Part shown: one piece after another, positions 1-64,000 of the stretch | Layout of the letters: the number at the start of each line of letters is the position of its first letter | Numbering within the stretch: the stretch's first letter is position 1 | NCBI RefSeq assembly: GCF_013177315.1 | Contig: NZ_CP053661.1 | Span: 3,162,001-3,226,000 of the forward strand | Origin: Thermoleptolyngbya sichuanensis A183 | GTDB lineage: Bacteria; Cyanobacteriota; Cyanobacteriia; Elainellales; Elainellaceae | Direction: 5' to 3' | Length of the DNA stretch: 64,000 bases | Translations under genes and position numbers: made by a program | Notes under the pieces: generated by a model | Told to the model about the DNA's origin: nothing | Databases searched by the model: none | What the model saw: the letters and a program-made list of their open reading frames with translations, nothing else

Positions 1-73
1 TGGCTCCGTAGCCTGCAATAGTCCAGATCACGCCGCTGAGGGCTAGTCGGTTGAGAGAGGCAGAAGAGGCCAT
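1..73 (-). CDS. Wzx-like oligosaccharide flippase, N-terminal fragment
   Basis: Only the first 24 codons lie in the window; the gene runs off its left edge. The reverse-strand ATG at 71-73 opens a frame without stops, reading MASSASLNRLALSGVIWTIA then GYGA. A short polar start followed by a hydrophobic stretch with a Gly-x-Trp-Thr-x-x-Gly-Tyr-Gly pattern resembles the first membrane helix of polysaccharide flippases of the MATE/MOP type. It follows a glycosyltransferase on the same strand, which fits. This rests on 24 residues and context, so the family call is tentative. Confidence 0.5.
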   Translation of the reverse strand, partial: MASSASLNRLALSGVIWTIAGYGA

Positions 74-194
74 GCGAATTCCATGAGAAGGGGCAGAGAG
101 ACGTTTGGTCGCGTTCCAAGCAGGCTAGATGCTGTTGAGCGAAGGCAGCAGATGAGGTTGGGGCAGACAGCATAGGAGCAACCACAGGCAATGC

Positions 195-1460
195 CTAGCC
201 TTCGGGGATCGGTTGGGACAGGTCAGGTAGGGCGATCGCCTCAGACAATCGCGCTTCGGCTTCAATCTGCTGGAATAGGGCGGCCAGCTTACGAGCTTCG
301 GTGGCGGCGTTGTGCTGCTGAACCACGCGCGATCGCCCATGATGTCCCATCGCGCTGAGCGTCTTTGTGTCTGCTTGCAGCACCTCCCGTAGCGCCGCCG
401 TCAGGTCTTCTACCGCACCCGGCGGCACCAGCCAGCCCGATCGCCCCGGCTCCACCAGTTCGGGAATCCCCGCTACGTAGGTACTGACAACCGGACGCGC
501 CAGCGCCAGCGCCTCCATCAGCACGACGGGCAGCCCTTCTGCAAAGCTGGGCAGCACCAGCGCACGGGCAGTCTGAAGCTGCTGCCGCACCTCTGCGCTG
601 CTGGCCCAGCCCGTAATCTCGACGTAAGACTCCAGACCATACTGAGCAATGGCCGCCTCTACCTGGGGACGCAGTTCGCCATCGCCCACCAGCACGAGCT
701 TGAAGGGAATACCCTCGGCCGCCAGGGGGGCGATCGCCTCCAGCAACAGCAGGTGTCCCTTTTGCTCACTCAGTCGCCCCACGCAGACCAACCGCTGCGT
801 TTCGGGAACCGGGGTCGCCGCCTGAGTGAGAAATTCTTCATCTACGCCGCAGTGAACCACCTGAATCTTGCGCCAGTCGGCAGCCTCACACCAGCGCATG
901 AGCTGACTTTTGCCAAAGGCGCTGATCGCCACTACCGCTGCCGCCCGCCGGATCTTTTCGGGTAGCAGCAGCGCCTCTGGTCGGTCAAATTCTTCGGGGC
1001 CATGCACCGTAAAGCTATAGGTCGGCCCGCCCAGCGCGTGACACAACATGGCTACGGTTGTGGAGTTCGTACCAAAATGAGCATGGACATGCGTAATTCC
1101 CTGGATCTCAAACTCGCGTCGCAAAATGCAGGCTTCTGCTAGGTAAGCCAGATGATGAGCCAGCCCGCGCTGACCCCGACGACTAATCTTTAGCGTAAAG
1201 GCAAGTGCTTTTAGAAACTGTCCGGGGTGAGCCAACGCCGTTTGAATTAATCCGGTCAGCAAGCCAGAAACACCCCGCGACAAGATCACCTGAGTTTTGT
1301 GTAGCTCTGCCTGGTCACCAGGATCGACCAGTTCGCCGCTACAGGAGCGCACCGAAAAGCGAGCAACGGGCGTGCCAGCCGCCTCCAGCGCCAGGATCTC
1401 TCGCCGGATAAAGCTGTGGCTGACCTTGGGATATTGATTCACCAGATACGCAATCGTCAT
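195..1460 (-). CDS. GT4 family glycosyltransferase
   Basis: A 421-residue GT-B enzyme expected to transfer a sugar from a nucleotide-sugar donor to a growing lipid-linked oligosaccharide at the cytoplasmic face of the membrane. The N-terminal half starts MTIAYLVNQYPKVSHSFIRR, a form common in exopolysaccharide glycosyltransferases that keep the Ser/Thr-Phe-Ile-x-x-Glu motif. It also has the HVHAHFG motif near residue 125. The C-terminal donor domain has VCVGRLSEQKG (about residue 226) and the E-x7-E motif EGLPVVLME (about 308-316), typical of retaining GT4 enzymes. It lies about 120 bp upstream of the flippase start on the same strand, so the two may be cotranscribed. Donor and acceptor cannot be told from sequence. 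Confidence 0.88.
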   Translation of the reverse strand: MTIAYLVNQYPKVSHSFIRREILALEAAGTPVARFSVRSCSGELVDPGDQAELHKTQVILSRGVSGLLTGLIQTALAHPGQFLKALAFTLKISRRGQRGLAHHLAYLAEACILRREFEIQGITHVHAHFGTNSTTVAMLCHALGGPTYSFTVHGPEEFDRPEALLLPEKIRRAAAVVAISAFGKSQLMRWCEAADWRKIQVVHCGVDEEFLTQAATPVPETQRLVCVGRLSEQKGHLLLLEAIAPLAAEGIPFKLVLVGDGELRPQVEAAIAQYGLESYVEITGWASSAEVRQQLQTARALVLPSFAEGLPVVLMEALALARPVVSTYVAGIPELVEPGRSGWLVPPGAVEDLTAALREVLQADTKTLSAMGHHGRSRVVQQHNAATEARKLAALFQQIEAEARLSEAIALPDLSQPIPEG

Positions 1461-1892
1461 GGCTGCTTTTGCAGGGGTGATGTGCTAGGGGCGGGCTGAG
1501 GCTGCGCCCCAATCCAGTGTGCCCATCCGGGATGAGGTGGTAACATTTGCCACGCCAAGTATGCGTTGCAGAAACTTCCAACGGCTGGACTGAAACCGGA
1601 TTGAGGGGCAATATCGTCCCGGTTTTAAGCACGCCAAGATGCATCAAAGCCGAAGCAAATCCTGGCAATCTCCGCAATTTTGACTAGACTTGCGGGCGTT
1701 ACTGAGAGCCAGCAGTTGGGCATTCTAAAGCCAGAGTTTCTGAATCAACGCAGCGTGCGATCGCCCGCTCTGCCTTTACCAGAGTCGAATCCAGCACCGA
1801 ACAGCACCAAAATTGAAAACCCGCTCATTCACCTAAGCCCAATTCAAACTGCACCGATCGCAAAGATGCGTCTCACTTAAAAATCAGCGTCT
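1461..1892. other. Divergent intergenic region, 432 bp
   Basis: This spacer separates the reverse glycosyltransferase gene from the forward Wza-like gene, so it should hold promoters for both. A short open frame at 1680-1880 has no recognisable motif or ribosome binding site and is not called a gene. No RNA gene, repeat or clear hairpin was seen. Confidence 0.4.
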
Positions 1893-3230
1893 ATGACACC
1901 CCCAATCCAGACTGTTGCGACTCATCTTCCCGACGCTCTCTGCCCTCCTGTGCCGCAGCGTGTCCGTCCAATCGCCCACCGCAACAATATCCGTGTTAAT
2001 ACGGCATTAACAGTTTTCATTAGCACTATTGCCCTGTCCGTCATTAGCGCCACTGCCCTCCCTGTTGCCGCGCAAACGTCTTCGACAGGCACGTCTTCGA
2101 CAGGATGGACAGCAACCCCGACCTCTCCTGCTGCGCCGATGACAAACGCCCCAGCGCAGGGACAACCCTCGCCCCAACCGGGGTTGCAGCCCTTGATGCC
2201 GCTCCTGCCCGCCACACCCCAAACGGACTCGCCCTTCGCCCTCCAACAGCCCCTACCCGCCGCCCAAGGCCGCGATACCTACATCCTGGGCGCAGGCGAC
2301 GCGATTCGCATTGATATTTTCGACGTGCCAGAATTCAGCGGGCAGAATGGGCAGTACACCATTCTGTCGGATGGCTCTCTAAACCTGCCCTGGATTGGCA
2401 ATGTATCGGTGCAGAACATGACGCTGGAGCAGGCCGCCAACACCCTAGCTCAGCGCTACGCCCGCTATATCGACGATCCGCTGATTACCGTGACGCTGCT
2501 GGCTCCCCGGCCCATGCGGATTGGGATTATCGGTCAGGTGAATCGCCCTGGAATTTACACCGTCAACCCAGCAACGGGCGCAACCTCCCAAAAGCAAACC
2601 GTCAGCACCGCCATCCAGGCGGCAGGTGGCATCACCCAATTGGCCAACGTGCGGGCTATCGAGGTACGCCGCCCCACGCCCAGCGGAGAGCAGAGCATTA
2701 CGGTTGATCTGTGGCGATTCTTGCAGGCCGGCGACATTTCTCAAGATATTGCGCTGCAAGATGGTGATACGGTGGTCATTCCTCAGGCCGACACTATCGA
2801 CCCGGCAGAATCCGCCCAGATTGCCGCCGCCAGCTTTTCCCCCGCTACGATTAACGTCAACATCGTGGGCGAGGTGATGCGACCGGGCACTATTGCGCTG
2901 CCGCCGAATGTCTCGCTGAATCAGGCCATCATGGCGGCGGGCGGGTTCAATCGACAGCGGGCCCGCCAGAGCGAAGTCAGCCTGATCCGGCTAAATCCCG
3001 ACGGAACCGTGACGAAGCGCGATGTAGAGATTGATTTTGCGGCCAGCCTGAACGATGCCACCAATCCGCCGCTTCGCAGTAACGACATTATCGTAGTCGG
3101 GCGATCGTCCCTCGCATCTACCTCTGATTTTCTAAATACGCTGCTCAGCCCGCTCAACGGCGTGTTTTCCATTTTTCGCGTGTTTGATGGGCTGGGCAAT
3201 CTCCTGGCCCCGTCTCCTCGGAACCCCTAG
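1893..3230 (+). CDS. Wza-like polysaccharide export protein (PES and SLBB domains)
   Basis: A 445-residue exported protein of the outer-membrane polysaccharide export family, which forms or gates the channel for exopolysaccharide in partnership with a Wzc-type protein. A hydrophobic signal segment covers about residues 36-60 and ends in a possible Ala-x-Ala cleavage site (PVAAQ). A Pro/Thr/Gln-rich linker follows to about 125. The export domain begins at YILGAGDAIRIDIFDVPEF (about 129). Two SLBB-type beta-grasp domains follow, each opening with a G-x-V-x-RPG core (GQVNRPGIYTV and GEVMRPGTIALP). The C-terminal helix of E. coli Wza is not evident, as is usual in cyanobacterial members. The Wzc-like gene follows on the same strand after 274 bp. 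Confidence 0.9.
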   Translation: MTPPIQTVATHLPDALCPPVPQRVRPIAHRNNIRVNTALTVFISTIALSVISATALPVAAQTSSTGTSSTGWTATPTSPAAPMTNAPAQGQPSPQPGLQPLMPLLPATPQTDSPFALQQPLPAAQGRDTYILGAGDAIRIDIFDVPEFSGQNGQYTILSDGSLNLPWIGNVSVQNMTLEQAANTLAQRYARYIDDPLITVTLLAPRPMRIGIIGQVNRPGIYTVNPATGATSQKQTVSTAIQAAGGITQLANVRAIEVRRPTPSGEQSITVDLWRFLQAGDISQDIALQDGDTVVIPQADTIDPAESAQIAAASFSPATINVNIVGEVMRPGTIALPPNVSLNQAIMAAGGFNRQRARQSEVSLIRLNPDGTVTKRDVEIDFAASLNDATNPPLRSNDIIVVGRSSLASTSDFLNTLLSPLNGVFSIFRVFDGLGNLLAPSPRNP

Positions 3231-3504
3231 AGCAGAGGGGAGCTACCCAAATGGCTCAGGGTTTGGGCAATTTCTGGCGAAGACGCATGGCTGGTTCGGT
3301 TGGGGGTGCATTCTAGAGCCGCTTTTCAAAAAACGCCTTTCAAAAAACGCCTTTCAGAGTGGGGCGTTCAACCTGAAATTTAAGCGCGGATTCTCAAGGT
3401 TCTAAGCAAAAAATTCAGGGGTTCCTATCAGCCTTTAAGCCCTAGCGGTTTCCATAGGCAAATGGATGACCCCGCATTGCGAGAGACATCACAGCGAGAA
3501 AACT
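3231..3504. other. Spacer between wza-like and wzc-like genes with a 14-bp tandem duplication
   Basis: No gene is visible. The unit TTTCAAAAAACGCC occurs twice head to tail at 3324-3337 and 3338-3351 and a third copy starts (TTTCAGAG). No terminator-like hairpin was recognised, so read-through from the export gene to the kinase gene is possible. Confidence 0.5.
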
Positions 3505-5895
3505 ATGGATCAGGATTTGGATATGCAAGCCCTCGATGAGCCTGGAGAAGCCAGCGCTCCGAAAAAGGGCGGACTGCCAATCGGCGGACTGATCCGCATG
3601 GTGAAGCGGAAGATCTTGATCATTGGAGGAATGACGGGGGCATTGTCAATCGCCGCCTGGTTATCCACTGCCTCTGATCTGCCCACCTATCGCGGCAACT
3701 TTCAACTGCTGGTGGAGCCTGTGACCTCGGAGGCGCGGATTGCCGAGCCAACGGCGTTGACCCGTTCTGCGGGCGGTGTGCCCAGTCGGGACATTTTCAG
3801 CCTGGACTATCCGACGCAACTGCAAATTTTGCGGAGTCCCAAGGTGCTGGAAGAGGTGTATGAAAAGGTTCAGGCGAAGTACCCAGCGTTTACTTACTCT
3901 CAGCTCATCCAGGGGTTGGAGCTGGGGCGAATTGGCAATACTCGCACAACGGAAACGAAGATTTTGCAGGTGGGCTACTCTGGCTCTGATGCGGAACTGG
4001 TGCAGATGGTGCTGAATGAGCTGGCGAGTAAGTATCTGCGCTATAGCCTGGAGGATCGCAAGTCTCGCATTAGTGAGGGGGTGAAGTTCATCGAAGATCA
4101 GCTTCCTAGCCTGCAACGGCGGGTGGCTGAGCTAGAAAAACAACTCCAGGAATTGCAGCAATCCTACGAACTCATCGATCCATCTTCGCAGGGGGGGCAA
4201 ATCTTTTCGCAACTCCAGACGGTGACGGAGCAGCAAGTCGCAACCCAGCAGCAGATTCAAGAACAGCGCGTGCTTTATAACACGCTGCAACGGCAGTTGG
4301 GTCTGTCGCCCAATGAGGCGATCGCCGCTTCGGCCCTCAGCCAGGATCCGCGCTATCAGCAGTTGCTCAGCAGCATCAATGAAATCGACAGCCAGATTGC
4401 GCTGGAGTCGAGTCGCTTTACCGACGAAAGCCCGATTATTCAGCGATTGCGACAGCGGCAGGCCAATTTGACGACCGTGCTGGGGCAGCAGGCCAATCGC
4501 ATTTTGGGACCACAGCTTGCCCGCAAGGCGGATTCGCTGACCTATCAAGACTCGCTGCGGCTGGGGCTGATTCAACAACTGATCACGACGGCGAACGAGA
4601 TGCAGGTGTTGCAGATGCGGGATCAGTTTTTGGCGCGGCGACAGGCAGAGGTTTCGCGCCAGGTGCAGCAGTTTCCGGCGATCGCCCGTCGGTATGCCGA
4701 GATTCAGCGCGAGCTGGGCGTGGCCACCCGCACGCTGGATCAACTGCTGGGGCAGCGCGAGACGCTGCGAGTAGAAGCCGCCCAGACGCAAGTGCCGTGG
4801 GAACTAATCTCAGAACCCATGCTGCCTCGTGATCCTAGCGGCGCTGCCATTCCCGATCCGAATAGCTCTCGCAAGAAGCTGATGATGGGCATGGTGGCTG
4901 GGCTGGCATTGGGACTGGGAACGGCAGTGCTGATTGAAAAGCGGCAAAACATCTTTTTCGGCGCAGAAGATGTGAAAGATGCCGTGCCCGTGCCTCTGCT
5001 GGGGGTGCTGCCGGCCTGCGCCACGGCCGACCCCTGCGGCAGCCTGCTTAGCATTGCGCCCAGCAGTGGGGAACTGAGCGAGGATGCCTTCCCGTTTCTG
5101 GACGCGGTGAACAATTTCTACGCCAGCCTGCGGTTCCTGAACCCCAACAACCTGGTGCGATCGCTCGTCGTTTGCTCTCCTGCAGCGGGCGACGGCAAGA
5201 CCACCACTGCCCTCCACCTGGCGCAGACGGCGGCGGCGGCGGGGCAGCGCGTGCTGCTGGTGGATGCTAACCTGCGATCGCCCAAGCTGCACAGCATTCT
5301 GAACTTGCCGAATGAATGCGGGCTGAGTGAACTGCTGGCGCAAAAAGTCTATCCCGAAGATGCCATCCAAGAGTGCCCCAGCCTGGAGCATCTGTGCATC
5401 CTCACCGCAGGGCAAACGCCCCCCGGCACGACCAAAATGCTGGCCTCGCCCCAGATGAAAGACCTGATGGCGGCGTTTGATGCCCAGTTTGACCTGATCC
5501 TGTACGACACGCCCAACCTGGGCAGCACGGTGGATGCCAACTTCTTGGCGGCCCAGGCAGACGGCATCTTGCTGGTGCTGGCAGTGCGCCAGACGGCCTA
5601 TTCCAAGACCAAAGAGGTGCTGAAAAAGCTGGAGGAATTTCACCTGCCCATTATCGGCACGGTGGCCAACCGGGCGATCGCCCCTGCCGCAGTATCTGAA
5701 GAGGATGATGAATACGACGAGTACGATGAAGATTCCGAAGGAATTTGGGCAGCGGCGGCAGCCGAGTTGGAACCCGACTACAATCCCGCCTACAATGTCG
5801 ATGTCGATGATTTTGAGGACGTTGAGGACGACGACGCGGACGAAGCCCCCCAGCCCGTTCTAGACCCCCTATTTGTGGATGACATCGCATCATGA
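3505..5895 (+). CDS. Wzc-like polysaccharide co-polymerase / tyrosine autokinase
   Basis: A 796-residue inner-membrane protein with the Wzz-Wzc layout. There is a first membrane helix at about residues 34-55, a long periplasmic part with coiled coils, a second helix at about 455-475, and a cytoplasmic P-loop ATPase. Members set chain length and, by tyrosine autophosphorylation, control polysaccharide export. The P loop is PAAGDGKTTT (about 557-566) and the Walker B region is LILYDTP (about 663). Walker A' reads VDANLRSP, with Asn where DxDxR is usual. A strongly acidic tail starts near residue 731; it contains DEYDEYDED and further tyrosines that could be phosphorylation sites. The ATG at 3505 is chosen because the upstream codons are not conserved in character. 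The stop overlaps the glucokinase start by 4 bp. Confidence 0.88.
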   Translation: MDQDLDMQALDEPGEASAPKKGGLPIGGLIRMVKRKILIIGGMTGALSIAAWLSTASDLPTYRGNFQLLVEPVTSEARIAEPTALTRSAGGVPSRDIFSLDYPTQLQILRSPKVLEEVYEKVQAKYPAFTYSQLIQGLELGRIGNTRTTETKILQVGYSGSDAELVQMVLNELASKYLRYSLEDRKSRISEGVKFIEDQLPSLQRRVAELEKQLQELQQSYELIDPSSQGGQIFSQLQTVTEQQVATQQQIQEQRVLYNTLQRQLGLSPNEAIAASALSQDPRYQQLLSSINEIDSQIALESSRFTDESPIIQRLRQRQANLTTVLGQQANRILGPQLARKADSLTYQDSLRLGLIQQLITTANEMQVLQMRDQFLARRQAEVSRQVQQFPAIARRYAEIQRELGVATRTLDQLLGQRETLRVEAAQTQVPWELISEPMLPRDPSGAAIPDPNSSRKKLMMGMVAGLALGLGTAVLIEKRQNIFFGAEDVKDAVPVPLLGVLPACATADPCGSLLSIAPSSGELSEDAFPFLDAVNNFYASLRFLNPNNLVRSLVVCSPAAGDGKTTTALHLAQTAAAAGQRVLLVDANLRSPKLHSILNLPNECGLSELLAQKVYPEDAIQECPSLEHLCILTAGQTPPGTTKMLASPQMKDLMAAFDAQFDLILYDTPNLGSTVDANFLAAQADGILLVLAVRQTAYSKTKEVLKKLEEFHLPIIGTVANRAIAPAAVSEEDDEYDEYDEDSEGIWAAAAAELEPDYNPAYNVDVDDFEDVEDDDADEAPQPVLDPLFVDDIAS

Positions 5896-6938
5896 CTCGA
5901 CTTTTGGCAGGCGACATCGGCGGCACCAAGACCATTCTGCGGCTGGCAGAAGTCCACAGCGACGACGGCCCGATTAAGCTGCAAACGCTCCATGAGATGC
6001 GCTATGTCAGTGCGGAATATCTCGACCTGGTGCCGATGGTGCGGGCGTTTCTGGCAGATGCAGAAAGCTGCATGGGCTGCGCTCCTGGAATCGAGAAAGC
6101 CTGCTTTGCGATCGCCGGCCCCGTGGTCAACAATACCTCCGTGCTGACCAATCTCTCCTGGACCCTGGAGGGCGATCGCCTCAGCCGCGAACTCAACATT
6201 CCCAATATCAGCCTGATCAACGATTTTGAAGCCGTCGGCTACGGCATTTTAGGCCTGGGTGAAGACGACTATTACACGCTCCAGGTCGGCAAGCCCCAGC
6301 CCAATGCCCCCATCGCCGTCATTGGCGCAGGCACAGGGCTAGGTCAGGGCTTCTTGATTCCTCAAGGGGGCGTGTATTACGTCTACCCGTCGGAGGGGGG
6401 ACACGCTGATTTTGCGCCCCGTTCAGAACTGGAATTTCAACTGCTGAAATATTTGCTAGACAAGCTCAGCATCAATCGCCTCTCGGCCGAGCGCATTGTG
6501 TCGGGGCAGGGGATTGTGTCAATTTATCAGTTTTTGCGCGATCGCCAGCTTGCCGAAGAGTCACCCGACATCGGCGCAAAAATCCTCACCTGGGAGCGCG
6601 AGGCGGGCAAGGCAGAAAAATCCGTCGATCCGGGCGCGGTGATTTCCCTGGGCGCTCATGCGGGCGATCGCCTCTGCCAGCAGACCATGACCCTCTTTGC
6701 CTCGTCCTATGGAGCCGAAGCAGGCAACCTAGCGCTGAAGCTACTGCCCTTTGGCGGCCTCTACATCGCAGGCGGCATCGCGGCCAAAAACCTGGACGTG
6801 CTAAAGGCGGGCGGCTTTATGGAGGCGTTTCTTGACAAGGGGCGCATGAGTCCCCTGCTGGAGCAAGTCCCGGTGCATGTAGTGCTGAATCCTCAGGTCG
6901 GGCTGATCGGGGCCGCCGTAAGAGCCGCCCGACTGTAG
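5892..6938 (+). CDS. glk: Glucokinase
   Basis: A 348-residue ROK/GlcK-type enzyme that phosphorylates glucose with ATP to glucose-6-phosphate in the cytoplasm. The N-terminal phosphate motif is LAGDIGGTKT (residues 4-13). The sugar-binding and catalytic segment is SLINDFEAVGYG, with the catalytic Asp in NDF. A second phosphate motif is IGAGTGLGQG, followed by SEGGHADFAP with the substrate-binding Glu and His. A C-terminal GGLYIAGGIAAKN adenosine motif completes the fold. Its ATG overlaps the stop of the Wzc-like gene (ATGA), which suggests translational coupling. The product can feed nucleotide-sugar synthesis for exopolysaccharide, though a general metabolic role is equally possible. Confidence 0.95.
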   Translation: MTRLLAGDIGGTKTILRLAEVHSDDGPIKLQTLHEMRYVSAEYLDLVPMVRAFLADAESCMGCAPGIEKACFAIAGPVVNNTSVLTNLSWTLEGDRLSRELNIPNISLINDFEAVGYGILGLGEDDYYTLQVGKPQPNAPIAVIGAGTGLGQGFLIPQGGVYYVYPSEGGHADFAPRSELEFQLLKYLLDKLSINRLSAERIVSGQGIVSIYQFLRDRQLAEESPDIGAKILTWEREAGKAEKSVDPGAVISLGAHAGDRLCQQTMTLFASSYGAEAGNLALKLLPFGGLYIAGGIAAKNLDVLKAGGFMEAFLDKGRMSPLLEQVPVHVVLNPQVGLIGAAVRAARL

Positions 6939-6954
6939 CGAAGTTGATTTATCT

Positions 6955-7044
6955 AGGACTTACGCGGTTGGACAATTTCTCGCGGGCGCAGCCCGCGAGA
7001 AATTGTCCAAAACCCAAGGAGCTTATCGCAAGTGCGTAAGTCCT
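6955..7044. repeat. 90-bp palindromic MITE-like element, copy 1
   Basis: The element begins AGGACTTACGC and ends GCGTAAGTCCT, an exact 11-bp terminal inverted repeat. Inside is an 18-bp perfect inverted repeat (GGACAATTTCTCGCGGGC at 6970-6987 and its complement at 6991-7008) with a 3-base loop. A second copy of the same length lies at 13761-13850 and a degraded right end at 20643-20681. Terminal repeats without coding capacity suggest a MITE. It may also act as a strong RNA hairpin at the 3' end of glk. Confidence 0.75.
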
Positions 7045-7214
7045 GTTATCATCTGGCTCCATCATCTGAAATGATAGTCCCTGTAAGCGTAATATCTGCG
7101 ATGCGGCAGGCTACGTCTGAAAGGACTTGCTTCTAAAACTTGCGTCTGAAAGGACTTGCGTCTCCTGAACGGGGATGACCATCTGCTTGCATCGCTCAGC
7201 AGGGAGGAGGAACG

Positions 7215-8231
7215 ATGAGGCGAAGACGGATAGCGCTATTCATGGCGAACTTTTGGGAGACGGTGAAAACGCTCCAGCGGGGGCGGATCAACCTCTCGGA
7301 ACTGGAGCGCCTGCACAGCGACATGCTGAGCGAGTCCGTTGCGGATACGCCCTACTTGGTGCTGGTCGTCACATCCTGCGCGATCGCCACCTTTGGGCTG
7401 CTGTCCAACAGCGCGGCTGTGATCATCGGCGCAATGATTATCGCTCCCCTGATGTCACCAATTCGGGCGCTGGCCTTTGGGGCGCTGGAGGGGAACATTC
7501 TGCTGGTGCGGCGAGCGGCTGCGTCGGTTTTGCTGGGAACGCTGCTGGCCATGGCGATCGCCTGGCTATTGGGGCGCGTTGTGGGCATTGCCAGCTTTGG
7601 CAGCGAGGTGCTGGCCCGCTCCAGCCCCAACCTGCTGGATCTGGGGGTGGCCGTGGCGGCTGGCGGGGTGAGCGGCTACGCCAAGATCAATCCCAAAGTG
7701 TCGGCCTCGCTGCCCGGAACGGCGATCGCCGTCGCACTCATGCCGCCCGTTTGCGTGATTGGGCTAGGCCTCTCCCAGGGCGACTGGCATCTCAGCCTGG
7801 GGGCGACGCTGCTCTATCTCACCAACCTGTTGGGGATTACGCTGTCCTGCATGTTGACCTTTTTGCTAGCGGGCTATACGCCTATCGAACAGGCGCAAAG
7901 AGCTTTGCTGTGGGCCTTCACCTTTACCGGGCTGTTGCTGATTCCGCTGGGGGTCAGCTTTGTGCAAATGGTGCAGCAAAACCAGCTTGAGACCGCCCTA
8001 AAACGGGCGCTGCTGACGCGCACAGAAACCTTTCAGCGCGTGCAATTGGTCGATAGCGACATCAACTGGTATACTCAGCCGCCAGAGGTACGGCTGACGG
8101 TGAGGAGCCGAGAACCTGTCACCCCGCGCCAGGTGGAACTGCTGGAAGAATTTGTGAGCCGAGAGTTGGGACGACCCATGACGCTGATTCTGTCCGTCAG
8201 CCAAGTCGAAGAAGTGCGGCGCGAACCCTAG
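7215..8231 (+). CDS. DUF389 (TIGR00341-like) membrane protein
   Basis: A 338-residue integral membrane protein of the DUF389 family, whose function is not established. The ATG at 7215 follows a strong Shine-Dalgarno sequence (GGAGGAGGAA at 7203-7212). The N-terminal part contains ERLHSDMLSESVADTPYLVL, the characteristic entry to the first helix. Then come ATFGLLSNSAAVIIGAMIIA and PLMSPI, the family core. Five or six further hydrophobic segments run to about residue 260. A soluble C-terminal domain of about 70 residues ends the protein. It stands alone, convergent with the DUF456 gene, so the neighbours give no hint of function. Confidence 0.88.
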   Translation: MRRRRIALFMANFWETVKTLQRGRINLSELERLHSDMLSESVADTPYLVLVVTSCAIATFGLLSNSAAVIIGAMIIAPLMSPIRALAFGALEGNILLVRRAAASVLLGTLLAMAIAWLLGRVVGIASFGSEVLARSSPNLLDLGVAVAAGGVSGYAKINPKVSASLPGTAIAVALMPPVCVIGLGLSQGDWHLSLGATLLYLTNLLGITLSCMLTFLLAGYTPIEQAQRALLWAFTFTGLLLIPLGVSFVQMVQQNQLETALKRALLTRTETFQRVQLVDSDINWYTQPPEVRLTVRSREPVTPRQVELLEEFVSRELGRPMTLILSVSQVEEVRREP

Positions 8232-8291
8232 AGGCACACGCTGTATTTCTTCCAACCAATATCAGGACTCTCTTCTAACCAATAGCCAAGA

Positions 8292-8819
8292 TCAGGCAGC
8301 GCCCGGAACTGCTGTCACAGTGGGCAGCGTCGTCCACAGGAAAACCGCAAAGGTGGCGATCGCCAGAATGAACTGCATCAGCCGCCCAATCAGCGACCCC
8401 ACCACAATCCCCAAACCGGCCTTAATCGCCAGCCTCAGGTTTCTGCGAAACAGAAGCTCACCCAAAATTGCGCCCACAATCGGCCCGATAATCAGCCCCA
8501 AAAACGGGCCACCAAAGGGGAGCGCAGGCAGCAGCCCAAACAAGCCCAGCAGCAGCCCCACCACTGCACCAATTTGCCCCCACTTGCTAGCGCCAGCTTT
8601 TTTCGCGCCCAAGTAGGTGGCCAGAAAATCGACCCCCGTGCCCACCAGTAGGCACACCACTGCCACCGTCAGGGGAATGCCCAGGCCGGTAAATCCATTG
8701 ACAAGTCCCCAAACGGCGATCGCCAGCGCAATCAGCCCAATTCCCGGAATCGCAGGCGCAATGGAACCGATCACGCCCACCAGCATCACCGCAACAAGAA
8801 TCCAGTAGAGGTAGACCAT
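8292..8819 (-). CDS. DUF456 family membrane protein
   Basis: A 175-residue hydrophobic protein with four or five predicted membrane helices. The sequence SIAPAIPGIGLIALAIAVWG near the N-terminus and the glycine-rich FGGPFLGLIIGPIVGAILGE segment near residue 110 are typical of DUF456, small membrane proteins of unknown function. A Lys-rich loop (LGAKKAGASKWGQ) separates the two halves. The next gene upstream on the same strand, another small membrane protein, ends 66 bp away and could be cotranscribed. Confidence 0.85.
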   Translation of the reverse strand: MVYLYWILVAVMLVGVIGSIAPAIPGIGLIALAIAVWGLVNGFTGLGIPLTVAVVCLLVGTGVDFLATYLGAKKAGASKWGQIGAVVGLLLGLFGLLPALPFGGPFLGLIIGPIVGAILGELLFRRNLRLAIKAGLGIVVGSLIGRLMQFILAIATFAVFLWTTLPTVTAVPGAA

Positions 8820-8886
8820 GTTTAGGGGTTAAGGAATAGAGGTTTGGCGTAGAGGTCGAGATACGATCTTTAGCCACTCCTTCACT

Positions 8887-9261
8887 TTAGCCAAAAGAGT
8901 CCAGATCGAGCGCCTTAGAGCCGCCACGCTCCAGTTGCTCCAGCAGTCGTGCCAGTTGAGTCCACACCAGCAGTCCAGTCAGAACCGTCAGCGGAATGGC
9001 AACCGCGTAGGCCAACTTGGTGGGAAACCCAAAAATTTCCAGCCCCGCCGCCAGAAAGAAGCACACGCCGCCGGAAATTCCTAAAAACGGCACCAAAAGC
9101 TGCGGCCCCTGCATATTTGCCAGCGTGCGGGTCGAGCGGTTTTTGTCCCATTCGTTGACTTGCTGCTTGAGGGTTGCCGAAAAGGCCGCACCCGATGCCA
9201 GCCCCGCCAACAGCCCCGCCACAAACAAAAAATACGGAGCGCTTGAGTAGTAGTACGGCAC
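8887..9261 (-). CDS. Conserved-type small membrane protein, function unknown
   Basis: A 124-residue protein with three hydrophobic stretches: about residues 8-30 (YFLFVAGLLAGLASGAAFSA), 54-76 and 82-102. A polar loop between the first two contains KQQVNEWDKNRSTRTLANMQ. The frame is well formed on the same strand as the DUF456 gene. I do not recognise a named family. The topology suggests an inner- or thylakoid-membrane protein. Confidence 0.7.
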   Translation of the reverse strand: MPYYYSSAPYFLFVAGLLAGLASGAAFSATLKQQVNEWDKNRSTRTLANMQGPQLLVPFLGISGGVCFFLAAGLEIFGFPTKLAYAVAIPLTVLTGLLVWTQLARLLEQLERGGSKALDLDSFG

Positions 9262-9594
9262 AACGGACTCCTTCAGTGCAGATTCAGAGGATGAAACGGA
9301 AAAACCAAAAAGAAAATATTCCTTAACATCAATCTAGCCGGAATCGGCACCCTTGGGCGCACTGGTAGGGAGATTTGGGTGACGGGGTGATTTGGGTGAC
9401 AGGCGAAAGGGACGGAAAGATCGAAAACCGAAAACCAGAACCCCTTCCCTCTTCCCTCTTCCCTCTTCCCTCTTCGTTCTTCCCTCTTCCCTCTTCGTTC
9501 TTCCCTCTTCCCTCTTCCCTCTTCCCTCTTCGTTCTTCGTTCTTCATTTCTCCTTCTTCCTCCCTCCACCATTCCAACCCTCCCCTTATCGCTG
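9262..9594. other. 333-bp spacer holding a heptamer array
   Basis: This stretch lies between the small membrane protein gene and the MoxR gene. The long open frames crossing it are produced by the heptamer repeat at 9444-9548, since seven-base periodicity keeps all three frames open. Apart from that array I see no gene. The left part (9262-9440) is A/T-richer and probably holds the promoter of the 8887-9261 gene. Confidence 0.5.
9444..9548. repeat. Heptanucleotide tandem array (STRR type), 15 units
   Basis: Fifteen consecutive 7-mers fill 105 bp. The order is CTTCCCT x4, CTTCGTT, CTTCCCT x2, CTTCGTT, CTTCCCT x4, CTTCGTT x2, CTTCATT. Heptamer arrays of this kind are known in cyanobacteria as short tandemly repeated repetitive sequences. 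Four units of the same family occur on the other strand at 40201-40228. Confidence 0.9.
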
Positions 9595-10506
9595 CTACGG
9601 AATCGCCACCGTGTGCAGCAGACGATCGACGATTAGCCGTGCTTTGCGTCCGCCTGCGGGAATCAGGCGATGAGCCAGCACGAACGGGGCCAGATACTTC
9701 ACGTCGTCGGGGATGGCGTAGTCGCGTCCTTCCAAAAAGGCGATCGCTTGCACGGCCCGATGCAGCGCCACCGTCCCCCGTGGACTCACGCCCAGCAAAA
9801 TCTCCTCATCCTGCCGCGTCGCCCGCACCAAGCTCAGCATATACTGCTGTAAATGCGGCTCTACATGCACCGCCGCACACTTCTGTCGTAGCGCCTGCAC
9901 CTCCTCTAGCGACAGGCAGGGGCGCAGCGCTTCGGTGGGCACACTACCACCATCTAGCCGCTGCAACATCTGCAATTCTTCTAGCTCCGTCGGATAGCCC
10001 AGGCTCAGCGAGAGGGCAAAGCGATCCATCTGGGCTTCGGGCAGCGGGAAGGTGCCCTGATATTCCACCGGGTTTTGCGTGGCGATGACAAAGAAGGGCG
10101 TGGGCACGCGGCGCGACACGCCATCCACCGTCACCTGCTGTTCTTCCATCACTTCTAGCAGAGCAGACTGGGTGCGGGGCGTGGCGCGGTTAATTTCGTC
10201 GGCCAGCACCACGTTGGCAAACACGGGCCCCGGCATAAACACAAACTCGCCGCTGCGGGGATTCCAGATATTCGTCCCGGTGACATCCGACGGCAGCAGG
10301 TCGGGCGTGCATTGCAGCCGCTGAAACTGGCCGTCGATCGATCGCGCCAGGGACTTGGCTAGCAGCGTTTTGCCCACCCCCGGCACGTCCTCCAGCAGCG
10401 CGTGGCCGCCCGAAAACAGCGCCACCAGCACCAGCCGAATCGCCTCCGATTTGCCGACGATGGTGCGTCCCAAATTTTCTACAAGCTGTTCGATGCGGTC
10501 TCTCAT
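9595..10506 (-). CDS. MoxR family AAA ATPase
   Basis: A 303-residue AAA+ ATPase of the MoxR type, thought to act as a chaperone that matures or activates partner proteins, often together with von Willebrand A-domain proteins. The Walker A motif is EDVPGVGKT (residues 39-47) and Walker B is VVLADEINRA. Sensor 1 is VIATQNPVEYQG. RALLEVMEEQQVTVDG-type text precedes the arginine-finger region, and the C-terminal lid domain includes GVSPRGTVALHRA. The ATG at 10504-10506 (MRDRIEQLVENLG) is preferred over the upstream in-frame start because homologous MoxR proteins begin about there. The usual DUF58 partner gene is not next to it. Confidence 0.92.
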   Translation of the reverse strand: MRDRIEQLVENLGRTIVGKSEAIRLVLVALFSGGHALLEDVPGVGKTLLAKSLARSIDGQFQRLQCTPDLLPSDVTGTNIWNPRSGEFVFMPGPVFANVVLADEINRATPRTQSALLEVMEEQQVTVDGVSRRVPTPFFVIATQNPVEYQGTFPLPEAQMDRFALSLSLGYPTELEELQMLQRLDGGSVPTEALRPCLSLEEVQALRQKCAAVHVEPHLQQYMLSLVRATRQDEEILLGVSPRGTVALHRAVQAIAFLEGRDYAIPDDVKYLAPFVLAHRLIPAGGRKARLIVDRLLHTVAIP

Positions 10507-10676
10507 GATAGGGTGGCGCGGAGTTGCGAAACGCTCTGCTCCATCATGGCAGCGATCGCCCGCAATCGGGCCAGGAATTCTGCGGGTTTTGCCCAAGACT
10601 GCCGCGATTTCCCAAGGCCCGGCAATGGCGCTAGGATGATTGGGGATTCATTTTGCAAAACGCTGAACCGTTCACC

Positions 10677-11705
10677 ATGCGAATTCGACGGCGTTGGGTG
10701 GGGCTGTGGCTGGCGATCGCGCTGCTGGTAGGGCTAGTAGCGGGGCTGCTGCCAGCGGGGTTTCTGGGGGAATCGCACTCCCGCCCACAGCCCATCGCTT
10801 TGCGACCAGCCCTGTCTACGCCTGACATCAACCCCGAACGGCTCTTGAGAGATGTGCAGGCGCTCAGCTTTGTGCGATACGAAGCGGGCGATCGCCAGCG
10901 AGCAGCAGAATATATCGAGCGATCGCTGACCGCAGCGGGCTGGCAGGTAGCGCGTCAGCCCTTCGGCGCAGGCGAAATCGCTGGAGAGAACCTGATCGCC
11001 ACCCGCCCAGACGCGCCGCCGGATCGTCCCAAACTGCTGCTGGCGGCCCACTACGACACGGTAAAGAATTCCCCCGGAGCCGACGACAATGCGACGGCTG
11101 TAGCAACCGTGCTGGAAGCGGCCCGGCTGCTCGACCCGCAGGACGCGCCCGCCCGCCTGGAACTGGTGCTGTTTGACCGGGAAGAGGCGGGGCTGGAGGG
11201 CAGCGAGGCGTTTGTGGCGGAGGCGGCGCGGCGGCAGGGGGTGCGGGGCGCGGTGGTGATGGACATGATCGGCTATGGCTGCGACGTGGCGGGCTGCCAG
11301 TCCTATCCGGCGATGCTGCCGATCGCCCCACCGACGGATCGGGGCAATTTTCTGGCGGTGCTTGGCGATTTGCAACACAATCCCTACGGGCATCGCCCCC
11401 CGCTCATCCAGGCGTTTCACCAGATTGCCGATACCCCGTCTGCCGCCGTCCCCCCCGTCCTCAGCCTGGCCGTGCCGCTGCTGGGCGACCTCACTCCCGA
11501 CCTCCTCCGCAGCGACCACACCCCCTTCTGGAAAGCGGGCATCAGCGCAGTGCTGCTCACCGACACCGCCAACTTCCGCAATCCCCACTATCACCAGCCC
11601 AGCGACACCCCCGACACGCTCAATACAGCGTTTTTCCTCGGTTCGGCGCGGCTGGTAGTGAAGACAGTAGACTGGCTCCTGCATGAGGGCGACTCGCAAG
11701 CGTAA
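10677..11705 (+). CDS. M28 family metallopeptidase, membrane-anchored or exported
   Basis: A 342-residue zinc aminopeptidase-like protein. An N-terminal hydrophobic segment (WVGLWLAIALLVGLVAGLLP) would serve as a signal anchor. The M28 fold shows the expected metal ligands: His and Asp in AAHYDTV (about residue 124), the Asp in SPGADDNATAV, Glu-Glu in LFDREEAGLEGSEAF, an Asp in VMDMIGYG and the last His in NFRNPHYHQPSDTPDT. It would release N-terminal residues from peptides outside the cytoplasm; the substrate is unknown. Its stop lies 9 bp before the ATG of the aldo/keto reductase gene, so the two are probably one operon. Confidence 0.88.
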   Translation: MRIRRRWVGLWLAIALLVGLVAGLLPAGFLGESHSRPQPIALRPALSTPDINPERLLRDVQALSFVRYEAGDRQRAAEYIERSLTAAGWQVARQPFGAGEIAGENLIATRPDAPPDRPKLLLAAHYDTVKNSPGADDNATAVATVLEAARLLDPQDAPARLELVLFDREEAGLEGSEAFVAEAARRQGVRGAVVMDMIGYGCDVAGCQSYPAMLPIAPPTDRGNFLAVLGDLQHNPYGHRPPLIQAFHQIADTPSAAVPPVLSLAVPLLGDLTPDLLRSDHTPFWKAGISAVLLTDTANFRNPHYHQPSDTPDTLNTAFFLGSARLVVKTVDWLLHEGDSQA

Positions 11706-11714
11706 CTCGCAGCC

Positions 11715-12854
11715 ATGCACTATCGCCGCTTTGGGAAAACCCATCTGCATCTGTCTGTCTTCTCGCTGGGGACGATGCGCTATCTGGCCTCGGCAGAAAC
11801 GGCGCGGCAGACGGTGGAGCGGGCGATCGCCCTCGGCATCAACCACATCGAAACGGCGCGGGGCTATGGCAACAGCGAAATCTTTCTGGGCAAGGCGCTG
11901 GCGGGGCTGCGGCGGGAAGAGCGGGCAAAGCGGGAAGATCTGATCATCACCACAAAGCTGCCACCCACCATCGATGCTGATGCAATGGCGCGGGGCATTG
12001 ACGAATCGCTGGCGCGGCTAGGGCTGGACTATATAGACTGCTTGGCGATTCATGGGGTGAATACGGCAGAACATCTGGCAATGTTGACGGTGGAAAGGGG
12101 CTGCATGGCGGCGGTGCGGGCGGCGATCGCCGATGGGCGTGTGCGGTGGGTGGGCTTTTCGACGCATGGGCCGCTGGATGTGATTTTGGGGGCGATCGCC
12201 ACCGACCAGTTCCAGTTTGTGAACTTGCACTACAACTGGTTGTTCCAGCGCAACGCAGCCGCAGTTGAACTGGCGCACCAAAAGGACATGGGTGTGTTCA
12301 TCATTTCCCCAGCGGACAAAGGCGGCCTGCTCTACACGCCGCCAGAACGATTGGACACGCTATGCCACCCCCAATCGCCGCTGCACCTGGGCTATCGCTG
12401 GCTACTCAGCGACCCGCGCATCACCACCCTCAGCCTGGGCGCAGCCAGACCAGAGGAACTGGATTGGCCCCTGGAAATGGCAGACCAAACGCACCCGCTC
12501 ACAGACACAGAGGTAGAGATTTTGGAACGGCTGCGATCGCACCAATCTGCCGTCTTGGGAACCGACCAATGCAACCAGTGCTATGCCTGCCTGCCCTGCC
12601 CCGAAGACATCCATATTCCCGAAGTGCTGCGGCTGAGAAACCTGGCAGTGGCCTACGACATGACCCAATACGGCACCTACCGCTACGGTATGTTTGAAAA
12701 CGCGGGACACTGGTTTCCTGGTCGCCGGGGCGATCGCTGCACCGACTGTGGCGACTGCCTGCCGCGATGTCCCGAAGCACTAGACATTCCCACTCTGCTG
12801 CGCGATGCCCATCGCCGCCTGGGCGGATCGCCGCGTCGCCGCCTCTGGGGTTAA
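11715..12854 (+). CDS. Aldo/keto reductase with C-terminal double 4Fe-4S motif
   Basis: A 379-residue fusion. Residues 1 to about 275 form an aldo/keto reductase TIM barrel. It has HIETARGYGNSE around the catalytic Tyr (the usual Asp before Thr-Ala is Glu), LIITTKLPP with the catalytic Lys and DCLAIHGVN with the His. The C-terminal part carries two cysteine clusters: QCNQCYACLPCPEDIHIPE (about 285) and RCTDCGDCLPRCPEALDIP (about 342), typical of two 4Fe-4S centres. Such proteins are common in cyanobacteria and anaerobes. Electron transfer from ferredoxin-like centres to a barrel substrate is inferred; no substrate is known. It follows the M28 gene by 9 bp. Confidence 0.92.
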   Translation: MHYRRFGKTHLHLSVFSLGTMRYLASAETARQTVERAIALGINHIETARGYGNSEIFLGKALAGLRREERAKREDLIITTKLPPTIDADAMARGIDESLARLGLDYIDCLAIHGVNTAEHLAMLTVERGCMAAVRAAIADGRVRWVGFSTHGPLDVILGAIATDQFQFVNLHYNWLFQRNAAAVELAHQKDMGVFIISPADKGGLLYTPPERLDTLCHPQSPLHLGYRWLLSDPRITTLSLGAARPEELDWPLEMADQTHPLTDTEVEILERLRSHQSAVLGTDQCNQCYACLPCPEDIHIPEVLRLRNLAVAYDMTQYGTYRYGMFENAGHWFPGRRGDRCTDCGDCLPRCPEALDIPTLLRDAHRRLGGSPRRRLWG

Positions 12855-12931
12855 TGCCTCCGTCGCAAAAATTTGCCGCTCAGATCCCAGCAAGGCTAGC
12901 TTGGAAGCGTAGTGATTGTGGAGGGAAAAGC

Positions 12932-13675
12932 ATGACCGATGAACGACTTGCCAGGTTTGGCTCAGGGCGATCGCTGTATTTGGCAGACCAGCTCGACCGA
13001 CACGGGATTTGCCTGGAGCAGCGCAATGGCGAAACCGTCCTGCTTGACCCGCTGGGCACGCGGGTAGGGATCAAACCTACCGTGCAAGCCCTCGTCGGTG
13101 GGCTTGTGATGCTGATTGGGCTGGGGATGCTGGGGCAGGCGATCACGGGAACTAGACCCGGATGGACTGGCTTGTTGCTGCGGGGATTGTTTTTCGTCTT
13201 GGGGCCGATCGCCCTGCTGGGCGGCATTGGGATAATTCGGCGCATGATTCTTCAGCTTCAGGCGACCCGGCGGGCAGAACCCGCTGAGCTTCGGGTTTCG
13301 CCCTATCCCCTCCATCCCGGCGATTGGGTAACCGTGACATTTTCTCGCCGCTTCAAAACCCCGTCGGGCAGCAACCCCGGCAAAGTTTCGGCAATGGCCT
13401 TTGGACTGGACGTGCAGAAAGATACTACCGATGAGACATCAACTTATCGCGCTTCACCCTTCTGGATCGAAAATCTACCTGACAAAGACCTGCCCTCTGG
13501 GCTGATGCAGGTTGAACACACCTGGCAGTTTTGCCTGCCACCCGACGCGGTTCCCACAATCGAGGAGAAGACTGGCTATGGGCGGCACTGGGTCGCCTGG
13601 GGTGTTGACGTTCGGATAGAGATTAAGGGCTTTTTGAGTAGCGAATCTGCATTTTTCTTTCGGGTGGAGCCGTAA
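12932..13675 (+). CDS. Hypothetical protein with two membrane helices
   Basis: A 247-residue protein. The ATG at 12932 follows GGAGGGAAAAGC, a good ribosome binding site, and is preferred over an upstream frame that overlaps the reductase gene. A short N-terminal domain (about 1-48) precedes two adjacent hydrophobic segments: ALVGGLVMLIGLGMLGQAI and TGLLLRGLFFVLGPIALLGG. After these comes a beta-rich C-terminal domain of about 140 residues with YPLHPGDWVTVTFSRRF. I do not recognise the family. The layout suggests a membrane-anchored protein with the large domain in the cytoplasm. Confidence 0.7.
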   Translation: MTDERLARFGSGRSLYLADQLDRHGICLEQRNGETVLLDPLGTRVGIKPTVQALVGGLVMLIGLGMLGQAITGTRPGWTGLLLRGLFFVLGPIALLGGIGIIRRMILQLQATRRAEPAELRVSPYPLHPGDWVTVTFSRRFKTPSGSNPGKVSAMAFGLDVQKDTTDETSTYRASPFWIENLPDKDLPSGLMQVEHTWQFCLPPDAVPTIEEKTGYGRHWVAWGVDVRIEIKGFLSSESAFFFRVEP

Positions 13676-14024
13676 ATGGTTCGGCAATACCGTCCGGGAG
13701 AGGGCGTTCGGGTGAGGGCAGTTTGGGGTCAGTCCTAATTCATATTTAGCTATTCAGCTTAGAACTTACGCAGTTGGACAATTTCTCGCGATCTGCGACC
13801 GCGAGAAATTGTCCAAAATCCAGAAATCCTGTTGCAAGTGCGTAAATCCTGTCGCTATTCAGCAACGCTGATCGTCGCAGCGGTAAAATGTTAGAGATTG
13901 CGGGAAAAAAATGCCCATACCCGGTAGGGGGATGCTAGGCTATGGAGGATGCTGGGAACCGCTTCAATGTATCCCTGTATTCCTTATCACATTGCCCCCA
14001 TACGTTAACTGGTAGGTGTATCGC
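13676..14024. other. Spacer with a palindromic element, 349 bp
   Basis: No gene is visible. The 90-bp palindromic element copy 2 (13761-13850) occupies the middle. The remaining 175 bp before the ferrochelatase-like gene should hold its promoter. I looked for a cobalamin-type riboswitch because the downstream product is a chelatase, but found no matching conserved boxes. Confidence 0.45.
13761..13850. repeat. 90-bp palindromic MITE-like element, copy 2
   Basis: Same length and order as the copy at 6955-7044. The ends are AGAACTTACGC and GCGTAAATCCT, and 15-bp internal arms GGACAATTTCTCGCG are separated by a 9-base loop. The 10-bp sequence GCTATTCAGC flanks it directly on both sides (13749-13758 and 13854-13863), offset from the ends by two or three bases, as expected of a target-site duplication. 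Confidence 0.75.
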
Positions 14025-15356
14025 GTGGTTGCTACTCCCGAACGACTTGAGCAAACTCCCACCGAGCTTTCCCCCGGCGTGGCCCCGTCCAGCCGAGTGG
14101 CGGTGTTGCTGATGGGCTACGGCGAGGTCGAGAGCTACGAAGACTTCGCCAATTACAACGAGCAGGCGCTGAACCTGCTGACGGCAAAATTTGCCCCCGT
14201 TCCCACATGGATCTATCCGCCGCTGGCCAAGCTGCTGGCCGTGTTTGACCTACACGAGTGGCAGCATCAGCACGATCACTTTATCTCGCCGCACAACGCC
14301 ATCTTTGAGCAGCAGCGGGCGGGTATCGAGGCGCGGCTGAAGGAAAAATGGGGCGATCGCATCAAGGTCTTCAAGGCGTTCAACTTTTGCGCCCCGTTTT
14401 TACCGGAGCAAGTGCTGGCGCAAATCCAGGCAGAGGGATTCGACAAGCTGCTAATTTATCCACTACTGGTGGTGGACTCAATCTTTACCAGTGGCATTGC
14501 AGTGGAGCAGGTTAACAAAGCCCTGGCGAAAACCTTTGTTGGCTCCGAGCATTGGCTCAAAGGCACGCGCTACATTCCCTCCTTCTACAACGAGCCAGAA
14601 TACATCGACCTGATGGCGCGGCTGGTCGAAGACAAGATTCACGCTGACCTAGCGGTGGCGCACCTGCCGTCACAGACGGGCATTGTGCTGATGAATCACG
14701 GCTGCCCTCACAAGGCCAAGGGCTTTACCTCCGGCATTGACGAAAGTCAGGCGCTCTATGAGCGGGTGCGCGAAAAGCTGATTCACCGCTATCCGCTGAT
14801 TTCCGTGGGCTGGCTGAATCACCAAACACCGCTAATCGAGTGGACCCAGCCCAATGCCGAACTGGCTGCCAGAAACCTAATCGACTTGGGCGCAACGGCG
14901 CTGGTGTTCATGCCCATTGGCTTTGCCACCGAAAACCACGAAACCTTGCTGGATGTGGATCACATCATCCACGGGCTGCGTCGCCGCCATCCCGAAGTGA
15001 CCTGCGTGCAGATGCCCTGCGTCAATGACCACCCTGACTTTCTGCAAATGGCAGCAGACTGGGCTGATGGGCAGATTGCTGACTTGCTGGAGGCAGAGGC
15101 GCTGGCGGTGAATCCATCGCTGGCGATCGCCCTGGCCCAGTCCTATGCAGATCACTATCACCACGAGCATTCCCAAGGACATTCCCACGGACATTCTCAC
15201 GGACATTCCCACAGGCATTCCCACGGGCATTCCCACGGACATTCCCACTCGCATGATTCTGGACATGCTCACCCGCCTGAGCATCGTTATGCCCACGGAC
15301 ATACGCATAACCATTCCCACCAGCCTTCCCACGGTGAGCATTCTCACAGGCATTGA
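14025..15356 (+). CDS. Ferrochelatase-like protein with histidine-rich C-terminal tail
   Basis: A 443-residue class II chelatase-fold protein. It begins with AVLLMGYGEVESYEDFANYN, like the N-terminal substrate loop of ferrochelatases. The catalytic-His region reads IVLMNHGCPHKAKGF (about residue 220) and the second-site motif is MPIGFATENHETLLDVDH (about 295), matching the conserved His and Glu of ferrochelatase. From about residue 375 the tail is dominated by His-Ser/Gly repeats (HGHSHGHSH, HSHSHDSGH), a likely store for divalent metal. Canonical cyanobacterial HemH instead carries a chlorophyll-binding-like tail, so this is probably a paralog and its metal and tetrapyrrole are uncertain. 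GTG at 14025 (MVATPERL) is chosen; GTG at 14016 is possible. Confidence 0.82.
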   Translation: MVATPERLEQTPTELSPGVAPSSRVAVLLMGYGEVESYEDFANYNEQALNLLTAKFAPVPTWIYPPLAKLLAVFDLHEWQHQHDHFISPHNAIFEQQRAGIEARLKEKWGDRIKVFKAFNFCAPFLPEQVLAQIQAEGFDKLLIYPLLVVDSIFTSGIAVEQVNKALAKTFVGSEHWLKGTRYIPSFYNEPEYIDLMARLVEDKIHADLAVAHLPSQTGIVLMNHGCPHKAKGFTSGIDESQALYERVREKLIHRYPLISVGWLNHQTPLIEWTQPNAELAARNLIDLGATALVFMPIGFATENHETLLDVDHIIHGLRRRHPEVTCVQMPCVNDHPDFLQMAADWADGQIADLLEAEALAVNPSLAIALAQSYADHYHHEHSQGHSHGHSHGHSHRHSHGHSHGHSHSHDSGHAHPPEHRYAHGHTHNHSHQPSHGEHSHRH

Positions 15357-15368
15357 GTAGGTACGACT

Positions 15369-15938
15369 TCAGGTCAGGAAATCCTGCACTAGCCGTTTTG
15401 CCATGAGGATGTCGGGCTTGCCGGGCCCGTTGACATCGGGCAGCACACCGACAATCTGAAAGCCCATCTTTTGATAGAACTCGTAGGGGTGGTTGCCGGG
15501 ATTGCGAATTTGGGCGATGTGCTGAAATGGGTCAGAGTAGAGGTCAACCCCAAACAGGCTGGTTTGACCCAGTTCATCGTCTGTGCCCAGATACAGGGTG
15601 TGGACACCCTGCGCCGCGGCTTGTTGTTCTAGGTCTTGTACGAGCGATCGCCCGACACCCCGCCCGCGCCAGTTGCGCTGCACCACTAGCGGATGTAGCT
15701 CCCAAGCAGAACCGCCATACTGGGCGATCGCCCCAATCCAGCCAATCACTTCACCCGTCGGCAATACGGCAATCCGGCTGAGGCGATCGCCCTCTAGCGA
15801 TTCCTCCACCTCTGCCACCGCAGACGGCATATCGCGCCAGCCATGCTCCATCTGGCCAAAGACATCCACCAGCATTGCTGCCAATTGCTGAATCGTGTCG
15901 GGTTCATCGGGCTGCAAATCGCGGATGTGCCAGTGCAT
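15369..15938 (-). CDS. GNAT family N-acetyltransferase
   Basis: A 189-residue acetyltransferase of the GNAT superfamily, which uses acetyl-CoA to acetylate an amine. The acetyl-CoA pyrophosphate loop is QRNWRGRGVGRSLVQDLE (about residues 86-104), preceded by WELHPLVV, the beta-4 strand. Motif B near the C-terminus contains YEFYQKMGFQIVGVLPD. The Gly-Trp-Ile-Gly segment GEVIGWIGAIAQYG is the preceding strand. Variants of this type include aminoglycoside 6'-acetyltransferase-like proteins, but no substrate can be assigned. Its ATG overlaps the stop of the methyltransferase gene by one base (TAATG), so the two are translationally linked. Confidence 0.9.
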   Translation of the reverse strand: MHWHIRDLQPDEPDTIQQLAAMLVDVFGQMEHGWRDMPSAVAEVEESLEGDRLSRIAVLPTGEVIGWIGAIAQYGGSAWELHPLVVQRNWRGRGVGRSLVQDLEQQAAAQGVHTLYLGTDDELGQTSLFGVDLYSDPFQHIAQIRNPGNHPYEFYQKMGFQIVGVLPDVNGPGKPDILMAKRLVQDFLT

Positions 15939-16750
15939 TATGCAGGTTTTTGAAAGATCATAAGGTGCTGCTGCGGCAAAAAGCCCTTGGTTTCTCGCCA
16001 GACCAACCCCACCGCTTGCATTTCCTGCTTTACCTGGCGCTGGGTCATTTTATGTAGCCCTTTGATAGAGATGAAGGGATTTTCGCCGCGATATTCCACC
16101 AGCGCCACGCGGCCGCCCGGTTTCAGCGCCTTGAAAATGGCTTCCATCATCTCGCGGGGATATTCAAACTCGTGGTAAGCATCGACCATCAGCGCCAGGT
16201 CGATGCTGTCTGGCGCAAGCTGGGGATTATCCGGCTCGCCCAGCACGGGTTCCACGTTGTCGGCAGGTGTGCCCGCTTCTGCGGCCTCCTGCTTAAAGAA
16301 TTCAAGAATATCGATCATCTCTGGCTGGATGTCTACTGCCAGCACCTTGCCTTGGGGCACTAGGGGACTCAGGCGAAAGCTGAAATAGCCCGTGCCTGCG
16401 CCAATGTCGGCAACCACATCGGTTGGCTTTAGGTTGAGGGCGGGCAGCACTTTGTCGGGCTGCTCTTGGATCGATCGCCCCGGCCGCTCCAGCCACGCCG
16501 CCCCCTGATGCCCCATCACCTGCGCGATTTCTCGCCCCATGTAAAATTTGCCAATGCCGTCGGGATTGTGCAGCACGCGATATTCGTAAAATTCCGTATT
16601 GGGCGGCGGCGGGTCGAGCGTTAGCACGGGCGCAAGATCCTGAGCGCGGGTGGGAGAAATTCCGCAGAACCAGAGCAGGCAGGCGAGGGCGATCGCCAGA
16701 AGACGGCGGTAGGGCATGGGGCGACGAGGGATAGAGTGGGTCTTCTCCAT
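15938..16750 (-). CDS. Exported class I SAM-dependent methyltransferase
   Basis: A protein of 270 residues with an N-terminal signal peptide (YRRLLAIALACLLWFCGISP, then TRAQD) that would place it in the periplasm or lumen, unusual for a SAM-dependent enzyme. The methyltransferase core shows motif I VADIGAGTGYFSFRLSP, the acidic ribose residue in VLAVDIQPEMID, LALMVDAYHEFEYP and GGRVALVEYRG. ATG at 16748-16750 is chosen because GGAAATA precedes it; ATG at 16717 also fits the signal peptide. The acceptor is unknown. The GNAT gene follows with a one-base overlap, and the DUF362 gene is divergent from a 91-bp shared promoter region. Confidence 0.85.
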   Translation of the reverse strand: MEKTHSIPRRPMPYRRLLAIALACLLWFCGISPTRAQDLAPVLTLDPPPPNTEFYEYRVLHNPDGIGKFYMGREIAQVMGHQGAAWLERPGRSIQEQPDKVLPALNLKPTDVVADIGAGTGYFSFRLSPLVPQGKVLAVDIQPEMIDILEFFKQEAAEAGTPADNVEPVLGEPDNPQLAPDSIDLALMVDAYHEFEYPREMMEAIFKALKPGGRVALVEYRGENPFISIKGLHKMTQRQVKQEMQAVGLVWRETKGFLPQQHLMIFQKPA

Positions 16751-16841
16751 TATTTCCGGTGGGACGGGTGAGCGGCTACTCGTTTGGGCGAGATGGTGCA
16801 AAATCAAGATAGTTTTTCAACCTTGCGTTAGGTCTTGCGTT

Positions 16842-17810
16842 ATGTCTACAGTCAGCCTGCTGCAGGCCACCAGCTACGAACATGAATCGCTGCGCCAAGC
16901 CCTGCAAACCCTGCTGGAACCCCTGGGCGGCATGGGGGCGTTCGTGAAACCGGGCGATCGCGTCTTGCTCAAGCCAAACCTGCTGACGGGGGCACGACCG
17001 AAAAAGGAATGCGTAACGCGCTGGGAACTGGTCTACGTTGTCGCGCAACTGGTGCAAGAAGCAGGCGGCAAGCCGTTTTTGGGCGACAGTCCCGCCTTTG
17101 GCAGTGCGCGGGGGGTGGCGATCGCCAATGGCTATCAGCCGCTAATCGACGAGCTAAATTTGCCGATTGTGGAATGGAACGGCCGCCGCTACGAAACCGT
17201 GAGCGAGAATTTCAACCACCTGCTGCTGTGCAAAGAGGCAATGGAAGCAGATGTGGTGATCAATTTGCCCAAGGTGAAGTCACACATGCAACTGACGCTG
17301 ACGCTGGGTGTGAAGAATTTATTTGGCTGCGTCCCTGGCAAAATGAAAGCCTGGTGGCACATGGAGGCAGGCAAAGACAGCCGCCGCTTTGGGGAAATGC
17401 TGGTCGAAACTGCGCGGGCGATCGCCCCCAACCTCACCATTGCCGACGGCATCATTGGCCACGAAGGCAACGGCCCCAGCGGCGGCGAACCGAGGATGCT
17501 GGGCGTGCTGGCTGCGTCGGCAGATGTCTTTGCGTGCGATCGCGCTCTCGTCGATATCCTCCAGGTCAATCCAGACCAAGTGCCCACGGTTGCCGCCTCC
17601 CAGCGGATGGGGCTATGTCCGTCGCTACAGCAAATCAATTTTCCGCTTTGCCAACCCGCCGACCTGCGAATCGAAAACTGGAAACTCTCCGATCGCCTCA
17701 TGCCGATTGACTTCGGAATGCCCCGCGTGATCAAGTCCACCTTCCGCCATCTCTACATCCGCTTCATCAAGGAGCCGATGACGGCCTACGCACGACGGCA
17801 GGAAACCTGA
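16842..17810 (+). CDS. DUF362 domain protein
   Basis: A 322-residue cytoplasmic protein of the DUF362 family, sometimes linked to iron-sulfur or redox functions but without a firm activity. Family motifs are VLLKPNLLTGARP near residue 42, FLGDSPAFGS near 80, VVINLPKVKSHMQLTLTLGV then KNLFG near 138-160 and the acidic IADGIIGHEGNGPSGGEPR near 200. The C-terminal 4Fe-4S domain found in some members is absent. ATG at 16842 starts the conserved part (MSTVSLLQATSYEHESL). The gene is divergent from the methyltransferase. Confidence 0.88.
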   Translation: MSTVSLLQATSYEHESLRQALQTLLEPLGGMGAFVKPGDRVLLKPNLLTGARPKKECVTRWELVYVVAQLVQEAGGKPFLGDSPAFGSARGVAIANGYQPLIDELNLPIVEWNGRRYETVSENFNHLLLCKEAMEADVVINLPKVKSHMQLTLTLGVKNLFGCVPGKMKAWWHMEAGKDSRRFGEMLVETARAIAPNLTIADGIIGHEGNGPSGGEPRMLGVLAASADVFACDRALVDILQVNPDQVPTVAASQRMGLCPSLQQINFPLCQPADLRIENWKLSDRLMPIDFGMPRVIKSTFRHLYIRFIKEPMTAYARRQET

Positions 17811-17960
17811 GTGTGGGATGAGTCCGGGCAATCGCCCTTCATCTCCTTGTACCCGTACCTTTCGGCGATCGCCCTCATCTGGCAGCACCGACCCCTTTGG
17901 GCGATCGCCCCTCGGATACCTTTTGGGACGTTGCACACTGACCGAAGTCTATAGCGTTTT

Positions 17961-18533
17961 TCATTCTGGCGAGGCATAGTAACAGCAATGGGAGAACCAA
18001 TTCTGTAGGTCATTCAATGACACTTGGGAGAAGGACTCCTCAATGGCTTTGTCTAGATCAAGATAGCTCCGTGCCCCAAGGGAGCGCAGAATACTCTTAA
18101 TCTTTGAAAAGCAATTCTCGATGGGTGAAAAGTCCGGCGAGTACGGCGGTAGAAACATCAGTTTAGCACCTGCATCCTCAATCAACCTCCTAACTTCTTC
18201 ACCAAGATGAATCGAGCAGTTATCCATGATGACACATGCCCCTTTCCACAACTTAGGAACGAGTCTCTGGGAAATGAAGGCTTCAAAGGTAAGTCCATCG
18301 ACTGAACCGATGAGATTGGAATAGGTAATTACCTTTTTAAGGCTAATTGCACCAAGAATCGAGACCCGTTTCCCTCGTTTGCTGGGACGCTTGCCATGGG
18401 CTCGTTTTCCTTTCGGGGCACGTGCCCGGAGTCGAGTCAAAGCCAGGTTCACTCCTGATTCGTCAATAAAGATTAAGTCTTGAGCCAGGAATCCTCGAAC
18501 CAGTTGCCAAAATTTGACTCGTTCGATTTGCAC
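17961..18533 (-). CDS. IS630 transposase, ORF B (DDE catalytic part)
   Basis: A 190-residue DDE domain. The first Asp lies in LIFIDESGVNLALTRL, the second in CVIMDNCSIHLGEE and the Glu in LPPYSPDFSPIENCFSKIK, the standard IS630/Tc1 triad. The GTG start at 18531-18533 is probably not used: upstream codons in this frame read KKTLYPDKKETER, continuing sensibly from the A8 run in ORF A, so the product is likely a fused ORF AB made by a +1 shift. Confidence 0.92.
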   Translation of the reverse strand: MQIERVKFWQLVRGFLAQDLIFIDESGVNLALTRLRARAPKGKRAHGKRPSKRGKRVSILGAISLKKVITYSNLIGSVDGLTFEAFISQRLVPKLWKGACVIMDNCSIHLGEEVRRLIEDAGAKLMFLPPYSPDFSPIENCFSKIKSILRSLGARSYLDLDKAIEESFSQVSLNDLQNWFSHCCYYASPE

Positions 18534-18537
18534 CCGT

Positions 18538-18915
18538 TCAGTTTCCTTTTTGTCGGGATACAGCGTTTTTTTTAAGGGTTAAGTTCAGTTTCTCTAACAT
18601 ACGAAACATCGTCGAAACGCCAATCCGAACACCGACCCTTTGTTCCAGCAAGTCACACAACTCTGCCAATGTCGCGTCATGATTTGATTCAGCAATCGTT
18701 TTTAGGATCTCTAGTTGCTCATTACTTAATTTGGTTGGCGTTTGCTCAGTGCGGCGTTTGGGGGCAATCTCACCTGTTTCCCGATATTGTTTGATCAGCT
18801 TTCGCACGAAACTGTAAGCAACTCGAAATTGTTGAGCGATTTGACGTTGCGACGTATTCCCTTCAATGTAGACATCAATAATTTTTTGTCTAAGATCTAG
18901 TGAGTAGGGTCGCAT
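18538..18915 (-). CDS. IS630 transposase, ORF A (helix-turn-helix part)
   Basis: A 125-residue DNA-binding part of an IS630 transposase. It starts MRPYSLDLRQKIIDVYIEG, and the helix-turn-helix QRQIAQQFRVAYSFVRKLIK lies at about residues 23-42. A second winged-helix-like region with TPTKLSNEQLEILKTI leads to GVRIGVSTMFRMLEKLNL. The frame ends shortly after a run of eight A residues. A shift at that run would join it to ORF B (17961-18533) to give one transposase. Confidence 0.92.
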   Translation of the reverse strand: MRPYSLDLRQKIIDVYIEGNTSQRQIAQQFRVAYSFVRKLIKQYRETGEIAPKRRTEQTPTKLSNEQLEILKTIAESNHDATLAELCDLLEQRVGVRIGVSTMFRMLEKLNLTLKKNAVSRQKGN

Positions 18916-18987
18916 TTGAGTTAAGGGTAAAGTAAATTCACTGAATAGATTATATCAAAATACGCCTCACTAGGCTAGAAATTGCTA

Positions 18988-19122
18988 TATCGCTACCCAA
19001 CTTCTGCGGCTGACCCGGAAGCGGCTGGGAGTGTTCGGCTTGACCCAGATCTCGAAGAACCCAGCCTCTGCAATTGGGGGGCGAATCGCTTACCCAACCG
19101 GAAGCTTTAGTTTGGACTAACT
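18988..19122 (+). pseudogene. Possible gene remnant between two insertion sequences
   Basis: The 115 bp between the IS630 right end and the next IS contains an open frame reading LLRLTRKRLGVFGLTQISKN, then PASAIGGRIAYPTG, and running into the IS terminal repeat before a stop. Codon choice looks like coding DNA, but I do not recognise the protein. It could be the broken end of a gene split by the insertions, or chance. Confidence 0.2.
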
Positions 19123-20621
19123 GGCATCACAATAATGCTCAACAGGATGCCATAAAGAATCTGCTCAACCGTTCATAACAGTTGAACTTAAGGAATTGGA
19201 TACAATCCTGCTCGCAGTTAAGCTGCTGTTGCAACCGGACTGTTCAGGGATTGTTCGGATGTCTTGCGTTTCGAGGCTCGTTTTTTGACCATCGGATAGC
19301 AGGGACGAGGAGTTGGCTTGTGCCCCTTGCCTCGTCCTGGCGATTTACCACGAGGTTTAGGCGCAGGAGCAGGGGTGCCAATCGCTGCCAAAATGCCTGC
19401 AAACGCTTGTGCGACCCGACCCGGAGTCAACGTTTCTTGCGGTGCCTGCCAGGGCAAGGGGTGGTCAGTACAGTCCTTTCGCGCTAACCACAACTGCCAA
19501 CTGAGCAACGGCATCAGGCTGCTCCACTGTTCGGTTGCCGATACAGAACTGAACTGGGGATGTGTCCAATATAGCCTCTGCTTGGCAAAGCGATACCAGT
19601 GTTCAATGGCAAAGCGACAGAGGTAGTGCAACCACAGGGTTTCTAACGGAGGCATCTGCTCACCCAGCCAAACTAACCACAAAGGAGCCAAGCGTCGCGT
19701 GCTGCTCTGTGTCTCCAGCACCTCCACGCGCAACACTTCCATTGCCCGTTTGGGGGATTTGCGGAAATGGTATGCACTCCAACGACTGACCCGCACTCGT
19801 CCCCAGTTGGGATCATCGACTTCAACGGTTTCGACCGGGACACTCCAAGTGTCAGGGTCATTGAGTTTCATCTTATGTCCATGCTTGGCAGGTGCGCCTC
19901 GCCCTCGATACGCTGGGGGCGCGCCATAGACACTTCGATTGGATGTAACCCGCAGCAGCAAGTCTGCCTCAATCCCTGCCGTTTGGTTGACAAAACTGGC
20001 ATTGCCGTACCCTCGGTCGTAGATCGCCAACGGACGCACCGCTAACTGCCGAGTCACTTGTTTGAGTTGGAATGCCGCTTTACTGGCGGGTGTTTCAAAG
20101 CTGGTGATGCGCTCATGCCGCAATGGTAATGCCCAACTGCCCCTGTCTTCAGCAATCCAGGCTAAGGTACTGTAGTTTTGTCCGGCTATCGGGGCATGTC
20201 CTGTTCTGCCTGATAAGGTGCGGTCTTTCAAACGCCTGGCAGCAGGACGGTTCCACCGACTCGCATCACCTGCCAACAACGGTTGCTGCTGAGTCGGTAT
20301 CTGCTGCACCAACAGCTTCAGCACCTTTGATCGGGGTAGGCGGCTATCGCGCAACGCTTCATAGGTGCTCGACCACTGGCGACGAAAGACAGGACTCTGC
20401 GATAGCCTCACAAACGACACGATGCACGCACTCACTAACACGGCATCCATCAGATCAAACAGGGCATCTCTGGCGTTTCCCAAGCTGGCATACAACGTTT
20501 GGCGAAATTGCTGAAGTTCGTTGAAAATCATGGGGTCAATGTTGGTTGTACTTCATTGACCTTACGGCAGTCGGTGCTTCTCATTGACTGCCTTCCTCTT
20601 CACCATTAGTCCAAACTAAAG
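19105..20621 (-). mobile_element. IS4/IS701-like insertion sequence with 16-bp terminal repeats
   Basis: A 1517-bp element bounded by perfect 16-bp inverted repeats, CTTTAGTTTGGACTAA at 19105-19120 and its complement at 20606-20621. One transposase gene fills the interior. I found no convincing target-site duplication in the immediate flanks, so one side may have been rearranged. Confidence 0.88.
19218..20531 (-). CDS. DDE transposase, IS4/IS701-like
   Basis: A 437-residue transposase. Likely catalytic residues are the Asp in LLAGDASRWNRP, the Asp in LAIYDRGYGNASFV and the Glu in the late segment FAIEHWYRFAKQRLYW, the order typical of the IS4 superfamily YREK region. The C-terminal tail is basic and proline-rich (PAPKPRGKSPGRGKGHKP), probably DNA-binding. 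The frame is intact and could be active. Confidence 0.9.
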   Translation of the reverse strand: MIFNELQQFRQTLYASLGNARDALFDLMDAVLVSACIVSFVRLSQSPVFRRQWSSTYEALRDSRLPRSKVLKLLVQQIPTQQQPLLAGDASRWNRPAARRLKDRTLSGRTGHAPIAGQNYSTLAWIAEDRGSWALPLRHERITSFETPASKAAFQLKQVTRQLAVRPLAIYDRGYGNASFVNQTAGIEADLLLRVTSNRSVYGAPPAYRGRGAPAKHGHKMKLNDPDTWSVPVETVEVDDPNWGRVRVSRWSAYHFRKSPKRAMEVLRVEVLETQSSTRRLAPLWLVWLGEQMPPLETLWLHYLCRFAIEHWYRFAKQRLYWTHPQFSSVSATEQWSSLMPLLSWQLWLARKDCTDHPLPWQAPQETLTPGRVAQAFAGILAAIGTPAPAPKPRGKSPGRGKGHKPTPRPCYPMVKKRASKRKTSEQSLNSPVATAA

Positions 20622-20642
20622 GGAATACCGCCAGAGGAAAAA

Positions 20643-20681
20643 CATCCAAAATCTAGCAAGTTCATCGCAAGTGCTTAAATC
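20643..20681. repeat. Remnant of the 90-bp palindromic element (right end)
   Basis: The segment reads TCCAAAATCTAGCAAGTTCA followed by TCGCAAGTGCTTAAATCT. It aligns with the right third of the elements at 6955-7044 and 13761-13850 with several changes. The left part is absent, presumably lost when the adjacent IS arrived or later. Confidence 0.5.
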
Positions 20682-20710
20682 TGGTGCTTTGCTGCCATGT
20701 GCAGGCGTAC

Positions 20711-20763
20711 AGCGTCATGCTCACTCAACTCTATGCTTTCGAGTCAAGCTCGAAAGTGACGCT
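20711..20763 (-). terminator. Possible terminator hairpin downstream of the Wzz-like gene
   Basis: Nested inverted repeats occur here: CTTTCGAG and CTCGAAAG around a 5-base loop (20736-20756), with outer arms AGCGTCA and TGACGCT (20711-20717 and 20757-20763). There is no clear U-tract, so termination is only a possibility. The outer arm touches the stop codon. Confidence 0.35.
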
Positions 20764-22106
20764 TAAGCACCTGCTACACGCCATACGATTCGACGCTCAG
20801 AAATTTCCTGCTGGAGGCGGGCGTGCTGCTGCTGGCTCTCTTGCAAGATTCGCCGCTGCACCGCCAGTTGGGTTTCCAGCTTGGACTGATATTGCAGTAG
20901 CTCTGCTAGCCTCACCTTGTCGGCTTGCATGGCTTGGTGGATGGGGGCGATCGCCCGCTGACGAGCGCTGAGCAGGTTCACCTGATGCGCCAGTCCAAAC
21001 GCTTGTTCAATTTGCGAGAGCGCGGGCGGCAGTGTTTCTGAGTCGGCGGCTAGGTCTGGAAATTGCGTCAGGAGGAACTGGTTGAGGGCGATCGCCACTT
21101 GTTGATTCAGTTGCCTGCTGAGCATCTGGTGGCGCTGGTAAAGGGCAGATAGGGTTTGGCTATCGGGCTGCGCCTGGGCAAGCTGCGTAGCAATGTGTCC
21201 CTCGGTCTGGTGCAGGTCTTGCAGCAATGCTGGATAGTCTGCCTGCTGCTGCAAAATGCTTTGGGCGCTGGCGATAGGAAGCTGGGTCTGAAGTGTCTGA
21301 TATCGCTCTTGCGCCAGCTTTAGCTCCTGCTCAGTCTGCGTCAGGTAGCGGGTGAATTCTGCGGTGCGGCGGGTGAGGGTGTCGGCGCGATGGCGGAGGT
21401 TCTGGGCATCGGGGCGGGCCCGGAACTGGGCGATCGCTTGCTCCAGCCGCGCCACCTGCCCGGTCGCCTCGGTCAAATCTGCCTTTGCCTGATCCAGCGC
21501 GTAGCACGCATCCAGCCGACAGCGATCGCCATAGTCCACATAGGTTTGGGCAAGCTGCCGCGATACCATCTGCGCCACACGCTCACTGCGATGGCGGTAT
21601 CGCACTTCCAGTCGCCCATCCGCTAGCGGCACAATTTCCAGATTTTGCGCCAGCGCTGCCGGACTCAGATTGATGTTATGCGCCCGCAAGTCGCGCACCG
21701 CAGGCAGCAACACCTGATGACTCCGAAACACCTGAATCAGCGTCGCCTGATCCACCTCTGGACGAATGTCAGTCGTGGCTGTGGCTGTGCCGATAGTCTG
21801 CGATCGCTGCGCCACTGGGGTCAATTCAAACGTGCTTTTATACAGCAGCGGCGTATGGCTCTGGTAAAGCTTGGTGCCCACAGTAGCGGCGATCGCCACG
21901 CCCACCGCCACACCGAGTCGATGCGGAACGGCTGCGGGAACTCGGGGAGAAAGGAGGGGGCGATCGTCACTAACCCACCGCGGCGAAAGGCTCTCCCCCT
22001 CCGCCCGCGCCGCCCGCCGCAACTGAAGCACAGGTTCCGGCGGAACGAAGACGTGCCGACCCGCAACGGGCTGGAGCGTAAGCGTGAGGGTAGCTGCCTG
22101 GGTCAT
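20763..22106 (-). CDS. Wzz/GumC-like chain-length protein lacking a second membrane helix
   Basis: A 447-residue protein with one clear hydrophobic segment (HRLGVAVGVAIAATVGTKLY, about residues 61-80). A Wzz-type domain follows (LYKSTFELTPVAQRSQTIG, TLIQVFRSHQVLLPAVRDL). Two long coiled-coil regions come next (about 205-300 and 390-440), rich in Gln, Ala and Leu. It ends at ISERRIVWRVAGA; the second membrane helix and any kinase domain of GumC/Wzc proteins are missing, so it may be truncated or a distinct subtype. It probably helps set polysaccharide chain length. An IS4 sits 29 bp upstream of its ATG, which separates it from the polymerase gene and may have cut off its promoter. Confidence 0.75.
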   Translation of the reverse strand: MTQAATLTLTLQPVAGRHVFVPPEPVLQLRRAARAEGESLSPRWVSDDRPLLSPRVPAAVPHRLGVAVGVAIAATVGTKLYQSHTPLLYKSTFELTPVAQRSQTIGTATATTDIRPEVDQATLIQVFRSHQVLLPAVRDLRAHNINLSPAALAQNLEIVPLADGRLEVRYRHRSERVAQMVSRQLAQTYVDYGDRCRLDACYALDQAKADLTEATGQVARLEQAIAQFRARPDAQNLRHRADTLTRRTAEFTRYLTQTEQELKLAQERYQTLQTQLPIASAQSILQQQADYPALLQDLHQTEGHIATQLAQAQPDSQTLSALYQRHQMLSRQLNQQVAIALNQFLLTQFPDLAADSETLPPALSQIEQAFGLAHQVNLLSARQRAIAPIHQAMQADKVRLAELLQYQSKLETQLAVQRRILQESQQQHARLQQEISERRIVWRVAGA

Positions 22107-22135
22107 AGCATACTCTTAAAAAGGACGATCTATTC

Positions 22136-23424
22136 CTGCTTGACTGACAAAACTAAGAAGCTGGAATACGGCTGAGGACAGTGAATTCACGCTTTAGGGA
22201 GTCATCGTGTTGTCGCCTTGATGCGATGGCAGGTTGAGGGTCAGGTGAACAGGAGAGGAACTGATAAACGTGAATCTTCCACTGGTGAGTGATAGCCAGC
22301 CGAATCCAATTCCAGCCCAGCTTGAGATAACTCATGCCGCGCTTCCAGTGAGCATCGACTTGGCGACGCTTGCCGGATGCGACCACTTGCACCCCTTGGA
22401 GAACTAAGAACAGCATCGTCAAGGCGATTACCCCACACAACTGGGAAAGGGCAACCTTGTCTCTGAGTCTGGAGGCTTCGAGATTAAACCCGTTGGACTT
22501 CAAATCCAAAAACGACTCCTCCACCTGAAATCTCAGTCGATATTGGGCAAACGTCTGCAAGTTCGTCGGCTCATCACTCACAATTGTCCAATTCTCGCTG
22601 CTGAGTTTGTCGTGGGCAAAGGCAAGGTAAACATTGTCGTAGGGCTTTGTTCTACCCACCGACACTGCAGGCGTAAAGTAAGCTTGTCCTGGTTGCAATT
22701 GAACCGACGATACCTGGCGCCACTGCCCTTGGTGCTGAAATTGGAAGGAGCGTTTGATGCGGATGCGGAAATGCCAACCCAGATTCTCCCGGAGGTATTT
22801 CATCAACTTGCCATCGGCAAACCCTCGGTCTGCCAAAAGGACAATCGCGACACCCTCGGGCATCAGCCGTTGCGCTTGCCGCAGTACCCGTTGAATCGTC
22901 CACAACCTGACGGTGCTGCTTGATTGCGCCACCACTTTCCAAGCGACCGGAACCGTTCTTCCTCGGTACACCACTGCGACCCAGACGATGCAGAAACAAT
23001 TCCATACGACCGTTGTATCGAGGCTTAAGTAGAGTCGTTGGGTCTGCCAGTTGGACAGAGCCTGCCCAATCAGCGCATGATGAGCGGACGCGACATTGAT
23101 CCGCCGATTCGACAACCAGCGGCGAAACCGGCGTTGGTGGGATTGAGCCATTTGAGCGCGACTCCTCACATACACCCCAAATCCATTGAGATGAACGTTT
23201 TGGCTTCCAATCATGCCAATGATCATCCAGCACAGTGTTTGCAGATGGCGAGCATCCTGCCACTGAATGTCGCATTGACGCAGAAAATCATTCAACGCAT
23301 CATAAAGACGGGAAGTCGGTGACATTGATTTGACTGGTTTGTGTGGTTACTTCTCAGCCTAAATCATGCTCTGCTTCCCGCATGGCTTTCGTTCCAGCTT
23401 TAACCTGTTTTGTCAGTCAAGCAG
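22136..23424 (-). mobile_element. IS4 family insertion sequence
   Basis: A 1289-bp element with matching terminal inverted repeats CTGCTTGACTGACAAAAC at both ends (left 22136-22153; right complement 23407-23424). It is flanked by a perfect 10-bp target duplication. It is inserted between the polymerase gene (ends at 23524) and the Wzz-like gene (starts at 22106), both of which read on the reverse strand. Confidence 0.95.
22153..23325 (-). CDS. IS4 family transposase
   Basis: A 390-residue DDE transposase. The first Asp is in LYLSLDTTVVWN, the second in IVLLADRGFADGKLM and the Glu in the YREK-like segment RFQVEESFLDLKSNGFNLEA. An RNase H-like core with WTIVSDEPTNL links them. The frame is intact, and with perfect terminal repeats and target duplication the element could be functional. 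Confidence 0.93.
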   Translation of the reverse strand: MSPTSRLYDALNDFLRQCDIQWQDARHLQTLCWMIIGMIGSQNVHLNGFGVYVRSRAQMAQSHQRRFRRWLSNRRINVASAHHALIGQALSNWQTQRLYLSLDTTVVWNCFCIVWVAVVYRGRTVPVAWKVVAQSSSTVRLWTIQRVLRQAQRLMPEGVAIVLLADRGFADGKLMKYLRENLGWHFRIRIKRSFQFQHQGQWRQVSSVQLQPGQAYFTPAVSVGRTKPYDNVYLAFAHDKLSSENWTIVSDEPTNLQTFAQYRLRFQVEESFLDLKSNGFNLEASRLRDKVALSQLCGVIALTMLFLVLQGVQVVASGKRRQVDAHWKRGMSYLKLGWNWIRLAITHQWKIHVYQFLSCSPDPQPAIASRRQHDDSLKREFTVLSRIPAS

Positions 23425-23523
23425 CGATCTATTCACACACCAACGGCACAAAACCAGAGAGATGTTCCTCAGAAGCGATCGTGCAGACGTTATATCCACT
23501 TACTTCGCTTACCATTCATCCCA

Positions 23524-24888
23524 TCAGGAAAGCTGTAAATAGACTCGTCGAGTAGGAGGAGTTTCCTTTGCACACAGTTCTTGCCATCGCAATCCAAGCA
23601 AGGTCGTGACCGTCAGCATATAGCCCGGTTCTTCCATCTGGGTGAAAATAAACCCAAAGATAAACACAGTAATCACTGTGAATTTAGAGAAGTCGTCTTG
23701 ACACAGGAAATGCCAAACGACCCACCACAGAAATAAATAAACCCCCAACCCCAACAAGCCGAAATCTCCCCAAATCCCAATCCAGCCAAACAAAGGCGAG
23801 AAGAAGCTGGAATCTAGATAGCTTTCTCCCCAGACTCTTCCGACCTCAGAACTGACAGGTCGAGTAGTCGCTCCCAGTGGGCTTAGCAATGAGGAGTATT
23901 CTTTCAGCAGCCAGCCTCCCAAACGTCCAACCGTATGTCCTGGGCCCAATCCCCACAACCAATTCAAAAAGTTTTCATAAAATGAAACAATAATTGAAAA
24001 GCCGCTAAGTTTAAGTACAGTTGCATCGCCATCGGGGCCGTAGAGTCCAGGACGAATCCAACCGTTGAATGCTGCGAATAATGGCACATTTCTCAATGCC
24101 CAGAGGAATGAGTAAAAAGCCAGAATGCCGCTAATGATGTATTGAATAACTACTCGAATATCCGTCAGCTTAACCAAAATCAGGATCCCCCAAGCAGCCA
24201 GAAAAACTAGCAGCGTTTGCTTAGCGTCAGCGAATAAAAGCTGAAGTATTGTTGAAACAAAAACTGTAATGCGTAGCCATAGGGGTGAGTTTTTGGCACT
24301 GGCAAAGTAGTACAAACCAAACGTAAGAGAAACAGAGGCAGACACCACATGACCTGCTCCAGAGAGATAAAATACGCCCTGTATATTATCAGCTACTGTC
24401 ATTCTGGTCACTCTCAGTACGCCAATGCTAATTAGTAGCTTTTGGGCCAATGCTAGAAGCACATTGCTAGCACCAAATGCTAAAATCCAGCCTCGCATCC
24501 AGCGCACATTACGAGCACTCATTGGCGTGTAGACAATAATTGCCAGTAGAAAAAACGGCTCTGCCAAAAGCATGTATCCAATGAATAGATTAACCAACCC
24601 TGCTTTGTTTAAAAAGGCGCTGATAGTCATGCTTAGCAATAGAAAAAACAAGCCCAACAGCAAAAGTTGAGTGACCCAGATCCCTGAACTACCTTTGTTG
24701 CGAATCTTAGTAAAGGTTAGTACAAAGACTATAGGAACAATTGCAAAGTGAAGGAAGTTAATCGCTGCGGGTGCTCCTGCCGACTCCACAATACGAGGAA
24801 AAAAGACTGTTGCGAAGGCAAAAACAACAAGCGAAGGAATTCTCAGCCGTCCTCGCTTTTGCACAGAGATATCTATAACCTGATTCAT
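23524..24888 (-). CDS. Wzy-like O-antigen/exopolysaccharide polymerase
   Basis: A 454-residue integral membrane protein with ten or more hydrophobic segments. There is a larger external loop around residues 290-370 containing WLWGLGPGHTVGRLGGWLL and RVWGESYLDSSFF, as in Wzy polymerases and O-antigen ligases. It would join repeat units on the outer face of the membrane. Wzy proteins are poorly conserved, so the call rests on topology, the loop and its place between glycosyltransferase genes. ATG at 24888 (MNQVIDIS) is chosen over a TTG at 24903. Base composition is AT-richer than in the flanking core genes. Confidence 0.8.
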   Translation of the reverse strand: MNQVIDISVQKRGRLRIPSLVVFAFATVFFPRIVESAGAPAAINFLHFAIVPIVFVLTFTKIRNKGSSGIWVTQLLLLGLFFLLLSMTISAFLNKAGLVNLFIGYMLLAEPFFLLAIIVYTPMSARNVRWMRGWILAFGASNVLLALAQKLLISIGVLRVTRMTVADNIQGVFYLSGAGHVVSASVSLTFGLYYFASAKNSPLWLRITVFVSTILQLLFADAKQTLLVFLAAWGILILVKLTDIRVVIQYIISGILAFYSFLWALRNVPLFAAFNGWIRPGLYGPDGDATVLKLSGFSIIVSFYENFLNWLWGLGPGHTVGRLGGWLLKEYSSLLSPLGATTRPVSSEVGRVWGESYLDSSFFSPLFGWIGIWGDFGLLGLGVYLFLWWVVWHFLCQDDFSKFTVITVFIFGFIFTQMEEPGYMLTVTTLLGLRWQELCAKETPPTRRVYLQLS

Positions 24889-24936
24889 CTTGTTAAAAGC
24901 CAAAAACGCACTATATATAGGAATTTAGAAGTACAG

Positions 24937-26103
24937 TTAAACCTGCTTCTGAACCTTGCTGTAGATATCCATTAGCATTTGATAATTGGCTTTGGCAGTA
25001 TATTTGGCGATAAACTCAGCACGGGCATTTTGACGCATTTGCTGGAGCGCTTCTGGATGATTCAATACCCATTTCACTTGTTGTGCCAGATCGTCCGGAT
25101 CATTGGGATGGAACTGTAGGCCTGTGTAGCCAGGTTGGACAACTTCGGCGATCGCCCCAATATTTGACGCAATCACGGGGGTTCCTTTAGCAAATGCCTC
25201 AATTGCTACCCGCCCAAAGGTTTCGTACCATTTAGACGGAAAGATGACGGCCATAGCGCTGCCCATAAGATTGTGAACCTGATTCATGGGCTGTCGTCCC
25301 AGCCATTCGATAGAGGGATGGGTTTGAGCAGCAGCGTTGACCTGATCAGAGAGCGGGCCATCACCAATGATTTTGAGGGGAACTGATAAGTCTAGCCGCT
25401 GCCATGCGTCGATCAGTGTGTCCAGTCCCTTCTCGACCGAGAGCCGCCCAACGTAGAGCATGTAGCCACCTCGCCCGTCTCCTACACCAGGATCAGGACT
25501 CACAAAGTTGGGCTTCACAACAATCTTGTGGGCTGGTAGACCACCTTCAATGAATTTTTGACGTGCGAATTCTGTGAGTGCAATGAAGTAATCTACGGTT
25601 TCAATCCAAGTTCTTAGCAGACGATGGGCAAGCAGCATTGCAGCTACAGCAGCACTGGCAGCGCGGCTCTCACGATAGCAGCCATGCAGCACACCAGGAT
25701 AAGGAATGGGTTTTCCTAAGCAATCCTCGCAGACCTGGCCCGCTCGAAAGAAGAGCGCATTGGGACACAGTAATCGATAGTTTCGCAGGGTTTGTACCAC
25801 AGGCACACCTGCATCTTTGGCGGCGTGGTGAACAGAGGGAGAAATGAGGGGAAAAAAGTTTTGGATATGCACGATATCAACCGGATGCTGTGCAAGATGT
25901 TGCCGGATGTCCCGATAGGACTCGGCAGACCAGGTGGTTTTGATAGCAGCATGGGCTGAATTGAGCGTCTGGATGCGAGCATTGTCCTCTTGATACACAT
26001 CGACTTGATGACCCTGTTCCCGCAGGAGTTGCTGTTCAGCAGCACAGGATTCATCTTCGCCACCGCGAATTTGATAGGCGTTGTGAATGCTGAGGATGTG
26101 CAT
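24937..26103 (-). CDS. GT4 family glycosyltransferase
   Basis: A 388-residue GT-B enzyme. The N-terminus MHILSIHNAYQIRGGEDESC has the glycine-rich acceptor loop common in GT4. VDIVHIQNFFPLISPSVHHA is the acceptor-side core. A cysteine pair in CEDCLGKPIPYPGVLHGC is seen in several cyanobacterial members. The donor domain shows LYVGRLSVEKGLDTLIDAW and the E-x7-E motif ETFGRVAIE. ATG at 26101-26103 starts the conserved sequence. It is part of the reverse-strand sugar operon, 48 bp upstream of the polymerase gene. Confidence 0.88.
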   Translation of the reverse strand: MHILSIHNAYQIRGGEDESCAAEQQLLREQGHQVDVYQEDNARIQTLNSAHAAIKTTWSAESYRDIRQHLAQHPVDIVHIQNFFPLISPSVHHAAKDAGVPVVQTLRNYRLLCPNALFFRAGQVCEDCLGKPIPYPGVLHGCYRESRAASAAVAAMLLAHRLLRTWIETVDYFIALTEFARQKFIEGGLPAHKIVVKPNFVSPDPGVGDGRGGYMLYVGRLSVEKGLDTLIDAWQRLDLSVPLKIIGDGPLSDQVNAAAQTHPSIEWLGRQPMNQVHNLMGSAMAVIFPSKWYETFGRVAIEAFAKGTPVIASNIGAIAEVVQPGYTGLQFHPNDPDDLAQQVKWVLNHPEALQQMRQNARAEFIAKYTAKANYQMLMDIYSKVQKQV

Positions 26104-26196
26104 GGGTAAATATATGCGATGAGGCTCTTTAAAGCTTCTAACTGTTATCTGCTGCATTACGAAATTGACTTCATGTTGTGTACTCAAGTAATCAAG

Positions 26197-27354
26197 CTAA
26201 TGTTTAGATTTGATACTGTTAAATTGGTGTATTAAGTTTTTATATATAGATTCCAGAACTTCAGTTTGTTTATCTAGATTAAAGTTGCTAACTGCATGTT
26301 CTCTAGCGCGAACGCTGAGGCTTCTCAGCAATTCTTTGTTTTGAAGAACCAGAAAAATTAGATTACTTAAGGTCTGCCAGTCTCGTTCTTCTGTTAAGAA
26401 TCCAGTTTCTCCATGAATTACCGCCTGCGGAATACCTGCATGTCTAGAACCAATAACAGGTAACCCCATCGCCTGCGCTTCAACAACTACAGTAGGCAAA
26501 CCCTCTGAGTCACCATTAGATGCAGTAATGCTAGGTACAGCTAGGATTGAAGCACGGTTCATCCACTTTTTCACGATATCAGAGGGTTGAAAGCCTAAAA
26601 ATTGATATCGTTTTAGTATCTGGGAGGCCATTTCTTCAAGCTTTTGTCTTTCATCTCCGTCGCCAATTAAGATAAGACTGGTGTCTGGCAAAGCAGACTG
26701 GACTGCTGCCATAGCTTTAATAATGTACTCACAGCCTTTTTTCTCAGTGAAGCGTCCTACAAACAACACGATTGGTTCACGCTCAACTCTTTGATTTGGG
26801 GAAAACTCCTGTGTGTTTACGCCATAATAGTGTGAAATTATTTTTTCAGATGGGAAGCCTTGAGCAATTAGCCTATCTCGAATAAAGTCGGATACACCAA
26901 TAAACAAAGAGGCTGATCTCTTCAAGGATTCTCGTCTTCTTATATATACTCTTGTGCTGATAGACTCACGATTAGCATACTCATCTGTCATGGTGGCATC
27001 CAGTCCATAAAAAGTGACTACCAATGGCAGATCCAAGGCTTTAGAAATGGGTAACACTAAAGCTCCACACACTCCAAAATGTGCATGAATTAGTGATACT
27101 TCGAGTTTCCTAAGGTGTTTTACAAGATGTGGTGCAATCCCTGAAAGCTTAAAAATCAACTCCTGAGCAGACCCTGTAAACTGATTTGAATTAACTGCAA
27201 ACACTCTTTCTTTTGGAAGTGGCAAACCAGAAATATAGCGTGTACCGATGTAGTGAGGATTAAACGTCTTTAAACTTTCTGCTTGTGCGCGAATAAAAGT
27301 TTCTGATGCAGGTAGGAGACGGCCTGTAAAGTAGGCTATATTCCGTGTTGTCAT
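26197..27354 (-). CDS. GT4 family glycosyltransferase
   Basis: A 385-residue GT-B enzyme. It starts MTTRNIAYFTGRLLPASETF, with the Ser-Glu-Thr-Phe-Ile motif of exopolysaccharide transferases. SLIHAHFGVCGALVLP forms the acceptor side, and the donor domain has VLFVGRFTEKKGCEYIIKAM and the E-x7-E motif EGLPTVVVE. The gene is AT-rich compared with its neighbours, which hints at a different recent origin. It lies 17 bp downstream of the next GT4 gene in the same orientation. Confidence 0.9.
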   Translation of the reverse strand: MTTRNIAYFTGRLLPASETFIRAQAESLKTFNPHYIGTRYISGLPLPKERVFAVNSNQFTGSAQELIFKLSGIAPHLVKHLRKLEVSLIHAHFGVCGALVLPISKALDLPLVVTFYGLDATMTDEYANRESISTRVYIRRRESLKRSASLFIGVSDFIRDRLIAQGFPSEKIISHYYGVNTQEFSPNQRVEREPIVLFVGRFTEKKGCEYIIKAMAAVQSALPDTSLILIGDGDERQKLEEMASQILKRYQFLGFQPSDIVKKWMNRASILAVPSITASNGDSEGLPTVVVEAQAMGLPVIGSRHAGIPQAVIHGETGFLTEERDWQTLSNLIFLVLQNKELLRSLSVRAREHAVSNFNLDKQTEVLESIYKNLIHQFNSIKSKH

Positions 27355-27371
27355 GACTTTTTAGCTCTTGA

Positions 27372-28619
27372 CTAGATGAAGGGTTGCAATTGCTTCTTGC
27401 TCACTAACTTATATATCTGCATTAAGCTCTTTGCTTTTTGCTCCCAGGAAAAGTGGGCTTGAACATGTTCCCGTCCTGCCTTGCCGAGGCGCGATCGCAG
27501 TTCTGCATCTGTTGCAAGCTGAGTCATGGCGCTTGCCAAATCGCAAACTGCTTGCGAGGGGGAGTGGGCTGCGACTTTGATTCCGGTACTCTCGGTAACT
27601 TGAACGGCTGGCCCACCCAAGTCAAAACAAATGACTGGCCGTCCACACGCCATCGCTTCCAAACAAACCCAACCGCCAGAATCATGAAGGCTAGGATGCA
27701 CCAAAATATGGCTTTCACCCAGTCGATTTAGGGTTTCATGACGAGGGAGCTTACCGAAAAACCTTACCTGCTTTGCAACTCCTAAGTCATCTGCTAGCCG
27801 TTGAAGGCGATCGCGCTCCGGCCCCTCTCCCAAAATCCAATATTCTGCGTCAGGCAGCTTTGCGGCGGCAAAGGCTCGGATGCCCAAATGCAGACCTTTC
27901 CAGTGCAGCAACCGAGCCATGCTAATAAACCTCACAGGGTCTGAAGTAGGTGGCCACAGGGTTGAAAGCTTGACAATTTCTTCTTGAGAAAGCCCTGACT
28001 CTGAGTAAAGTTCTAAATTCTGAGCGCCCATGCTCCGCAGGCGTGCGGCAGTGTCTTTGGTCGTCGCCCTGACCAGAGCGCTGCGAGCTGCCGTCAAGCG
28101 CGTGAATGGATCAGCCTCGCCTAGCCGATGGGATAAATAGCGCAGCACTTCATATACTCGCGCATAGAGATCAAACTCTTCCCAAAACGCGGCAGGAGCC
28201 ATTTCACCACCACCCACAGGCCCCCAAACAAACGGCACAGGCAAAAGACTCAGAAAGCTGGGCGAGGAATAGCGAACGTAAGTAACGTGGTGAATTACGT
28301 CCCACTGAATCTGCGACAATAAGCGTTTTGCAGTGCTGTAGGCGCTGAGTTGCCAAAGATAATGATGAAGATGAACAGTCTTATTACTACGATGCCAAAG
28401 CTTTGCACCCGGAACATCGCAATAAATAAACTGCAAATTTGGGAATGGATGCTGAGTAAGTTCGGCTTCGATAAAAGGGCGATTGTCTTCACGGGTGAGA
28501 ACCCAGACGGGGTGATGCTGGGCGATCGCCCGCGCTAAGTTCCAGCCTACACCTGGCTCCGACCCCATATTGGGGCGACAGGCATAGGCCGACAGCAAAA
28601 TGCAGAGAGGCTGGTTCAT
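27372..28619 (-). CDS. GT4 family glycosyltransferase
   Basis: A 415-residue GT-B enzyme. It opens with LCILLSAYACRPNMGSEPGV, the acceptor loop of a GT4 subgroup that has an internal SEPGxGW motif. PFVWGPVGGGEMAPAAFWEE is another mark of this subgroup. The donor domain reads ISMARLLHWKGLHLGIRAFA, and the E-x7-E position is DSGGWVCLE, with Asp replacing the first Glu. Its start codon overlaps the stop of the upstream glycosyltransferase (28616-29794) by 4 bp (ATGA), so the two are translationally coupled. Confidence 0.9.
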   Translation of the reverse strand: MNQPLCILLSAYACRPNMGSEPGVGWNLARAIAQHHPVWVLTREDNRPFIEAELTQHPFPNLQFIYCDVPGAKLWHRSNKTVHLHHYLWQLSAYSTAKRLLSQIQWDVIHHVTYVRYSSPSFLSLLPVPFVWGPVGGGEMAPAAFWEEFDLYARVYEVLRYLSHRLGEADPFTRLTAARSALVRATTKDTAARLRSMGAQNLELYSESGLSQEEIVKLSTLWPPTSDPVRFISMARLLHWKGLHLGIRAFAAAKLPDAEYWILGEGPERDRLQRLADDLGVAKQVRFFGKLPRHETLNRLGESHILVHPSLHDSGGWVCLEAMACGRPVICFDLGGPAVQVTESTGIKVAAHSPSQAVCDLASAMTQLATDAELRSRLGKAGREHVQAHFSWEQKAKSLMQIYKLVSKKQLQPFI

Positions 28620-29794
28620 GTTGATTCGCCTCCCATGACCATGACTGCAACATGTCTTAGAAATACGCCTGCTTGCTGCGGGCTATAGTCAGCCATGATT
28701 GCTTTTGAACGCTCTCCCATCGCAGCAATCTGAGACGGATCGGTGATCAAACGCTGCATCGCGGCAGCCAGCGCCTCTGGGTCATTGGGCGCAAAGCAAT
28801 AGCCATTTTCACCCTCTCGCACGAGCTCTGCTGCACCCGCCCCTGTAGAACACAGCACCACCTTTCCCAGCAGCATCGCCTCCAGCACCACCATGCCCCA
28901 GGTGTCTTCCAGTGTGGGCAACACAAATACGTCTGCATGATGAAAATAGGTGCTGATGTCGTCATAGCTGATCCGCCCCACCCAAGTGACGCAATTCTCT
29001 AGCTGATGCTGCTGCGCATATGACTGTAAATCTTCTTGCTGCGGGCCATCACCCACTAACAGCACGCTGAACTCCTTACTTCCTGCGTCCTTCAGGAGCT
29101 TGCATGCATCCAGTAAACATGACACCCCTTTGCGGGGCACCATACTGCCCACAAAAAGAAAAACTGGATGCCTCAAATCTGAAAAACGGAGCAACTGACC
29201 CGGAACAACAATCTCCAGCATTTCATTCACTGCTGCCAGAGAGCGCACATCCGGCACTTCATAAGGCTGAGCAAAGGTTCGTTCTGGCGGCGATCCCAGG
29301 CAGTCAATTAAATACTTTTGCCCAGTGCGACTATTGGTAATGCAAGCATCAGCAGCCCACACCATTGCTCGACGCAACGCCAATCTGAGGGGTGAATTTC
29401 GATAATCTACTCCCGGCGAACTGCCTTCGTATGCAATGACGACTTTCCATCTGCCTAGCCATTTTGTTAGCAGTGCAAACAATGTCCAGATGCCAAAGGA
29501 GCTAGAAAACACAACTTGAGGGCGATATTGGAACAGTCGAGGCAAGATCTTGGGTGAAAGATAAGTAAAGTTATTGCCATAACTGGTAACAGACTTCGTA
29601 ACTGTCACCACTTTTTGCTTACCAACCATCTCTACGTCTAAAGGATTTTCTAGTCCTTTTGCAAAACCTGGAAATAGCCCCGTAAAAACCTTGGTATGCG
29701 GAAAATATCGAGTCAGTTCACTCAAAGCGGGTTGCCAATAAAACCAGGTCGTTGGCAGCAGCCAGGCAATTTTAGAGGTGCTGGGCTTTTGCAT
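28616..29794 (-). CDS. GT4 family glycosyltransferase
   Basis: A 392-residue GT-B enzyme. ATG at 29792-29794 follows AGGAG with a 4-base gap, so this start is well supported. The N-terminal domain includes WLLPTTWFYWQPALSELTRY and VVIAYEGSSPGVDYRNSP. The donor domain has FLFVGSMVPRKGVSCLLDAC, and the E-x7-E position is DTWGMVVLE with Asp first. The start lies 23 bp inside the end of the upstream gene, and the stop overlaps the downstream ATG by 4 bp, so it is a tightly packed operon member. The transferred sugar is unknown. Confidence 0.9.
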   Translation of the reverse strand: MQKPSTSKIAWLLPTTWFYWQPALSELTRYFPHTKVFTGLFPGFAKGLENPLDVEMVGKQKVVTVTKSVTSYGNNFTYLSPKILPRLFQYRPQVVFSSSFGIWTLFALLTKWLGRWKVVIAYEGSSPGVDYRNSPLRLALRRAMVWAADACITNSRTGQKYLIDCLGSPPERTFAQPYEVPDVRSLAAVNEMLEIVVPGQLLRFSDLRHPVFLFVGSMVPRKGVSCLLDACKLLKDAGSKEFSVLLVGDGPQQEDLQSYAQQHQLENCVTWVGRISYDDISTYFHHADVFVLPTLEDTWGMVVLEAMLLGKVVLCSTGAGAAELVREGENGYCFAPNDPEALAAAMQRLITDPSQIAAMGERSKAIMADYSPQQAGVFLRHVAVMVMGGEST

Positions 29795-31040
29795 AAATCT
29801 CCTGGCTGACGCACTCACTTAGGATAGAAGTAGAAAATTTCGTTGAGGTATGATTTGCAATGAGCTCGTGTGTTCTGTGGAGATTAATATTGATTTCTTG
29901 ACCTTGCAAAATGTAATGGGTAATTCCGTTGGCGATCGCCCCTGGTTTTTCCGACTGAATCGCTAGCCCCAATTCATACTGGCGCACCAGTTCACCCATT
30001 AATCCATAATCCGAACTCAGCACGGGCTTTTGGTGCAACGCGGCCTGCATCAAAATGCCGCTCATACCAACATGCTTTTGATACAGCGCCAGCACCACAT
30101 CTGCTATTTCGATATATTGATGCAGCACCGAATCTTCTACAAACTCATAGCGCTCTAGAATTTGAATCGGTTTGCACTGACGCAGCAGCGATACTGAACG
30201 AGCAATTCGCGGCTGATCACCAGCATTAGCCTCCCCTAACAAAATCAAGCAAACCTGTTGGCAAACTTCATCAGGCAACAGTTCCAAGCTTTCCAGTAGT
30301 GGATATATCCCTTTACGGGCAGTCAGCGCACCAAACAGGAGAAATACAGTGCGATCGCCCTCAATTTCTAACTGCTGGCGGAGTTCGACCCCAGAACCGG
30401 CCGACTGGTAAGCCAAATCGACCGGATCGGCTAGCGCACAGACCTTGACATGGGGGGGCGGCGTGATATGGCCTGGTGCAATCGGGTCGAGGGAAAACAG
30501 CGTGCGAAACTGGGGATGGCGCAGCGCAGCGCCGAGGATCAGGCGATCGCGCCAGGCCTGTAGGCGATCGCGCCAGGTTTGGGGGCGGGGGCTAAAGGTG
30601 TAGTAATGGAATGTAGGGCGAAAGTAAATCCCTGAAACAGGGCAAGGAAACGATAGTCCAGCTGCCATTGGCAAAAGACAGGTGTCTAGATAGAGCATCA
30701 GCGCATGGTCAGCTTGCAGCAGTTGGGCATACCTGGCAAACAATCGCCATTCCTGGAAGTTGCGAAGGTTGCGAGCAATGCCAGAACTGCGAGATTTCAG
30801 CGCAGTCTGTTCAGCTTCGGTAATCGCCACAAACTGAACAGAGGCACCCTGGCTGCACTGCCGCACTACATCGGCATGAACCTTGAGGAACTGGGGCGAC
30901 ACGACGAAAAAGAGCGTTCCCAGGGGCGATCGCGCCGTCCAACCTTTACACAGGTGCAAAATATAGTGTGGATGATGACCGTAGATCGACAGGTCAAAAC
31001 AAACCAGGCTGAACTCTAGGTCTGTAGATGGGATCTGCAT
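29772..31040 (-). CDS. Divergent GT4-like glycosyltransferase
   Basis: A 422-residue protein with a GT-B layout. The N-terminal region FSLVCFDLSIYGHHPHYILH matches a GT subgroup whose acceptor loop carries a Gly-His-His motif. The donor domain is recognised from VFLLFGALTARKGIYPLLES and YIEIADVVLALYQKHVGMSG. The place where GT4 enzymes have E-x7-E reads GMSGILMQA, so both Glu are replaced; activity may be altered, or the protein may belong to a neighbouring family. ATG at 31040 avoids a 55-bp overlap with the upstream gene that the longer reading would need. Confidence 0.75.
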   Translation of the reverse strand: MQIPSTDLEFSLVCFDLSIYGHHPHYILHLCKGWTARSPLGTLFFVVSPQFLKVHADVVRQCSQGASVQFVAITEAEQTALKSRSSGIARNLRNFQEWRLFARYAQLLQADHALMLYLDTCLLPMAAGLSFPCPVSGIYFRPTFHYYTFSPRPQTWRDRLQAWRDRLILGAALRHPQFRTLFSLDPIAPGHITPPPHVKVCALADPVDLAYQSAGSGVELRQQLEIEGDRTVFLLFGALTARKGIYPLLESLELLPDEVCQQVCLILLGEANAGDQPRIARSVSLLRQCKPIQILERYEFVEDSVLHQYIEIADVVLALYQKHVGMSGILMQAALHQKPVLSSDYGLMGELVRQYELGLAIQSEKPGAIANGITHYILQGQEININLHRTHELIANHTSTKFSTSILSECVSQEIYAKAQHL

Positions 31041-31051
31041 GGGAAGTGTGG

Positions 31052-32311
31052 TTATGCAGGGGGCATTCGAGCCAGTAAGTCTTGGTAAAGCTCTAGATAG
31101 CGACAAGCTTGTAACTCAAGTGAAAAGGCGTGTTCAGCTTTTTGGCGAGCAGCCACTCGCAGTGATTGCTCCGAATCGGAATGCTCCAAAATCCAGCGGA
31201 TTCCTTGGGCTAAGTCCTCAATCTCAAACGGGTTGGCAAGGTAGCCATTGTGCTGATGATCCACAATGTCCGCCAGTCCCGTGCCTTTGAACGCAACGAC
31301 CGGCGTGCCGCAGGCCATCGCCTCAGATGCCGTCTGCCCAAACGCTTCTTGTAGCGATGGCGCTACAAATACATCCGCAGCGGAATACGCCAAGGCTAAT
31401 GTAACGTCATCGCTGAGATGTCCCAGATAACGGGCAGGAAAACCCAAATCAACAGGAAACTCCGGTTTGGAGGAGCCGAACACCACGACTTCAGCTTGCG
31501 AATTCAGTTCAGTCTGAGCAAGTTGCTGTAACGCGGGCTGCAATAGCTGAAATCCCTTACGCCGATCCTGGGTAGCGCTAATGGCCCCGAACAGGATCAG
31601 CTTCTTATCTGGCGGCAGGTTGAGGGCGAATCGGGCCGCCTGGCGATCGATCGGCTTATACGTTTGCGTATCGAGGCAAAAGGGAATAATCTCGATACGC
31701 AAGTCTTTGAACAGGGTACTGGCACGAGCGCACTCTGCGAGCCACTGCGTTGGGGAAACAATCGTCAAGTTGAGATCCTTCCACGCCTTCGCTTTACGCT
31801 GCCAGGTGCGACGAGATAGGTCATTTTCGCTGGTGCTGCCGAGATGGGGACAGCTTCCGCAAGCCTGGGTGTAGCGATCGCATCCCTGCGTGTAGTGGCA
31901 GCCGCCAGTGAACGGCCACATATCCATCAGCGTCCACACGATCGGCTTTGGGATGCGCGTCAAGCTTTCAATAGGCAAGTAGCTATTTAAAATCCAGTGA
32001 AGATTAATAATATCAGGGTTAAGCTGCTGGATACGGGGAGAGATTCGGTTGGGCGTACGCTGGATGTCAAAAACTGATTTGTTGACGTGGGGATAGGGAC
32101 GCAGCGCTAGTCCATCTATTTCAGCACGAAGGCGACTCGCGACTTGTCCCAGTAGGGTCTTTGGAGACAAGACAGTGCGATCGCCACTGGTGCTTTTTTG
32201 CACAAGCATCCAGGAATCTGCTCCGAGCGATCGCAACCCCTGATGCACCCGGTAGGCTGCCCGCGCTGCGCCGCCAATGGTGTCAAAGGTGCTGAGATGT
32301 AAAATTTTCAT
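31052..32311 (-). CDS. GT4 family glycosyltransferase
   Basis: A 419-residue GT-B enzyme. It starts MKILHLSTFDTIGGAARAAY, with the Gly-Gly-Ala-Ala-Arg-Ala loop typical of WcaC-like transferases. A cysteine-rich stretch follows VWTLMDMWPFTGGCHYTQGC, including ACGSCPHLGS. The donor domain has ILFGAISATQDRRKGFQLLQ and the E-x7-E motif EAFGQTASE. It begins 2 bp downstream of the PhyH gene, so the two are almost certainly cotranscribed. Confidence 0.92.
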   Translation of the reverse strand: MKILHLSTFDTIGGAARAAYRVHQGLRSLGADSWMLVQKSTSGDRTVLSPKTLLGQVASRLRAEIDGLALRPYPHVNKSVFDIQRTPNRISPRIQQLNPDIINLHWILNSYLPIESLTRIPKPIVWTLMDMWPFTGGCHYTQGCDRYTQACGSCPHLGSTSENDLSRRTWQRKAKAWKDLNLTIVSPTQWLAECARASTLFKDLRIEIIPFCLDTQTYKPIDRQAARFALNLPPDKKLILFGAISATQDRRKGFQLLQPALQQLAQTELNSQAEVVVFGSSKPEFPVDLGFPARYLGHLSDDVTLALAYSAADVFVAPSLQEAFGQTASEAMACGTPVVAFKGTGLADIVDHQHNGYLANPFEIEDLAQGIRWILEHSDSEQSLRVAARQKAEHAFSLELQACRYLELYQDLLARMPPA

Positions 32312-32313
32312 GC

Positions 32314-33240
32314 TCAGGCAGCCTCTTCATAGTTTTCTCGACGCATGACCATTTCTGGACCGCGCCCCCGAAGAGCATTGGCAACAAAGCGCAAGTAGGT
32401 TTTGAAGCTATCCACATAGGGGGCGATCGCATCGCCTGTCATCAAAATGCGCGGGTTTATGGAAGCGTGAAGTTTGGGTGCGTTTGCTGCATAGAGTGGC
32501 TTGTACTGAGCCGGATAAAAGTGTGCCGTTAGCGACTTGCGGCTATGTTGTGGATTAGTATTTTTGTAGGCTCCGTGAATGGTGTAAGGGTGCCAGAATA
32601 AAACATCCCCTTTTTCTAAGGGAAAAGCCTTATATTGATAGTCGCTATTGTGAATCAGCGTGATAATTTCCTTGCGATAGTCTTCATGATCACTAAAATT
32701 TTTGGCATTGGCTCTGGAAATTACTCGTCCCCTATGGCTTCCGGGTAAAACAAAAAAGCAGCCTGCATCTTCTTGAATATTTTCTAATGCATACCAGGCT
32801 GCAACCATATTGCCGGGTGGATCAGCATCTAGGTAATAGTGATCTTGATGCTCGATTGTGCCAGTTGACTTATCAAACAGCATATTTTGTATCATCACAT
32901 GAGCGCGATCGCCCGATAAAACGCTCAGAATCTCGGCCACCGTTGGGTCAACCAAGCAGCTTTCAATAGCGCGAGATAGTCGAGGCGAAAACTTCAAATT
33001 CGCAGGATTTAGCATCGAGTTTTCAATAAATCCTGCTTCGGTAAGGCGAGGGCGGGTGGGGATATGGGTATCCTGGCTGTTGAAGACAAACAGGCGATCG
33101 CGCTTCTTTTGCTCAACCAGATCCAGCAATACGTCAATCTTGTCAAGCTTCAAGGCCTTGCAAATAATAACATAACCTTGCTCTCGGTAATACTGTTGAA
33201 TCTCCTTCGGCTGGTTAACTGAAAATTTTGCAATTGACAT
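32314..33240 (-). CDS. Phytanoyl-CoA dioxygenase (PhyH) family protein
   Basis: A 308-residue Fe(II)/2-oxoglutarate-dependent oxygenase. The facial triad is visible: His and Asp in TIEHQDHYYLD (H-x-D) and the distal His in HPYTIHGAYKNTNP, followed by the Arg of HSRKSLTAHFY, which binds 2-oxoglutarate. VAAWYALENIQEDAGCFFVL, then PGSH, is the usual central strand. Placed inside a glycosyltransferase operon and 2 bp from the next gene, it probably hydroxylates or oxidises a sugar or lipid intermediate, but PhyH proteins have varied substrates. The 207-bp gap upstream could hold an internal promoter. Confidence 0.88.
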   Translation of the reverse strand: MSIAKFSVNQPKEIQQYYREQGYVIICKALKLDKIDVLLDLVEQKKRDRLFVFNSQDTHIPTRPRLTEAGFIENSMLNPANLKFSPRLSRAIESCLVDPTVAEILSVLSGDRAHVMIQNMLFDKSTGTIEHQDHYYLDADPPGNMVAAWYALENIQEDAGCFFVLPGSHRGRVISRANAKNFSDHEDYRKEIITLIHNSDYQYKAFPLEKGDVLFWHPYTIHGAYKNTNPQHSRKSLTAHFYPAQYKPLYAANAPKLHASINPRILMTGDAIAPYVDSFKTYLRFVANALRGRGPEMVMRRENYEEAA

Positions 33241-33447
33241 GATGTATTTCCAGGAATAGACTGCAAGCTATTTTTATGAAGCACCGGAAGAACATTGCCT
33301 GAACAAATCAAGAAATCATTAGCATTCTGATTCATTCACCACCCTCAAAATGCCAATCAGGATTAACCATACTGTAAGGGGTTCAGAGGCTAGCAGATCA
33401 AGGTCGCGGAAAACCAAGGGAACTAACAGAAATGAAGTTACTTTACC

Positions 33448-34374
33448 TTAAATCACTTTTTTGCCAAGCATGCGTAGCAGTTTCGCTCTGGCACGGGTCA
33501 TTAAGCTAGGGTCAAACAGGGTATCTTGCTCAAACTTGTCAGCCGCTCGATTACGAATTAAATAAGGCGGATGCTTAAGAGGAAACTGCATTGTTTCCGT
33601 CTGCATATTGGCATACTGGCTTCGCTCGCTCGTCGTTGTTGTATGTGTTGCATCTTCGCCAAAGCCAATATTGGAAACTAAATTTACACCTGGCAAAATA
33701 CTTAAACCATTCTGCAACCAGCTAGACAACAGCCAGCGATAAGCCCAAGAAGCAGACTGATACCTTCGCTCGTAAACTGACTGAAAGATACTAGTCCAAT
33801 AACCAACAGAGCGAGAATCCCCCAGTATATCTTCCAGAAGATTTTCAGACTTTACCATCTCCCAATTAAGCATGTCATAATCGAAGTATTTCCATGCTCG
33901 ACTCCATGTTGCCCATCCCCAACAGTGAGCATAGCGAGAGAAATAATAGCTAAATTTAGTTGAATTGCGTCCAAACTGAACATTTTTTCCGCATATGGAC
34001 ATAACTCTAGCATCGTCTCGATAGCGGTCTAAAAGTTCTTCACAGAAAGAAAAGAAACTGGAGTGAGGGACACAGTCATCTTCCAGAATAATTGCCTCAT
34101 CAACTAACGAAAATACCCAATCCAGACCAGATGCGACTCGCTTTCCACAGCCTAAATTATGTTCCGAATAGTTTTTTAGGATTTCACATTCCCAATCAAC
34201 CTGATCGATGATTGCACGAGTTTGAGAACACCTCTTTGCATCATTAATATTCTCACTTCTCGGCCCATCTGCAATCACAAAGAGCTTTTCAGGTTTAGCT
34301 TGACGAATTTTATCAAGCACTTTCAGGGTCTTATCTGGTCGATTAAATATAATAATTGCCACAGCTTTTTTCAT
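33448..34374 (-). CDS. GT2-like (GT-A fold) glycosyltransferase
   Basis: A 308-residue protein with a GT-A nucleotide-diphospho-sugar transferase domain. KKAVAIIIFNRPDKTLKVLD is the first strand. AIILEDDCVPHSSFFSFCEE carries the acidic metal-binding motif. FSRYAHCWGWATWSRAWKYF is a segment found in a bacterial family of GT2-like proteins. The C-terminus is basic. ATG at 34372-34374 is preferred to a longer reading that starts in the spacer. The gene is markedly AT-rich. It lies 57 bp downstream of the pyruvyltransferase-like gene. Confidence 0.85.
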   Translation of the reverse strand: MKKAVAIIIFNRPDKTLKVLDKIRQAKPEKLFVIADGPRSENINDAKRCSQTRAIIDQVDWECEILKNYSEHNLGCGKRVASGLDWVFSLVDEAIILEDDCVPHSSFFSFCEELLDRYRDDARVMSICGKNVQFGRNSTKFSYYFSRYAHCWGWATWSRAWKYFDYDMLNWEMVKSENLLEDILGDSRSVGYWTSIFQSVYERRYQSASWAYRWLLSSWLQNGLSILPGVNLVSNIGFGEDATHTTTTSERSQYANMQTETMQFPLKHPPYLIRNRAADKFEQDTLFDPSLMTRARAKLLRMLGKKVI

Positions 34375-34431
34375 GATTCTAGCCAGTCTAAAACGGTTTA
34401 TTCCGTCGCAAATCAAATCCAAAAGATTAAA

Positions 34432-35598
34432 CTATCCCAAAATGGTCTTTTGAATCAAAGATTTGGCAATAGCAGAGTTTTTCTGATAAGAATCAACAAT
34501 AATTTCATTCAAGGATGGCATTTGTCTCTGCAACAAGTCATCCAGCCTCTGCCGTACAAATGTATCTTTATCATGAATATCTAGTATCAAGGATTCCATA
34601 CTATAATCAATAAAAATTCCTGATATTTTCGTATGCCTTTTTGAGTCTATAACAGCCACAGGCAGAGATCCAAAAGCCATAGAAAACATTAGGACATGAA
34701 GCCTATTGCTAAAAGCAAGACATGAACTTGAATACACCTTTTCCATATCTCTTGCTGTCACTCTAGAGTCCAGAAGATCAACTTTATGCGTGCTTTTGTA
34801 GCGCTCATATATCAACTTTGACATAGATTCATCGCGCTCAACTTGATGGCAAACCAGAATCTTCTTTGATAGAACGTTCGAAGCATATTCTACAATTCTA
34901 TCTATCTTGGAGAATAGTAGATTTTGATATTCTTGAGCGTCTAAATGCTGACCCAAGAAACCAGGAGTTGAATCTCGGAAGCTAAGAATTACAAACTCTC
35001 GAGACTCAATAGAGGGCCTTTCTCGCGTATATCGTGTTTCCATTAACCAAGCTAAATCAGGAAAATATACTGTATTCTGGATTCCTATACTTTCGGCATA
35101 GCTTTTTGACGAGCTGTCTCTTACAGAATTAAAGTACGTTAGTCTAGACTGCCATCTTTCTAGGCTTTCCCGTCTTCCCCAAAAGGGGCCAATGGAGCAA
35201 CCAAAACGGCAACGTCTGACTCCAGACAAGTAGATCAGGGTCGAGTTTATCAATATTCTGAAAAAAACACCTCCTAGCACTTTCATATCTCCATAACTGT
35301 GTCCAGGATTGATAATCACAAAGGTATTTTTTTTGAACCCGGACAGCCTTCTGATACCTGCCAAGATAATGCGAACACGAAATTTACTTCTGGATTCCTC
35401 AATAATTTCCTCTGGTAGCAAGCCAAGTTCTTGTCTGTACCATTCTGGAACACCATTGACATTGACTACCAGTCGTGCATAATTCCTCACTTCTGATATC
35501 AGAATCTTATTAATGAGGAGATCGCCAAGATTATCAAATTGAGTTATTGCACTATAGAAGGCCAAAGCTTTGCTTGGGCTATCAATCATCTTTTTCAT
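34432..35598 (-). CDS. Polysaccharide pyruvyl transferase family protein
   Basis: A 388-residue protein with the GT-B-like fold of the CsaB/polysaccharide pyruvyl transferase family, which moves pyruvate from phosphoenolpyruvate to a sugar as a ketal. The N-terminal segment FYSAITQFDNLGDLLINKIL matches the family start (Asn-x-Gly-Asp). SIGPFWGRRESLERWQSRL, VRDSSSKSYAESIGI and FSNRLHVLMFSMAFGSLPVA (the conserved R-x-H) follow. Pyruvylation would give negative charge to the polymer. Some members do other chemistry, so the exact reaction is inferred. AT-rich like its neighbours. Confidence 0.82.
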   Translation of the reverse strand: MKKMIDSPSKALAFYSAITQFDNLGDLLINKILISEVRNYARLVVNVNGVPEWYRQELGLLPEEIIEESRSKFRVRIILAGIRRLSGFKKNTFVIINPGHSYGDMKVLGGVFFRILINSTLIYLSGVRRCRFGCSIGPFWGRRESLERWQSRLTYFNSVRDSSSKSYAESIGIQNTVYFPDLAWLMETRYTRERPSIESREFVILSFRDSTPGFLGQHLDAQEYQNLLFSKIDRIVEYASNVLSKKILVCHQVERDESMSKLIYERYKSTHKVDLLDSRVTARDMEKVYSSSCLAFSNRLHVLMFSMAFGSLPVAVIDSKRHTKISGIFIDYSMESLILDIHDKDTFVRQRLDDLLQRQMPSLNEIIVDSYQKNSAIAKSLIQKTILG

Positions 35599-35653
35599 AA
35601 GTCTTATATTTCAGCCTAGTATTTCCTGCGTAAGCTAATAATTTTCAGAATTC

Positions 35654-37438
35654 TCAAGAGGCAATAATTTCCCTATATTTTCCAGATCTTAAAACTTTTC
35701 CAGTCTCCAATAGATAGACTCGATTGCAATGTTCTACTGTCGATAAGCGATGGGCAATAATAATTATTGTTTTCTTACCTGACAGTGCTTGAATTGCTTC
35801 GCTTACCTTCTTTTCGGTCTCGTTATCCAAGGCAGAAGTAGCTTCGTCGAGTACCAGCACTTCTCGCTCATGATAGAGCGCTCTGGCAATGCCGATTCGC
35901 TGTCGCTGTCCACCGGAGAGCATCACGCCGCGCTCTCCGATGCGAGTATGAATGCCTTTGGGGATCTGGGCAATCAGTTCCTCTAACTGAGCAGCGGCGA
36001 TCGCCTGCTCTAACCTTCTATAGTCAATCAGATGATCCGGAACCCCAAAGGCAATATTTCGTTCGATCGTGTCGTCTAACAGGAAAATAGATTGTGGAAT
36101 GTAGCCCACCAAGTTTTGCCATGCTCGCAAATCTCGGTAAATAGACACCCCATCAACGGTAATATCTCCACTTTGAGGCGTAAGCAAACCTAAGATAATA
36201 TCGACCAACGTGGTTTTGCCTGCTCCAGATTTTCCGATAAACGCAATCGATTCTCCCTTTTGAATCTCTAACGATACATCGTTAATTGCTGGGTCTAAAG
36301 ACGTTGAGTAGCGATAAACCACATTCGATAATCGAATCTGCTGCTGAAAGTCCATCGCAACTGTATGGTTCAAAGCTCTTTCCCTAGACCCTAGGCTGCT
36401 ATTGCTAGATACAGAGAACCGTTGTTCAATTTCCTTCAGATCAGCATATAAAATATCCGGGACGTGGCGAGTGCTTTGCAGATTACCAATGGTAGACATG
36501 AGTTGGCTAGCGGCAGGCACCAGGCGAATCGAAGCAACTGCAAACACACTGAGGCTAGAAATTAGTAGATCTGTGCTACGAGATAGAAAAAGCTGTGAAA
36601 TTGCAATGAATGACACGATAAACACAACTAACACTGTTTCAATCAAAATGCGAGGCAACATGTCAAAGCTTGCAGCAAAGGAAGCCGCCTGAGCATATTG
36701 CTTTGCATTGCTAGCCATTTGCGCTTCAAAGTAGGGCGCACAGCCAATAACACGAGTTTCTTTAAATCCACCTAGCCCATGATTGAGCGTCTTAATAATG
36801 CCTTGCAGTGCCTCTGAACTCTTTCGTCCCCAGCGCTTTAATCGATGTCTCATGAAGTAAATCAGCAGCACAACAGGCAGCAATGCGGAAAGGGTTGCGG
36901 CTAAAAGAAGCAAATCTGTTGCCGCCATTAAGACAAATAGAAAAACTAGAATAAACAGATTTGAAACGCCGTACAGCAAGGACAGTAGAATCTTGTAACA
37001 GAACTCCTGCGTTTCGAGTGTGATATTCTTAATTAGACTTGATGAGTTTTTGGAAATGAAGTAATTGTAATCACTATAAAGATAGGCATGATTTAAAGTC
37101 TGAATCATGTTAGCCCTATGCATATGGCTGAACTTAAGAATATACAGCTTAGAAAAGAAGTAGAGTGCTGACTTCAGAATAAAAGTTACAGCTATGAAAA
37201 TACAGAGAAAAGTAATCACGCCTCTTGTAGAAGATATCCTTAAAGCACCAAATATTCCTGACAGAGCAGAATTCTGCTCAATAATTTGTGGATCTGAAAC
37301 AATTGTAAAAAAGGGCCCGAGCATCCCAATTCCCAGAGTTTCAGCAAGTGAAGAAATAGTAAATACCAGAAATAACAGCGGGATCTGCCTCTTTGAATTC
37401 CCTAAAATAAACCAGATCTTCTTCAAGTATTGCAGCAT
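35654..37438 (-). CDS. ABC transporter, permease-ATPase fusion (lipid-linked oligosaccharide flippase type)
   Basis: A 594-residue exporter half-transporter. Six membrane segments lie in residues 1 to about 330, then a nucleotide-binding domain. Walker A is FIGKSGAGKTTLVD (about residue 400), the signature is [15 protein letters not shown] (about 507) and Walker B with D-loop is VLVLDEATSALD. An H-loop His is in IIIAHRLSTVEHC. It resembles PglK and MsbA-type flippases, which move lipid-linked sugars across the inner membrane. As the first gene of the reverse-strand operon, it may serve as its flippase. A shorter hydrophobic start region is AT-rich. Confidence 0.88.
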   Translation of the reverse strand: MLQYLKKIWFILGNSKRQIPLLFLVFTISSLAETLGIGMLGPFFTIVSDPQIIEQNSALSGIFGALRISSTRGVITFLCIFIAVTFILKSALYFFSKLYILKFSHMHRANMIQTLNHAYLYSDYNYFISKNSSSLIKNITLETQEFCYKILLSLLYGVSNLFILVFLFVLMAATDLLLLAATLSALLPVVLLIYFMRHRLKRWGRKSSEALQGIIKTLNHGLGGFKETRVIGCAPYFEAQMASNAKQYAQAASFAASFDMLPRILIETVLVVFIVSFIAISQLFLSRSTDLLISSLSVFAVASIRLVPAASQLMSTIGNLQSTRHVPDILYADLKEIEQRFSVSSNSSLGSRERALNHTVAMDFQQQIRLSNVVYRYSTSLDPAINDVSLEIQKGESIAFIGKSGAGKTTLVDIILGLLTPQSGDITVDGVSIYRDLRAWQNLVGYIPQSIFLLDDTIERNIAFGVPDHLIDYRRLEQAIAAAQLEELIAQIPKGIHTRIGERGVMLSGGQRQRIGIARALYHEREVLVLDEATSALDNETEKKVSEAIQALSGKKTIIIIAHRLSTVEHCNRVYLLETGKVLRSGKYREIIAS

Positions 37439-38002
37439 AGGAAGGTAGTGCGATTCTTAATTCTTCTAGAGCTTTCGGCTCATTAGCTTTAAATTAAAAG
37501 CTTTGGTACTCAAGCTAGCTTTCTAACTCTAAACTGGTGCTCTCCAAAAAATAAACAGCGTGATCGCCCTTCTGCCTCTCGAAGGCAAGTTAACAGAATG
37601 CAACATGAACTCGAAGCCTTCTGTATCCAAGTTCATGAAGGCTTCGTGGAAATCCGGAGTATTCGAAAATTTGCTGATGCGGTGTTTGGTTTGTCCAGAT
37701 TTTCGGAGGGTGCTTTTCGCGACGCTTTGCTGAGGGCAGATGTGCTGAGGATCTGAAGATGTGCTGAGGATCTGAAGAGGATTAGGGGGTGATGAGCAGG
37801 AAATTGTGGGGCGATCGCCCGCTGCTCCAGAAAAAATCGACCCCTGCCGTTAATCCGACTTTCCGTAAAAATCCGGGCCCGAATGCGGAAAAGCGTAAAT
37901 ATCTAACAGAACCCATGTCGTCTGAGCAACCGACCGATTTTGGGAATCTATCTCAGCATTCGGAACGTTGTTGTCAAGCCTCCCACAGATTCTCAGCAGC
38001 CT
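37439..38002. other. Divergent promoter region of the sugar cluster, 564 bp
   Basis: This spacer separates the reverse sugar operon from the forward Wzc-like gene and should carry the promoters of both. A 19-bp direct tandem duplication (GATGTGCTGAGGATCTGAA at 37739-37757 and 37758-37776) lies in the middle. An open frame from 37789 has no recognisable content. No other hairpin or RNA gene was seen. Confidence 0.5.
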
Positions 38003-40192
38003 ATGAAAAGCGAACCCAACTTTCAACCCAATTCCAATCCCCAGCGCTTTGGCTGGCCCACGTCAGAACCTGTTCTGGCCAGGCTAGAGACAGTCGATCA
38101 GGGTACTATCAATAGCGCTGCGGGAGAAGAATCCTGGAATATCGGCTGGGTCTTTGCAGCGCTGCGGCGACGCGCCCCAATTATCCTGGGCGTGGCTACT
38201 GGCACTACAGCAGCCGCCGCGTTTTTGATCTTGAACCAGGCAAACAACACGCCACCGTCTTACATCGGCAGCTTTGATTTACTCGTAGAGCCAGTTACCA
38301 GCGATGTCCAAGCCAGTCGCCAAACAACGGCTGCCCAGGTTGACGGAGTTGGCAGCACAGACGTGAGTCGGCCAAGGTTAGACTACCCTACTCAAATTCG
38401 GATTCTCCGCAATCCGCAACTGATCAAGCCCCTAGTCGATCGCCTCCAGGCGCGTGATCCCAACTTGACCGATGAAGTTGCGCGGCAGATTTTGGAGCGG
38501 CGGCTTGTGGTGGAACGTCTCAGCAACCGCATCGGCAACAGAGACGAAAACACGAAAATTATCCGAGTCTCCTATCAAGATAGTGATCCAGCAGTGGTGC
38601 TGGCTGCGCTGGAAGAGCTTTCAGGTAATTACTTAAAATACGCCCTAGAGCAGCGCCAAACCAGCATTGGGCAAGCAGTACAGTTCATTGATGACCAGCT
38701 TCCGGCATTGCAGGAGCAGGTCGATCGCCTCCAGGCACGGCTGCAGGCCTTTCGAGAGCGCAACACGCTGATTGATCCGGCTCTGGAGGGCACGCAACTG
38801 ACGCAGCAGTCGGGCACTTTGCGGCAAGAGCGACTGGCCGCAAATACCAACCTGGTCGAAGCGCGATCGCGCTATGCGGCCCTAGCTGCGAACGATCCCG
38901 TCGCCATCCTCAGCCAAGCACCCGAATATGGCACGCTGCTGGGACTGTTTCAGCAGTATGAAGCAGAACTGGCCACCGAGGCCGCTCGCATGACCGACCT
39001 CAACCCCGACATGCAGTATCTCCAGGAGCGGCGCAACAACATCCAGCAGTTGATTAACCGCGAAGCGCGGCGCGTGTTGGATAAAGTCGAAGACCAGATC
39101 CGTGTGCTAGAAGACCGAAACCGGGCGATCGCCCAGTCCGAGAGCCAGATTCAGCAGCAGATCCGCAATCTGCCTGCCGCCGCCAACGAATACGACGAAC
39201 TCCAGCGGCAGCTCAACATTGCCACTGGCATTCTCACCGAGTTTTCGGCCCGGCAAAAGGCGCTCCAGGTCGATGCTGCCCAGGAGCAAACCCCGTGGGA
39301 GCTGATCAACCCCCCAACCCTGCTGCGTAATGCGAACGGCGATCCAACCAACATCGCCAGCATCAACGTTAGCCAGTATTTGCTTCTCGCAGCATTGTTA
39401 GGGTCGCTGCTGGGCGTTGGCGTGGGGCTGCTGATCGAAATCCTGGCCGATCGCTATCACGCGCCGGATGAACTGAAGATGGGGGCGAGGCTGCCTGTGC
39501 TGGGGCAAATTCCGCTCCAGCCGATGCCAATTTTCACGGCTGACCAGCAGCTCTCGCCGTTGTTTCTGGAATCATTCCAGTCCTTGCTAACGCGGGTGAA
39601 TTTGCTGAGTGCGTCGCAGCCGCTGCGATCGCTCGCCATTAGCTCCGCTACACCGGAGGAAGGCAAATCCACCGTGGCGCTGTATCTGGCGCAGGCGGCG
39701 GCCTCGCTGGGGCAGCGGGTGCTGCTGGTGGATGCCGATTTGCGGCGACCGACGCTGCACGAGCGGCTGAGCCTGCCGAATGATCTAGGCTTGACGGATT
39801 TGCTGAGCGACAACGATGTGTCGCTAAAGCAGGTGATCCGGCGGCGATCGCCCGACTCCTCGCTCTACGTCATCACCGCAGGCTCAATGGCTCCCAACCC
39901 CATCCGTCTGCTCACGTCTCCCCGGATGCAGGAAGTCGCCCGCCAGTGCGCTGGCCTGTTTGACCTAGTGATTTACGATACACCACCAATTCTGAACCTG
40001 GCAGATTCTAGCGTCGTCGCCGCCTACACCAACGGTACGCTGATCGTCGCCAGCCTGGGTCAAGTGCAGCGTAAGCAATTGTCCGACGCGCTGGAAACCT
40101 TCCGCGTGTCGAATCTGCCCATTTTGGGCATTGTGGCAAACCGGGTGCGGGTCAACGAGAAAGCAGTCTATTCTGCTTATACGAGGGTTTAA
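38003..40192 (+). CDS. Wzc/GumC-like co-polymerase with tyrosine kinase domain
   Basis: A 729-residue bacterial tyrosine autokinase. An N-terminal helix (APIILGVATGTTAAAAFLIL) leads to the Wzz domain with FDLLVEPVTSDVQASRQ and RLDYPTQIRILRNPQLIKPL. Coiled coils fill about 190-440, and a second helix is YLLLAALLGSLLGVGVGLLI. The kinase has Walker A ATPEEGKSTVALYL (about 551), Walker A' LLVDADLRRPTLHERL (about 576) and Walker B LVIYDTPPILN (about 657), all canonical. The C-terminus ends VYSAYTRV with two tyrosines, a small Tyr cluster. It is a paralog of the 3505-5895 protein, with about the same layout. It is the first forward gene beside the sugar operon and presumably regulates its polymer. 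Confidence 0.92.
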   Translation: MKSEPNFQPNSNPQRFGWPTSEPVLARLETVDQGTINSAAGEESWNIGWVFAALRRRAPIILGVATGTTAAAAFLILNQANNTPPSYIGSFDLLVEPVTSDVQASRQTTAAQVDGVGSTDVSRPRLDYPTQIRILRNPQLIKPLVDRLQARDPNLTDEVARQILERRLVVERLSNRIGNRDENTKIIRVSYQDSDPAVVLAALEELSGNYLKYALEQRQTSIGQAVQFIDDQLPALQEQVDRLQARLQAFRERNTLIDPALEGTQLTQQSGTLRQERLAANTNLVEARSRYAALAANDPVAILSQAPEYGTLLGLFQQYEAELATEAARMTDLNPDMQYLQERRNNIQQLINREARRVLDKVEDQIRVLEDRNRAIAQSESQIQQQIRNLPAAANEYDELQRQLNIATGILTEFSARQKALQVDAAQEQTPWELINPPTLLRNANGDPTNIASINVSQYLLLAALLGSLLGVGVGLLIEILADRYHAPDELKMGARLPVLGQIPLQPMPIFTADQQLSPLFLESFQSLLTRVNLLSASQPLRSLAISSATPEEGKSTVALYLAQAAASLGQRVLLVDADLRRPTLHERLSLPNDLGLTDLLSDNDVSLKQVIRRRSPDSSLYVITAGSMAPNPIRLLTSPRMQEVARQCAGLFDLVIYDTPPILNLADSSVVAAYTNGTLIVASLGQVQRKQLSDALETFRVSNLPILGIVANRVRVNEKAVYSAYTRV

Positions 40193-40193
40193 G

Positions 40194-40228
40194 GGAGAAG
40201 AACGAAGAACGAAAAACGAAGAACGAAG
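40194..40228. repeat. Short heptamer array (AACGAAG type)
   Basis: After GGAGAAG, four consecutive 7-mers (AACGAAG, AACGAAA, AACGAAG, AACGAAG) lie at 40201-40228. AACGAAG is the complement of the CTTCGTT unit in the array at 9444-9548, so both loci use the same heptamer family. Confidence 0.8.
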
Positions 40229-40240
40229 TTTGCGCCTCCC

Positions 40241-41908
40241 TCACTCTGGCGGCGGCAGGGGCGCAACGGGTTCGGTCGATTTTTGCAGGATCAGGTTTAG
40301 GTCATAGCGAGTCGTGCGATCGCCCTCAATGGCAGTGGTAATGCCGAGCGATCGCATTCCTGTTAGAAAAATCTCGGCCCCATTCGGCAGATTGGGCAGT
40401 GGAAAGGGGGTGTCGCTCGTCAGCAGCCGCTCAATATCGATAAAAAATTGCCCGTTTTGATTGTTCAGAGAGGTCGTGGTGGCGGCCAAAAAGTCTGGAT
40501 CGGTAGACAGGGGCGTTTCGGACTGGGGCAGCAGGCTGGGAAGCGTGCCCGTACCCAGAGTCAAAAAGGCGGTGTTGTTATTCAGCCAGCCGTGGGTTGC
40601 GTTGATCGAGCCAAAGGGCGATGCCCAGCCCACCACGGGTTGCCCACCCACCTCTGCTCGGGTAACGCGAAACCGATAGCGACTGCCCATCACCTCGTCT
40701 AATTTGGCAAGGGAGGCCTCTGCTGCGGGGCGATCGCTCGTTTCCGCCACCCAGGCCAGCGACAGACGACGTTCGCCCGTCGCATCGGGCTGCGGCAACA
40801 GCGCCAGAGCAAATTCACCATTCATCCAGTCCACCAGATCCGTTTCCAGGTTCAGCCCAGTGGTGCTGAGCAGCCCTTCGCGCAGCATGTTGGGGTTCAG
40901 CGGATTGCGGGGATTGACTACGCTGCCCTGCTGGCTATAGCCCTGCCAAAACTGCTGGAAGCTGCTGCCCGAAACCACCATCAGCGCATCGTCTGGCAAT
41001 CGCTTCGGCAAATCTCCGGCATTGTTGATCACCCGATAGCGATTCTGACTGTCGGCGGGTAGCCAGTTAAAACCCCGCAGTTGCACCCCCGTTTCGGTAA
41101 GACGGGCACTGGCGACTAGACCCTGATTGTTTTGTAGGGGCGTTAGGCCCAACAGCGGCGCTGGCTGGATAGAATTCGCAGCGGCGATCGCCTTTGCCTG
41201 GGGCCCGTTGACATACAGCCGCGCAAAGGGTTCAGGCACAGCCGTTTGCGCCAGGGCCAGGGAATAATTCGGCAACTGGGTCAGCGCCTCGCCGCCCTGA
41301 TAGGTATCGATCGCCCGTTCAATTGCTGAAGCCGTGTCCGACAACAGCACTAGGCGATCCTCCAGCACCGCCGCGCTGAGGGTCTGTCCTTCGGTTCCCG
41401 CGAGGGTGCGGAGGGCAATGCCCTTGTGGCTGCGAGCAGGGGCAGATGCGCCCGCCCCCAGTCGCGACAGGCTTTGCTGTGCCTTTTCGACATCTTCGAT
41501 CGGCAAGATCCAGAGGGCAGGCGGTTTTTCGGTTTCCGCAGCCGGAGCCAGCAGCACCAGCGTCACCTCGTCGCCTACCCAGGGCTGAATGTCCTGAGCA
41601 TAGCGATAGCCCTTGGACGTGAGCAGGCGATCGCGCCAGTTCACCAGCGCTTGATCGAGTCGGGCACGGGTCTGGGGCGTGCCAAATTCACGCAGTTGTC
41701 GCCACTGGGCCGGGCGGGTAGAAATCGACAGCGCCAGCAGCGCATCGCGGGGAGCGGCTTCCAGCCCAGCGGGTACATCGGAGACTGCGCCCGGTTTGGG
41801 CTGGCGAGAGAGCCAGTAGCCCAGCCCGCCGCCTGCAATTAGGGCGATCGCCGCCCCAGCCACCAGCCACGCCCCCGCACCGTTTCCCTTGGGCTTTTTT
41901 TGATTCAT
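40241..41908 (-). CDS. DUF3352 domain protein, membrane-anchored
   Basis: A 555-residue protein. A basic N-terminus (MNQKKPKGNG) leads to one membrane helix (AWLVAGAAIALIAGGGLGYW) and then a large extracytoplasmic domain. ALLALSISTRPAQWRQLREF and QPWVGDEVTLVLLAPA are typical of the cyanobacterial DUF3352 family. An internal repeat is suggested by the two ALxALS/LPDDALMVVSGSSFQQ segments. Function is unknown. ATG at 41906-41908 follows GGAAAG and is chosen over a longer unconserved reading. The gene is convergent with the Wzc-like gene across a 48-bp spacer. Confidence 0.85.
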   Translation of the reverse strand: MNQKKPKGNGAGAWLVAGAAIALIAGGGLGYWLSRQPKPGAVSDVPAGLEAAPRDALLALSISTRPAQWRQLREFGTPQTRARLDQALVNWRDRLLTSKGYRYAQDIQPWVGDEVTLVLLAPAAETEKPPALWILPIEDVEKAQQSLSRLGAGASAPARSHKGIALRTLAGTEGQTLSAAVLEDRLVLLSDTASAIERAIDTYQGGEALTQLPNYSLALAQTAVPEPFARLYVNGPQAKAIAAANSIQPAPLLGLTPLQNNQGLVASARLTETGVQLRGFNWLPADSQNRYRVINNAGDLPKRLPDDALMVVSGSSFQQFWQGYSQQGSVVNPRNPLNPNMLREGLLSTTGLNLETDLVDWMNGEFALALLPQPDATGERRLSLAWVAETSDRPAAEASLAKLDEVMGSRYRFRVTRAEVGGQPVVGWASPFGSINATHGWLNNNTAFLTLGTGTLPSLLPQSETPLSTDPDFLAATTTSLNNQNGQFFIDIERLLTSDTPFPLPNLPNGAEIFLTGMRSLGITTAIEGDRTTRYDLNLILQKSTEPVAPLPPPE

Positions 41909-42037
41909 GTCTTTCTTTCCTTTCATGCCGATGCTGCCATCAGGATAGCGAGGAAGCGGGGCAATGCAGACGGCTTTCGCTCCAATCGCTTTGCTGTAGC
42001 ATGGGGTTGCACGCATCGCAAAGGAGCAGGTCAACTC

Positions 42038-42217
42038 GTGGCGTTTGCAATCGGTCTGTTGGCATTTTTCATCACGCTGGCGCTAGTGCAAGCGGTGGTC
42101 TACTTCCCGATTGTATTGGTCAACCATTTGTTCCATTGGCCCGCGTGGCTGGCGATCGCCCTCGGCGCGATGCTCTTTTCCTGGCTGCTGGGAGAACCGT
42201 GGGACGAGCCGTTTTAG
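42038..42217 (+). CDS. Small membrane protein, 59 residues
   Basis: A GTG start at 42038 follows AAGGAGC. The protein is almost entirely two hydrophobic helices: FAIGLLAFFITLALVQAVVY and LAIALGAMLFSWLL. A short loop FPIVLVNHLFHWPAW separates them and the end is acidic (EPWDEPF). I do not recognise a family. The good ribosome binding site and clean topology support a real gene. It is divergent from the DUF3352 gene, with 129 bp between the starts. Confidence 0.6.
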   Translation: MAFAIGLLAFFITLALVQAVVYFPIVLVNHLFHWPAWLAIALGAMLFSWLLGEPWDEPF

Positions 42218-42606
42218 AGCGAATGATTGACTCAGACGCAGAGAACTGAATCATGGTAGGTAAACCTCCACCATCAGCATTGCATATCGGGAGAAATCAA
42301 AGATTTTGGAAGTTAGGGCGATCGTCCCCAGTCACACAAAACTCGGAGTTCTGAGCCATCCTTCAGGCAAGAGCCTTATTTTGGCTTTAGAACTCCGAGT
42401 TTTAGCCCAGCGATCGCGCCCAGTCACACAAAACTCGGAGTTCTGAGCCATCCTTCAGGCAAGAGCCTTATTTTGGCTTTAGAACTCCGAGTTTTAGCCC
42501 AGCGATCGCGCCCAGTCACACAAAACTCGGAGTTCTGAGCCAGTCTTCAGGCAGAGCCTTCATTTTGACTTTAGAACTCCGAGTTTTAACAAGCGCCTAA
42601 CGCCAA
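42218..42606. other. Spacer filled by three hairpin repeats, 389 bp
   Basis: Between the 59-residue protein gene and the end of the PTPA-CTERM pseudogene. About 70% of it is the 92-bp repeat array (42327-42594). The first 100 bp show no feature. Confidence 0.5.
42327..42594. repeat. Three tandem 92-bp repeats, each with a 15-bp inverted repeat
   Basis: Units start at 42327, 42419 and 42511 with CCCAGTCACACAAAACTCGG. Each contains the arms AAAACTCGGAGTTCT and AGAACTCCGAGTTTT about 40 bases apart, and ends near a GCGATCGC-like junction. Units 1 and 2 are nearly identical; unit 3 has diverged between the arms (GCCAGTC, CAGGCAGAGCC). The array lies at the 3' side of two converging genes, where three large hairpins could terminate or stabilise transcripts. 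Confidence 0.9.
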
Positions 42607-43655
42607 TTAAGCCTCACTCTCTTGCTCAACCGCTTCCGCCTTCCGCTTCCGCAGTGCCATTGCACCCATGCCAACCAAACCAGGCAACAGAGCCGGAGTC
42701 GGAATGGAGTCAGGGTTCACAACCGTCCCATTCCTTGCCTGAAAGACATAACGTCCGTCTACAGTTGAGTTCAAGCGATTAGCAATTAGACTGTTTGAAC
42801 CACCATCTAAGAATGCTCCGTTAATAGCTGATCCGGGAAGCTCAAACGCCGTGTTAACTCCGTTAGAATAGCCCACCCGCTGACTGCCTGACACATCTCT
42901 GGAAACCCCTGATTTCTCGTAGGGGACGCTGGCCCAAAAGCTCCTCTGACCAAGCCCTCCGGCTCCAACTCAGGAGCTATGGGCTTCGATCCCAAGACAA
43001 CGAATTTTCTGGGCTTTCGGGACTTGTGTCAGGCAACCAGGCCCACCCGTGCAGAAAACCCGCCTAAACCATTATCGCCGCTGCTGGCATCACCTGTTTC
43101 CCACTGGATTTGGTCGTAGTTAAATTCAATGTCAAAGTTACCTGCACCCGTGTCAGAACGATCAATTAGCACAAGCTGGAATGTGTTTAGTTTGTCAGTC
43201 TGATTGCTGAAATACCCTACTCCGGGCCAATTAACACCGAATGCTGTACGTCCATCTACGGTGCCAGTACCAAAGGATACGATACCGGAACCAGATCCAC
43301 GGGTGTCTACATCTGCAAAGAACGGCGCAATGATTGGGGTGCTGGTGGACAGAAGGTTAAATGGAGTGAAAGTACCCAACGCGGCATTAAACGTTACGTT
43401 TCCGTTGTTGTTAACGAACAAGTCAGAGTAGGTACTTCCGAAGAAGTCAATTGAAAACCCAATACCTACTGCTCCTGTGGAACCATCATCGTTTGCAAGA
43501 AGCGTGTTGGCATTAAATACCCCTATACGCACAGCTGCAGCACTAGCCGATTCAGTAAGGGATATTGTTGTTGCCAAAAGAGCCATTAAACCGAGACTAG
43601 CACTGATCAATCTTGCTACTGACTTGGATTGACGCGAAGAAAAAGTAGCTATCAT
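42607..43655 (-). pseudogene. Nidogen-like PTPA-CTERM protein gene, split by a 161-bp element
   Basis: The first part (43655 to 43029) encodes a signal peptide (LISASLGLMALLATTISLTE) and a NIDO-type domain with VGIGFSIDFFGSTYSDLFVN and NGNVTF. The last part (to 42607) encodes RVGYSNGVNTAFELPGSAIN and the sorting signal IPTPALLPGLVGMGAMALRK, then RKAEA: the PTPA-CTERM motif, helix and basic tail of cyanobacterial exported proteins. A 161-bp element at 42880-43040 with a 9-bp duplication separates them and brings an early stop. Removing element plus one duplicate copy (170 bp) gives 293 uninterrupted codons across the junction SARVGYSN. The start ATG at 43655 follows AGGAG. Now the product lacks its sorting signal. 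Confidence 0.88.
42880..43040. mobile_element. 161-bp non-autonomous transposable element (MITE)
   Basis: The ends are CTGACTGCCTGACACA at 42880-42895 and, read inward from the other side, CTGGTTGCCTGACACA (43025-43040): 16-bp inverted repeats with two mismatches. Both sides carry the direct repeat GCCCACCCG (42871-42879 and 43041-43049), a 9-bp target-site duplication. There is no coding capacity. The CTG start, inverted repeat length and duplication length recall the IS4 superfamily, but no parent element is in the window. Confidence 0.9.
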
Positions 43656-43713
43656 TTGTACTCCTAATAAGTCAAGATAAGTCAAGGTGAATGGTAGGAG
43701 TCCCTGAGAGCTA

Positions 43714-44069
43714 TAGCAATTTCTAGCCTAGTGAGGCGTATTTTGATTAATCTATTCAGTGAATTTACTTTACCCTTAACTCAAATGCGACCCTACTCAC
43801 TAGATCTTAGACAAAAAATTATTGATGTCTACATTGAAGGGAATACGTCGCAACGTCAAATCGCTCAACAATTTCGAGTTGCTTACAGTTTCGTGCGAAA
43901 GCTGATCAAACAATATCGGGAAACAGGTGAGATTGCCCCCAAACGCCGCACTGAGCAAACGCCAACCAAATTAAGTAATGAGCAACTAGAGATCCTAAAA
44001 ACGATTGCTGAATCAAATCATGACGCGACATTGGCAGAGTTGTGTGACTTGCTGGAACAAAGGGTCGGT
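43714..44069 (+). mobile_element. Truncated IS630 copy made by the tandem duplication
   Basis: This is the first 356 bp of the IS630 at 44470, at the same offset of 756 bp. It includes the left terminal repeat and the first 95 codons of ORF A (from 43785), then breaks at 44069 into a copy of the PTPA-CTERM gene read backwards. A hybrid open frame continues past the junction to 44210 but its tail is antisense of the neighbouring gene. It has no right end and cannot transpose alone. Confidence 0.92.
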
Positions 44070-44411
44070 TGCAAAGAACGGCGCAATGATTGGGGTGCTG
44101 GTGGACAGAAGGTTAAATGGAGTGAAAGTACCCAACGCGGCATTAAACGTTACGTTTCCGTTGTTGTTAACGAACAAGTCAGAGTAGGTACTTCCGAAGA
44201 AGTCAATTGAAAACCCAATACCTACTGCTCCTGTGGAACCATCATCGTTTGCAAGAAGCGTGTTGGCATTAAATACCCCTATACGCACAGCTGCAGCACT
44301 AGCCGATTCAGTAAGGGATATTGTTGTTGCCAAAAGAGCCATTAAACCGAGACTAGCACTGATCAATCTTGCTACTGACTTGGATTGACGCGAAGAAAAA
44401 GTAGCTATCAT
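44070..44411 (-). pseudogene. Duplicated 5' fragment of the PTPA-CTERM gene
   Basis: This copy repeats the first 114 codons of the gene at 42607-43655, including the ribosome binding site, start ATG (44409-44411), signal peptide and the first part of the NIDO domain. At 44070 it runs into IS630 sequence read on the antisense strand and stops soon after (44013). It may still be expressed from its own copy of the upstream region as a short exported peptide. Confidence 0.88.
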
Positions 44412-44540
44412 TTGTACTCCTAATAAGTCAAGATAAGTCAAGGTGAATGGTAGGAGTCCCTGAGAGCTATAGCAATTTCTAGCCTAGTGAGGCGTATTTT
44501 GATTAATCTATTCAGTGAATTTACTTTACCCTTAACTCAA

Positions 44541-44918
44541 ATGCGACCCTACTCACTAGATCTTAGACAAAAAATTATTGATGTCTACATTGAAGGGAAT
44601 ACGTCGCAACGTCAAATCGCTCAACAATTTCGAGTTGCTTACAGTTTCGTGCGAAAGCTGATCAAACAATATCGGGAAACAGGTGAGATTGCCCCCAAAC
44701 GCCGCACTGAGCAAACGCCAACCAAATTAAGTAATGAGCAACTAGAGATCCTAAAAACGATTGCTGAATCAAATCATGACGCGACATTGGCAGAGTTGTG
44801 TGACTTGCTGGAACAAAGGGTCGGTGTTCGGATTGGCGTTTCGACGATGTTTCGTATGTTAGAGAAACTGAACTTAACCCTTAAAAAAAACGCTGTATCC
44901 CGACAAAAAGGAAACTGA
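44541..44918 (+). CDS. IS630 transposase, ORF A (helix-turn-helix part)
   Basis: This is identical in protein sequence to ORF A of copy A: 125 residues with an N-terminal helix-turn-helix (QRQIAQQFRVAYSFVRKLIK). The run of eight A at 44883-44890, near the end, is also the same length. This supports a functional shift site rather than a random mutation. Confidence 0.92.
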   Translation: MRPYSLDLRQKIIDVYIEGNTSQRQIAQQFRVAYSFVRKLIKQYRETGEIAPKRRTEQTPTKLSNEQLEILKTIAESNHDATLAELCDLLEQRVGVRIGVSTMFRMLEKLNLTLKKNAVSRQKGN

Positions 44919-44922
44919 ACGG

Positions 44923-45495
44923 GTGCAAATCGAACGAGTCAAATTTTGGCAACTGGTTCGAGGATTCCTGGCTCAAGACTTAATCTTTATTGACGAATCA
45001 GGAGTGAACCTGGCTTTGACTCGACTCCGGGCACGTGCCCCGAAAGGAAAACGAGCCCATGGCAAGCGTCCCAGCAAACGAGGGAAACGGGTCTCGATTC
45101 TTGGTGCAATTAGCCTTAAAAAGGTAATTACCTATTCCAATCTCATCGGTTCAGTCGATGGACTTACCTTTGAAGCCTTCATTTCCCAGAGACTCGTTCC
45201 TAAGTTGTGGAAAGGGGCATGTGTCATCATGGATAACTGCTCGATTCATCTTGGTGAAGAAGTTAGGAGGTTGATTGAGGATGCAGGTGCTAAACTGATG
45301 TTTCTACCGCCGTACTCGCCGGACTTTTCACCCATCGAGAATTGCTTTTCAAAGATTAAGAGTATTCTGCGCTCCCTTGGGGCACGGAGCTATCTTGATC
45401 TAGACAAAGCCATTGAGGAGTCCTTCTCCCAAGTGTCATTGAATGACCTACAGAATTGGTTCTCCCATTGCTGTTACTATGCCTCGCCAGAATGA
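44923..45495 (+). CDS. IS630 transposase, ORF B (DDE catalytic part)
   Basis: This is identical in protein sequence to ORF B of copy A: 190 residues with LIFIDESGVN, CVIMDNCSIH and SPDFSPIENCF holding the D, D and E. Codons before the GTG in this frame are open back to the A8 run, so the active protein is probably ORF AB produced by a +1 shift. Confidence 0.92.
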   Translation: MQIERVKFWQLVRGFLAQDLIFIDESGVNLALTRLRARAPKGKRAHGKRPSKRGKRVSILGAISLKKVITYSNLIGSVDGLTFEAFISQRLVPKLWKGACVIMDNCSIHLGEEVRRLIEDAGAKLMFLPPYSPDFSPIENCFSKIKSILRSLGARSYLDLDKAIEESFSQVSLNDLQNWFSHCCYYASPE

Positions 45496-45640
45496 AAAAC
45501 GCTATAATTTATGAAGCAAATCTTAAGAAGCCTGAAACTCTTGGCATGTGTGGCTTTGAGGTCATGCTTGCCCAGGAAAAGCGGTTTCTCGGAAATCCTT
45601 GATTAACAAGGCTTTCAGGCTCCTTTACAAATTAGCTCTG

Positions 45641-46113
45641 AAGCGTGACCAGCAGAAGCTAGACCAATTTGGCTTTTAAAGTTTTGATTTTAGTGGGTAG
45701 AAGCTTGATTCTGAGTGCTTGTGGGCATAACGCCATGCGAATCCCATTGATTCGATCGAGATGGCGTAGACTTCACAGCACTGGAAATGGATGACGTGGA
45801 AGATGCTTGCCCAAAAGGTCTTTTGGTTCCGGTCAACACTGTTCACAGTTTTACTCCCCCCCCGAAATAATCTAGTGTTTCCGTAGTTCTTCAGGGAAAC
45901 CTTAATAAAGGCTGCGAGTTTCTACGTAGTAAGTTCATAAAGCAGGTGTTGGGTGCTTTCTGTATCGTAAAAAGCATGGATGATGGGAACGGGGCGATCG
46001 CGCTTCTACCCATGACGAACTTAGTGCGATCGCCATCGCCAAATCGTCACCATTCTCGATACTCAAGTATAATTAATCCAAAATTCCATCAATAACTTCC
46101 AGCGGTAAATTCT
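45641..46113. other. Intergenic region without recognised features, 473 bp
   Basis: No open frame with coding character is seen. A GC-tract (CCCCCCCCC-like, near 45857) and two HIP1-type palindromes occur. The last 60 bp are AT-rich and should carry the promoter of the Uma2 gene. Confidence 0.4.
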
Positions 46114-46677
46114 ATGGTGGCAGACTCTCTGAAATGGACAACCAGAGACCTTGAAGTCATGCCCGATGATGGGGGCTGGAAGCGCTATGAGATTGTGGAT
46201 GGAGAGCTTTACGTGACCCACGCCCCTCATATTCGCCATCAAGGTGCTGCCAATCGGATTAGCACACGGCTCGAAGTTTGGTCAGACGAAACAGGGTTAG
46301 GTCATGCCTACCAAACGCCCGGTCTGGTGTTTACGCCGACGGATGCGGTGATTCCTGATGTGGTGTGGGCGAGTCATCAGCGGTTGGAAACTGGAATCGA
46401 TCAGGCAGGACATTTCATCATCGCCCCAGAGCTGGTCGTGGAAATTCTTTCAGAGGGGGCGCAGAATCAGCAACGAGACAAAGAATTCAAACTTAAGCTC
46501 TATTCGCTATACGGAGTGCAGGAATATTGGATTGTGGATTGGCAGGCTCAGGCGATCGCAGTGTATCGCCACAGTGAAGGAATGCTGCGTCTGGTTGGGA
46601 CGTTCTCGCCGCAGGATGAACTCACTTCGCCGCTGCTACCGGGGTTTTCGCTGCGGGTTCAGGCGGTTTTTCAATAG
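46114..46677 (+). CDS. Uma2 family protein (PD-(D/E)XK nuclease-like)
   Basis: A 187-residue protein of the Uma2/DUF820 family, which is greatly expanded in cyanobacteria. The fold is that of restriction-type endonucleases. YEIVDGELYVTHAPHIRHQG gives the N-terminal Glu, VIPDVVWASHQR the metal-binding Asp and ELVVEILSEGAQNQQRDKEF the E-x-L-S motif, followed by the Lys of KLKLYSLYGVQEYWIVD. Biological role is unknown. No partner gene is adjacent. Confidence 0.93.
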   Translation: MVADSLKWTTRDLEVMPDDGGWKRYEIVDGELYVTHAPHIRHQGAANRISTRLEVWSDETGLGHAYQTPGLVFTPTDAVIPDVVWASHQRLETGIDQAGHFIIAPELVVEILSEGAQNQQRDKEFKLKLYSLYGVQEYWIVDWQAQAIAVYRHSEGMLRLVGTFSPQDELTSPLLPGFSLRVQAVFQ

Positions 46678-46708
46678 CCTTAGCTCTCACGCAAGACAGT
46701 TAGCCACC

Positions 46709-48649
46709 TTAACCGGGCTGAGACTGCCGCTGACGAATCGCGTCGAGAGTGCCTGCCGGAATTGCGTCGATGAGTTGGCGGGTATAGGGCTGCTGGGGCT
46801 GGCGATAGATCTGCTCTGCCGGGCCGATTTCCTCAATGCGCCCGCGATTCATCACCATAATGCGATCGCTCATAAATTTCACCACGCTGAGGTCATGGGA
46901 AATAAAAATGTAGGTCAGCTTAAATTCGTCCTGCAATTCCTTCAGCAAATTCAGCACCTGCGCCTGCACCGACACGTCCAGCGCCGAAACCGACTCATCG
47001 CACACAATAAAGCGCGGGTTTAGCGCCAAAGCGCGAGCAATGCAGATGCGCTGCCGCTGCCCACCGGAAAACTCGTGGGGATAGCGGTTGCTCCAGCGCG
47101 GGTCTAGCCCAACGCGCTCTAGCAGGTAAGCGACACGCTCCTGGCGGCTGCGGGCGTTGCCGATGTTGTGAATCTTCAGCGGCTCCAGCACGGCCGCACC
47201 AATGCTGATGCGCGGGTCGAGGGCGCTGAAGGGGTCCTGGAAAATAATCTGCATGTCGCGGCGAAGCTGCCGGAGCTGGCGCTGATCCAGATGCGTCACG
47301 TCTTGCCCGTCAAAGACAATCCGCCCACCCATCGTGGGAATCAGCCGCAGCAGCGCCCGCGACAGGGTAGATTTGCCGCAGCCCGACTCGCCCACCAGCC
47401 CCAGCGTTTCACCCGGATACACCTGAAAGGTCACGCCGTTGACCGCCAGCAGATAGCGCTGGGTTCTGCCAAACAGGCCGCGCACCGGAAAGCCGACTTC
47501 CAGATTTTCCACAGACACTAAGGGCGATCGCCCCTGCAAGGTAGCCAGCCGCTCCTGGCTCTCGGCATCGGTAATCTCGTCGCTCAACTGGCGCTGGCGT
47601 TCCCGATCCATCGGCTTTTCGGTAATGGCGATCGCCCCGTCGGGCCCGGTCTCCACCTCCATAAAATCTGCCACCGTCGGCAAAAACCGCAGGCGACGAT
47701 CCGGCTGGGGACGACACGCCAGCAGCCCCCGCGTATAGGGATGCTGGGGGTTAGAAAAAATGTCCATCACCGGGCCCATCTCCATCACCCGCCCGCGATA
47801 CATCACCGCCACCCAGTCGGCAATTTCAGCAATAATACCTAGGTCGTGGGTAATGAAAATAATGGACATATTGCGGCGATCGCGCAGTTCTCGCAGCAAG
47901 CCCAGAATCGTCGCCTGCACCGTCACATCCAGCGCCGTCGTCGGCTCGTCGGCAATCAGCAGCACCGGATTGCAGGAAATCGCCATCGCAATCATCACCC
48001 GCTGGATTTGCCCGCCGGAGAGTTCATGCGGATAGCGGTCGAGCATCGCCTGCTTCTGACGGATCACCTCTTGCTGAATCTGGCGATCGCTCAGTTCCCG
48101 CTCCGTTATGCCCCCCCGTCCCACCGTGGGCACTCGCTTTTGCCAATCCTCCACCACGCGCCGCTCCAGTTCCGCATCGCTGGGCAACAGCCGCACCTCT
48201 TGCAGCAGCCCCATTGCCCGCCGCCGCGCCTCAGCTTCGGAAATATCCGTGTGCTGCCGAATCGCCTCCACGAGTTGAAACCCACACGTATAAACCGGGT
48301 TCAGCGAACTCATCGGCTCCTGAAAAATCATCGAAATCTTGCCGCCCCGCAGCCGTCGCCGCTGTTCCTCGCTCAGCGCCAGCAGGTTCACGGGTTCTGC
48401 CTCCGGCGACTCGCGAAACCAGATTTCGCCCGCCGTTACCCGCCCCGCCGGCCGCGGCAGCAGCCCCATCACCGCCAGCGACGTGACCGACTTCCCCGAC
48501 CCCGATTCGCCCACAATGCCCAGCGTCTGTCCCGGCTTCACCTGCACCGAAATGTTGTCAACCGCGGTATTCAGCCGATCTTCGGTTTTGAACTGCACCT
48601 GCAAGTTGCGAACCTCAAGCACTGGCGCGAAATCAACGACATTTGGCAT
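46709..48649 (-). CDS. Double ABC ATPase of a peptide/nickel (Dpp/Opp, GsiA-type) importer
   Basis: A 646-residue protein made of two ABC ATPase domains of the OppD and OppF types joined in tandem. Domain 1 has Walker [18 protein letters not shown], signature [14 protein letters not shown] and Walker [13 protein letters not shown]. Domain 2 has Walker [17 protein letters not shown], signature [16 protein letters not shown] and Walker [13 protein letters not shown]. Each is followed by the OppD/F C-terminal segment ([15 protein letters not shown] and [15 protein letters not shown]). It would energise uptake of peptides or a related solute. The permease and binding-protein genes are not in the window. 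It is convergent with the Uma2 gene. Confidence 0.93.
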
Positions 48650-49266
48650 AGCGAACGATCCATAGGATCAGTGAGTTTGCAAAGATATCTGTAATTCTAG
48701 TGATTCTAGCAGCGTCGGCGAGAAATCCCCCACGCCTCCGTCCACACCTGCGATCGCGCCTTTGTTATGGATAGAAAGTTTGAGGTTAGACACCCCACTG
48801 CTCCAAAGGGTCTAGCAGTATTTTTTGTTTTTCAGAAAATTAAACATCGTTTGAGACTTGAGCCGTAATTTGCTACGGTTTATTACAGATAAATAAGCAA
48901 ATGTTGGATTTTGTTTACAAAGCTCTTTGACGTTTTGGTTTCTTGACCCTAAATGACCTTTTACGGATTGCTCAGAGTGTTGGCCACGATTTCCCAGAGT
49001 GTTTGTACTTGAGAACTGGGCCAGGTTGGCAGTAGTGATTTAATGCTCACCGTTTGTTGACCTAGGCAGGGGCGATCGCCCATCTGCACCCCGCAGCCAC
49101 ACTCCGCATTAGCGTGCATCCACCAATTCTGTCAGGATTGTTCCATCAGGATAGTTCCATCAGGATAGATAGATGAACTGGACAAAGCGACCTGTATAGT
49201 AAGGTCAAGTTGAGTTTTGCTACGTCCGCCCCTTAGTCTAGATTGCTCTTGCAGGCAGGTAGTTTC
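48650..49266. other. Divergent intergenic region upstream of glgB, 617 bp
   Basis: There is no gene. This region should contain the promoters of the ABC ATPase gene and of glgB. The part at 48780-48990 is AT-rich. A 14-bp unit GTTCCATCAGGATA is repeated in tandem at 49140-49153 and 49154-49167. A short hairpin CCGTA-n-TACGG is at about 48871. Nothing else stands out. Confidence 0.45.
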
Positions 49267-51579
49267 ATGTCATCGACCGTTGCACCCGACCAGGTTAATC
49301 GCATTGTCTGGAACCAGCACCACGACCCCTTCGAGGTACTTGGCCCCCACCAGATCACACAAGACGACAAAACGGTTTGGGTTGTTCGCGCCTATCTGCC
49401 AAATGCCGACGCAGCCTGGGTGGTTTGCCCCGAAGAGCGCACCGAGTACCCGATGGAAATCACTCACCATCCCCACTTTTTTGAGTGCCTCCTAGATCGT
49501 GCAGAACTCTCCAACTATCAACTCCGCATCAAAGAGGGCGACCACGAGCGGGTCACCTACGATCCCTACGCTTTTCGCTCGCCGCTGCTGACCGACTTCG
49601 ACATCCACCTCTTTGCCGAGGGAAACCATCACCGAATCTACGAAAAACTTGGCGCACATCTCACCGAAGTCGATGGAGTCAAGGGGGTATACTTCGCCGT
49701 CTGGGCCCCCAATGCCCGAAACGTTTCCGTACTGGGTGACTTCAACTGGTGGGATGGCCGCAAACACCAGATGCGTCGCATAGGCAACGGCATCTGGGAG
49801 CTATTCATCCCAGGACTAGGCGTGGGCACGCACTACAAATACGAAATCAAAAACCAGGAAGGGCATATTTACGAAAAATCCGATCCCTACGGGTTCTTCC
49901 AAGAGGTGCGCCCCAAAACTGCCTCTATCGTGGCAGACCTGGAAACCTATGAATGGCAGGATCAAGATTGGATCGAAAAGCGTCGCCAGACCGATCCGCT
50001 AACCCAGCCCATCTCTGTCTACGAAGTCCACCTCGGTTCCTGGCTCCACGCCTCCTCTGCCGAACCCTACATCCGCCCTGATGGAACCGAGGAGCCGCCT
50101 GTCATTGTCGCCGACCTCAAACCGGGCGCACGCTTTCTGACCTATCGTGAACTTGCTGACAAGCTCATTCCCTACGTCAAGGAATTGGGCTTCACCCATA
50201 TCGAACTACTGCCGATAGCCGAACATCCCTTTGATGGCTCCTGGGGATACCAGGTCACAGGCTATTACGCTGCGACCTCGCGCTACGGCTCTCCCCAAGA
50301 CCTGATGTATTTCATCGATCAGTGCCATCAAAATGGCATCGGCGTTCTGGTAGATTGGGTTCCGGGTCATTTTCCCAAAGACGGTCATGGGCTGGCACTA
50401 TTCGACGGCACACACCTCTATGAACACGCTGACCCGCGTAAGGGCGAACACAAAGAGTGGGGCACGCTGGTCTTCAACTACTCTCGAAACGAGGTTCGCA
50501 ACTTTCTCGTTGCCAATGCCCTGTTCTGGTTCGACAAGTATCATATCGACGGCATCCGGGTTGATGCGGTCGCCTCCATGCTTTATCTGGACTATCAGCG
50601 CAAGCCTGGAGAATGGGTGACTAATCAGTATGGTGGTCGAGAAAACGTGGAAGCGGCAGACTTCTTGCGCCAGATGAACCACGTTATTTTCAGCTACTTC
50701 CCTGGCATCCTCAGCATTGCAGAGGAATCGACGACCTGGCCGATGGTGTCCTGGCCGACCTACGTTGGCGGGCTTGGGTTTAACCTGAAGTGGAACATGG
50801 GCTGGATGCACGACATGTTGGACTATTTCCACATGGACCCGTGGTTCCGCCAGTTCCACCAAAACAACATTACCTTCAGCATCATGTACGCCTTCAGCGA
50901 AAACTTTATGCTGGCGTTTTCTCATGATGAGGTGGTGCATGGAAAGAGCGCCATGATCGGCAAGATGCCAGGAGATGAATGGCAAAAATATGCCAACCTG
51001 CGATGCTTGTATACCTACATGTACACGCATCCGGGCAAGAAGACGCTGTTCATGAGCAACGAGTTTGGCCAGTGGAGTGAGTGGAACGTGTGGGGCGACC
51101 TGGAGTGGCATCTGCTGCAATACGAACCGCACCAAAAGCTGAAGCATTTCGTAAGCAAGCTCAACGAGTTCTATAGAAGTGAGCCAGCGCTCTACACGCA
51201 AGACTTTTCCTACGACGGTTTTGAGTGGATTGATTGCAACGACAATCGCCACAGCGTTGTATCTTTCATTCGCCAGAGCAAAGATCCTCAGGAATATGTG
51301 ATTACGGTCTGCAACTTTACGCCCCAGCCTCACGCGCACTATCGTGTCGGCGTGCCGGAACCTGGATTCTATCGTGAGTTGTTTAATAGCGATTCGCGGG
51401 AATATGGCGGCAGCAACATGGGCAACCTGGGCGGAAAGTGGGCTGATGAGTGGTCGTTCCACGGCCGTCCTTACTCGATCGATCTTTGCCTGCCGCCGTT
51501 GGGGGTGCTAGTGCTGAAGGTCGATCGCAGCAAGACTCGCGAGATTGCGGGTTCGGAGCCTCCGGAGGAATCACTTTAG
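49267..51579 (+). CDS. glgB: 1,4-alpha-glucan branching enzyme (GH13)
   Basis: A 770-residue enzyme that makes the alpha-1,6 branches of glycogen. An N-terminal extension and CBM48 domain ([20 protein letters not shown], then WWDG, about 140-165) precede the GH13 barrel. Barrel motifs: EVHLGSW (region before beta 1), [13 protein letters not shown], the nucleophile Asp in [15 protein letters not shown] (about 432), the general acid Glu in [10 protein letters not shown] (about 487) and the transition-state His-Asp in [14 protein letters not shown] (about 552). ATG at 49267 is chosen over one 24 bp upstream. Length agrees with cyanobacterial GlgB. The next gene starts 45 bp downstream. Confidence 0.97.
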
Positions 51580-51624
51580 CGAATCTCCTGAGCCGGTTTT
51601 TGTGTCATTTACAGGTAGAGATTG

Positions 51625-53283
51625 ATGGCGATCGCCCCCCACCGGGCTTTGCGTCCTGACAGGGTGCCGACAGGGTTCGTGTCCATTGTCGGCGCGGGCC
51701 CAGGGCTGCCAGATTACCTGACCTTGCAGGGGCGATCACGCTTGGAGCGGGCTGAAGCGGTTGTCTACGATGCGCTTGTTTCTCAAGAGTTGCTCGACCT
51801 TGCGCCACCAATCTGCCAGCGCATTCACGTTGGAAAGCGCGGGGGGCAGCCCAGCCTCAAGCAATCAGAAATCGATCGCCTTTTGGTTGACCTGTGTCAG
51901 CAAGGGCTGCAAGTTGTTCGGCTCAAAAGCGGCGACCCGTTCATCTTTGGGCGGACTGCGTCTGAAATTCAGGCCTTGAACGCAGCAGGCTGTCACTTTG
52001 AAGTCATCCCTGGTATTTCCTCAGCCCTGGCAGGGCCCCTGTTGGCAAGTATCCCTCTCACAGACCCGGTGCTAAGCCGCAGTTTTGCTGTGGTGAGTGC
52101 CCATGAGCCAGATGCGCTCAATTGGCAAGCGCTGGCGGGGATCGATACGCTGGTCGTGCTGATGGGAACCCAGCAGCTTGCGGTCGTTGTGGAGCGGTTA
52201 ATTGCCAACGGGCGATCGCCCCACACCCCCATCGCCATTATTCGCTGGGCCGGGCATCCTCAGCAGCAAGTGTGGACAAGCACTCTGGAAGCGGTCGTAC
52301 GACAAACCGCCCACGAAGCGTTGTCACCCGCCGTCATTACAATTGGTGAAGTTGTTGCCCTCCGCCCCTATCTTGATCCCCCGTCCTCAGCCCAAAATGG
52401 AGTTAGCTCAGTTCCCTCGTCACCTGCAATCGCGCCCGTGTCCAACTCCACCTTGCAGATAAATTCTCCAGCAGATCAGCCCATGCCGCTGCCCCTCTCC
52501 GGCAAAACAGTGGTAGTAACCCGCGCCGCAGGGCAATCTAGCTCCTTTACACAACTCCTGCAAGCCCAGGGCGCAACTGTGTTGGAAATGCCGACTCTGG
52601 AGATAGGCCCGCCCTCAAGCTGGGATGCCCTCGATGGGGCGATCGCCCATCTGCCCAAGTTCCACTGGCTGATCTTGACCTCAACAAACGGGGTTGATGC
52701 CTTCTTTCAGCGCCTGTTTGCCCAAAATCAGGACTCCCGCTCCCTAAACGGAATCAAAATCGCTGTGGTCGGACAAAAAACAGCCGCCCAGCTCCAGCAC
52801 TATGGCATTCAGCCCGACTTTATCCCGCCTGACTTTGTGGCTGATGCCCTAGTCGAGCATTTTCCCGAACCTCTGCAAGGGTTAAACATTCTCTTCCCAA
52901 GAGTCGAAACGGGCGGTCGAGACGTTCTCGTTCAGGCTTTTACCCACAGCGGCGCAGCAGTCGTCGAAGTCCCTGCTTACGAATCAAGCTGCGCGAAAGC
53001 CATCGCGGCAGAAGTACAACACGCCTTTCAAAACCAAAACGTCGATATCATTACGTTTGCAAGCTCGAAAACAGTACACTGCTTCAAGCAACTTTTCACC
53101 GCTTTTTGTCAAACTCTGGACACTAATCCCAGCTTACTGTCAAGCTCCATCTGCTTGGCATCGATCGGTCCCCAAACCTCACAAGCCTGCCAAGCCGCAT
53201 TTGGACGAGTGGACATAGAGGCAGAAGAGTATACTTTGGAGGGATTGACGCAAGCATTAGTCAAATGGGCAAAGAGTTCCTAA
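51625..53283 (+). CDS. cobA/hemD: Uroporphyrinogen-III C-methyltransferase / uroporphyrinogen-III synthase fusion
   Basis: A 552-residue bifunctional protein of tetrapyrrole synthesis. Residues 1 to about 260 form SUMT (CobA), which methylates uroporphyrinogen III twice with SAM to precorrin-2. Motifs are VSIVGAGPGLPDYLTLQGRS, VYDALVSQELL, QVVRLKSGDPFIFGR and PVITIGEVV. After a linker rich in Ser and Pro, residues from about 290 form HemD, with KTVVVTRAAGQSSSFTQLLQ, IALL-like WLILTSTNGVDAFFQRL and ASSKTVHCF. HemD closes hydroxymethylbilane to uroporphyrinogen III. The fusion directs flow to siroheme and cobalamin. coaE follows on the same strand. Confidence 0.95.
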   Translation: MAIAPHRALRPDRVPTGFVSIVGAGPGLPDYLTLQGRSRLERAEAVVYDALVSQELLDLAPPICQRIHVGKRGGQPSLKQSEIDRLLVDLCQQGLQVVRLKSGDPFIFGRTASEIQALNAAGCHFEVIPGISSALAGPLLASIPLTDPVLSRSFAVVSAHEPDALNWQALAGIDTLVVLMGTQQLAVVVERLIANGRSPHTPIAIIRWAGHPQQQVWTSTLEAVVRQTAHEALSPAVITIGEVVALRPYLDPPSSAQNGVSSVPSSPAIAPVSNSTLQINSPADQPMPLPLSGKTVVVTRAAGQSSSFTQLLQAQGATVLEMPTLEIGPPSSWDALDGAIAHLPKFHWLILTSTNGVDAFFQRLFAQNQDSRSLNGIKIAVVGQKTAAQLQHYGIQPDFIPPDFVADALVEHFPEPLQGLNILFPRVETGGRDVLVQAFTHSGAAVVEVPAYESSCAKAIAAEVQHAFQNQNVDIITFASSKTVHCFKQLFTAFCQTLDTNPSLLSSSICLASIGPQTSQACQAAFGRVDIEAEEYTLEGLTQALVKWAKSS

Positions 53284-53300
53284 ACAAGCAGGGTGACTCT

Positions 53301-53969
53301 ATGAGCGATTGCGGCTATAGTTCTACCCGGAGTGCGCCACCCCGCACAATTGGACTCACTGGCGGCGTTGGGATGGGAAAAACCACGATTTCAAACTATC
53401 TAGCAACAGTCCGACAGCTTCCCGTACTAGATGCCGATGTATATGCACGAGAAGCAGTTGAACCTGGGTGTGCCGTACTCCATGAAATTGTGGAACGATA
53501 TGGGCCAAGTATCCTCATGCCCAATGGACGACTCGATCGCGCCCGACTCGGAGAAATTATCTTCCATAGTCCGCCAGAGCGTCTTTGGATCGAGCAGCGC
53601 ATTCATCCCTACGTGCGTGATCGTATCACCGCAGAGCTACAGGAATTGGCACGGCGGCGAGAGGCGATCGCAGTCGTCGTCGTGCCGCTCCTATTCGAAG
53701 CCCGCATGACAGATCTAGTCAACGAAATCTGGGTCGTCAACTGCCCTCGCGAACAGCAAATTGAACGACTCATGCAGCGAGACGTAGAAGGCTCCGGCAA
53801 CGGCCGCCTCAGCCTAGAACAGATCCACGCTCGCATCGACAGCCAAATGCCAATCAGTCAGAAAATCAGCCACGCCAACGTCATCATTCAAAACACCTCA
53901 ACCCTGGACAATCTGTTCAAACAGATCGACTGGGCACTCCAACACGCATCAGAATCATCAGCCTCTTGA
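53301..53969 (+). CDS. coaE: Dephospho-CoA kinase
   Basis: A 222-residue enzyme for the last step of coenzyme A synthesis, phosphorylating the 3'-hydroxyl of dephospho-CoA. The P loop is GLTGGVGMGKTTISNYL (about residues 20-36). The substrate site contains VLDADVYAREAVEPG, the CoA domain includes RLDRARLGEIIFHSP, and the lid and Arg motifs follow VVPLLFEARMTDLVNEIWVV. ATG at 53301 is chosen; a longer start would overlap the cobA/hemD gene. The gene is 17 bp from cobA/hemD. Its 3' end abuts an IS1 remnant with only 2 bp between the stops. Confidence 0.95.
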   Translation: MSDCGYSSTRSAPPRTIGLTGGVGMGKTTISNYLATVRQLPVLDADVYAREAVEPGCAVLHEIVERYGPSILMPNGRLDRARLGEIIFHSPPERLWIEQRIHPYVRDRITAELQELARRREAIAVVVVPLLFEARMTDLVNEIWVVNCPREQQIERLMQRDVEGSGNGRLSLEQIHARIDSQMPISQKISHANVIIQNTSTLDNLFKQIDWALQHASESSAS

Positions 53970-54152
53970 CACTAGGCAGCAGATAACGAGGTAATGCCTT
54001 TTAGTAAGGGAAAGATAGCCTCTTCCTGTTCTGCTAGCTTCTCTCTGACACAACGATTGTAGTCATGGATGAACATCCAAATCGCACCGATGTGATTCTC
54101 AATCTTTTTGGAAAAGGACAACGTCTTCCTCACCAACCGAGAAATCCGCTGC

Positions 54153-54298
54153 CTCAGAGCTAATTTATGAAGCAAATCTTAAGAAGCCTGAAACTCTTGG
54201 CATGTGTGGCTTTGAGGTCATGCTTGCCCAGGAAAAGCGGTTTCTCGGAAATCCTTGATTAACAAGGCTTTCAGGCTCCTTTACAAATTAGCTCTCAG
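54153..54298. repeat. 5-bp target duplication around MITE copy 2
   Basis: CTCAG lies at 54153-54157 and 54294-54298, directly outside the element. Removing the element and one copy (141 bp) rejoins the IS1 transposase frame as NNTLRQRIS, which fixes both the ends and the duplication length. Confidence 0.9.
54158..54293. mobile_element. 136-bp MITE, copy 2, inside the IS1 transposase gene
   Basis: It begins AGCTAATTTATGAAGC and ends TTTACAAATTAGCT, terminal inverted repeats with imperfect extension (GCCTGAAA / TTTCAGGC inside). It matches the copy interrupted by IS630 (44465-45637) without visible change. The reverse-strand reading through it gives a stop in the transposase frame. It has no protein-coding capacity. 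Confidence 0.92.
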
Positions 54299-54886
54299 GG
54301 TGTTGTTCAGTCGTTCAATGTAGCTTGTCAAGCCGCTCTCTTTGCCCACAGCCGTATGGCGTTTGCTGGGAATGACGGTGACAGAAGCCTCCCAGTAATC
54401 GGTATAGACTTTGGCACACTGTCGATAGACCGCCGGGATGAACTGCCATAGGGCGATCGCTGATGTTCGAGAGCGCTCACCGATGTGGCAGCCGATGATC
54501 TCTCGGGTGTCGGCATCGATGGCCACCCAGACCCACTGCTTGTTGCCTCTGCGATCGACAAAAGACCCGATTTCATCCATCTGCACGCTCAGCTTGCCTT
54601 TAGCCTTGGGGATGACCGCTGCTGCTTGCGGCACGGCTGCATAGCACGCGTTGACATAAGCCTGGAGCCAGCGAGCCGAAACCTTGGCAGCCCTGGCGAT
54701 ACCCGCTAACGGAAGTTTCTCCAACAGCAGTAGACCAACGAAAGATCGAGTGTCCTTGTCTTTCGGCTTCCACTGGAGGTTCTCGACAAACTAGCGGTTG
54801 CAGTCTTGGCACTTGTAGTTTTGCTTACCGCGCCGGGTGGTGCCGTTCTTGGAGATGTCATGGGACCCACGGGTTGGACAGGTCAT

Positions 54887-55250
54887 CTCGATAGTCGTGG
54901 AGCCTACTCGCTCAAACTCTCAAAAGGCGATGGCGTTCCTTTTTCTCTCCATCCTTTACGTTAATCCACTACCACAATTTGAAATAAATCAAGGGGCGAT
55001 CGCTCGCTTCACATTCTGATACAAAGTCGCCCATTGCTGTTTAGAAAAAGCTGGAATCTTCCTCCCCAGCCTTATTTCAAATTCTGCCCCTCAAATTGAG
55101 GCAATTCTAAAGAAAATCGGAGCCTTTCAACATACAAATAAATGTAAAGAACCTTGGCTAGATTGACTCAATGTAACTATTATGCAAAGAACGGGAAGGT
55201 TTTATGCTAGCCCGTCTCATTTATCCATTCGCAATTCGATCGCATTTATT
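54887..55250. other. Region upstream of psbA, 364 bp
   Basis: Partly the presumed end of the IS1 remnant (to about 54973), then an AT-rich stretch leading to the psbA promoter and leader. No gene is seen. The psbA leader (about 55190-55250) lacks a strong Shine-Dalgarno sequence before the ATG. Confidence 0.45.
55154..55183 (+). promoter_or_regulatory. Putative psbA promoter
   Basis: TTGGCT at 55154-55159 and TATTAT at 55178-55183, with an 18-bp spacer, form a sigma-70-like promoter. The start of transcription would be near 55190, giving a leader of about 60 bases. Assignment is by pattern and position only. Confidence 0.5.
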
Positions 55251-56333
55251 ATGACTACAACCATTCAGCGGCGCGATAGCGCCTCGGCTTGGGAGCGGTT
55301 TTGCGCTTGGGTCACCAGCACCAACAACCGCCTGTACGTGGGCTGGTTCGGCGTGTTGATGATCCCCACCCTGCTCACCGCAACCACCTGCTTCATTATC
55401 GCCTTCATCGCTGCTCCCCCCGTGGACATCGACGGCATCCGTGAACCCGTCGCAGGCTCCCTGCTGTACGGCAACAACATCATCACCGGCGCAGTGGTTC
55501 CCTCCAGCAACGCCATCGGTCTGCACCTGTATCCCATCTGGGAAGCCGCCTCTCTGGACGAGTGGCTGTACAACGGCGGTCCGTACCAACTGGTGTGCTT
55601 CCACTTCCTGATTGGCATCTTTGCCTATATGGGTCGTCAGTGGGAACTGAGCTACCGCCTGGGTATGCGTCCCTGGATCTGCGTTGCCTATAGCGCACCT
55701 CTGGCCGCCGCCACCTCGGTGTTCCTGATCTACCCCATCGGACAAGGCTCCTTCTCCGACGGTATGCCCCTGGGCATCTCCGGCACCTTCAACTTCATGT
55801 TCGTGTTCCAAGCAGAGCACAACATCCTGATGCACCCCTTCCACATGCTGGGCGTAGCAGGCGTGTTCGGCGGCTCCCTGTTCTCCGCCATGCACGGTTC
55901 GTTGGTGACCTCCTCCCTAGTGCGCGAGACCACCGAAGTTGAATCGCAGAACTACGGCTACAAGTTCGGACAAGAAGAAGAAACCTACAACATCGTTGCC
56001 GCCCACGGCTACTTTGGTCGGTTGATCTTCCAATACGCCAGCTTCAACAACAGCCGCTCGCTGCACTTCTTCCTGGGTGCATGGCCGGTGGTTTGCATCT
56101 GGTTCACGGCGCTGGGCATCAGCACGATGGCATTCAACCTGAACGGGTTCAACTTCAACCAGTCGGTGTTGGATAGCCAAGGTCGCGTGATCAACACCTG
56201 GGCAGACATCCTGAACCGCGCCAACCTGGGTATGGAAGTGATGCACGAGCGCAACGCTCACAACTTCCCGCTTGACCTGGCTTCGGGTGAGGCGATTCCT
56301 GTGGCGCTGACGGCTCCGGCAATCAACAGCTAG
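55251..56333 (+). CDS. psbA: Photosystem II D1 protein
   Basis: A 360-residue D1 reaction-centre protein with five membrane helices, located in the thylakoid membrane. With D2 it binds P680, pheophytin, QB and the Mn4CaO5 cluster. All key residues are present at standard numbers: Tyr161, Asp170, Glu189, His190, His198, His215, Ser264, His272, His332, Glu333, His337, Asp342 and the processing site after Ala344 (LDLA-SGEA). Residue 130 is Gln, as in the standard rather than the high-light D1 form. A longer in-frame reading from 55182 is rejected because [10 protein letters not shown] is the conserved N-terminus. A strong terminator follows. Confidence 0.99.
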
Positions 56334-56375
56334 GGTTTGTTTCAATTCAGCGTTGCTGAGTTTGAATTCATCAGA

Positions 56376-56413
56376 TTGGGATGGAGGAGTTTGTTCTTCC
56401 ATCCCAATTTTTT
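56376..56413 (+). terminator. Rho-independent terminator of psbA
   Basis: The arms TTGGGATGGA (56376-56385) and TCCATCCCAA (56398-56407) are perfectly complementary around a 12-base loop and are followed by a T-tract. It lies 42 bp after the psbA stop. Confidence 0.92.
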
Positions 56414-56491
56414 ATGCTGCTTTAGCCCAATTTTTATAGTGCTTTAGCGAATTTCAAACGTTATGATTGCAAGCTGAAAAGCCTGTGGCTT

Positions 56492-56521
56492 GGCGATCCC
56501 CGTTGCGGGATTGCCTTTTTG
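56492..56521 (+). terminator. Second terminator-like hairpin before the M23 gene
   Basis: GGCGATCCC and GGGATTGCC pair (one G-T pair) around the loop CGTTGC and are followed by TTTTTT. It lies about 80 bp beyond the psbA terminator. It could be a backup terminator or the end of a short RNA starting in the 56414-56490 spacer; no promoter was identified. Confidence 0.65.
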
Positions 56522-56600
56522 TTGGTATTCTCAGGTCTTGTTTCATTGCTTCTTAATTCTGTTTTAAGAACTTAAAGCGGAGTTGTTTGTTCGAGTTTCC

Positions 56601-57497
56601 ATGAACCCACGTATCCCCAAACGCTACACGCTGATGATCGCCTGCACTGGGCGATCGCCCCTCACAATCACCTTTCGGCCTGCCGTTGTGCTGACAACTC
56701 TGGCCGTGGTTGCAGCGATCCCCATCGTCGGAGTTGGCAAAGTTTTTTACAACTACACCCAGCGAAATCACTCTCTTACGGAGGAAAACTCGGCCCTGGC
56801 AGAGCAGGCAAAGGAAATCCTAGAGCAAGTTGAGGTGCTGGAGGCGCAGATTGGTGACTTGCAGCAGCGGGCCGGCATGGAAGACGATTCTGGGACTGCT
56901 GAGGCTGAGTCGGCGGGCGATCGCCCCCTGCGTCCTCCCGTTCGACAGTCTGAAAGCAGCAACTTCCAGGGTGGACTCTCGCAGGCAGTGCCGCCGGAAC
57001 TAATGCTGCAAGCGGCCCAGGCGCAAATTCCCGGATTGCTCCAAAAGTTGCAGCAGCGGGTGCAGCCTGCATTGGAAAAGACGCTGATCCGCGAAGACGC
57101 ACGCCCCAAGGGAGTTCCGCTAAAAGGGCGAGGCGTGGAGATTTCTTCTGAGTTTGGGCTACGACGCAACCCCTTTGGCAGCGGCTACGAGCTACACCAG
57201 GGGATGGACTTTACCGCAGCCTACGGCACGCCGATTCATGCAACGGCTCCGGGGCGGGTTGTGACGGCGGGTTGGTCGCAGGGCGGCTATGGCTATCACG
57301 TCATTGTGGATCATGGCTATGGCTATCGCACGCTCTATGCCCACATGACCAAGGTTGAGGTCGAGGCGGGGGCGAAAATCGAGCGCGATCGCCTTGTGGG
57401 TTATCTAGGCAGCACCGGACGCTCCAGCGGCCCCCACCTGCATTACGGGGTGTATTACAACGATCAGCCCATCGACCCCAAAGACTATCTGGAGTAG
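56601..57497 (+). CDS. M23 family metallopeptidase (LytM/NlpD-like)
   Basis: A 298-residue membrane-anchored protein acting on peptidoglycan outside the cytoplasm. There is one membrane helix (VVLTTLAVVAAIPIVGVGKV, about residues 31-52), then a coiled coil (about 55-90), a low-complexity linker and the C-terminal peptidase. Zinc ligands are the His and Asp in YELHQGMDFTAAYGTP (about 195-210) and the His pair HLHYG (about 279); GYGYRTLYAHM holds the other catalytic His. All ligands are present, so it is probably an active endopeptidase. ATG at 56601 is chosen over an upstream TTG. Confidence 0.92.
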   Translation: MNPRIPKRYTLMIACTGRSPLTITFRPAVVLTTLAVVAAIPIVGVGKVFYNYTQRNHSLTEENSALAEQAKEILEQVEVLEAQIGDLQQRAGMEDDSGTAEAESAGDRPLRPPVRQSESSNFQGGLSQAVPPELMLQAAQAQIPGLLQKLQQRVQPALEKTLIREDARPKGVPLKGRGVEISSEFGLRRNPFGSGYELHQGMDFTAAYGTPIHATAPGRVVTAGWSQGGYGYHVIVDHGYGYRTLYAHMTKVEVEAGAKIERDRLVGYLGSTGRSSGPHLHYGVYYNDQPIDPKDYLE

Positions 57498-57749
57498 GAT
57501 TTAGCTGGAAGCAGCGCATCTACGTCTTAAAGCACCGCGTCGGTAGTTCTTCGGATCTCTCTGGATGTCGTGTTGACTTTCTCGATCAGCCTCGACCAGC
57601 CAAACGTATCCGCTTTGAACGTATCCGCTTTGATAGTACAAAGCTGGGTCTGCTGTAGAATTCTGCCTAGAGGAGTCAAGTTATTTCGTGCAGGTTATTT
57701 CGTGCAGGGTAGAGGGACAACGCAACTCAGTTTGGGGGGTTATTGAAAG
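57498..57749. other. Spacer with two different short tandem duplications
   Basis: Between the M23 and bactofilin genes. AACGTATCCGCTTTG is doubled at 57603-57617 and 57618-57632; GTTATTTCGTGCAG is doubled at 57680-57693 and 57694-57707. The bactofilin promoter must lie in the last part. No gene is visible. Confidence 0.6.
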
Positions 57750-58172
57750 ATGTTTTTTGCACGCAAGCCAGCGGTTTCATCGGGTTCGTTGACCTATCTG
57801 GGTGAAAAGTGCGAGATCAATGGCGATATCCACCTGGAAGGCAACCTGCGGGTTGATGGCATTGTCCACGGCAATGTGGAAGTTCTGGGCGATATGGAAG
57901 TGTCGCACACCGGGTTGGTTGAAGGGCTGGAAATTCGCGCCCGCAACCTGATTATTCACGGTGTGGTCAAGGCGCGTCTCATGGTAGATGGCAAGCTGTC
58001 AGTCAGCAAAACCGCCCGTCTGGAAGGCGACGTGACGGCTGGCGCGATTGACATCGAAGGTGGCGCATTCTACACCGGGCACATGGCCACGACGGATGCC
58101 AAGTCGCTTCCTGGAACCGGCCGCTTGCCAGAGCTAATTGGACGAGAGCAGACTGGCGGGCTTGGGGGCTAG
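57750..58172 (+). CDS. Bactofilin (polymer-forming cytoskeletal protein)
   Basis: A 140-residue bactofilin. These proteins form right-handed beta-helices that polymerise without nucleotide and act as scaffolds in cell-shape and envelope processes. The central domain has the expected repeating pattern: TYLGEKCEINGDIHLEGNLR, DGIVHGNVEVLGDMEVSHTG, RARNLIIHGVVKARLMVDGK and RLEGDVTAGAIDIEGGAFYT. Short flexible ends flank it. The nearby M23 peptidase (252 bp upstream, same strand) is meaningful, since bactofilin and M23 genes are often neighbours and act together on peptidoglycan in other bacteria. Confidence 0.93.
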   Translation: MFFARKPAVSSGSLTYLGEKCEINGDIHLEGNLRVDGIVHGNVEVLGDMEVSHTGLVEGLEIRARNLIIHGVVKARLMVDGKLSVSKTARLEGDVTAGAIDIEGGAFYTGHMATTDAKSLPGTGRLPELIGREQTGGLGG

Positions 58173-58229
58173 GGATCAGGGGCGATCGCCCGACCCTATT
58201 CCCCGTTACCTCGCCACCCAGTCATCGCG

Positions 58230-60278
58230 TCATCCCGTGACTGTGCCCGTCAGCGGCGAGCTTGCGCTGGCGTAGCTTTTCACCGGGATGCGGCCCGAGA
58301 GATAGGCCAGACGGCCGGCCTGGGTCGCCAAGCCCATTGCGTGACCCATGAGGACGGGATCTTGCGCCTGGGCGATCGCCGTATTGATTAACAGCGCATC
58401 GGCCCCCATTTCCATCGCCTGAGCGGCCTCGCTGGGCGCACCAATCCCTGCGTCCACGACAACAGGCACGCTGGCATTTTCGATGATGATTTGAATGTTC
58501 GCAGCGTTGCGAATGCCCTGACCAGAGCCAATCGGGGAACCCAGCGGCATCACCGTCGCGCAGCCCGCCTCTTCTAGGCGCTTGGCCAGCAGCGGGTCAG
58601 CGTTGATATAGGGCAACACGGCAAAGCCTTCCTTCACCAACTGCTCCGCCGCCTGGAGCGTGCCAATCGGGTCAGGCAGCAGATATTTGGCATCGGGAAT
58701 CACTTCCAGCTTCACAAAGTTGTTGTCCTCTTGTCCCAGCAGTTTCGCCATTTCCCGCCCCAGTCGGGCGACGCGGATTGCCTCTTCTGCCGTCTTGCAG
58801 CCTGCGGTATTGGGCAACATCCACAGCGTTTTCCAGTCCAGCGCTTCGCCCAGCCCCTCATGCCCCGGCGCGTTGGTCTGCACGCGGCGCACCGCCACCG
58901 TCACGATCTCGCTGCCGCTAGCGGCAATGCTGCGGCGCATCAGGTCGAAATTGGCATATTTGCCCGTGCCCGTCATCAACCGCGACCGGAATTTGCGTCC
59001 AGCAATGATCAGCAGCTTTGGGTCAGGCGTTGACGTGGATGCAATGGGAACTTCAGCGGAGATTGGGTCAGCAGGTGTAGCAGTTTGGATCATGGCAGCG
59101 GAATTTAAGGGTGGGGGAGAGGCTTGGGAGGAAGGTGGCTGGGGAACTGGAGCAGGCAGCAAGCCAGCGCCCGCTTGAAATCGCTGCCAGGAGAAGGCAG
59201 CCAGCAGCGGGTCAGCCTGCTGATGACACACCCAGTCGGCAATCAGGCGGGCAGTCATCGGCGTGAGCAAAATGCCGTTGCGATAGTGCCCGACGGCGAG
59301 GGTGAGGTTATCGCAGGGACCAGGGCCGAGGATAGGCATCTCGTCTGGCGTGGCTGGGCGAAAGCCCCACCAGGTTTCTTGAATCGGGAAGTGCTGGAGG
59401 GCAGGATAGACGGCGATCGCCCCCGCCAGCAGCTCGTTCAGGCCCGCAGGCGTGTTTCCAGGCATAAAGCCAACGGGTTCGCTGGTTGCCCCCACTACGA
59501 TGCGCCCGTCGCGCCGGGGCACGATATAGGCTCCGGGCGCATACAGCACTTGCTGGAGCGGGAGTTCCGCCGTTGCGCTGGCCATTGCGCCAGAGGGAAC
59601 CGTGACCGAAAACATTTGCCCCTTGCGCGGCTGTACGGGCACGGGTAGCAAGGCACGGCTCCAGGCTCCCGTCGCCAAGATGTAGTGGGGCGATCGCCAC
59701 AGTCCCGCACTCGTTTGCACGCCAACCACCTGCTCCCTGCGCTGCTCTAGCCCCAGCACCTCCACGCCTTCGTGCATCTCCACCCCCAGCGACTCTGCCG
59801 CCAGCCGCAGCGTCAGCGTCAGCGCTCGATTGTCTACCTGCCCATCTTCGGCATACCACCAGCCGCCGACGACGCGATCGCCCAGCCCCGGCTGAGCCAG
59901 GTGGATGGCCGCAGTGTCGAGATAAGGGGAGGAATGAGGAGAAGGCAAATGGGCGCGTTGGCGTGGGGACGAACCCTCAATGGCGAGTTCTAGGGACAAA
60001 ATGCCGCAGGGCCAGTAGCCCGTGGATTGTCCGGTCAAGTCTTCGAGTTTTTGCGTCCAGTCAGGATAGAGAGCGCGGCTCTGCAAACACAGGTCGAGCA
60101 TCGGCCCGTCGAGATGCTCGGCGTAGGGAGCCAGCATTCCGGCAGCGGCATGGCTGGCGGCTTGCTTAAAGTCGCGGCTGAGCAGCGTCACCGACACACC
60201 ACGCAGTCTTAACTCTACAGCGATCGCCAGTCCAACTGCACCACCGCCAATAATCAGCACATCAGAGGCCGAGTTCAT
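58230..60278 (-). CDS. thiO/thiG: Glycine oxidase ThiO / thiazole synthase ThiG fusion
   Basis: A 682-residue fusion for the thiazole part of thiamine. ThiO (about 1-375) is an FAD-dependent oxidase making iminoglycine: the dinucleotide motif is [20 protein letters not shown], with [32 protein letters not shown] then KGQ, and [20 protein letters not shown] near its end. A Pro/Ser-rich linker follows (about 376-415). ThiG (about 416-682) has [20 protein letters not shown], the Schiff-base Lys in [19 protein letters not shown] (about 521) and [20 protein letters not shown]. Fusing the two channels the unstable iminoglycine. This arrangement is known in cyanobacteria. No TPP riboswitch was found upstream. 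Confidence 0.96.
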
Positions 60279-60317
60279 ATCTACAGCAGAAGGAGGGGGG
60301 TGAAACAGTCCACTACC

Positions 60318-60737
60318 CTACCATAGACCCCTAACGGGTGTCTGCGCTGGAGCCGCTGGGGCAGGTTGGGGCTGGAAGGTCGAGTCTTGTTGTGGAACGC
60401 TGCCGGGATCAGGCGAAAAGGTGGCCTCACCGCCAACTGAGGCAGGAGCCTGCTGAACGGGCGTTTCTCCGGCGGGGGTTGTGGCTTCACCCCCAACCGC
60501 AGCAGGGCTGGGAGGGGGCTGAGTCTGCTGACTGGTGCGAAAGATATTGGGAATGGGAAGCCTAGGCAGCGACAGCGTAGCGGAGGGATTTTTGACTGCA
60601 TTGGATAGCAACAGCGCGGCGATTACCCCCAGCACAGAAAACGCAATCAGCCGCACTGCCCCAGTTGCCAGCGTATTAATCAAAGCACCCAACACCAGGA
60701 TGATGAGAATGAAACCCACGATAGAGATCGTATTCAT
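60318..60737 (-). CDS. Small membrane protein with C-terminal RGLW, family A
   Basis: A 139-residue protein. Two hydrophobic helices (ISIVGFILIILVLGALINTL and LIAFSVLGVIAALLLS) are followed by about 85 residues of low complexity rich in Pro, Gln and Thr, including EATTPAGETPVQQAPA. It ends PVRGLW. The neighbouring reverse-strand gene at 60882 has the same layout and ends PIRALW, so the two look paralogous. I do not recognise a described family. ATG at 60735-60737 is the first in frame. Confidence 0.65.
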   Translation of the reverse strand: MNTISIVGFILIILVLGALINTLATGAVRLIAFSVLGVIAALLLSNAVKNPSATLSLPRLPIPNIFRTSQQTQPPPSPAAVGGEATTPAGETPVQQAPASVGGEATFSPDPGSVPQQDSTFQPQPAPAAPAQTPVRGLW

Positions 60738-60881
60738 GCAGTTAGCCCCCTCCAGAGTTCACTCGACATCTCGATGTATCGTGCCTATCGTGCTGCGTTC
60801 CCATATCGCTTTCTCAAGTCTATGCTGGGCAGTTGCCCTCAGATAAGCTTGCGGCATTACGTCCGCCTCAACTCCGCCGGA

Positions 60882-61325
60882 TTACCACAGCGCTCGAATT
60901 GGGCCGCGGCCACCAGAGTCGTAATAGTAGGTTCCATCGTAGTAGACCCCAGATGGCCCCCCCATGCCATCGTAGATGGGGCCGTCGCCATAGATGGGGC
61001 CATCGCCGTAGATAGGGCCGCCCATATCCTGGGTGCTGCGGCTAGGAGCCTGATTGGTGGCTTGGGGAACGGTTTGGGGATTGACCTGAGTCCGGGTCGA
61101 GGGCAGGTTGGCAGGAGCCTGAGCCGCAGGAGGCTGTTCCCGCGTTGGCCGCAGGGATGGTGGCGTGAACGAAATGGGCCAGCGGGTCTGGAAAATCGTC
61201 AGCGCGAAAAACACCAGCAGCCCAAAGCCCAGGTAGCGATACCAATCCTTTGCCAAGATGTTGACCAGGGCGGCCAGGATCAAAAACGCAATGAGAAACC
61301 CAAGAAACTCAGCAGTTAACAGCAT
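60882..61325 (-). CDS. Small membrane protein with C-terminal RALW, family A
   Basis: A 147-residue protein with two helices (LLTAEFLGFLIAFLILAALV and WYRYLGFGLLVFFALTIFQT), a Pro/Gln-rich stretch and a Gly/Tyr/Asp-rich repeat region (YGDGPIYGDGPIYDGMGGPS). It ends PIRALW. It is 144 bp upstream of the 60318-60737 gene on the same strand and probably a paralog. ATG at 61323-61325 is preferred over one 33 bp upstream because it begins the hydrophobic core. Function is unknown. Confidence 0.65.
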   Translation of the reverse strand: MLLTAEFLGFLIAFLILAALVNILAKDWYRYLGFGLLVFFALTIFQTRWPISFTPPSLRPTREQPPAAQAPANLPSTRTQVNPQTVPQATNQAPSRSTQDMGGPIYGDGPIYGDGPIYDGMGGPSGVYYDGTYYYDSGGRGPIRALW

Positions 61326-62165
61326 GACCTGCTCCCCAAAATAGCCCCTAGTCCACACTTCCTTTGGGTTTGGATCTGGACGTAGAGGGCGATCGCCCTC
61401 CAGCCCCCGTCATCCTTCACCGTAAACTTCATCCGCAAACTGCCTAACCGCAAACTGCCTAACACCTTAGTCTGGCAAGCTAACCGCCGATCCTTCGTGG
61501 GAGAATTGGAAGACAGCGACGGCCGCGCCCAATCTGGAAAATCCCAGCCCAGACAATCCCAGCCCAGACAATCCCAGCCCAGACAATCCCAGCCCAGACA
61601 ATCCCAGCCTAGCCAGTCCCAGATTGCCCCAGCCCCCTCTGCCTGCATGGCGCGAGTACTGCTAGCCCCCAGTTCACGCCCGTTGATCAAACGCATGATT
61701 CAGACTAAACCCACTAAACCAACCCACTCAACCAATTGTTATGAAAGCCAATTTGTTATGAAGGTCAATCCCCTGCTGTAATAGGATCTGACGGAGATAG
61801 TTTCCTGCTTTGTCCTCAGACGGTTTTCCTAAAGTCTGCACTGGCAGCATAGACCTAGCACGGCGAAGAAACAGAACCACTTGGCTGGAGCAGTTCGGTA
61901 GCACCCTCAAAAGCTCCCTCAAAATCGAGGCTCTGAAAAATCGAGGCTCTGAGGACTGGAACTCTGCAAAATCAGCCAAATACACGAATACTGAAATACA
62001 TTTGTCCATCTAAACTCCATCTGAACTTTAACATTCCTTTTTGACTTGCATTCACCTCCCTCAGGGAGTCTTTTGAAAAATCTTTTGAAGCGTTTGGGAA
62101 ACGCAAGGTTTGCGCTTATCCTCCTGATTTCTCCTGATTTCTACCCTCTAACCCCACACCTCTCA
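61326..62165. other. 840-bp spacer with repeats, no convincing gene
   Basis: Open frames on both strands across 61316-61781 are kept open by a 15-bp tandem repeat and are not called. Other short duplications occur here: CCGCAAACTGCCTAA doubled at 61433-61447 and 61448-61462, and AAAATCGAGGCTCTGA doubled at 61921-61936 and 61937-61952. The last 300 bp are AT-rich and lead to cimA. No hairpin terminator or RNA gene was recognised. Confidence 0.5.
61540..61614. repeat. 15-bp tandem repeat, five units
   Basis: Four perfect copies of AATCCCAGCCCAGAC from 61540 to 61599 and a fifth changed copy (AATCCCAGCCTAGCC, to 61614). As 15 is divisible by three, it creates artificial periodic peptides on both strands (SQPRQ and WDCLG). 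Confidence 0.92.
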
Positions 62166-63812
62166 ATGACCACTGCCGAACCGATCTGGATTTACGACAC
62201 CACCCTGCGCGACGGTGCCCAGCGAGAAGGGCTGTCGCTTTCCTTAGAAGACAAGCTGCGAATCGCCCACCAGCTTGACCAGATGGGCATTCCCTTTATC
62301 GAAGGTGGCTGGCCGGGCGCAAACCCCAAAGACGTGCAGTTTTTCTGGCAAATCAAAGAAGAACCGCTGTCCCAGGCGGAAATTGTGGCTTTTTGTTCTA
62401 CTCGCCGACCGGGACGCACCGCTGCCGAAGACCCGATGCTGCAACCGATTTTGTCGGCGGGGACGCGCTGGGTGACGGTGTTTGGGAAGTCGTGGGATCT
62501 GCACGTTGTCGAGGGGCTGAAGACCACGCTGGACGAAAACCTGGAGATGATCCGCGATACGCTGAGCTATTTCCGCAGCCAGGGGCGGCGCGTAATCTAC
62601 GACGCAGAGCATTGGTTTGACGGGTATCGGCAAAATCCTGACTATGCGCTGGAAACCCTGGGGGCGGCGATCGCCGGAGGGGCGGAATGGCTCGTCCTCT
62701 GCGACACCAACGGCGGCACGCTGCCCCAAGACGTGGCCACGATTACCCGCGCGGTATCCAAATATATTGTCAATCACCTGGCTAGCCACCCGCTCGACCC
62801 CGATCGCCCTGCTCCCCAAATCGGCATCCATACCCACAATGACTCTGGCACGGCGGTGGCCAATGCCCTGGCGGCCGTGGGCGAGGGCGCACGCATGGTG
62901 CAGGGCACGATCAACGGCTACGGCGAGCGCTGCGGCAATGCCAACCTATGCACGCTGATCCCCAACCTCCAACTGAAGCTGGGCTATGCCTGCGTCCGTG
63001 AGGAGCAACTGGCCAAACTAACCGACACCAGCCGCCTGATCAGCGAGATTGTCAATCTGGCCCCGGACGACCACGCGCCATTTGTGGGACTATCTGCCTT
63101 TGCCCACAAGGGCGGCATCCACGTCAGCGCCGTAGAGCGCAACCCGCTGACCTACGAACACATCCGCCCAGAGCAGGTGGGCAACCGCCGCCGCATTGTG
63201 ATTTCTGACCAGGCCGGGCTGAGCAATGTGCTGGCCAAGGCCCGCAGCTTTGGCATCGAGCTAGAAAAGGATGATCCCACCTGTCGCCATATTTTGCAGC
63301 ACTTGAAAACGCTGGAAAACGAAGGGTATCAGTTTGAAGCGGCGGAGGCTAGCTTTGAGCTGCTGATGCGGGAGGCGCTGGGGCAGCGGCAGCGGTTCTT
63401 TGAGCTACAGGGCTTTCAGGCGCGGTGCGATATGGCTCCAGAGATGAATGACGGCAATTCCTACGCGCTGGCAACGATCAAGGTCCGGATTGACGGCAAG
63501 GACTATCTGGAGGCGGCTGAGGGCAATGGCCCCGTGTCGGCGCTGGATGCAGCCCTGCGGAAGGCGCTGGTGAATGTTTACCCGGCGATCGCCCAATTCC
63601 ACCTGACGGATTACAAAGTGCGGATTCTCGATGGCGGCGCGGGGACTTCGGCCAAAACTCGCGTGCTGGTGGAGTCGAGCAATGGCCACCAGCGCTGGAC
63701 GACCGTGGGCGTGTCTACCAACATCATCGAAGCGTCTTATCAGGCGGTGGTGGAGGGACTGGAATATGGTCTGCTGCTACAAAATCAGGCGGAGGCAGTG
63801 CTTAGCACCTGA
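62166..63812 (+). CDS. cimA: Citramalate synthase
   Basis: A 548-residue enzyme of the DRE-TIM family that condenses pyruvate and acetyl-CoA to (R)-citramalate, a route to isoleucine without threonine. IYDTTLRDGAQREGLSLSLE carries the catalytic DRDG-type Arg-Asp. FIEGGWPGANPKDVQFF is the motif that separates CimA from isopropylmalate synthase. IGIHTHNDSGTAVANAL has the metal-binding His pair. TINGYGERCGNANLCTLIP and FAHKGGIHVSAV follow, and the C-terminal LeuA allosteric domain starts near residue 400. ATG at 62166 is chosen because the upstream codons do not look like the family. Confidence 0.94.
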   Translation: MTTAEPIWIYDTTLRDGAQREGLSLSLEDKLRIAHQLDQMGIPFIEGGWPGANPKDVQFFWQIKEEPLSQAEIVAFCSTRRPGRTAAEDPMLQPILSAGTRWVTVFGKSWDLHVVEGLKTTLDENLEMIRDTLSYFRSQGRRVIYDAEHWFDGYRQNPDYALETLGAAIAGGAEWLVLCDTNGGTLPQDVATITRAVSKYIVNHLASHPLDPDRPAPQIGIHTHNDSGTAVANALAAVGEGARMVQGTINGYGERCGNANLCTLIPNLQLKLGYACVREEQLAKLTDTSRLISEIVNLAPDDHAPFVGLSAFAHKGGIHVSAVERNPLTYEHIRPEQVGNRRRIVISDQAGLSNVLAKARSFGIELEKDDPTCRHILQHLKTLENEGYQFEAAEASFELLMREALGQRQRFFELQGFQARCDMAPEMNDGNSYALATIKVRIDGKDYLEAAEGNGPVSALDAALRKALVNVYPAIAQFHLTDYKVRILDGGAGTSAKTRVLVESSNGHQRWTTVGVSTNIIEASYQAVVEGLEYGLLLQNQAEAVLST

Positions 63813-63911
63813 AGTCGAAACTCGGCCGAAGCAGCAGGGATTAATCCTATTCCTGCAAAACTTCGTCATACTGATGAGAAATAACGTGAGAAGTAACGGG
63901 GTTGCCCCTCC

Positions 63912-64000
63912 ATGCCCACGTTGATTTCACTCCAGTCCTGTCGCCACGGGGTCGGCAGAACCAATCTGACGGCAAATTTGGCAGCTTGCATTGCCGCCCA
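63912..64000 (+). CDS. ParA/MinD-like ATPase, N-terminal fragment
   Basis: The first 29 codons of a gene cut by the window edge: MPTLISLQSCRHGVGRTNLT, then ANLAACIAA. It matches the first strand, phosphate loop and helix of ParA/MinD-type ATPases. The loop reads CRHGVGRTNLT, with Arg where the P-loop Lys is usual (GKT/S to GRTN) and without the N-terminal deviant Lys. If the rest agrees, it is a divergent member. It lies 99 bp downstream of cimA. Confidence 0.5.
   Translation, partial: MPTLISLQSCRHGVGRTNLTANLAACIAA

Follow-up and report, generated by a model that had tools for sequence, protein, structure and literature searches.

The window analysed, a stretch of 64,000 nucleotides from Thermoleptolyngbya sichuanensis A183, carries on its minus strand the two parts of a single gene, separated by a 161-bp element with the character of a MITE (Table 1). 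The 5' part, which as a called open reading frame begins at a TTG (43685), contains a NIDO domain (match to PF06119). The 3' part, in which the frame is still open, shows the PTPA motif, hydrophobic stretch and basic end of a PTPA-CTERM tail and is recognised by NF033465 with 51.5 bits, the cut-off being 29, bearing out the identity proposed in the initial annotation. A literature search on PTPA-CTERM found no papers in the library searched.

Table 1. Features of the interrupted locus and of related elements in the genome. Positions without a prefix are those of the window.
Feature	Position	Strand	Remarks
5' part of gene	43029..43655	-	ATG at 43655; hydrophobic signal-like start and NIDO domain; ends VGLVA(stop) within the MITE
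3' part of gene	42607..42879	-	PTPA-CTERM tail; 273 nt including stop
MITE, 161 bp	42880..43040	.	left end CTGACTGCCTGACACATCT, IS right-end type; inverted right end CTGGTTGCCTGACACAAGT, IS left-end type
9-bp target duplication GCCCACCCG, copy 1	42871..42879	.	
9-bp target duplication GCCCACCCG, copy 2	43041..43049	.	
756-bp tandem duplication, first copy	43314..44069	.	5' part of gene, upstream region and front of IS630-like transposase gene
756-bp tandem duplication, second copy	44070..44825	.	
83-bp MITE, two copies	G000:C1 2763125-2763207, 4660818-4660900		9-bp duplication at each
Parent IS, intact copies	G000:C1 1727342-1730460, 2100719-2102033, 2561275-2562589, 3002200-3004813, 3592663, 4390675-4391989		
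MITE/IS composites	L031:1034-2453, L032:738-3961, L033, L035:1328-1593		

The boundaries of the element are exactly those described previously, with a perfect 9-bp duplication on both sides. Its termini, CTGACTGCCTGACACA and (inverted) CTGGTTGCCTGACACA, form a 16-bp inverted repeat with two mismatches, again as described. No transposase reading frame is present in the 161 bp, and as a single strand the element can form a long hairpin (z -3.4 for the RNA fold). A promoter scan inside the MITE gave one weak -35/-10-like match, a count no higher than chance, and a search for carriage by viruses or phages returned zero matches.

Removal of the element together with one copy of the duplication (170 bp) leaves 879 nt on the minus strand between the ATG at 43655 and the stop at 42607, that is, 293 codons (292 amino acids and the stop), with a junction reading SARVGYSNG; our recalculation agrees with the figures given in the initial annotation. 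In its present state the translation runs into the MITE, where the fourth codon is a stop, and closes with ...ARVGLVA; the interrupted product thereby lacks ~90 residues at its C terminus, the sorting tail among them. The 81 homologous segments that were aligned come from cyanobacteria and many other phyla, and every one is uninterrupted across the insertion point, where the typical reading is GGxSARxGxSNG. Because these segments run through the insertion point, the joined frame is ancestral. Many of the homologues end in PEP-CTERM-like tails. Relatives with the uninterrupted gene, which the initial annotation suggested looking for, are thus present as homologues. The 35 other genomes of the family that were searched yielded no orthologue of the NIDO part, the matches there being weak or confined to the C-terminal tail. 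An orthologous empty site was likewise sought in the family genomes and none was found; homologues from many phyla were used for comparison instead. These data support a MITE insertion that breaks the gene for an exported NIDO-domain PTPA-CTERM protein, a natural knock-out. As to the proposal that the truncated product loses surface sorting, the sorting tail is indeed lost through the stop in the MITE, and the product would then presumably not be sorted.

A perfect (100%) 756-bp tandem duplication lies just upstream of the MITE insertion and outside the element; it copied the 5' part of the gene along with the front of the IS630-like transposase gene that directly precedes it. It is either very recent or an assembly artefact, and its presence at this locus looks like accumulating damage. 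Just 3' of the PTPA-CTERM gene (42318-42588) a ~92-bp unit with a AAAACTCGGAGTTCT...AGAACTCCGAGTTTT palindrome stands in three tandem copies and occurs nowhere else in the genome.

A search for other copies, as recommended in the initial annotation, recovered from the 5.53-Mb single-contig genome 21 full-length copies of the MITE at 99-100% identity in the same chromosome, 13 of them identical. About seven older copies, with identity down to 72%, bring the total to ~28, although these counts rest on similarity searches in which not every initial candidate was scored, and very old copies may be missed. Eighteen of the 21 young copies, the window copy included, are flanked by their own target duplications (9 bp, with one reading 10). 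The copies lie at unrelated chromosomal sites, and their duplications all differ in sequence, with a bias towards G in position 1 and C in position 9. There are 84 occurrences of the terminus pattern as against one of the reversed control pattern, and they fall at MITEs, at a 1315-bp IS and at remnants of this IS. Since there are 21 full-length copies, 18 of them with duplications of their own, and the terminus pattern stands at 84 to 1, the arrangement in the window is not due to chance. The jump into the gene is a recent one. A further MITE, 83 bp long, shares these terminal sequences and is present twice in the genome and once in another genus (G022, L061). Relatives 161 bp in length were found at 73-77% identity in another genome of the family (G025), and a relative at 89%, with a perfect 9-bp duplication, on plasmids of Leptolyngbya sp. 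BL0902. The two refuting findings named in the initial annotation, relatives carrying the same 161 bp within a conserved gene and the absence of any further copy with such ends, were both looked for and not borne out: further copies with such ends are present, and the 161 bp are missing from homologues of the gene.

The same genome also contains the likely parent that the initial annotation had proposed looking for, a 1315-bp IS, traced through the terminus pattern, with a 403-aa transposase in a single reading frame. Six copies are intact and encode 100% identical proteins, and several further copies are interrupted or decayed. The transposase matches Pfam DDE_Tnp_1 (PF01609); its best NCBIfam match is NF033591 (E 2e-33), at 115.8 bits below the curated cut-off of 152 of this model, which is an equivalog model for one part of the IS4 family. 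The family is defined by a DDE transposase with a YREK signature (De Palmenaer et al. 2008, PMC2266710), and this signature, Y-(2)-R-(3)-E-(6)-K, is present as YALRFRVEELFLDSK at residue 268, with no frameshift. By the signature together with the Pfam and best NCBIfam matches the 1315-bp IS belongs to the IS4 family. The intact copies in the home genome are without matching 9-bp duplications of their own, several cases being explained by swapped ones. On the plasmids of Leptolyngbya sp. BL0902, IS copies 82% identical to the parent have perfect 9-bp duplications (two copies), a length within the range of about 7-13 bp for IS4-type elements.

The left end of the MITE is the same as the right end of the IS over 19/19 bp, and its right end corresponds to the IS left end over 17/19. 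Furthermore, the inner triplet is AGT at the IS left end but TCT at the IS right end, and the MITE carries one of each. Beyond the ends, similarity of the MITE interior to the parent IS is no longer than 11 bp. A derivation of the interior from the IS was accordingly considered and rejected, as the match is confined to the ends; hence the MITE did not arise by mere deletion from the IS as it now stands. The element is short, without a transposase gene, with terminal inverted repeats, duplications of constant length and ends in common with a resident autonomous IS, and the copies, duplications and shared ends together support its initial identification as a MITE. From the end matches, and from the BL0902 pair of MITE and IS with 9-bp duplications, the best inference is that the MITE is probably moved in trans by the 403-aa transposase. 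Weighing on the other side are the dissimilar interior, the lack of matching duplications at the intact IS copies of this genome and the transposase score below the NF033591 cut-off. The IS transposase would recognise the MITE ends and cut the element out, and the MITE would be pasted into a new target by a 9-bp staggered cut, giving the GCCCACCCG duplication. One recent jump of this kind would have landed after codon 202-205 of the NIDO/PTPA-CTERM gene and brought in the in-frame stop. We put the probability of this explanation as a whole, namely a non-autonomous MITE whose ends are one each of the left and right types of a resident IS, moved by that IS and breaking the gene, at about 0.92.

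Another resident transposase could in principle have moved the MITE, such as that of a 38%-identical relative which is abundant (~14 copies) and has ends, CTGCTTGACTGACAAAAC, of similar layout. Several of the 19 positions in these ends, however, differ from the MITE, while the 1315-bp IS fits at 19/19 and 17/19 with the distinct inner triplets TCT and AGT included, which makes the relative a very improbable source of the activity. Even less credible is that the 161 bp are a structural repeat, REP-like or an RNA element, kept for its function, with the split gene as a side effect. The strong foldback and the mostly intergenic position of the copies would suit such a repeat, but almost all young copies are bounded by ends of transposon type and by a target duplication of their own, 13 copies do not differ from one another and the termini agree with those of an IS in the same genome. 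The intergenic bias, moreover, is what selection against gene breakage yields.

The initial annotation had also raised the idea of a reversible switch through precise excision. In its fullest form such excision, driven in trans by the separate IS, would occur at a useful rate and repair the PTPA-CTERM gene in some of the cells, so that a surface protein would undergo phase variation. The element is flanked by a perfect duplication, its single strand can form a long hairpin, both halves of the gene are still open and candidate transposase genes are intact. Against this, the single assembly holds one state only, with no empty site in the family genomes, and intact duplications, seen at 18 sites, are usual for any recent insertion. 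The 5' end of the gene is abutted by the IS630-like element and the tandem duplication, which looks like decay rather than a maintained switch. IS4-type elements rarely excise precisely, and such excision is not known to be under regulation. With no second state seen, and with the flanking duplication permitting only rare precise excision in principle, we consider such switching of the protein, on and off in the population, highly unlikely and prefer a plain insertion of the MITE through its parent IS.

Twenty-six distinct sites were examined, 24 with the 161-bp element and two with the 83-bp one, and only the site in the window splits a long recognisable gene mid-way. One other insertion falls ~20 codons short of the end of an AhpC/TSA-cold-shock fusion protein of 280 residues. 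Such a distribution is in keeping with selection against harmful insertions and suggests that the interrupted gene can be dispensed with. The genome still has three other PTPA-CTERM genes and three exosortase genes, so that the sorting system as a whole is unaffected. The broken gene is accessory, with no orthologue in the family genomes searched, and its break is probably of little consequence. An altered extracellular matrix, as envisaged in the initial annotation, is thus not borne out, given the remaining PTPA-CTERM and exosortase genes and that nothing ties the protein to the matrix. As a mutation the insertion is clear, though of an ordinary kind.

The ends of the parent IS and of the MITE are strikingly similar to the outside end of Tn5, CTGACTCTTATACACAAGT. 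A literature search on Tn5 end sequences found no papers in the library searched. All four ends, two of the parent IS and two of the MITE, fit the published IS50 consensus CW------Y---CA-A--W- at 7/7 positions, and the YREK signature and 9-bp duplications are common to the parent IS and the IS50-like subgroup of the IS4 family, the published lengths being 8-9 bp for IS50 and 9 bp for IS10 (De Palmenaer et al. 2008, PMC2266710). Judged on these sequence features the parent IS is a candidate relative of the IS50-like subgroup, its nearest group, although its 1315 bp fall slightly under the IS50 range (1350-1550 bp) and within that of IS10 (1200-1350 bp; PMC2266710), and neither its transposase sequence alone nor a 5-sequence profile matched the solved Tn5 transposase chains.

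The element is a new example of an already known type, a MITE with a resident parent IS. Among cyanobacterial MITEs, Nezha is tied to another IS. Nezha and the other cyanobacterial MITEs reviewed in PMC10969869 are likewise short, palindromic and without a transposase gene. The same review cites MITEs inserted into the mcy microcystin cluster of Anabaena; there too a MITE inactivates an accessory gene, a different one, in a natural cyanobacterium. The present case documents a recently active MITE together with its likely parent IS, and the near-identical young copies and intact parent offer a simple test system for trans-mobilisation in an IS4-family element.

Further observations concern the copies of the IS. 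Orphan duplications pair between different parent-IS copies (GTGCGTAAG, GTCGATCCC, CTTCTGGTC and GGCTGCGAC); these swapped duplications are a mark left by exchange between recombining IS copies and, with it, by rearrangement of the chromosome. Four parent-IS copies (L032, L195, L196 and L197) contain an IS110-family element at one position (bp ~591 of the IS), so that either the same site was hit repeatedly or a nested unit has spread. In some composites a whole IS or a whole MITE, inserted at a common internal site, GCTATGG[AG]C, follows the first 105 bp of the MITE, and the composite of 1420 bp seems to have travelled as one piece from the outer end of the MITE.
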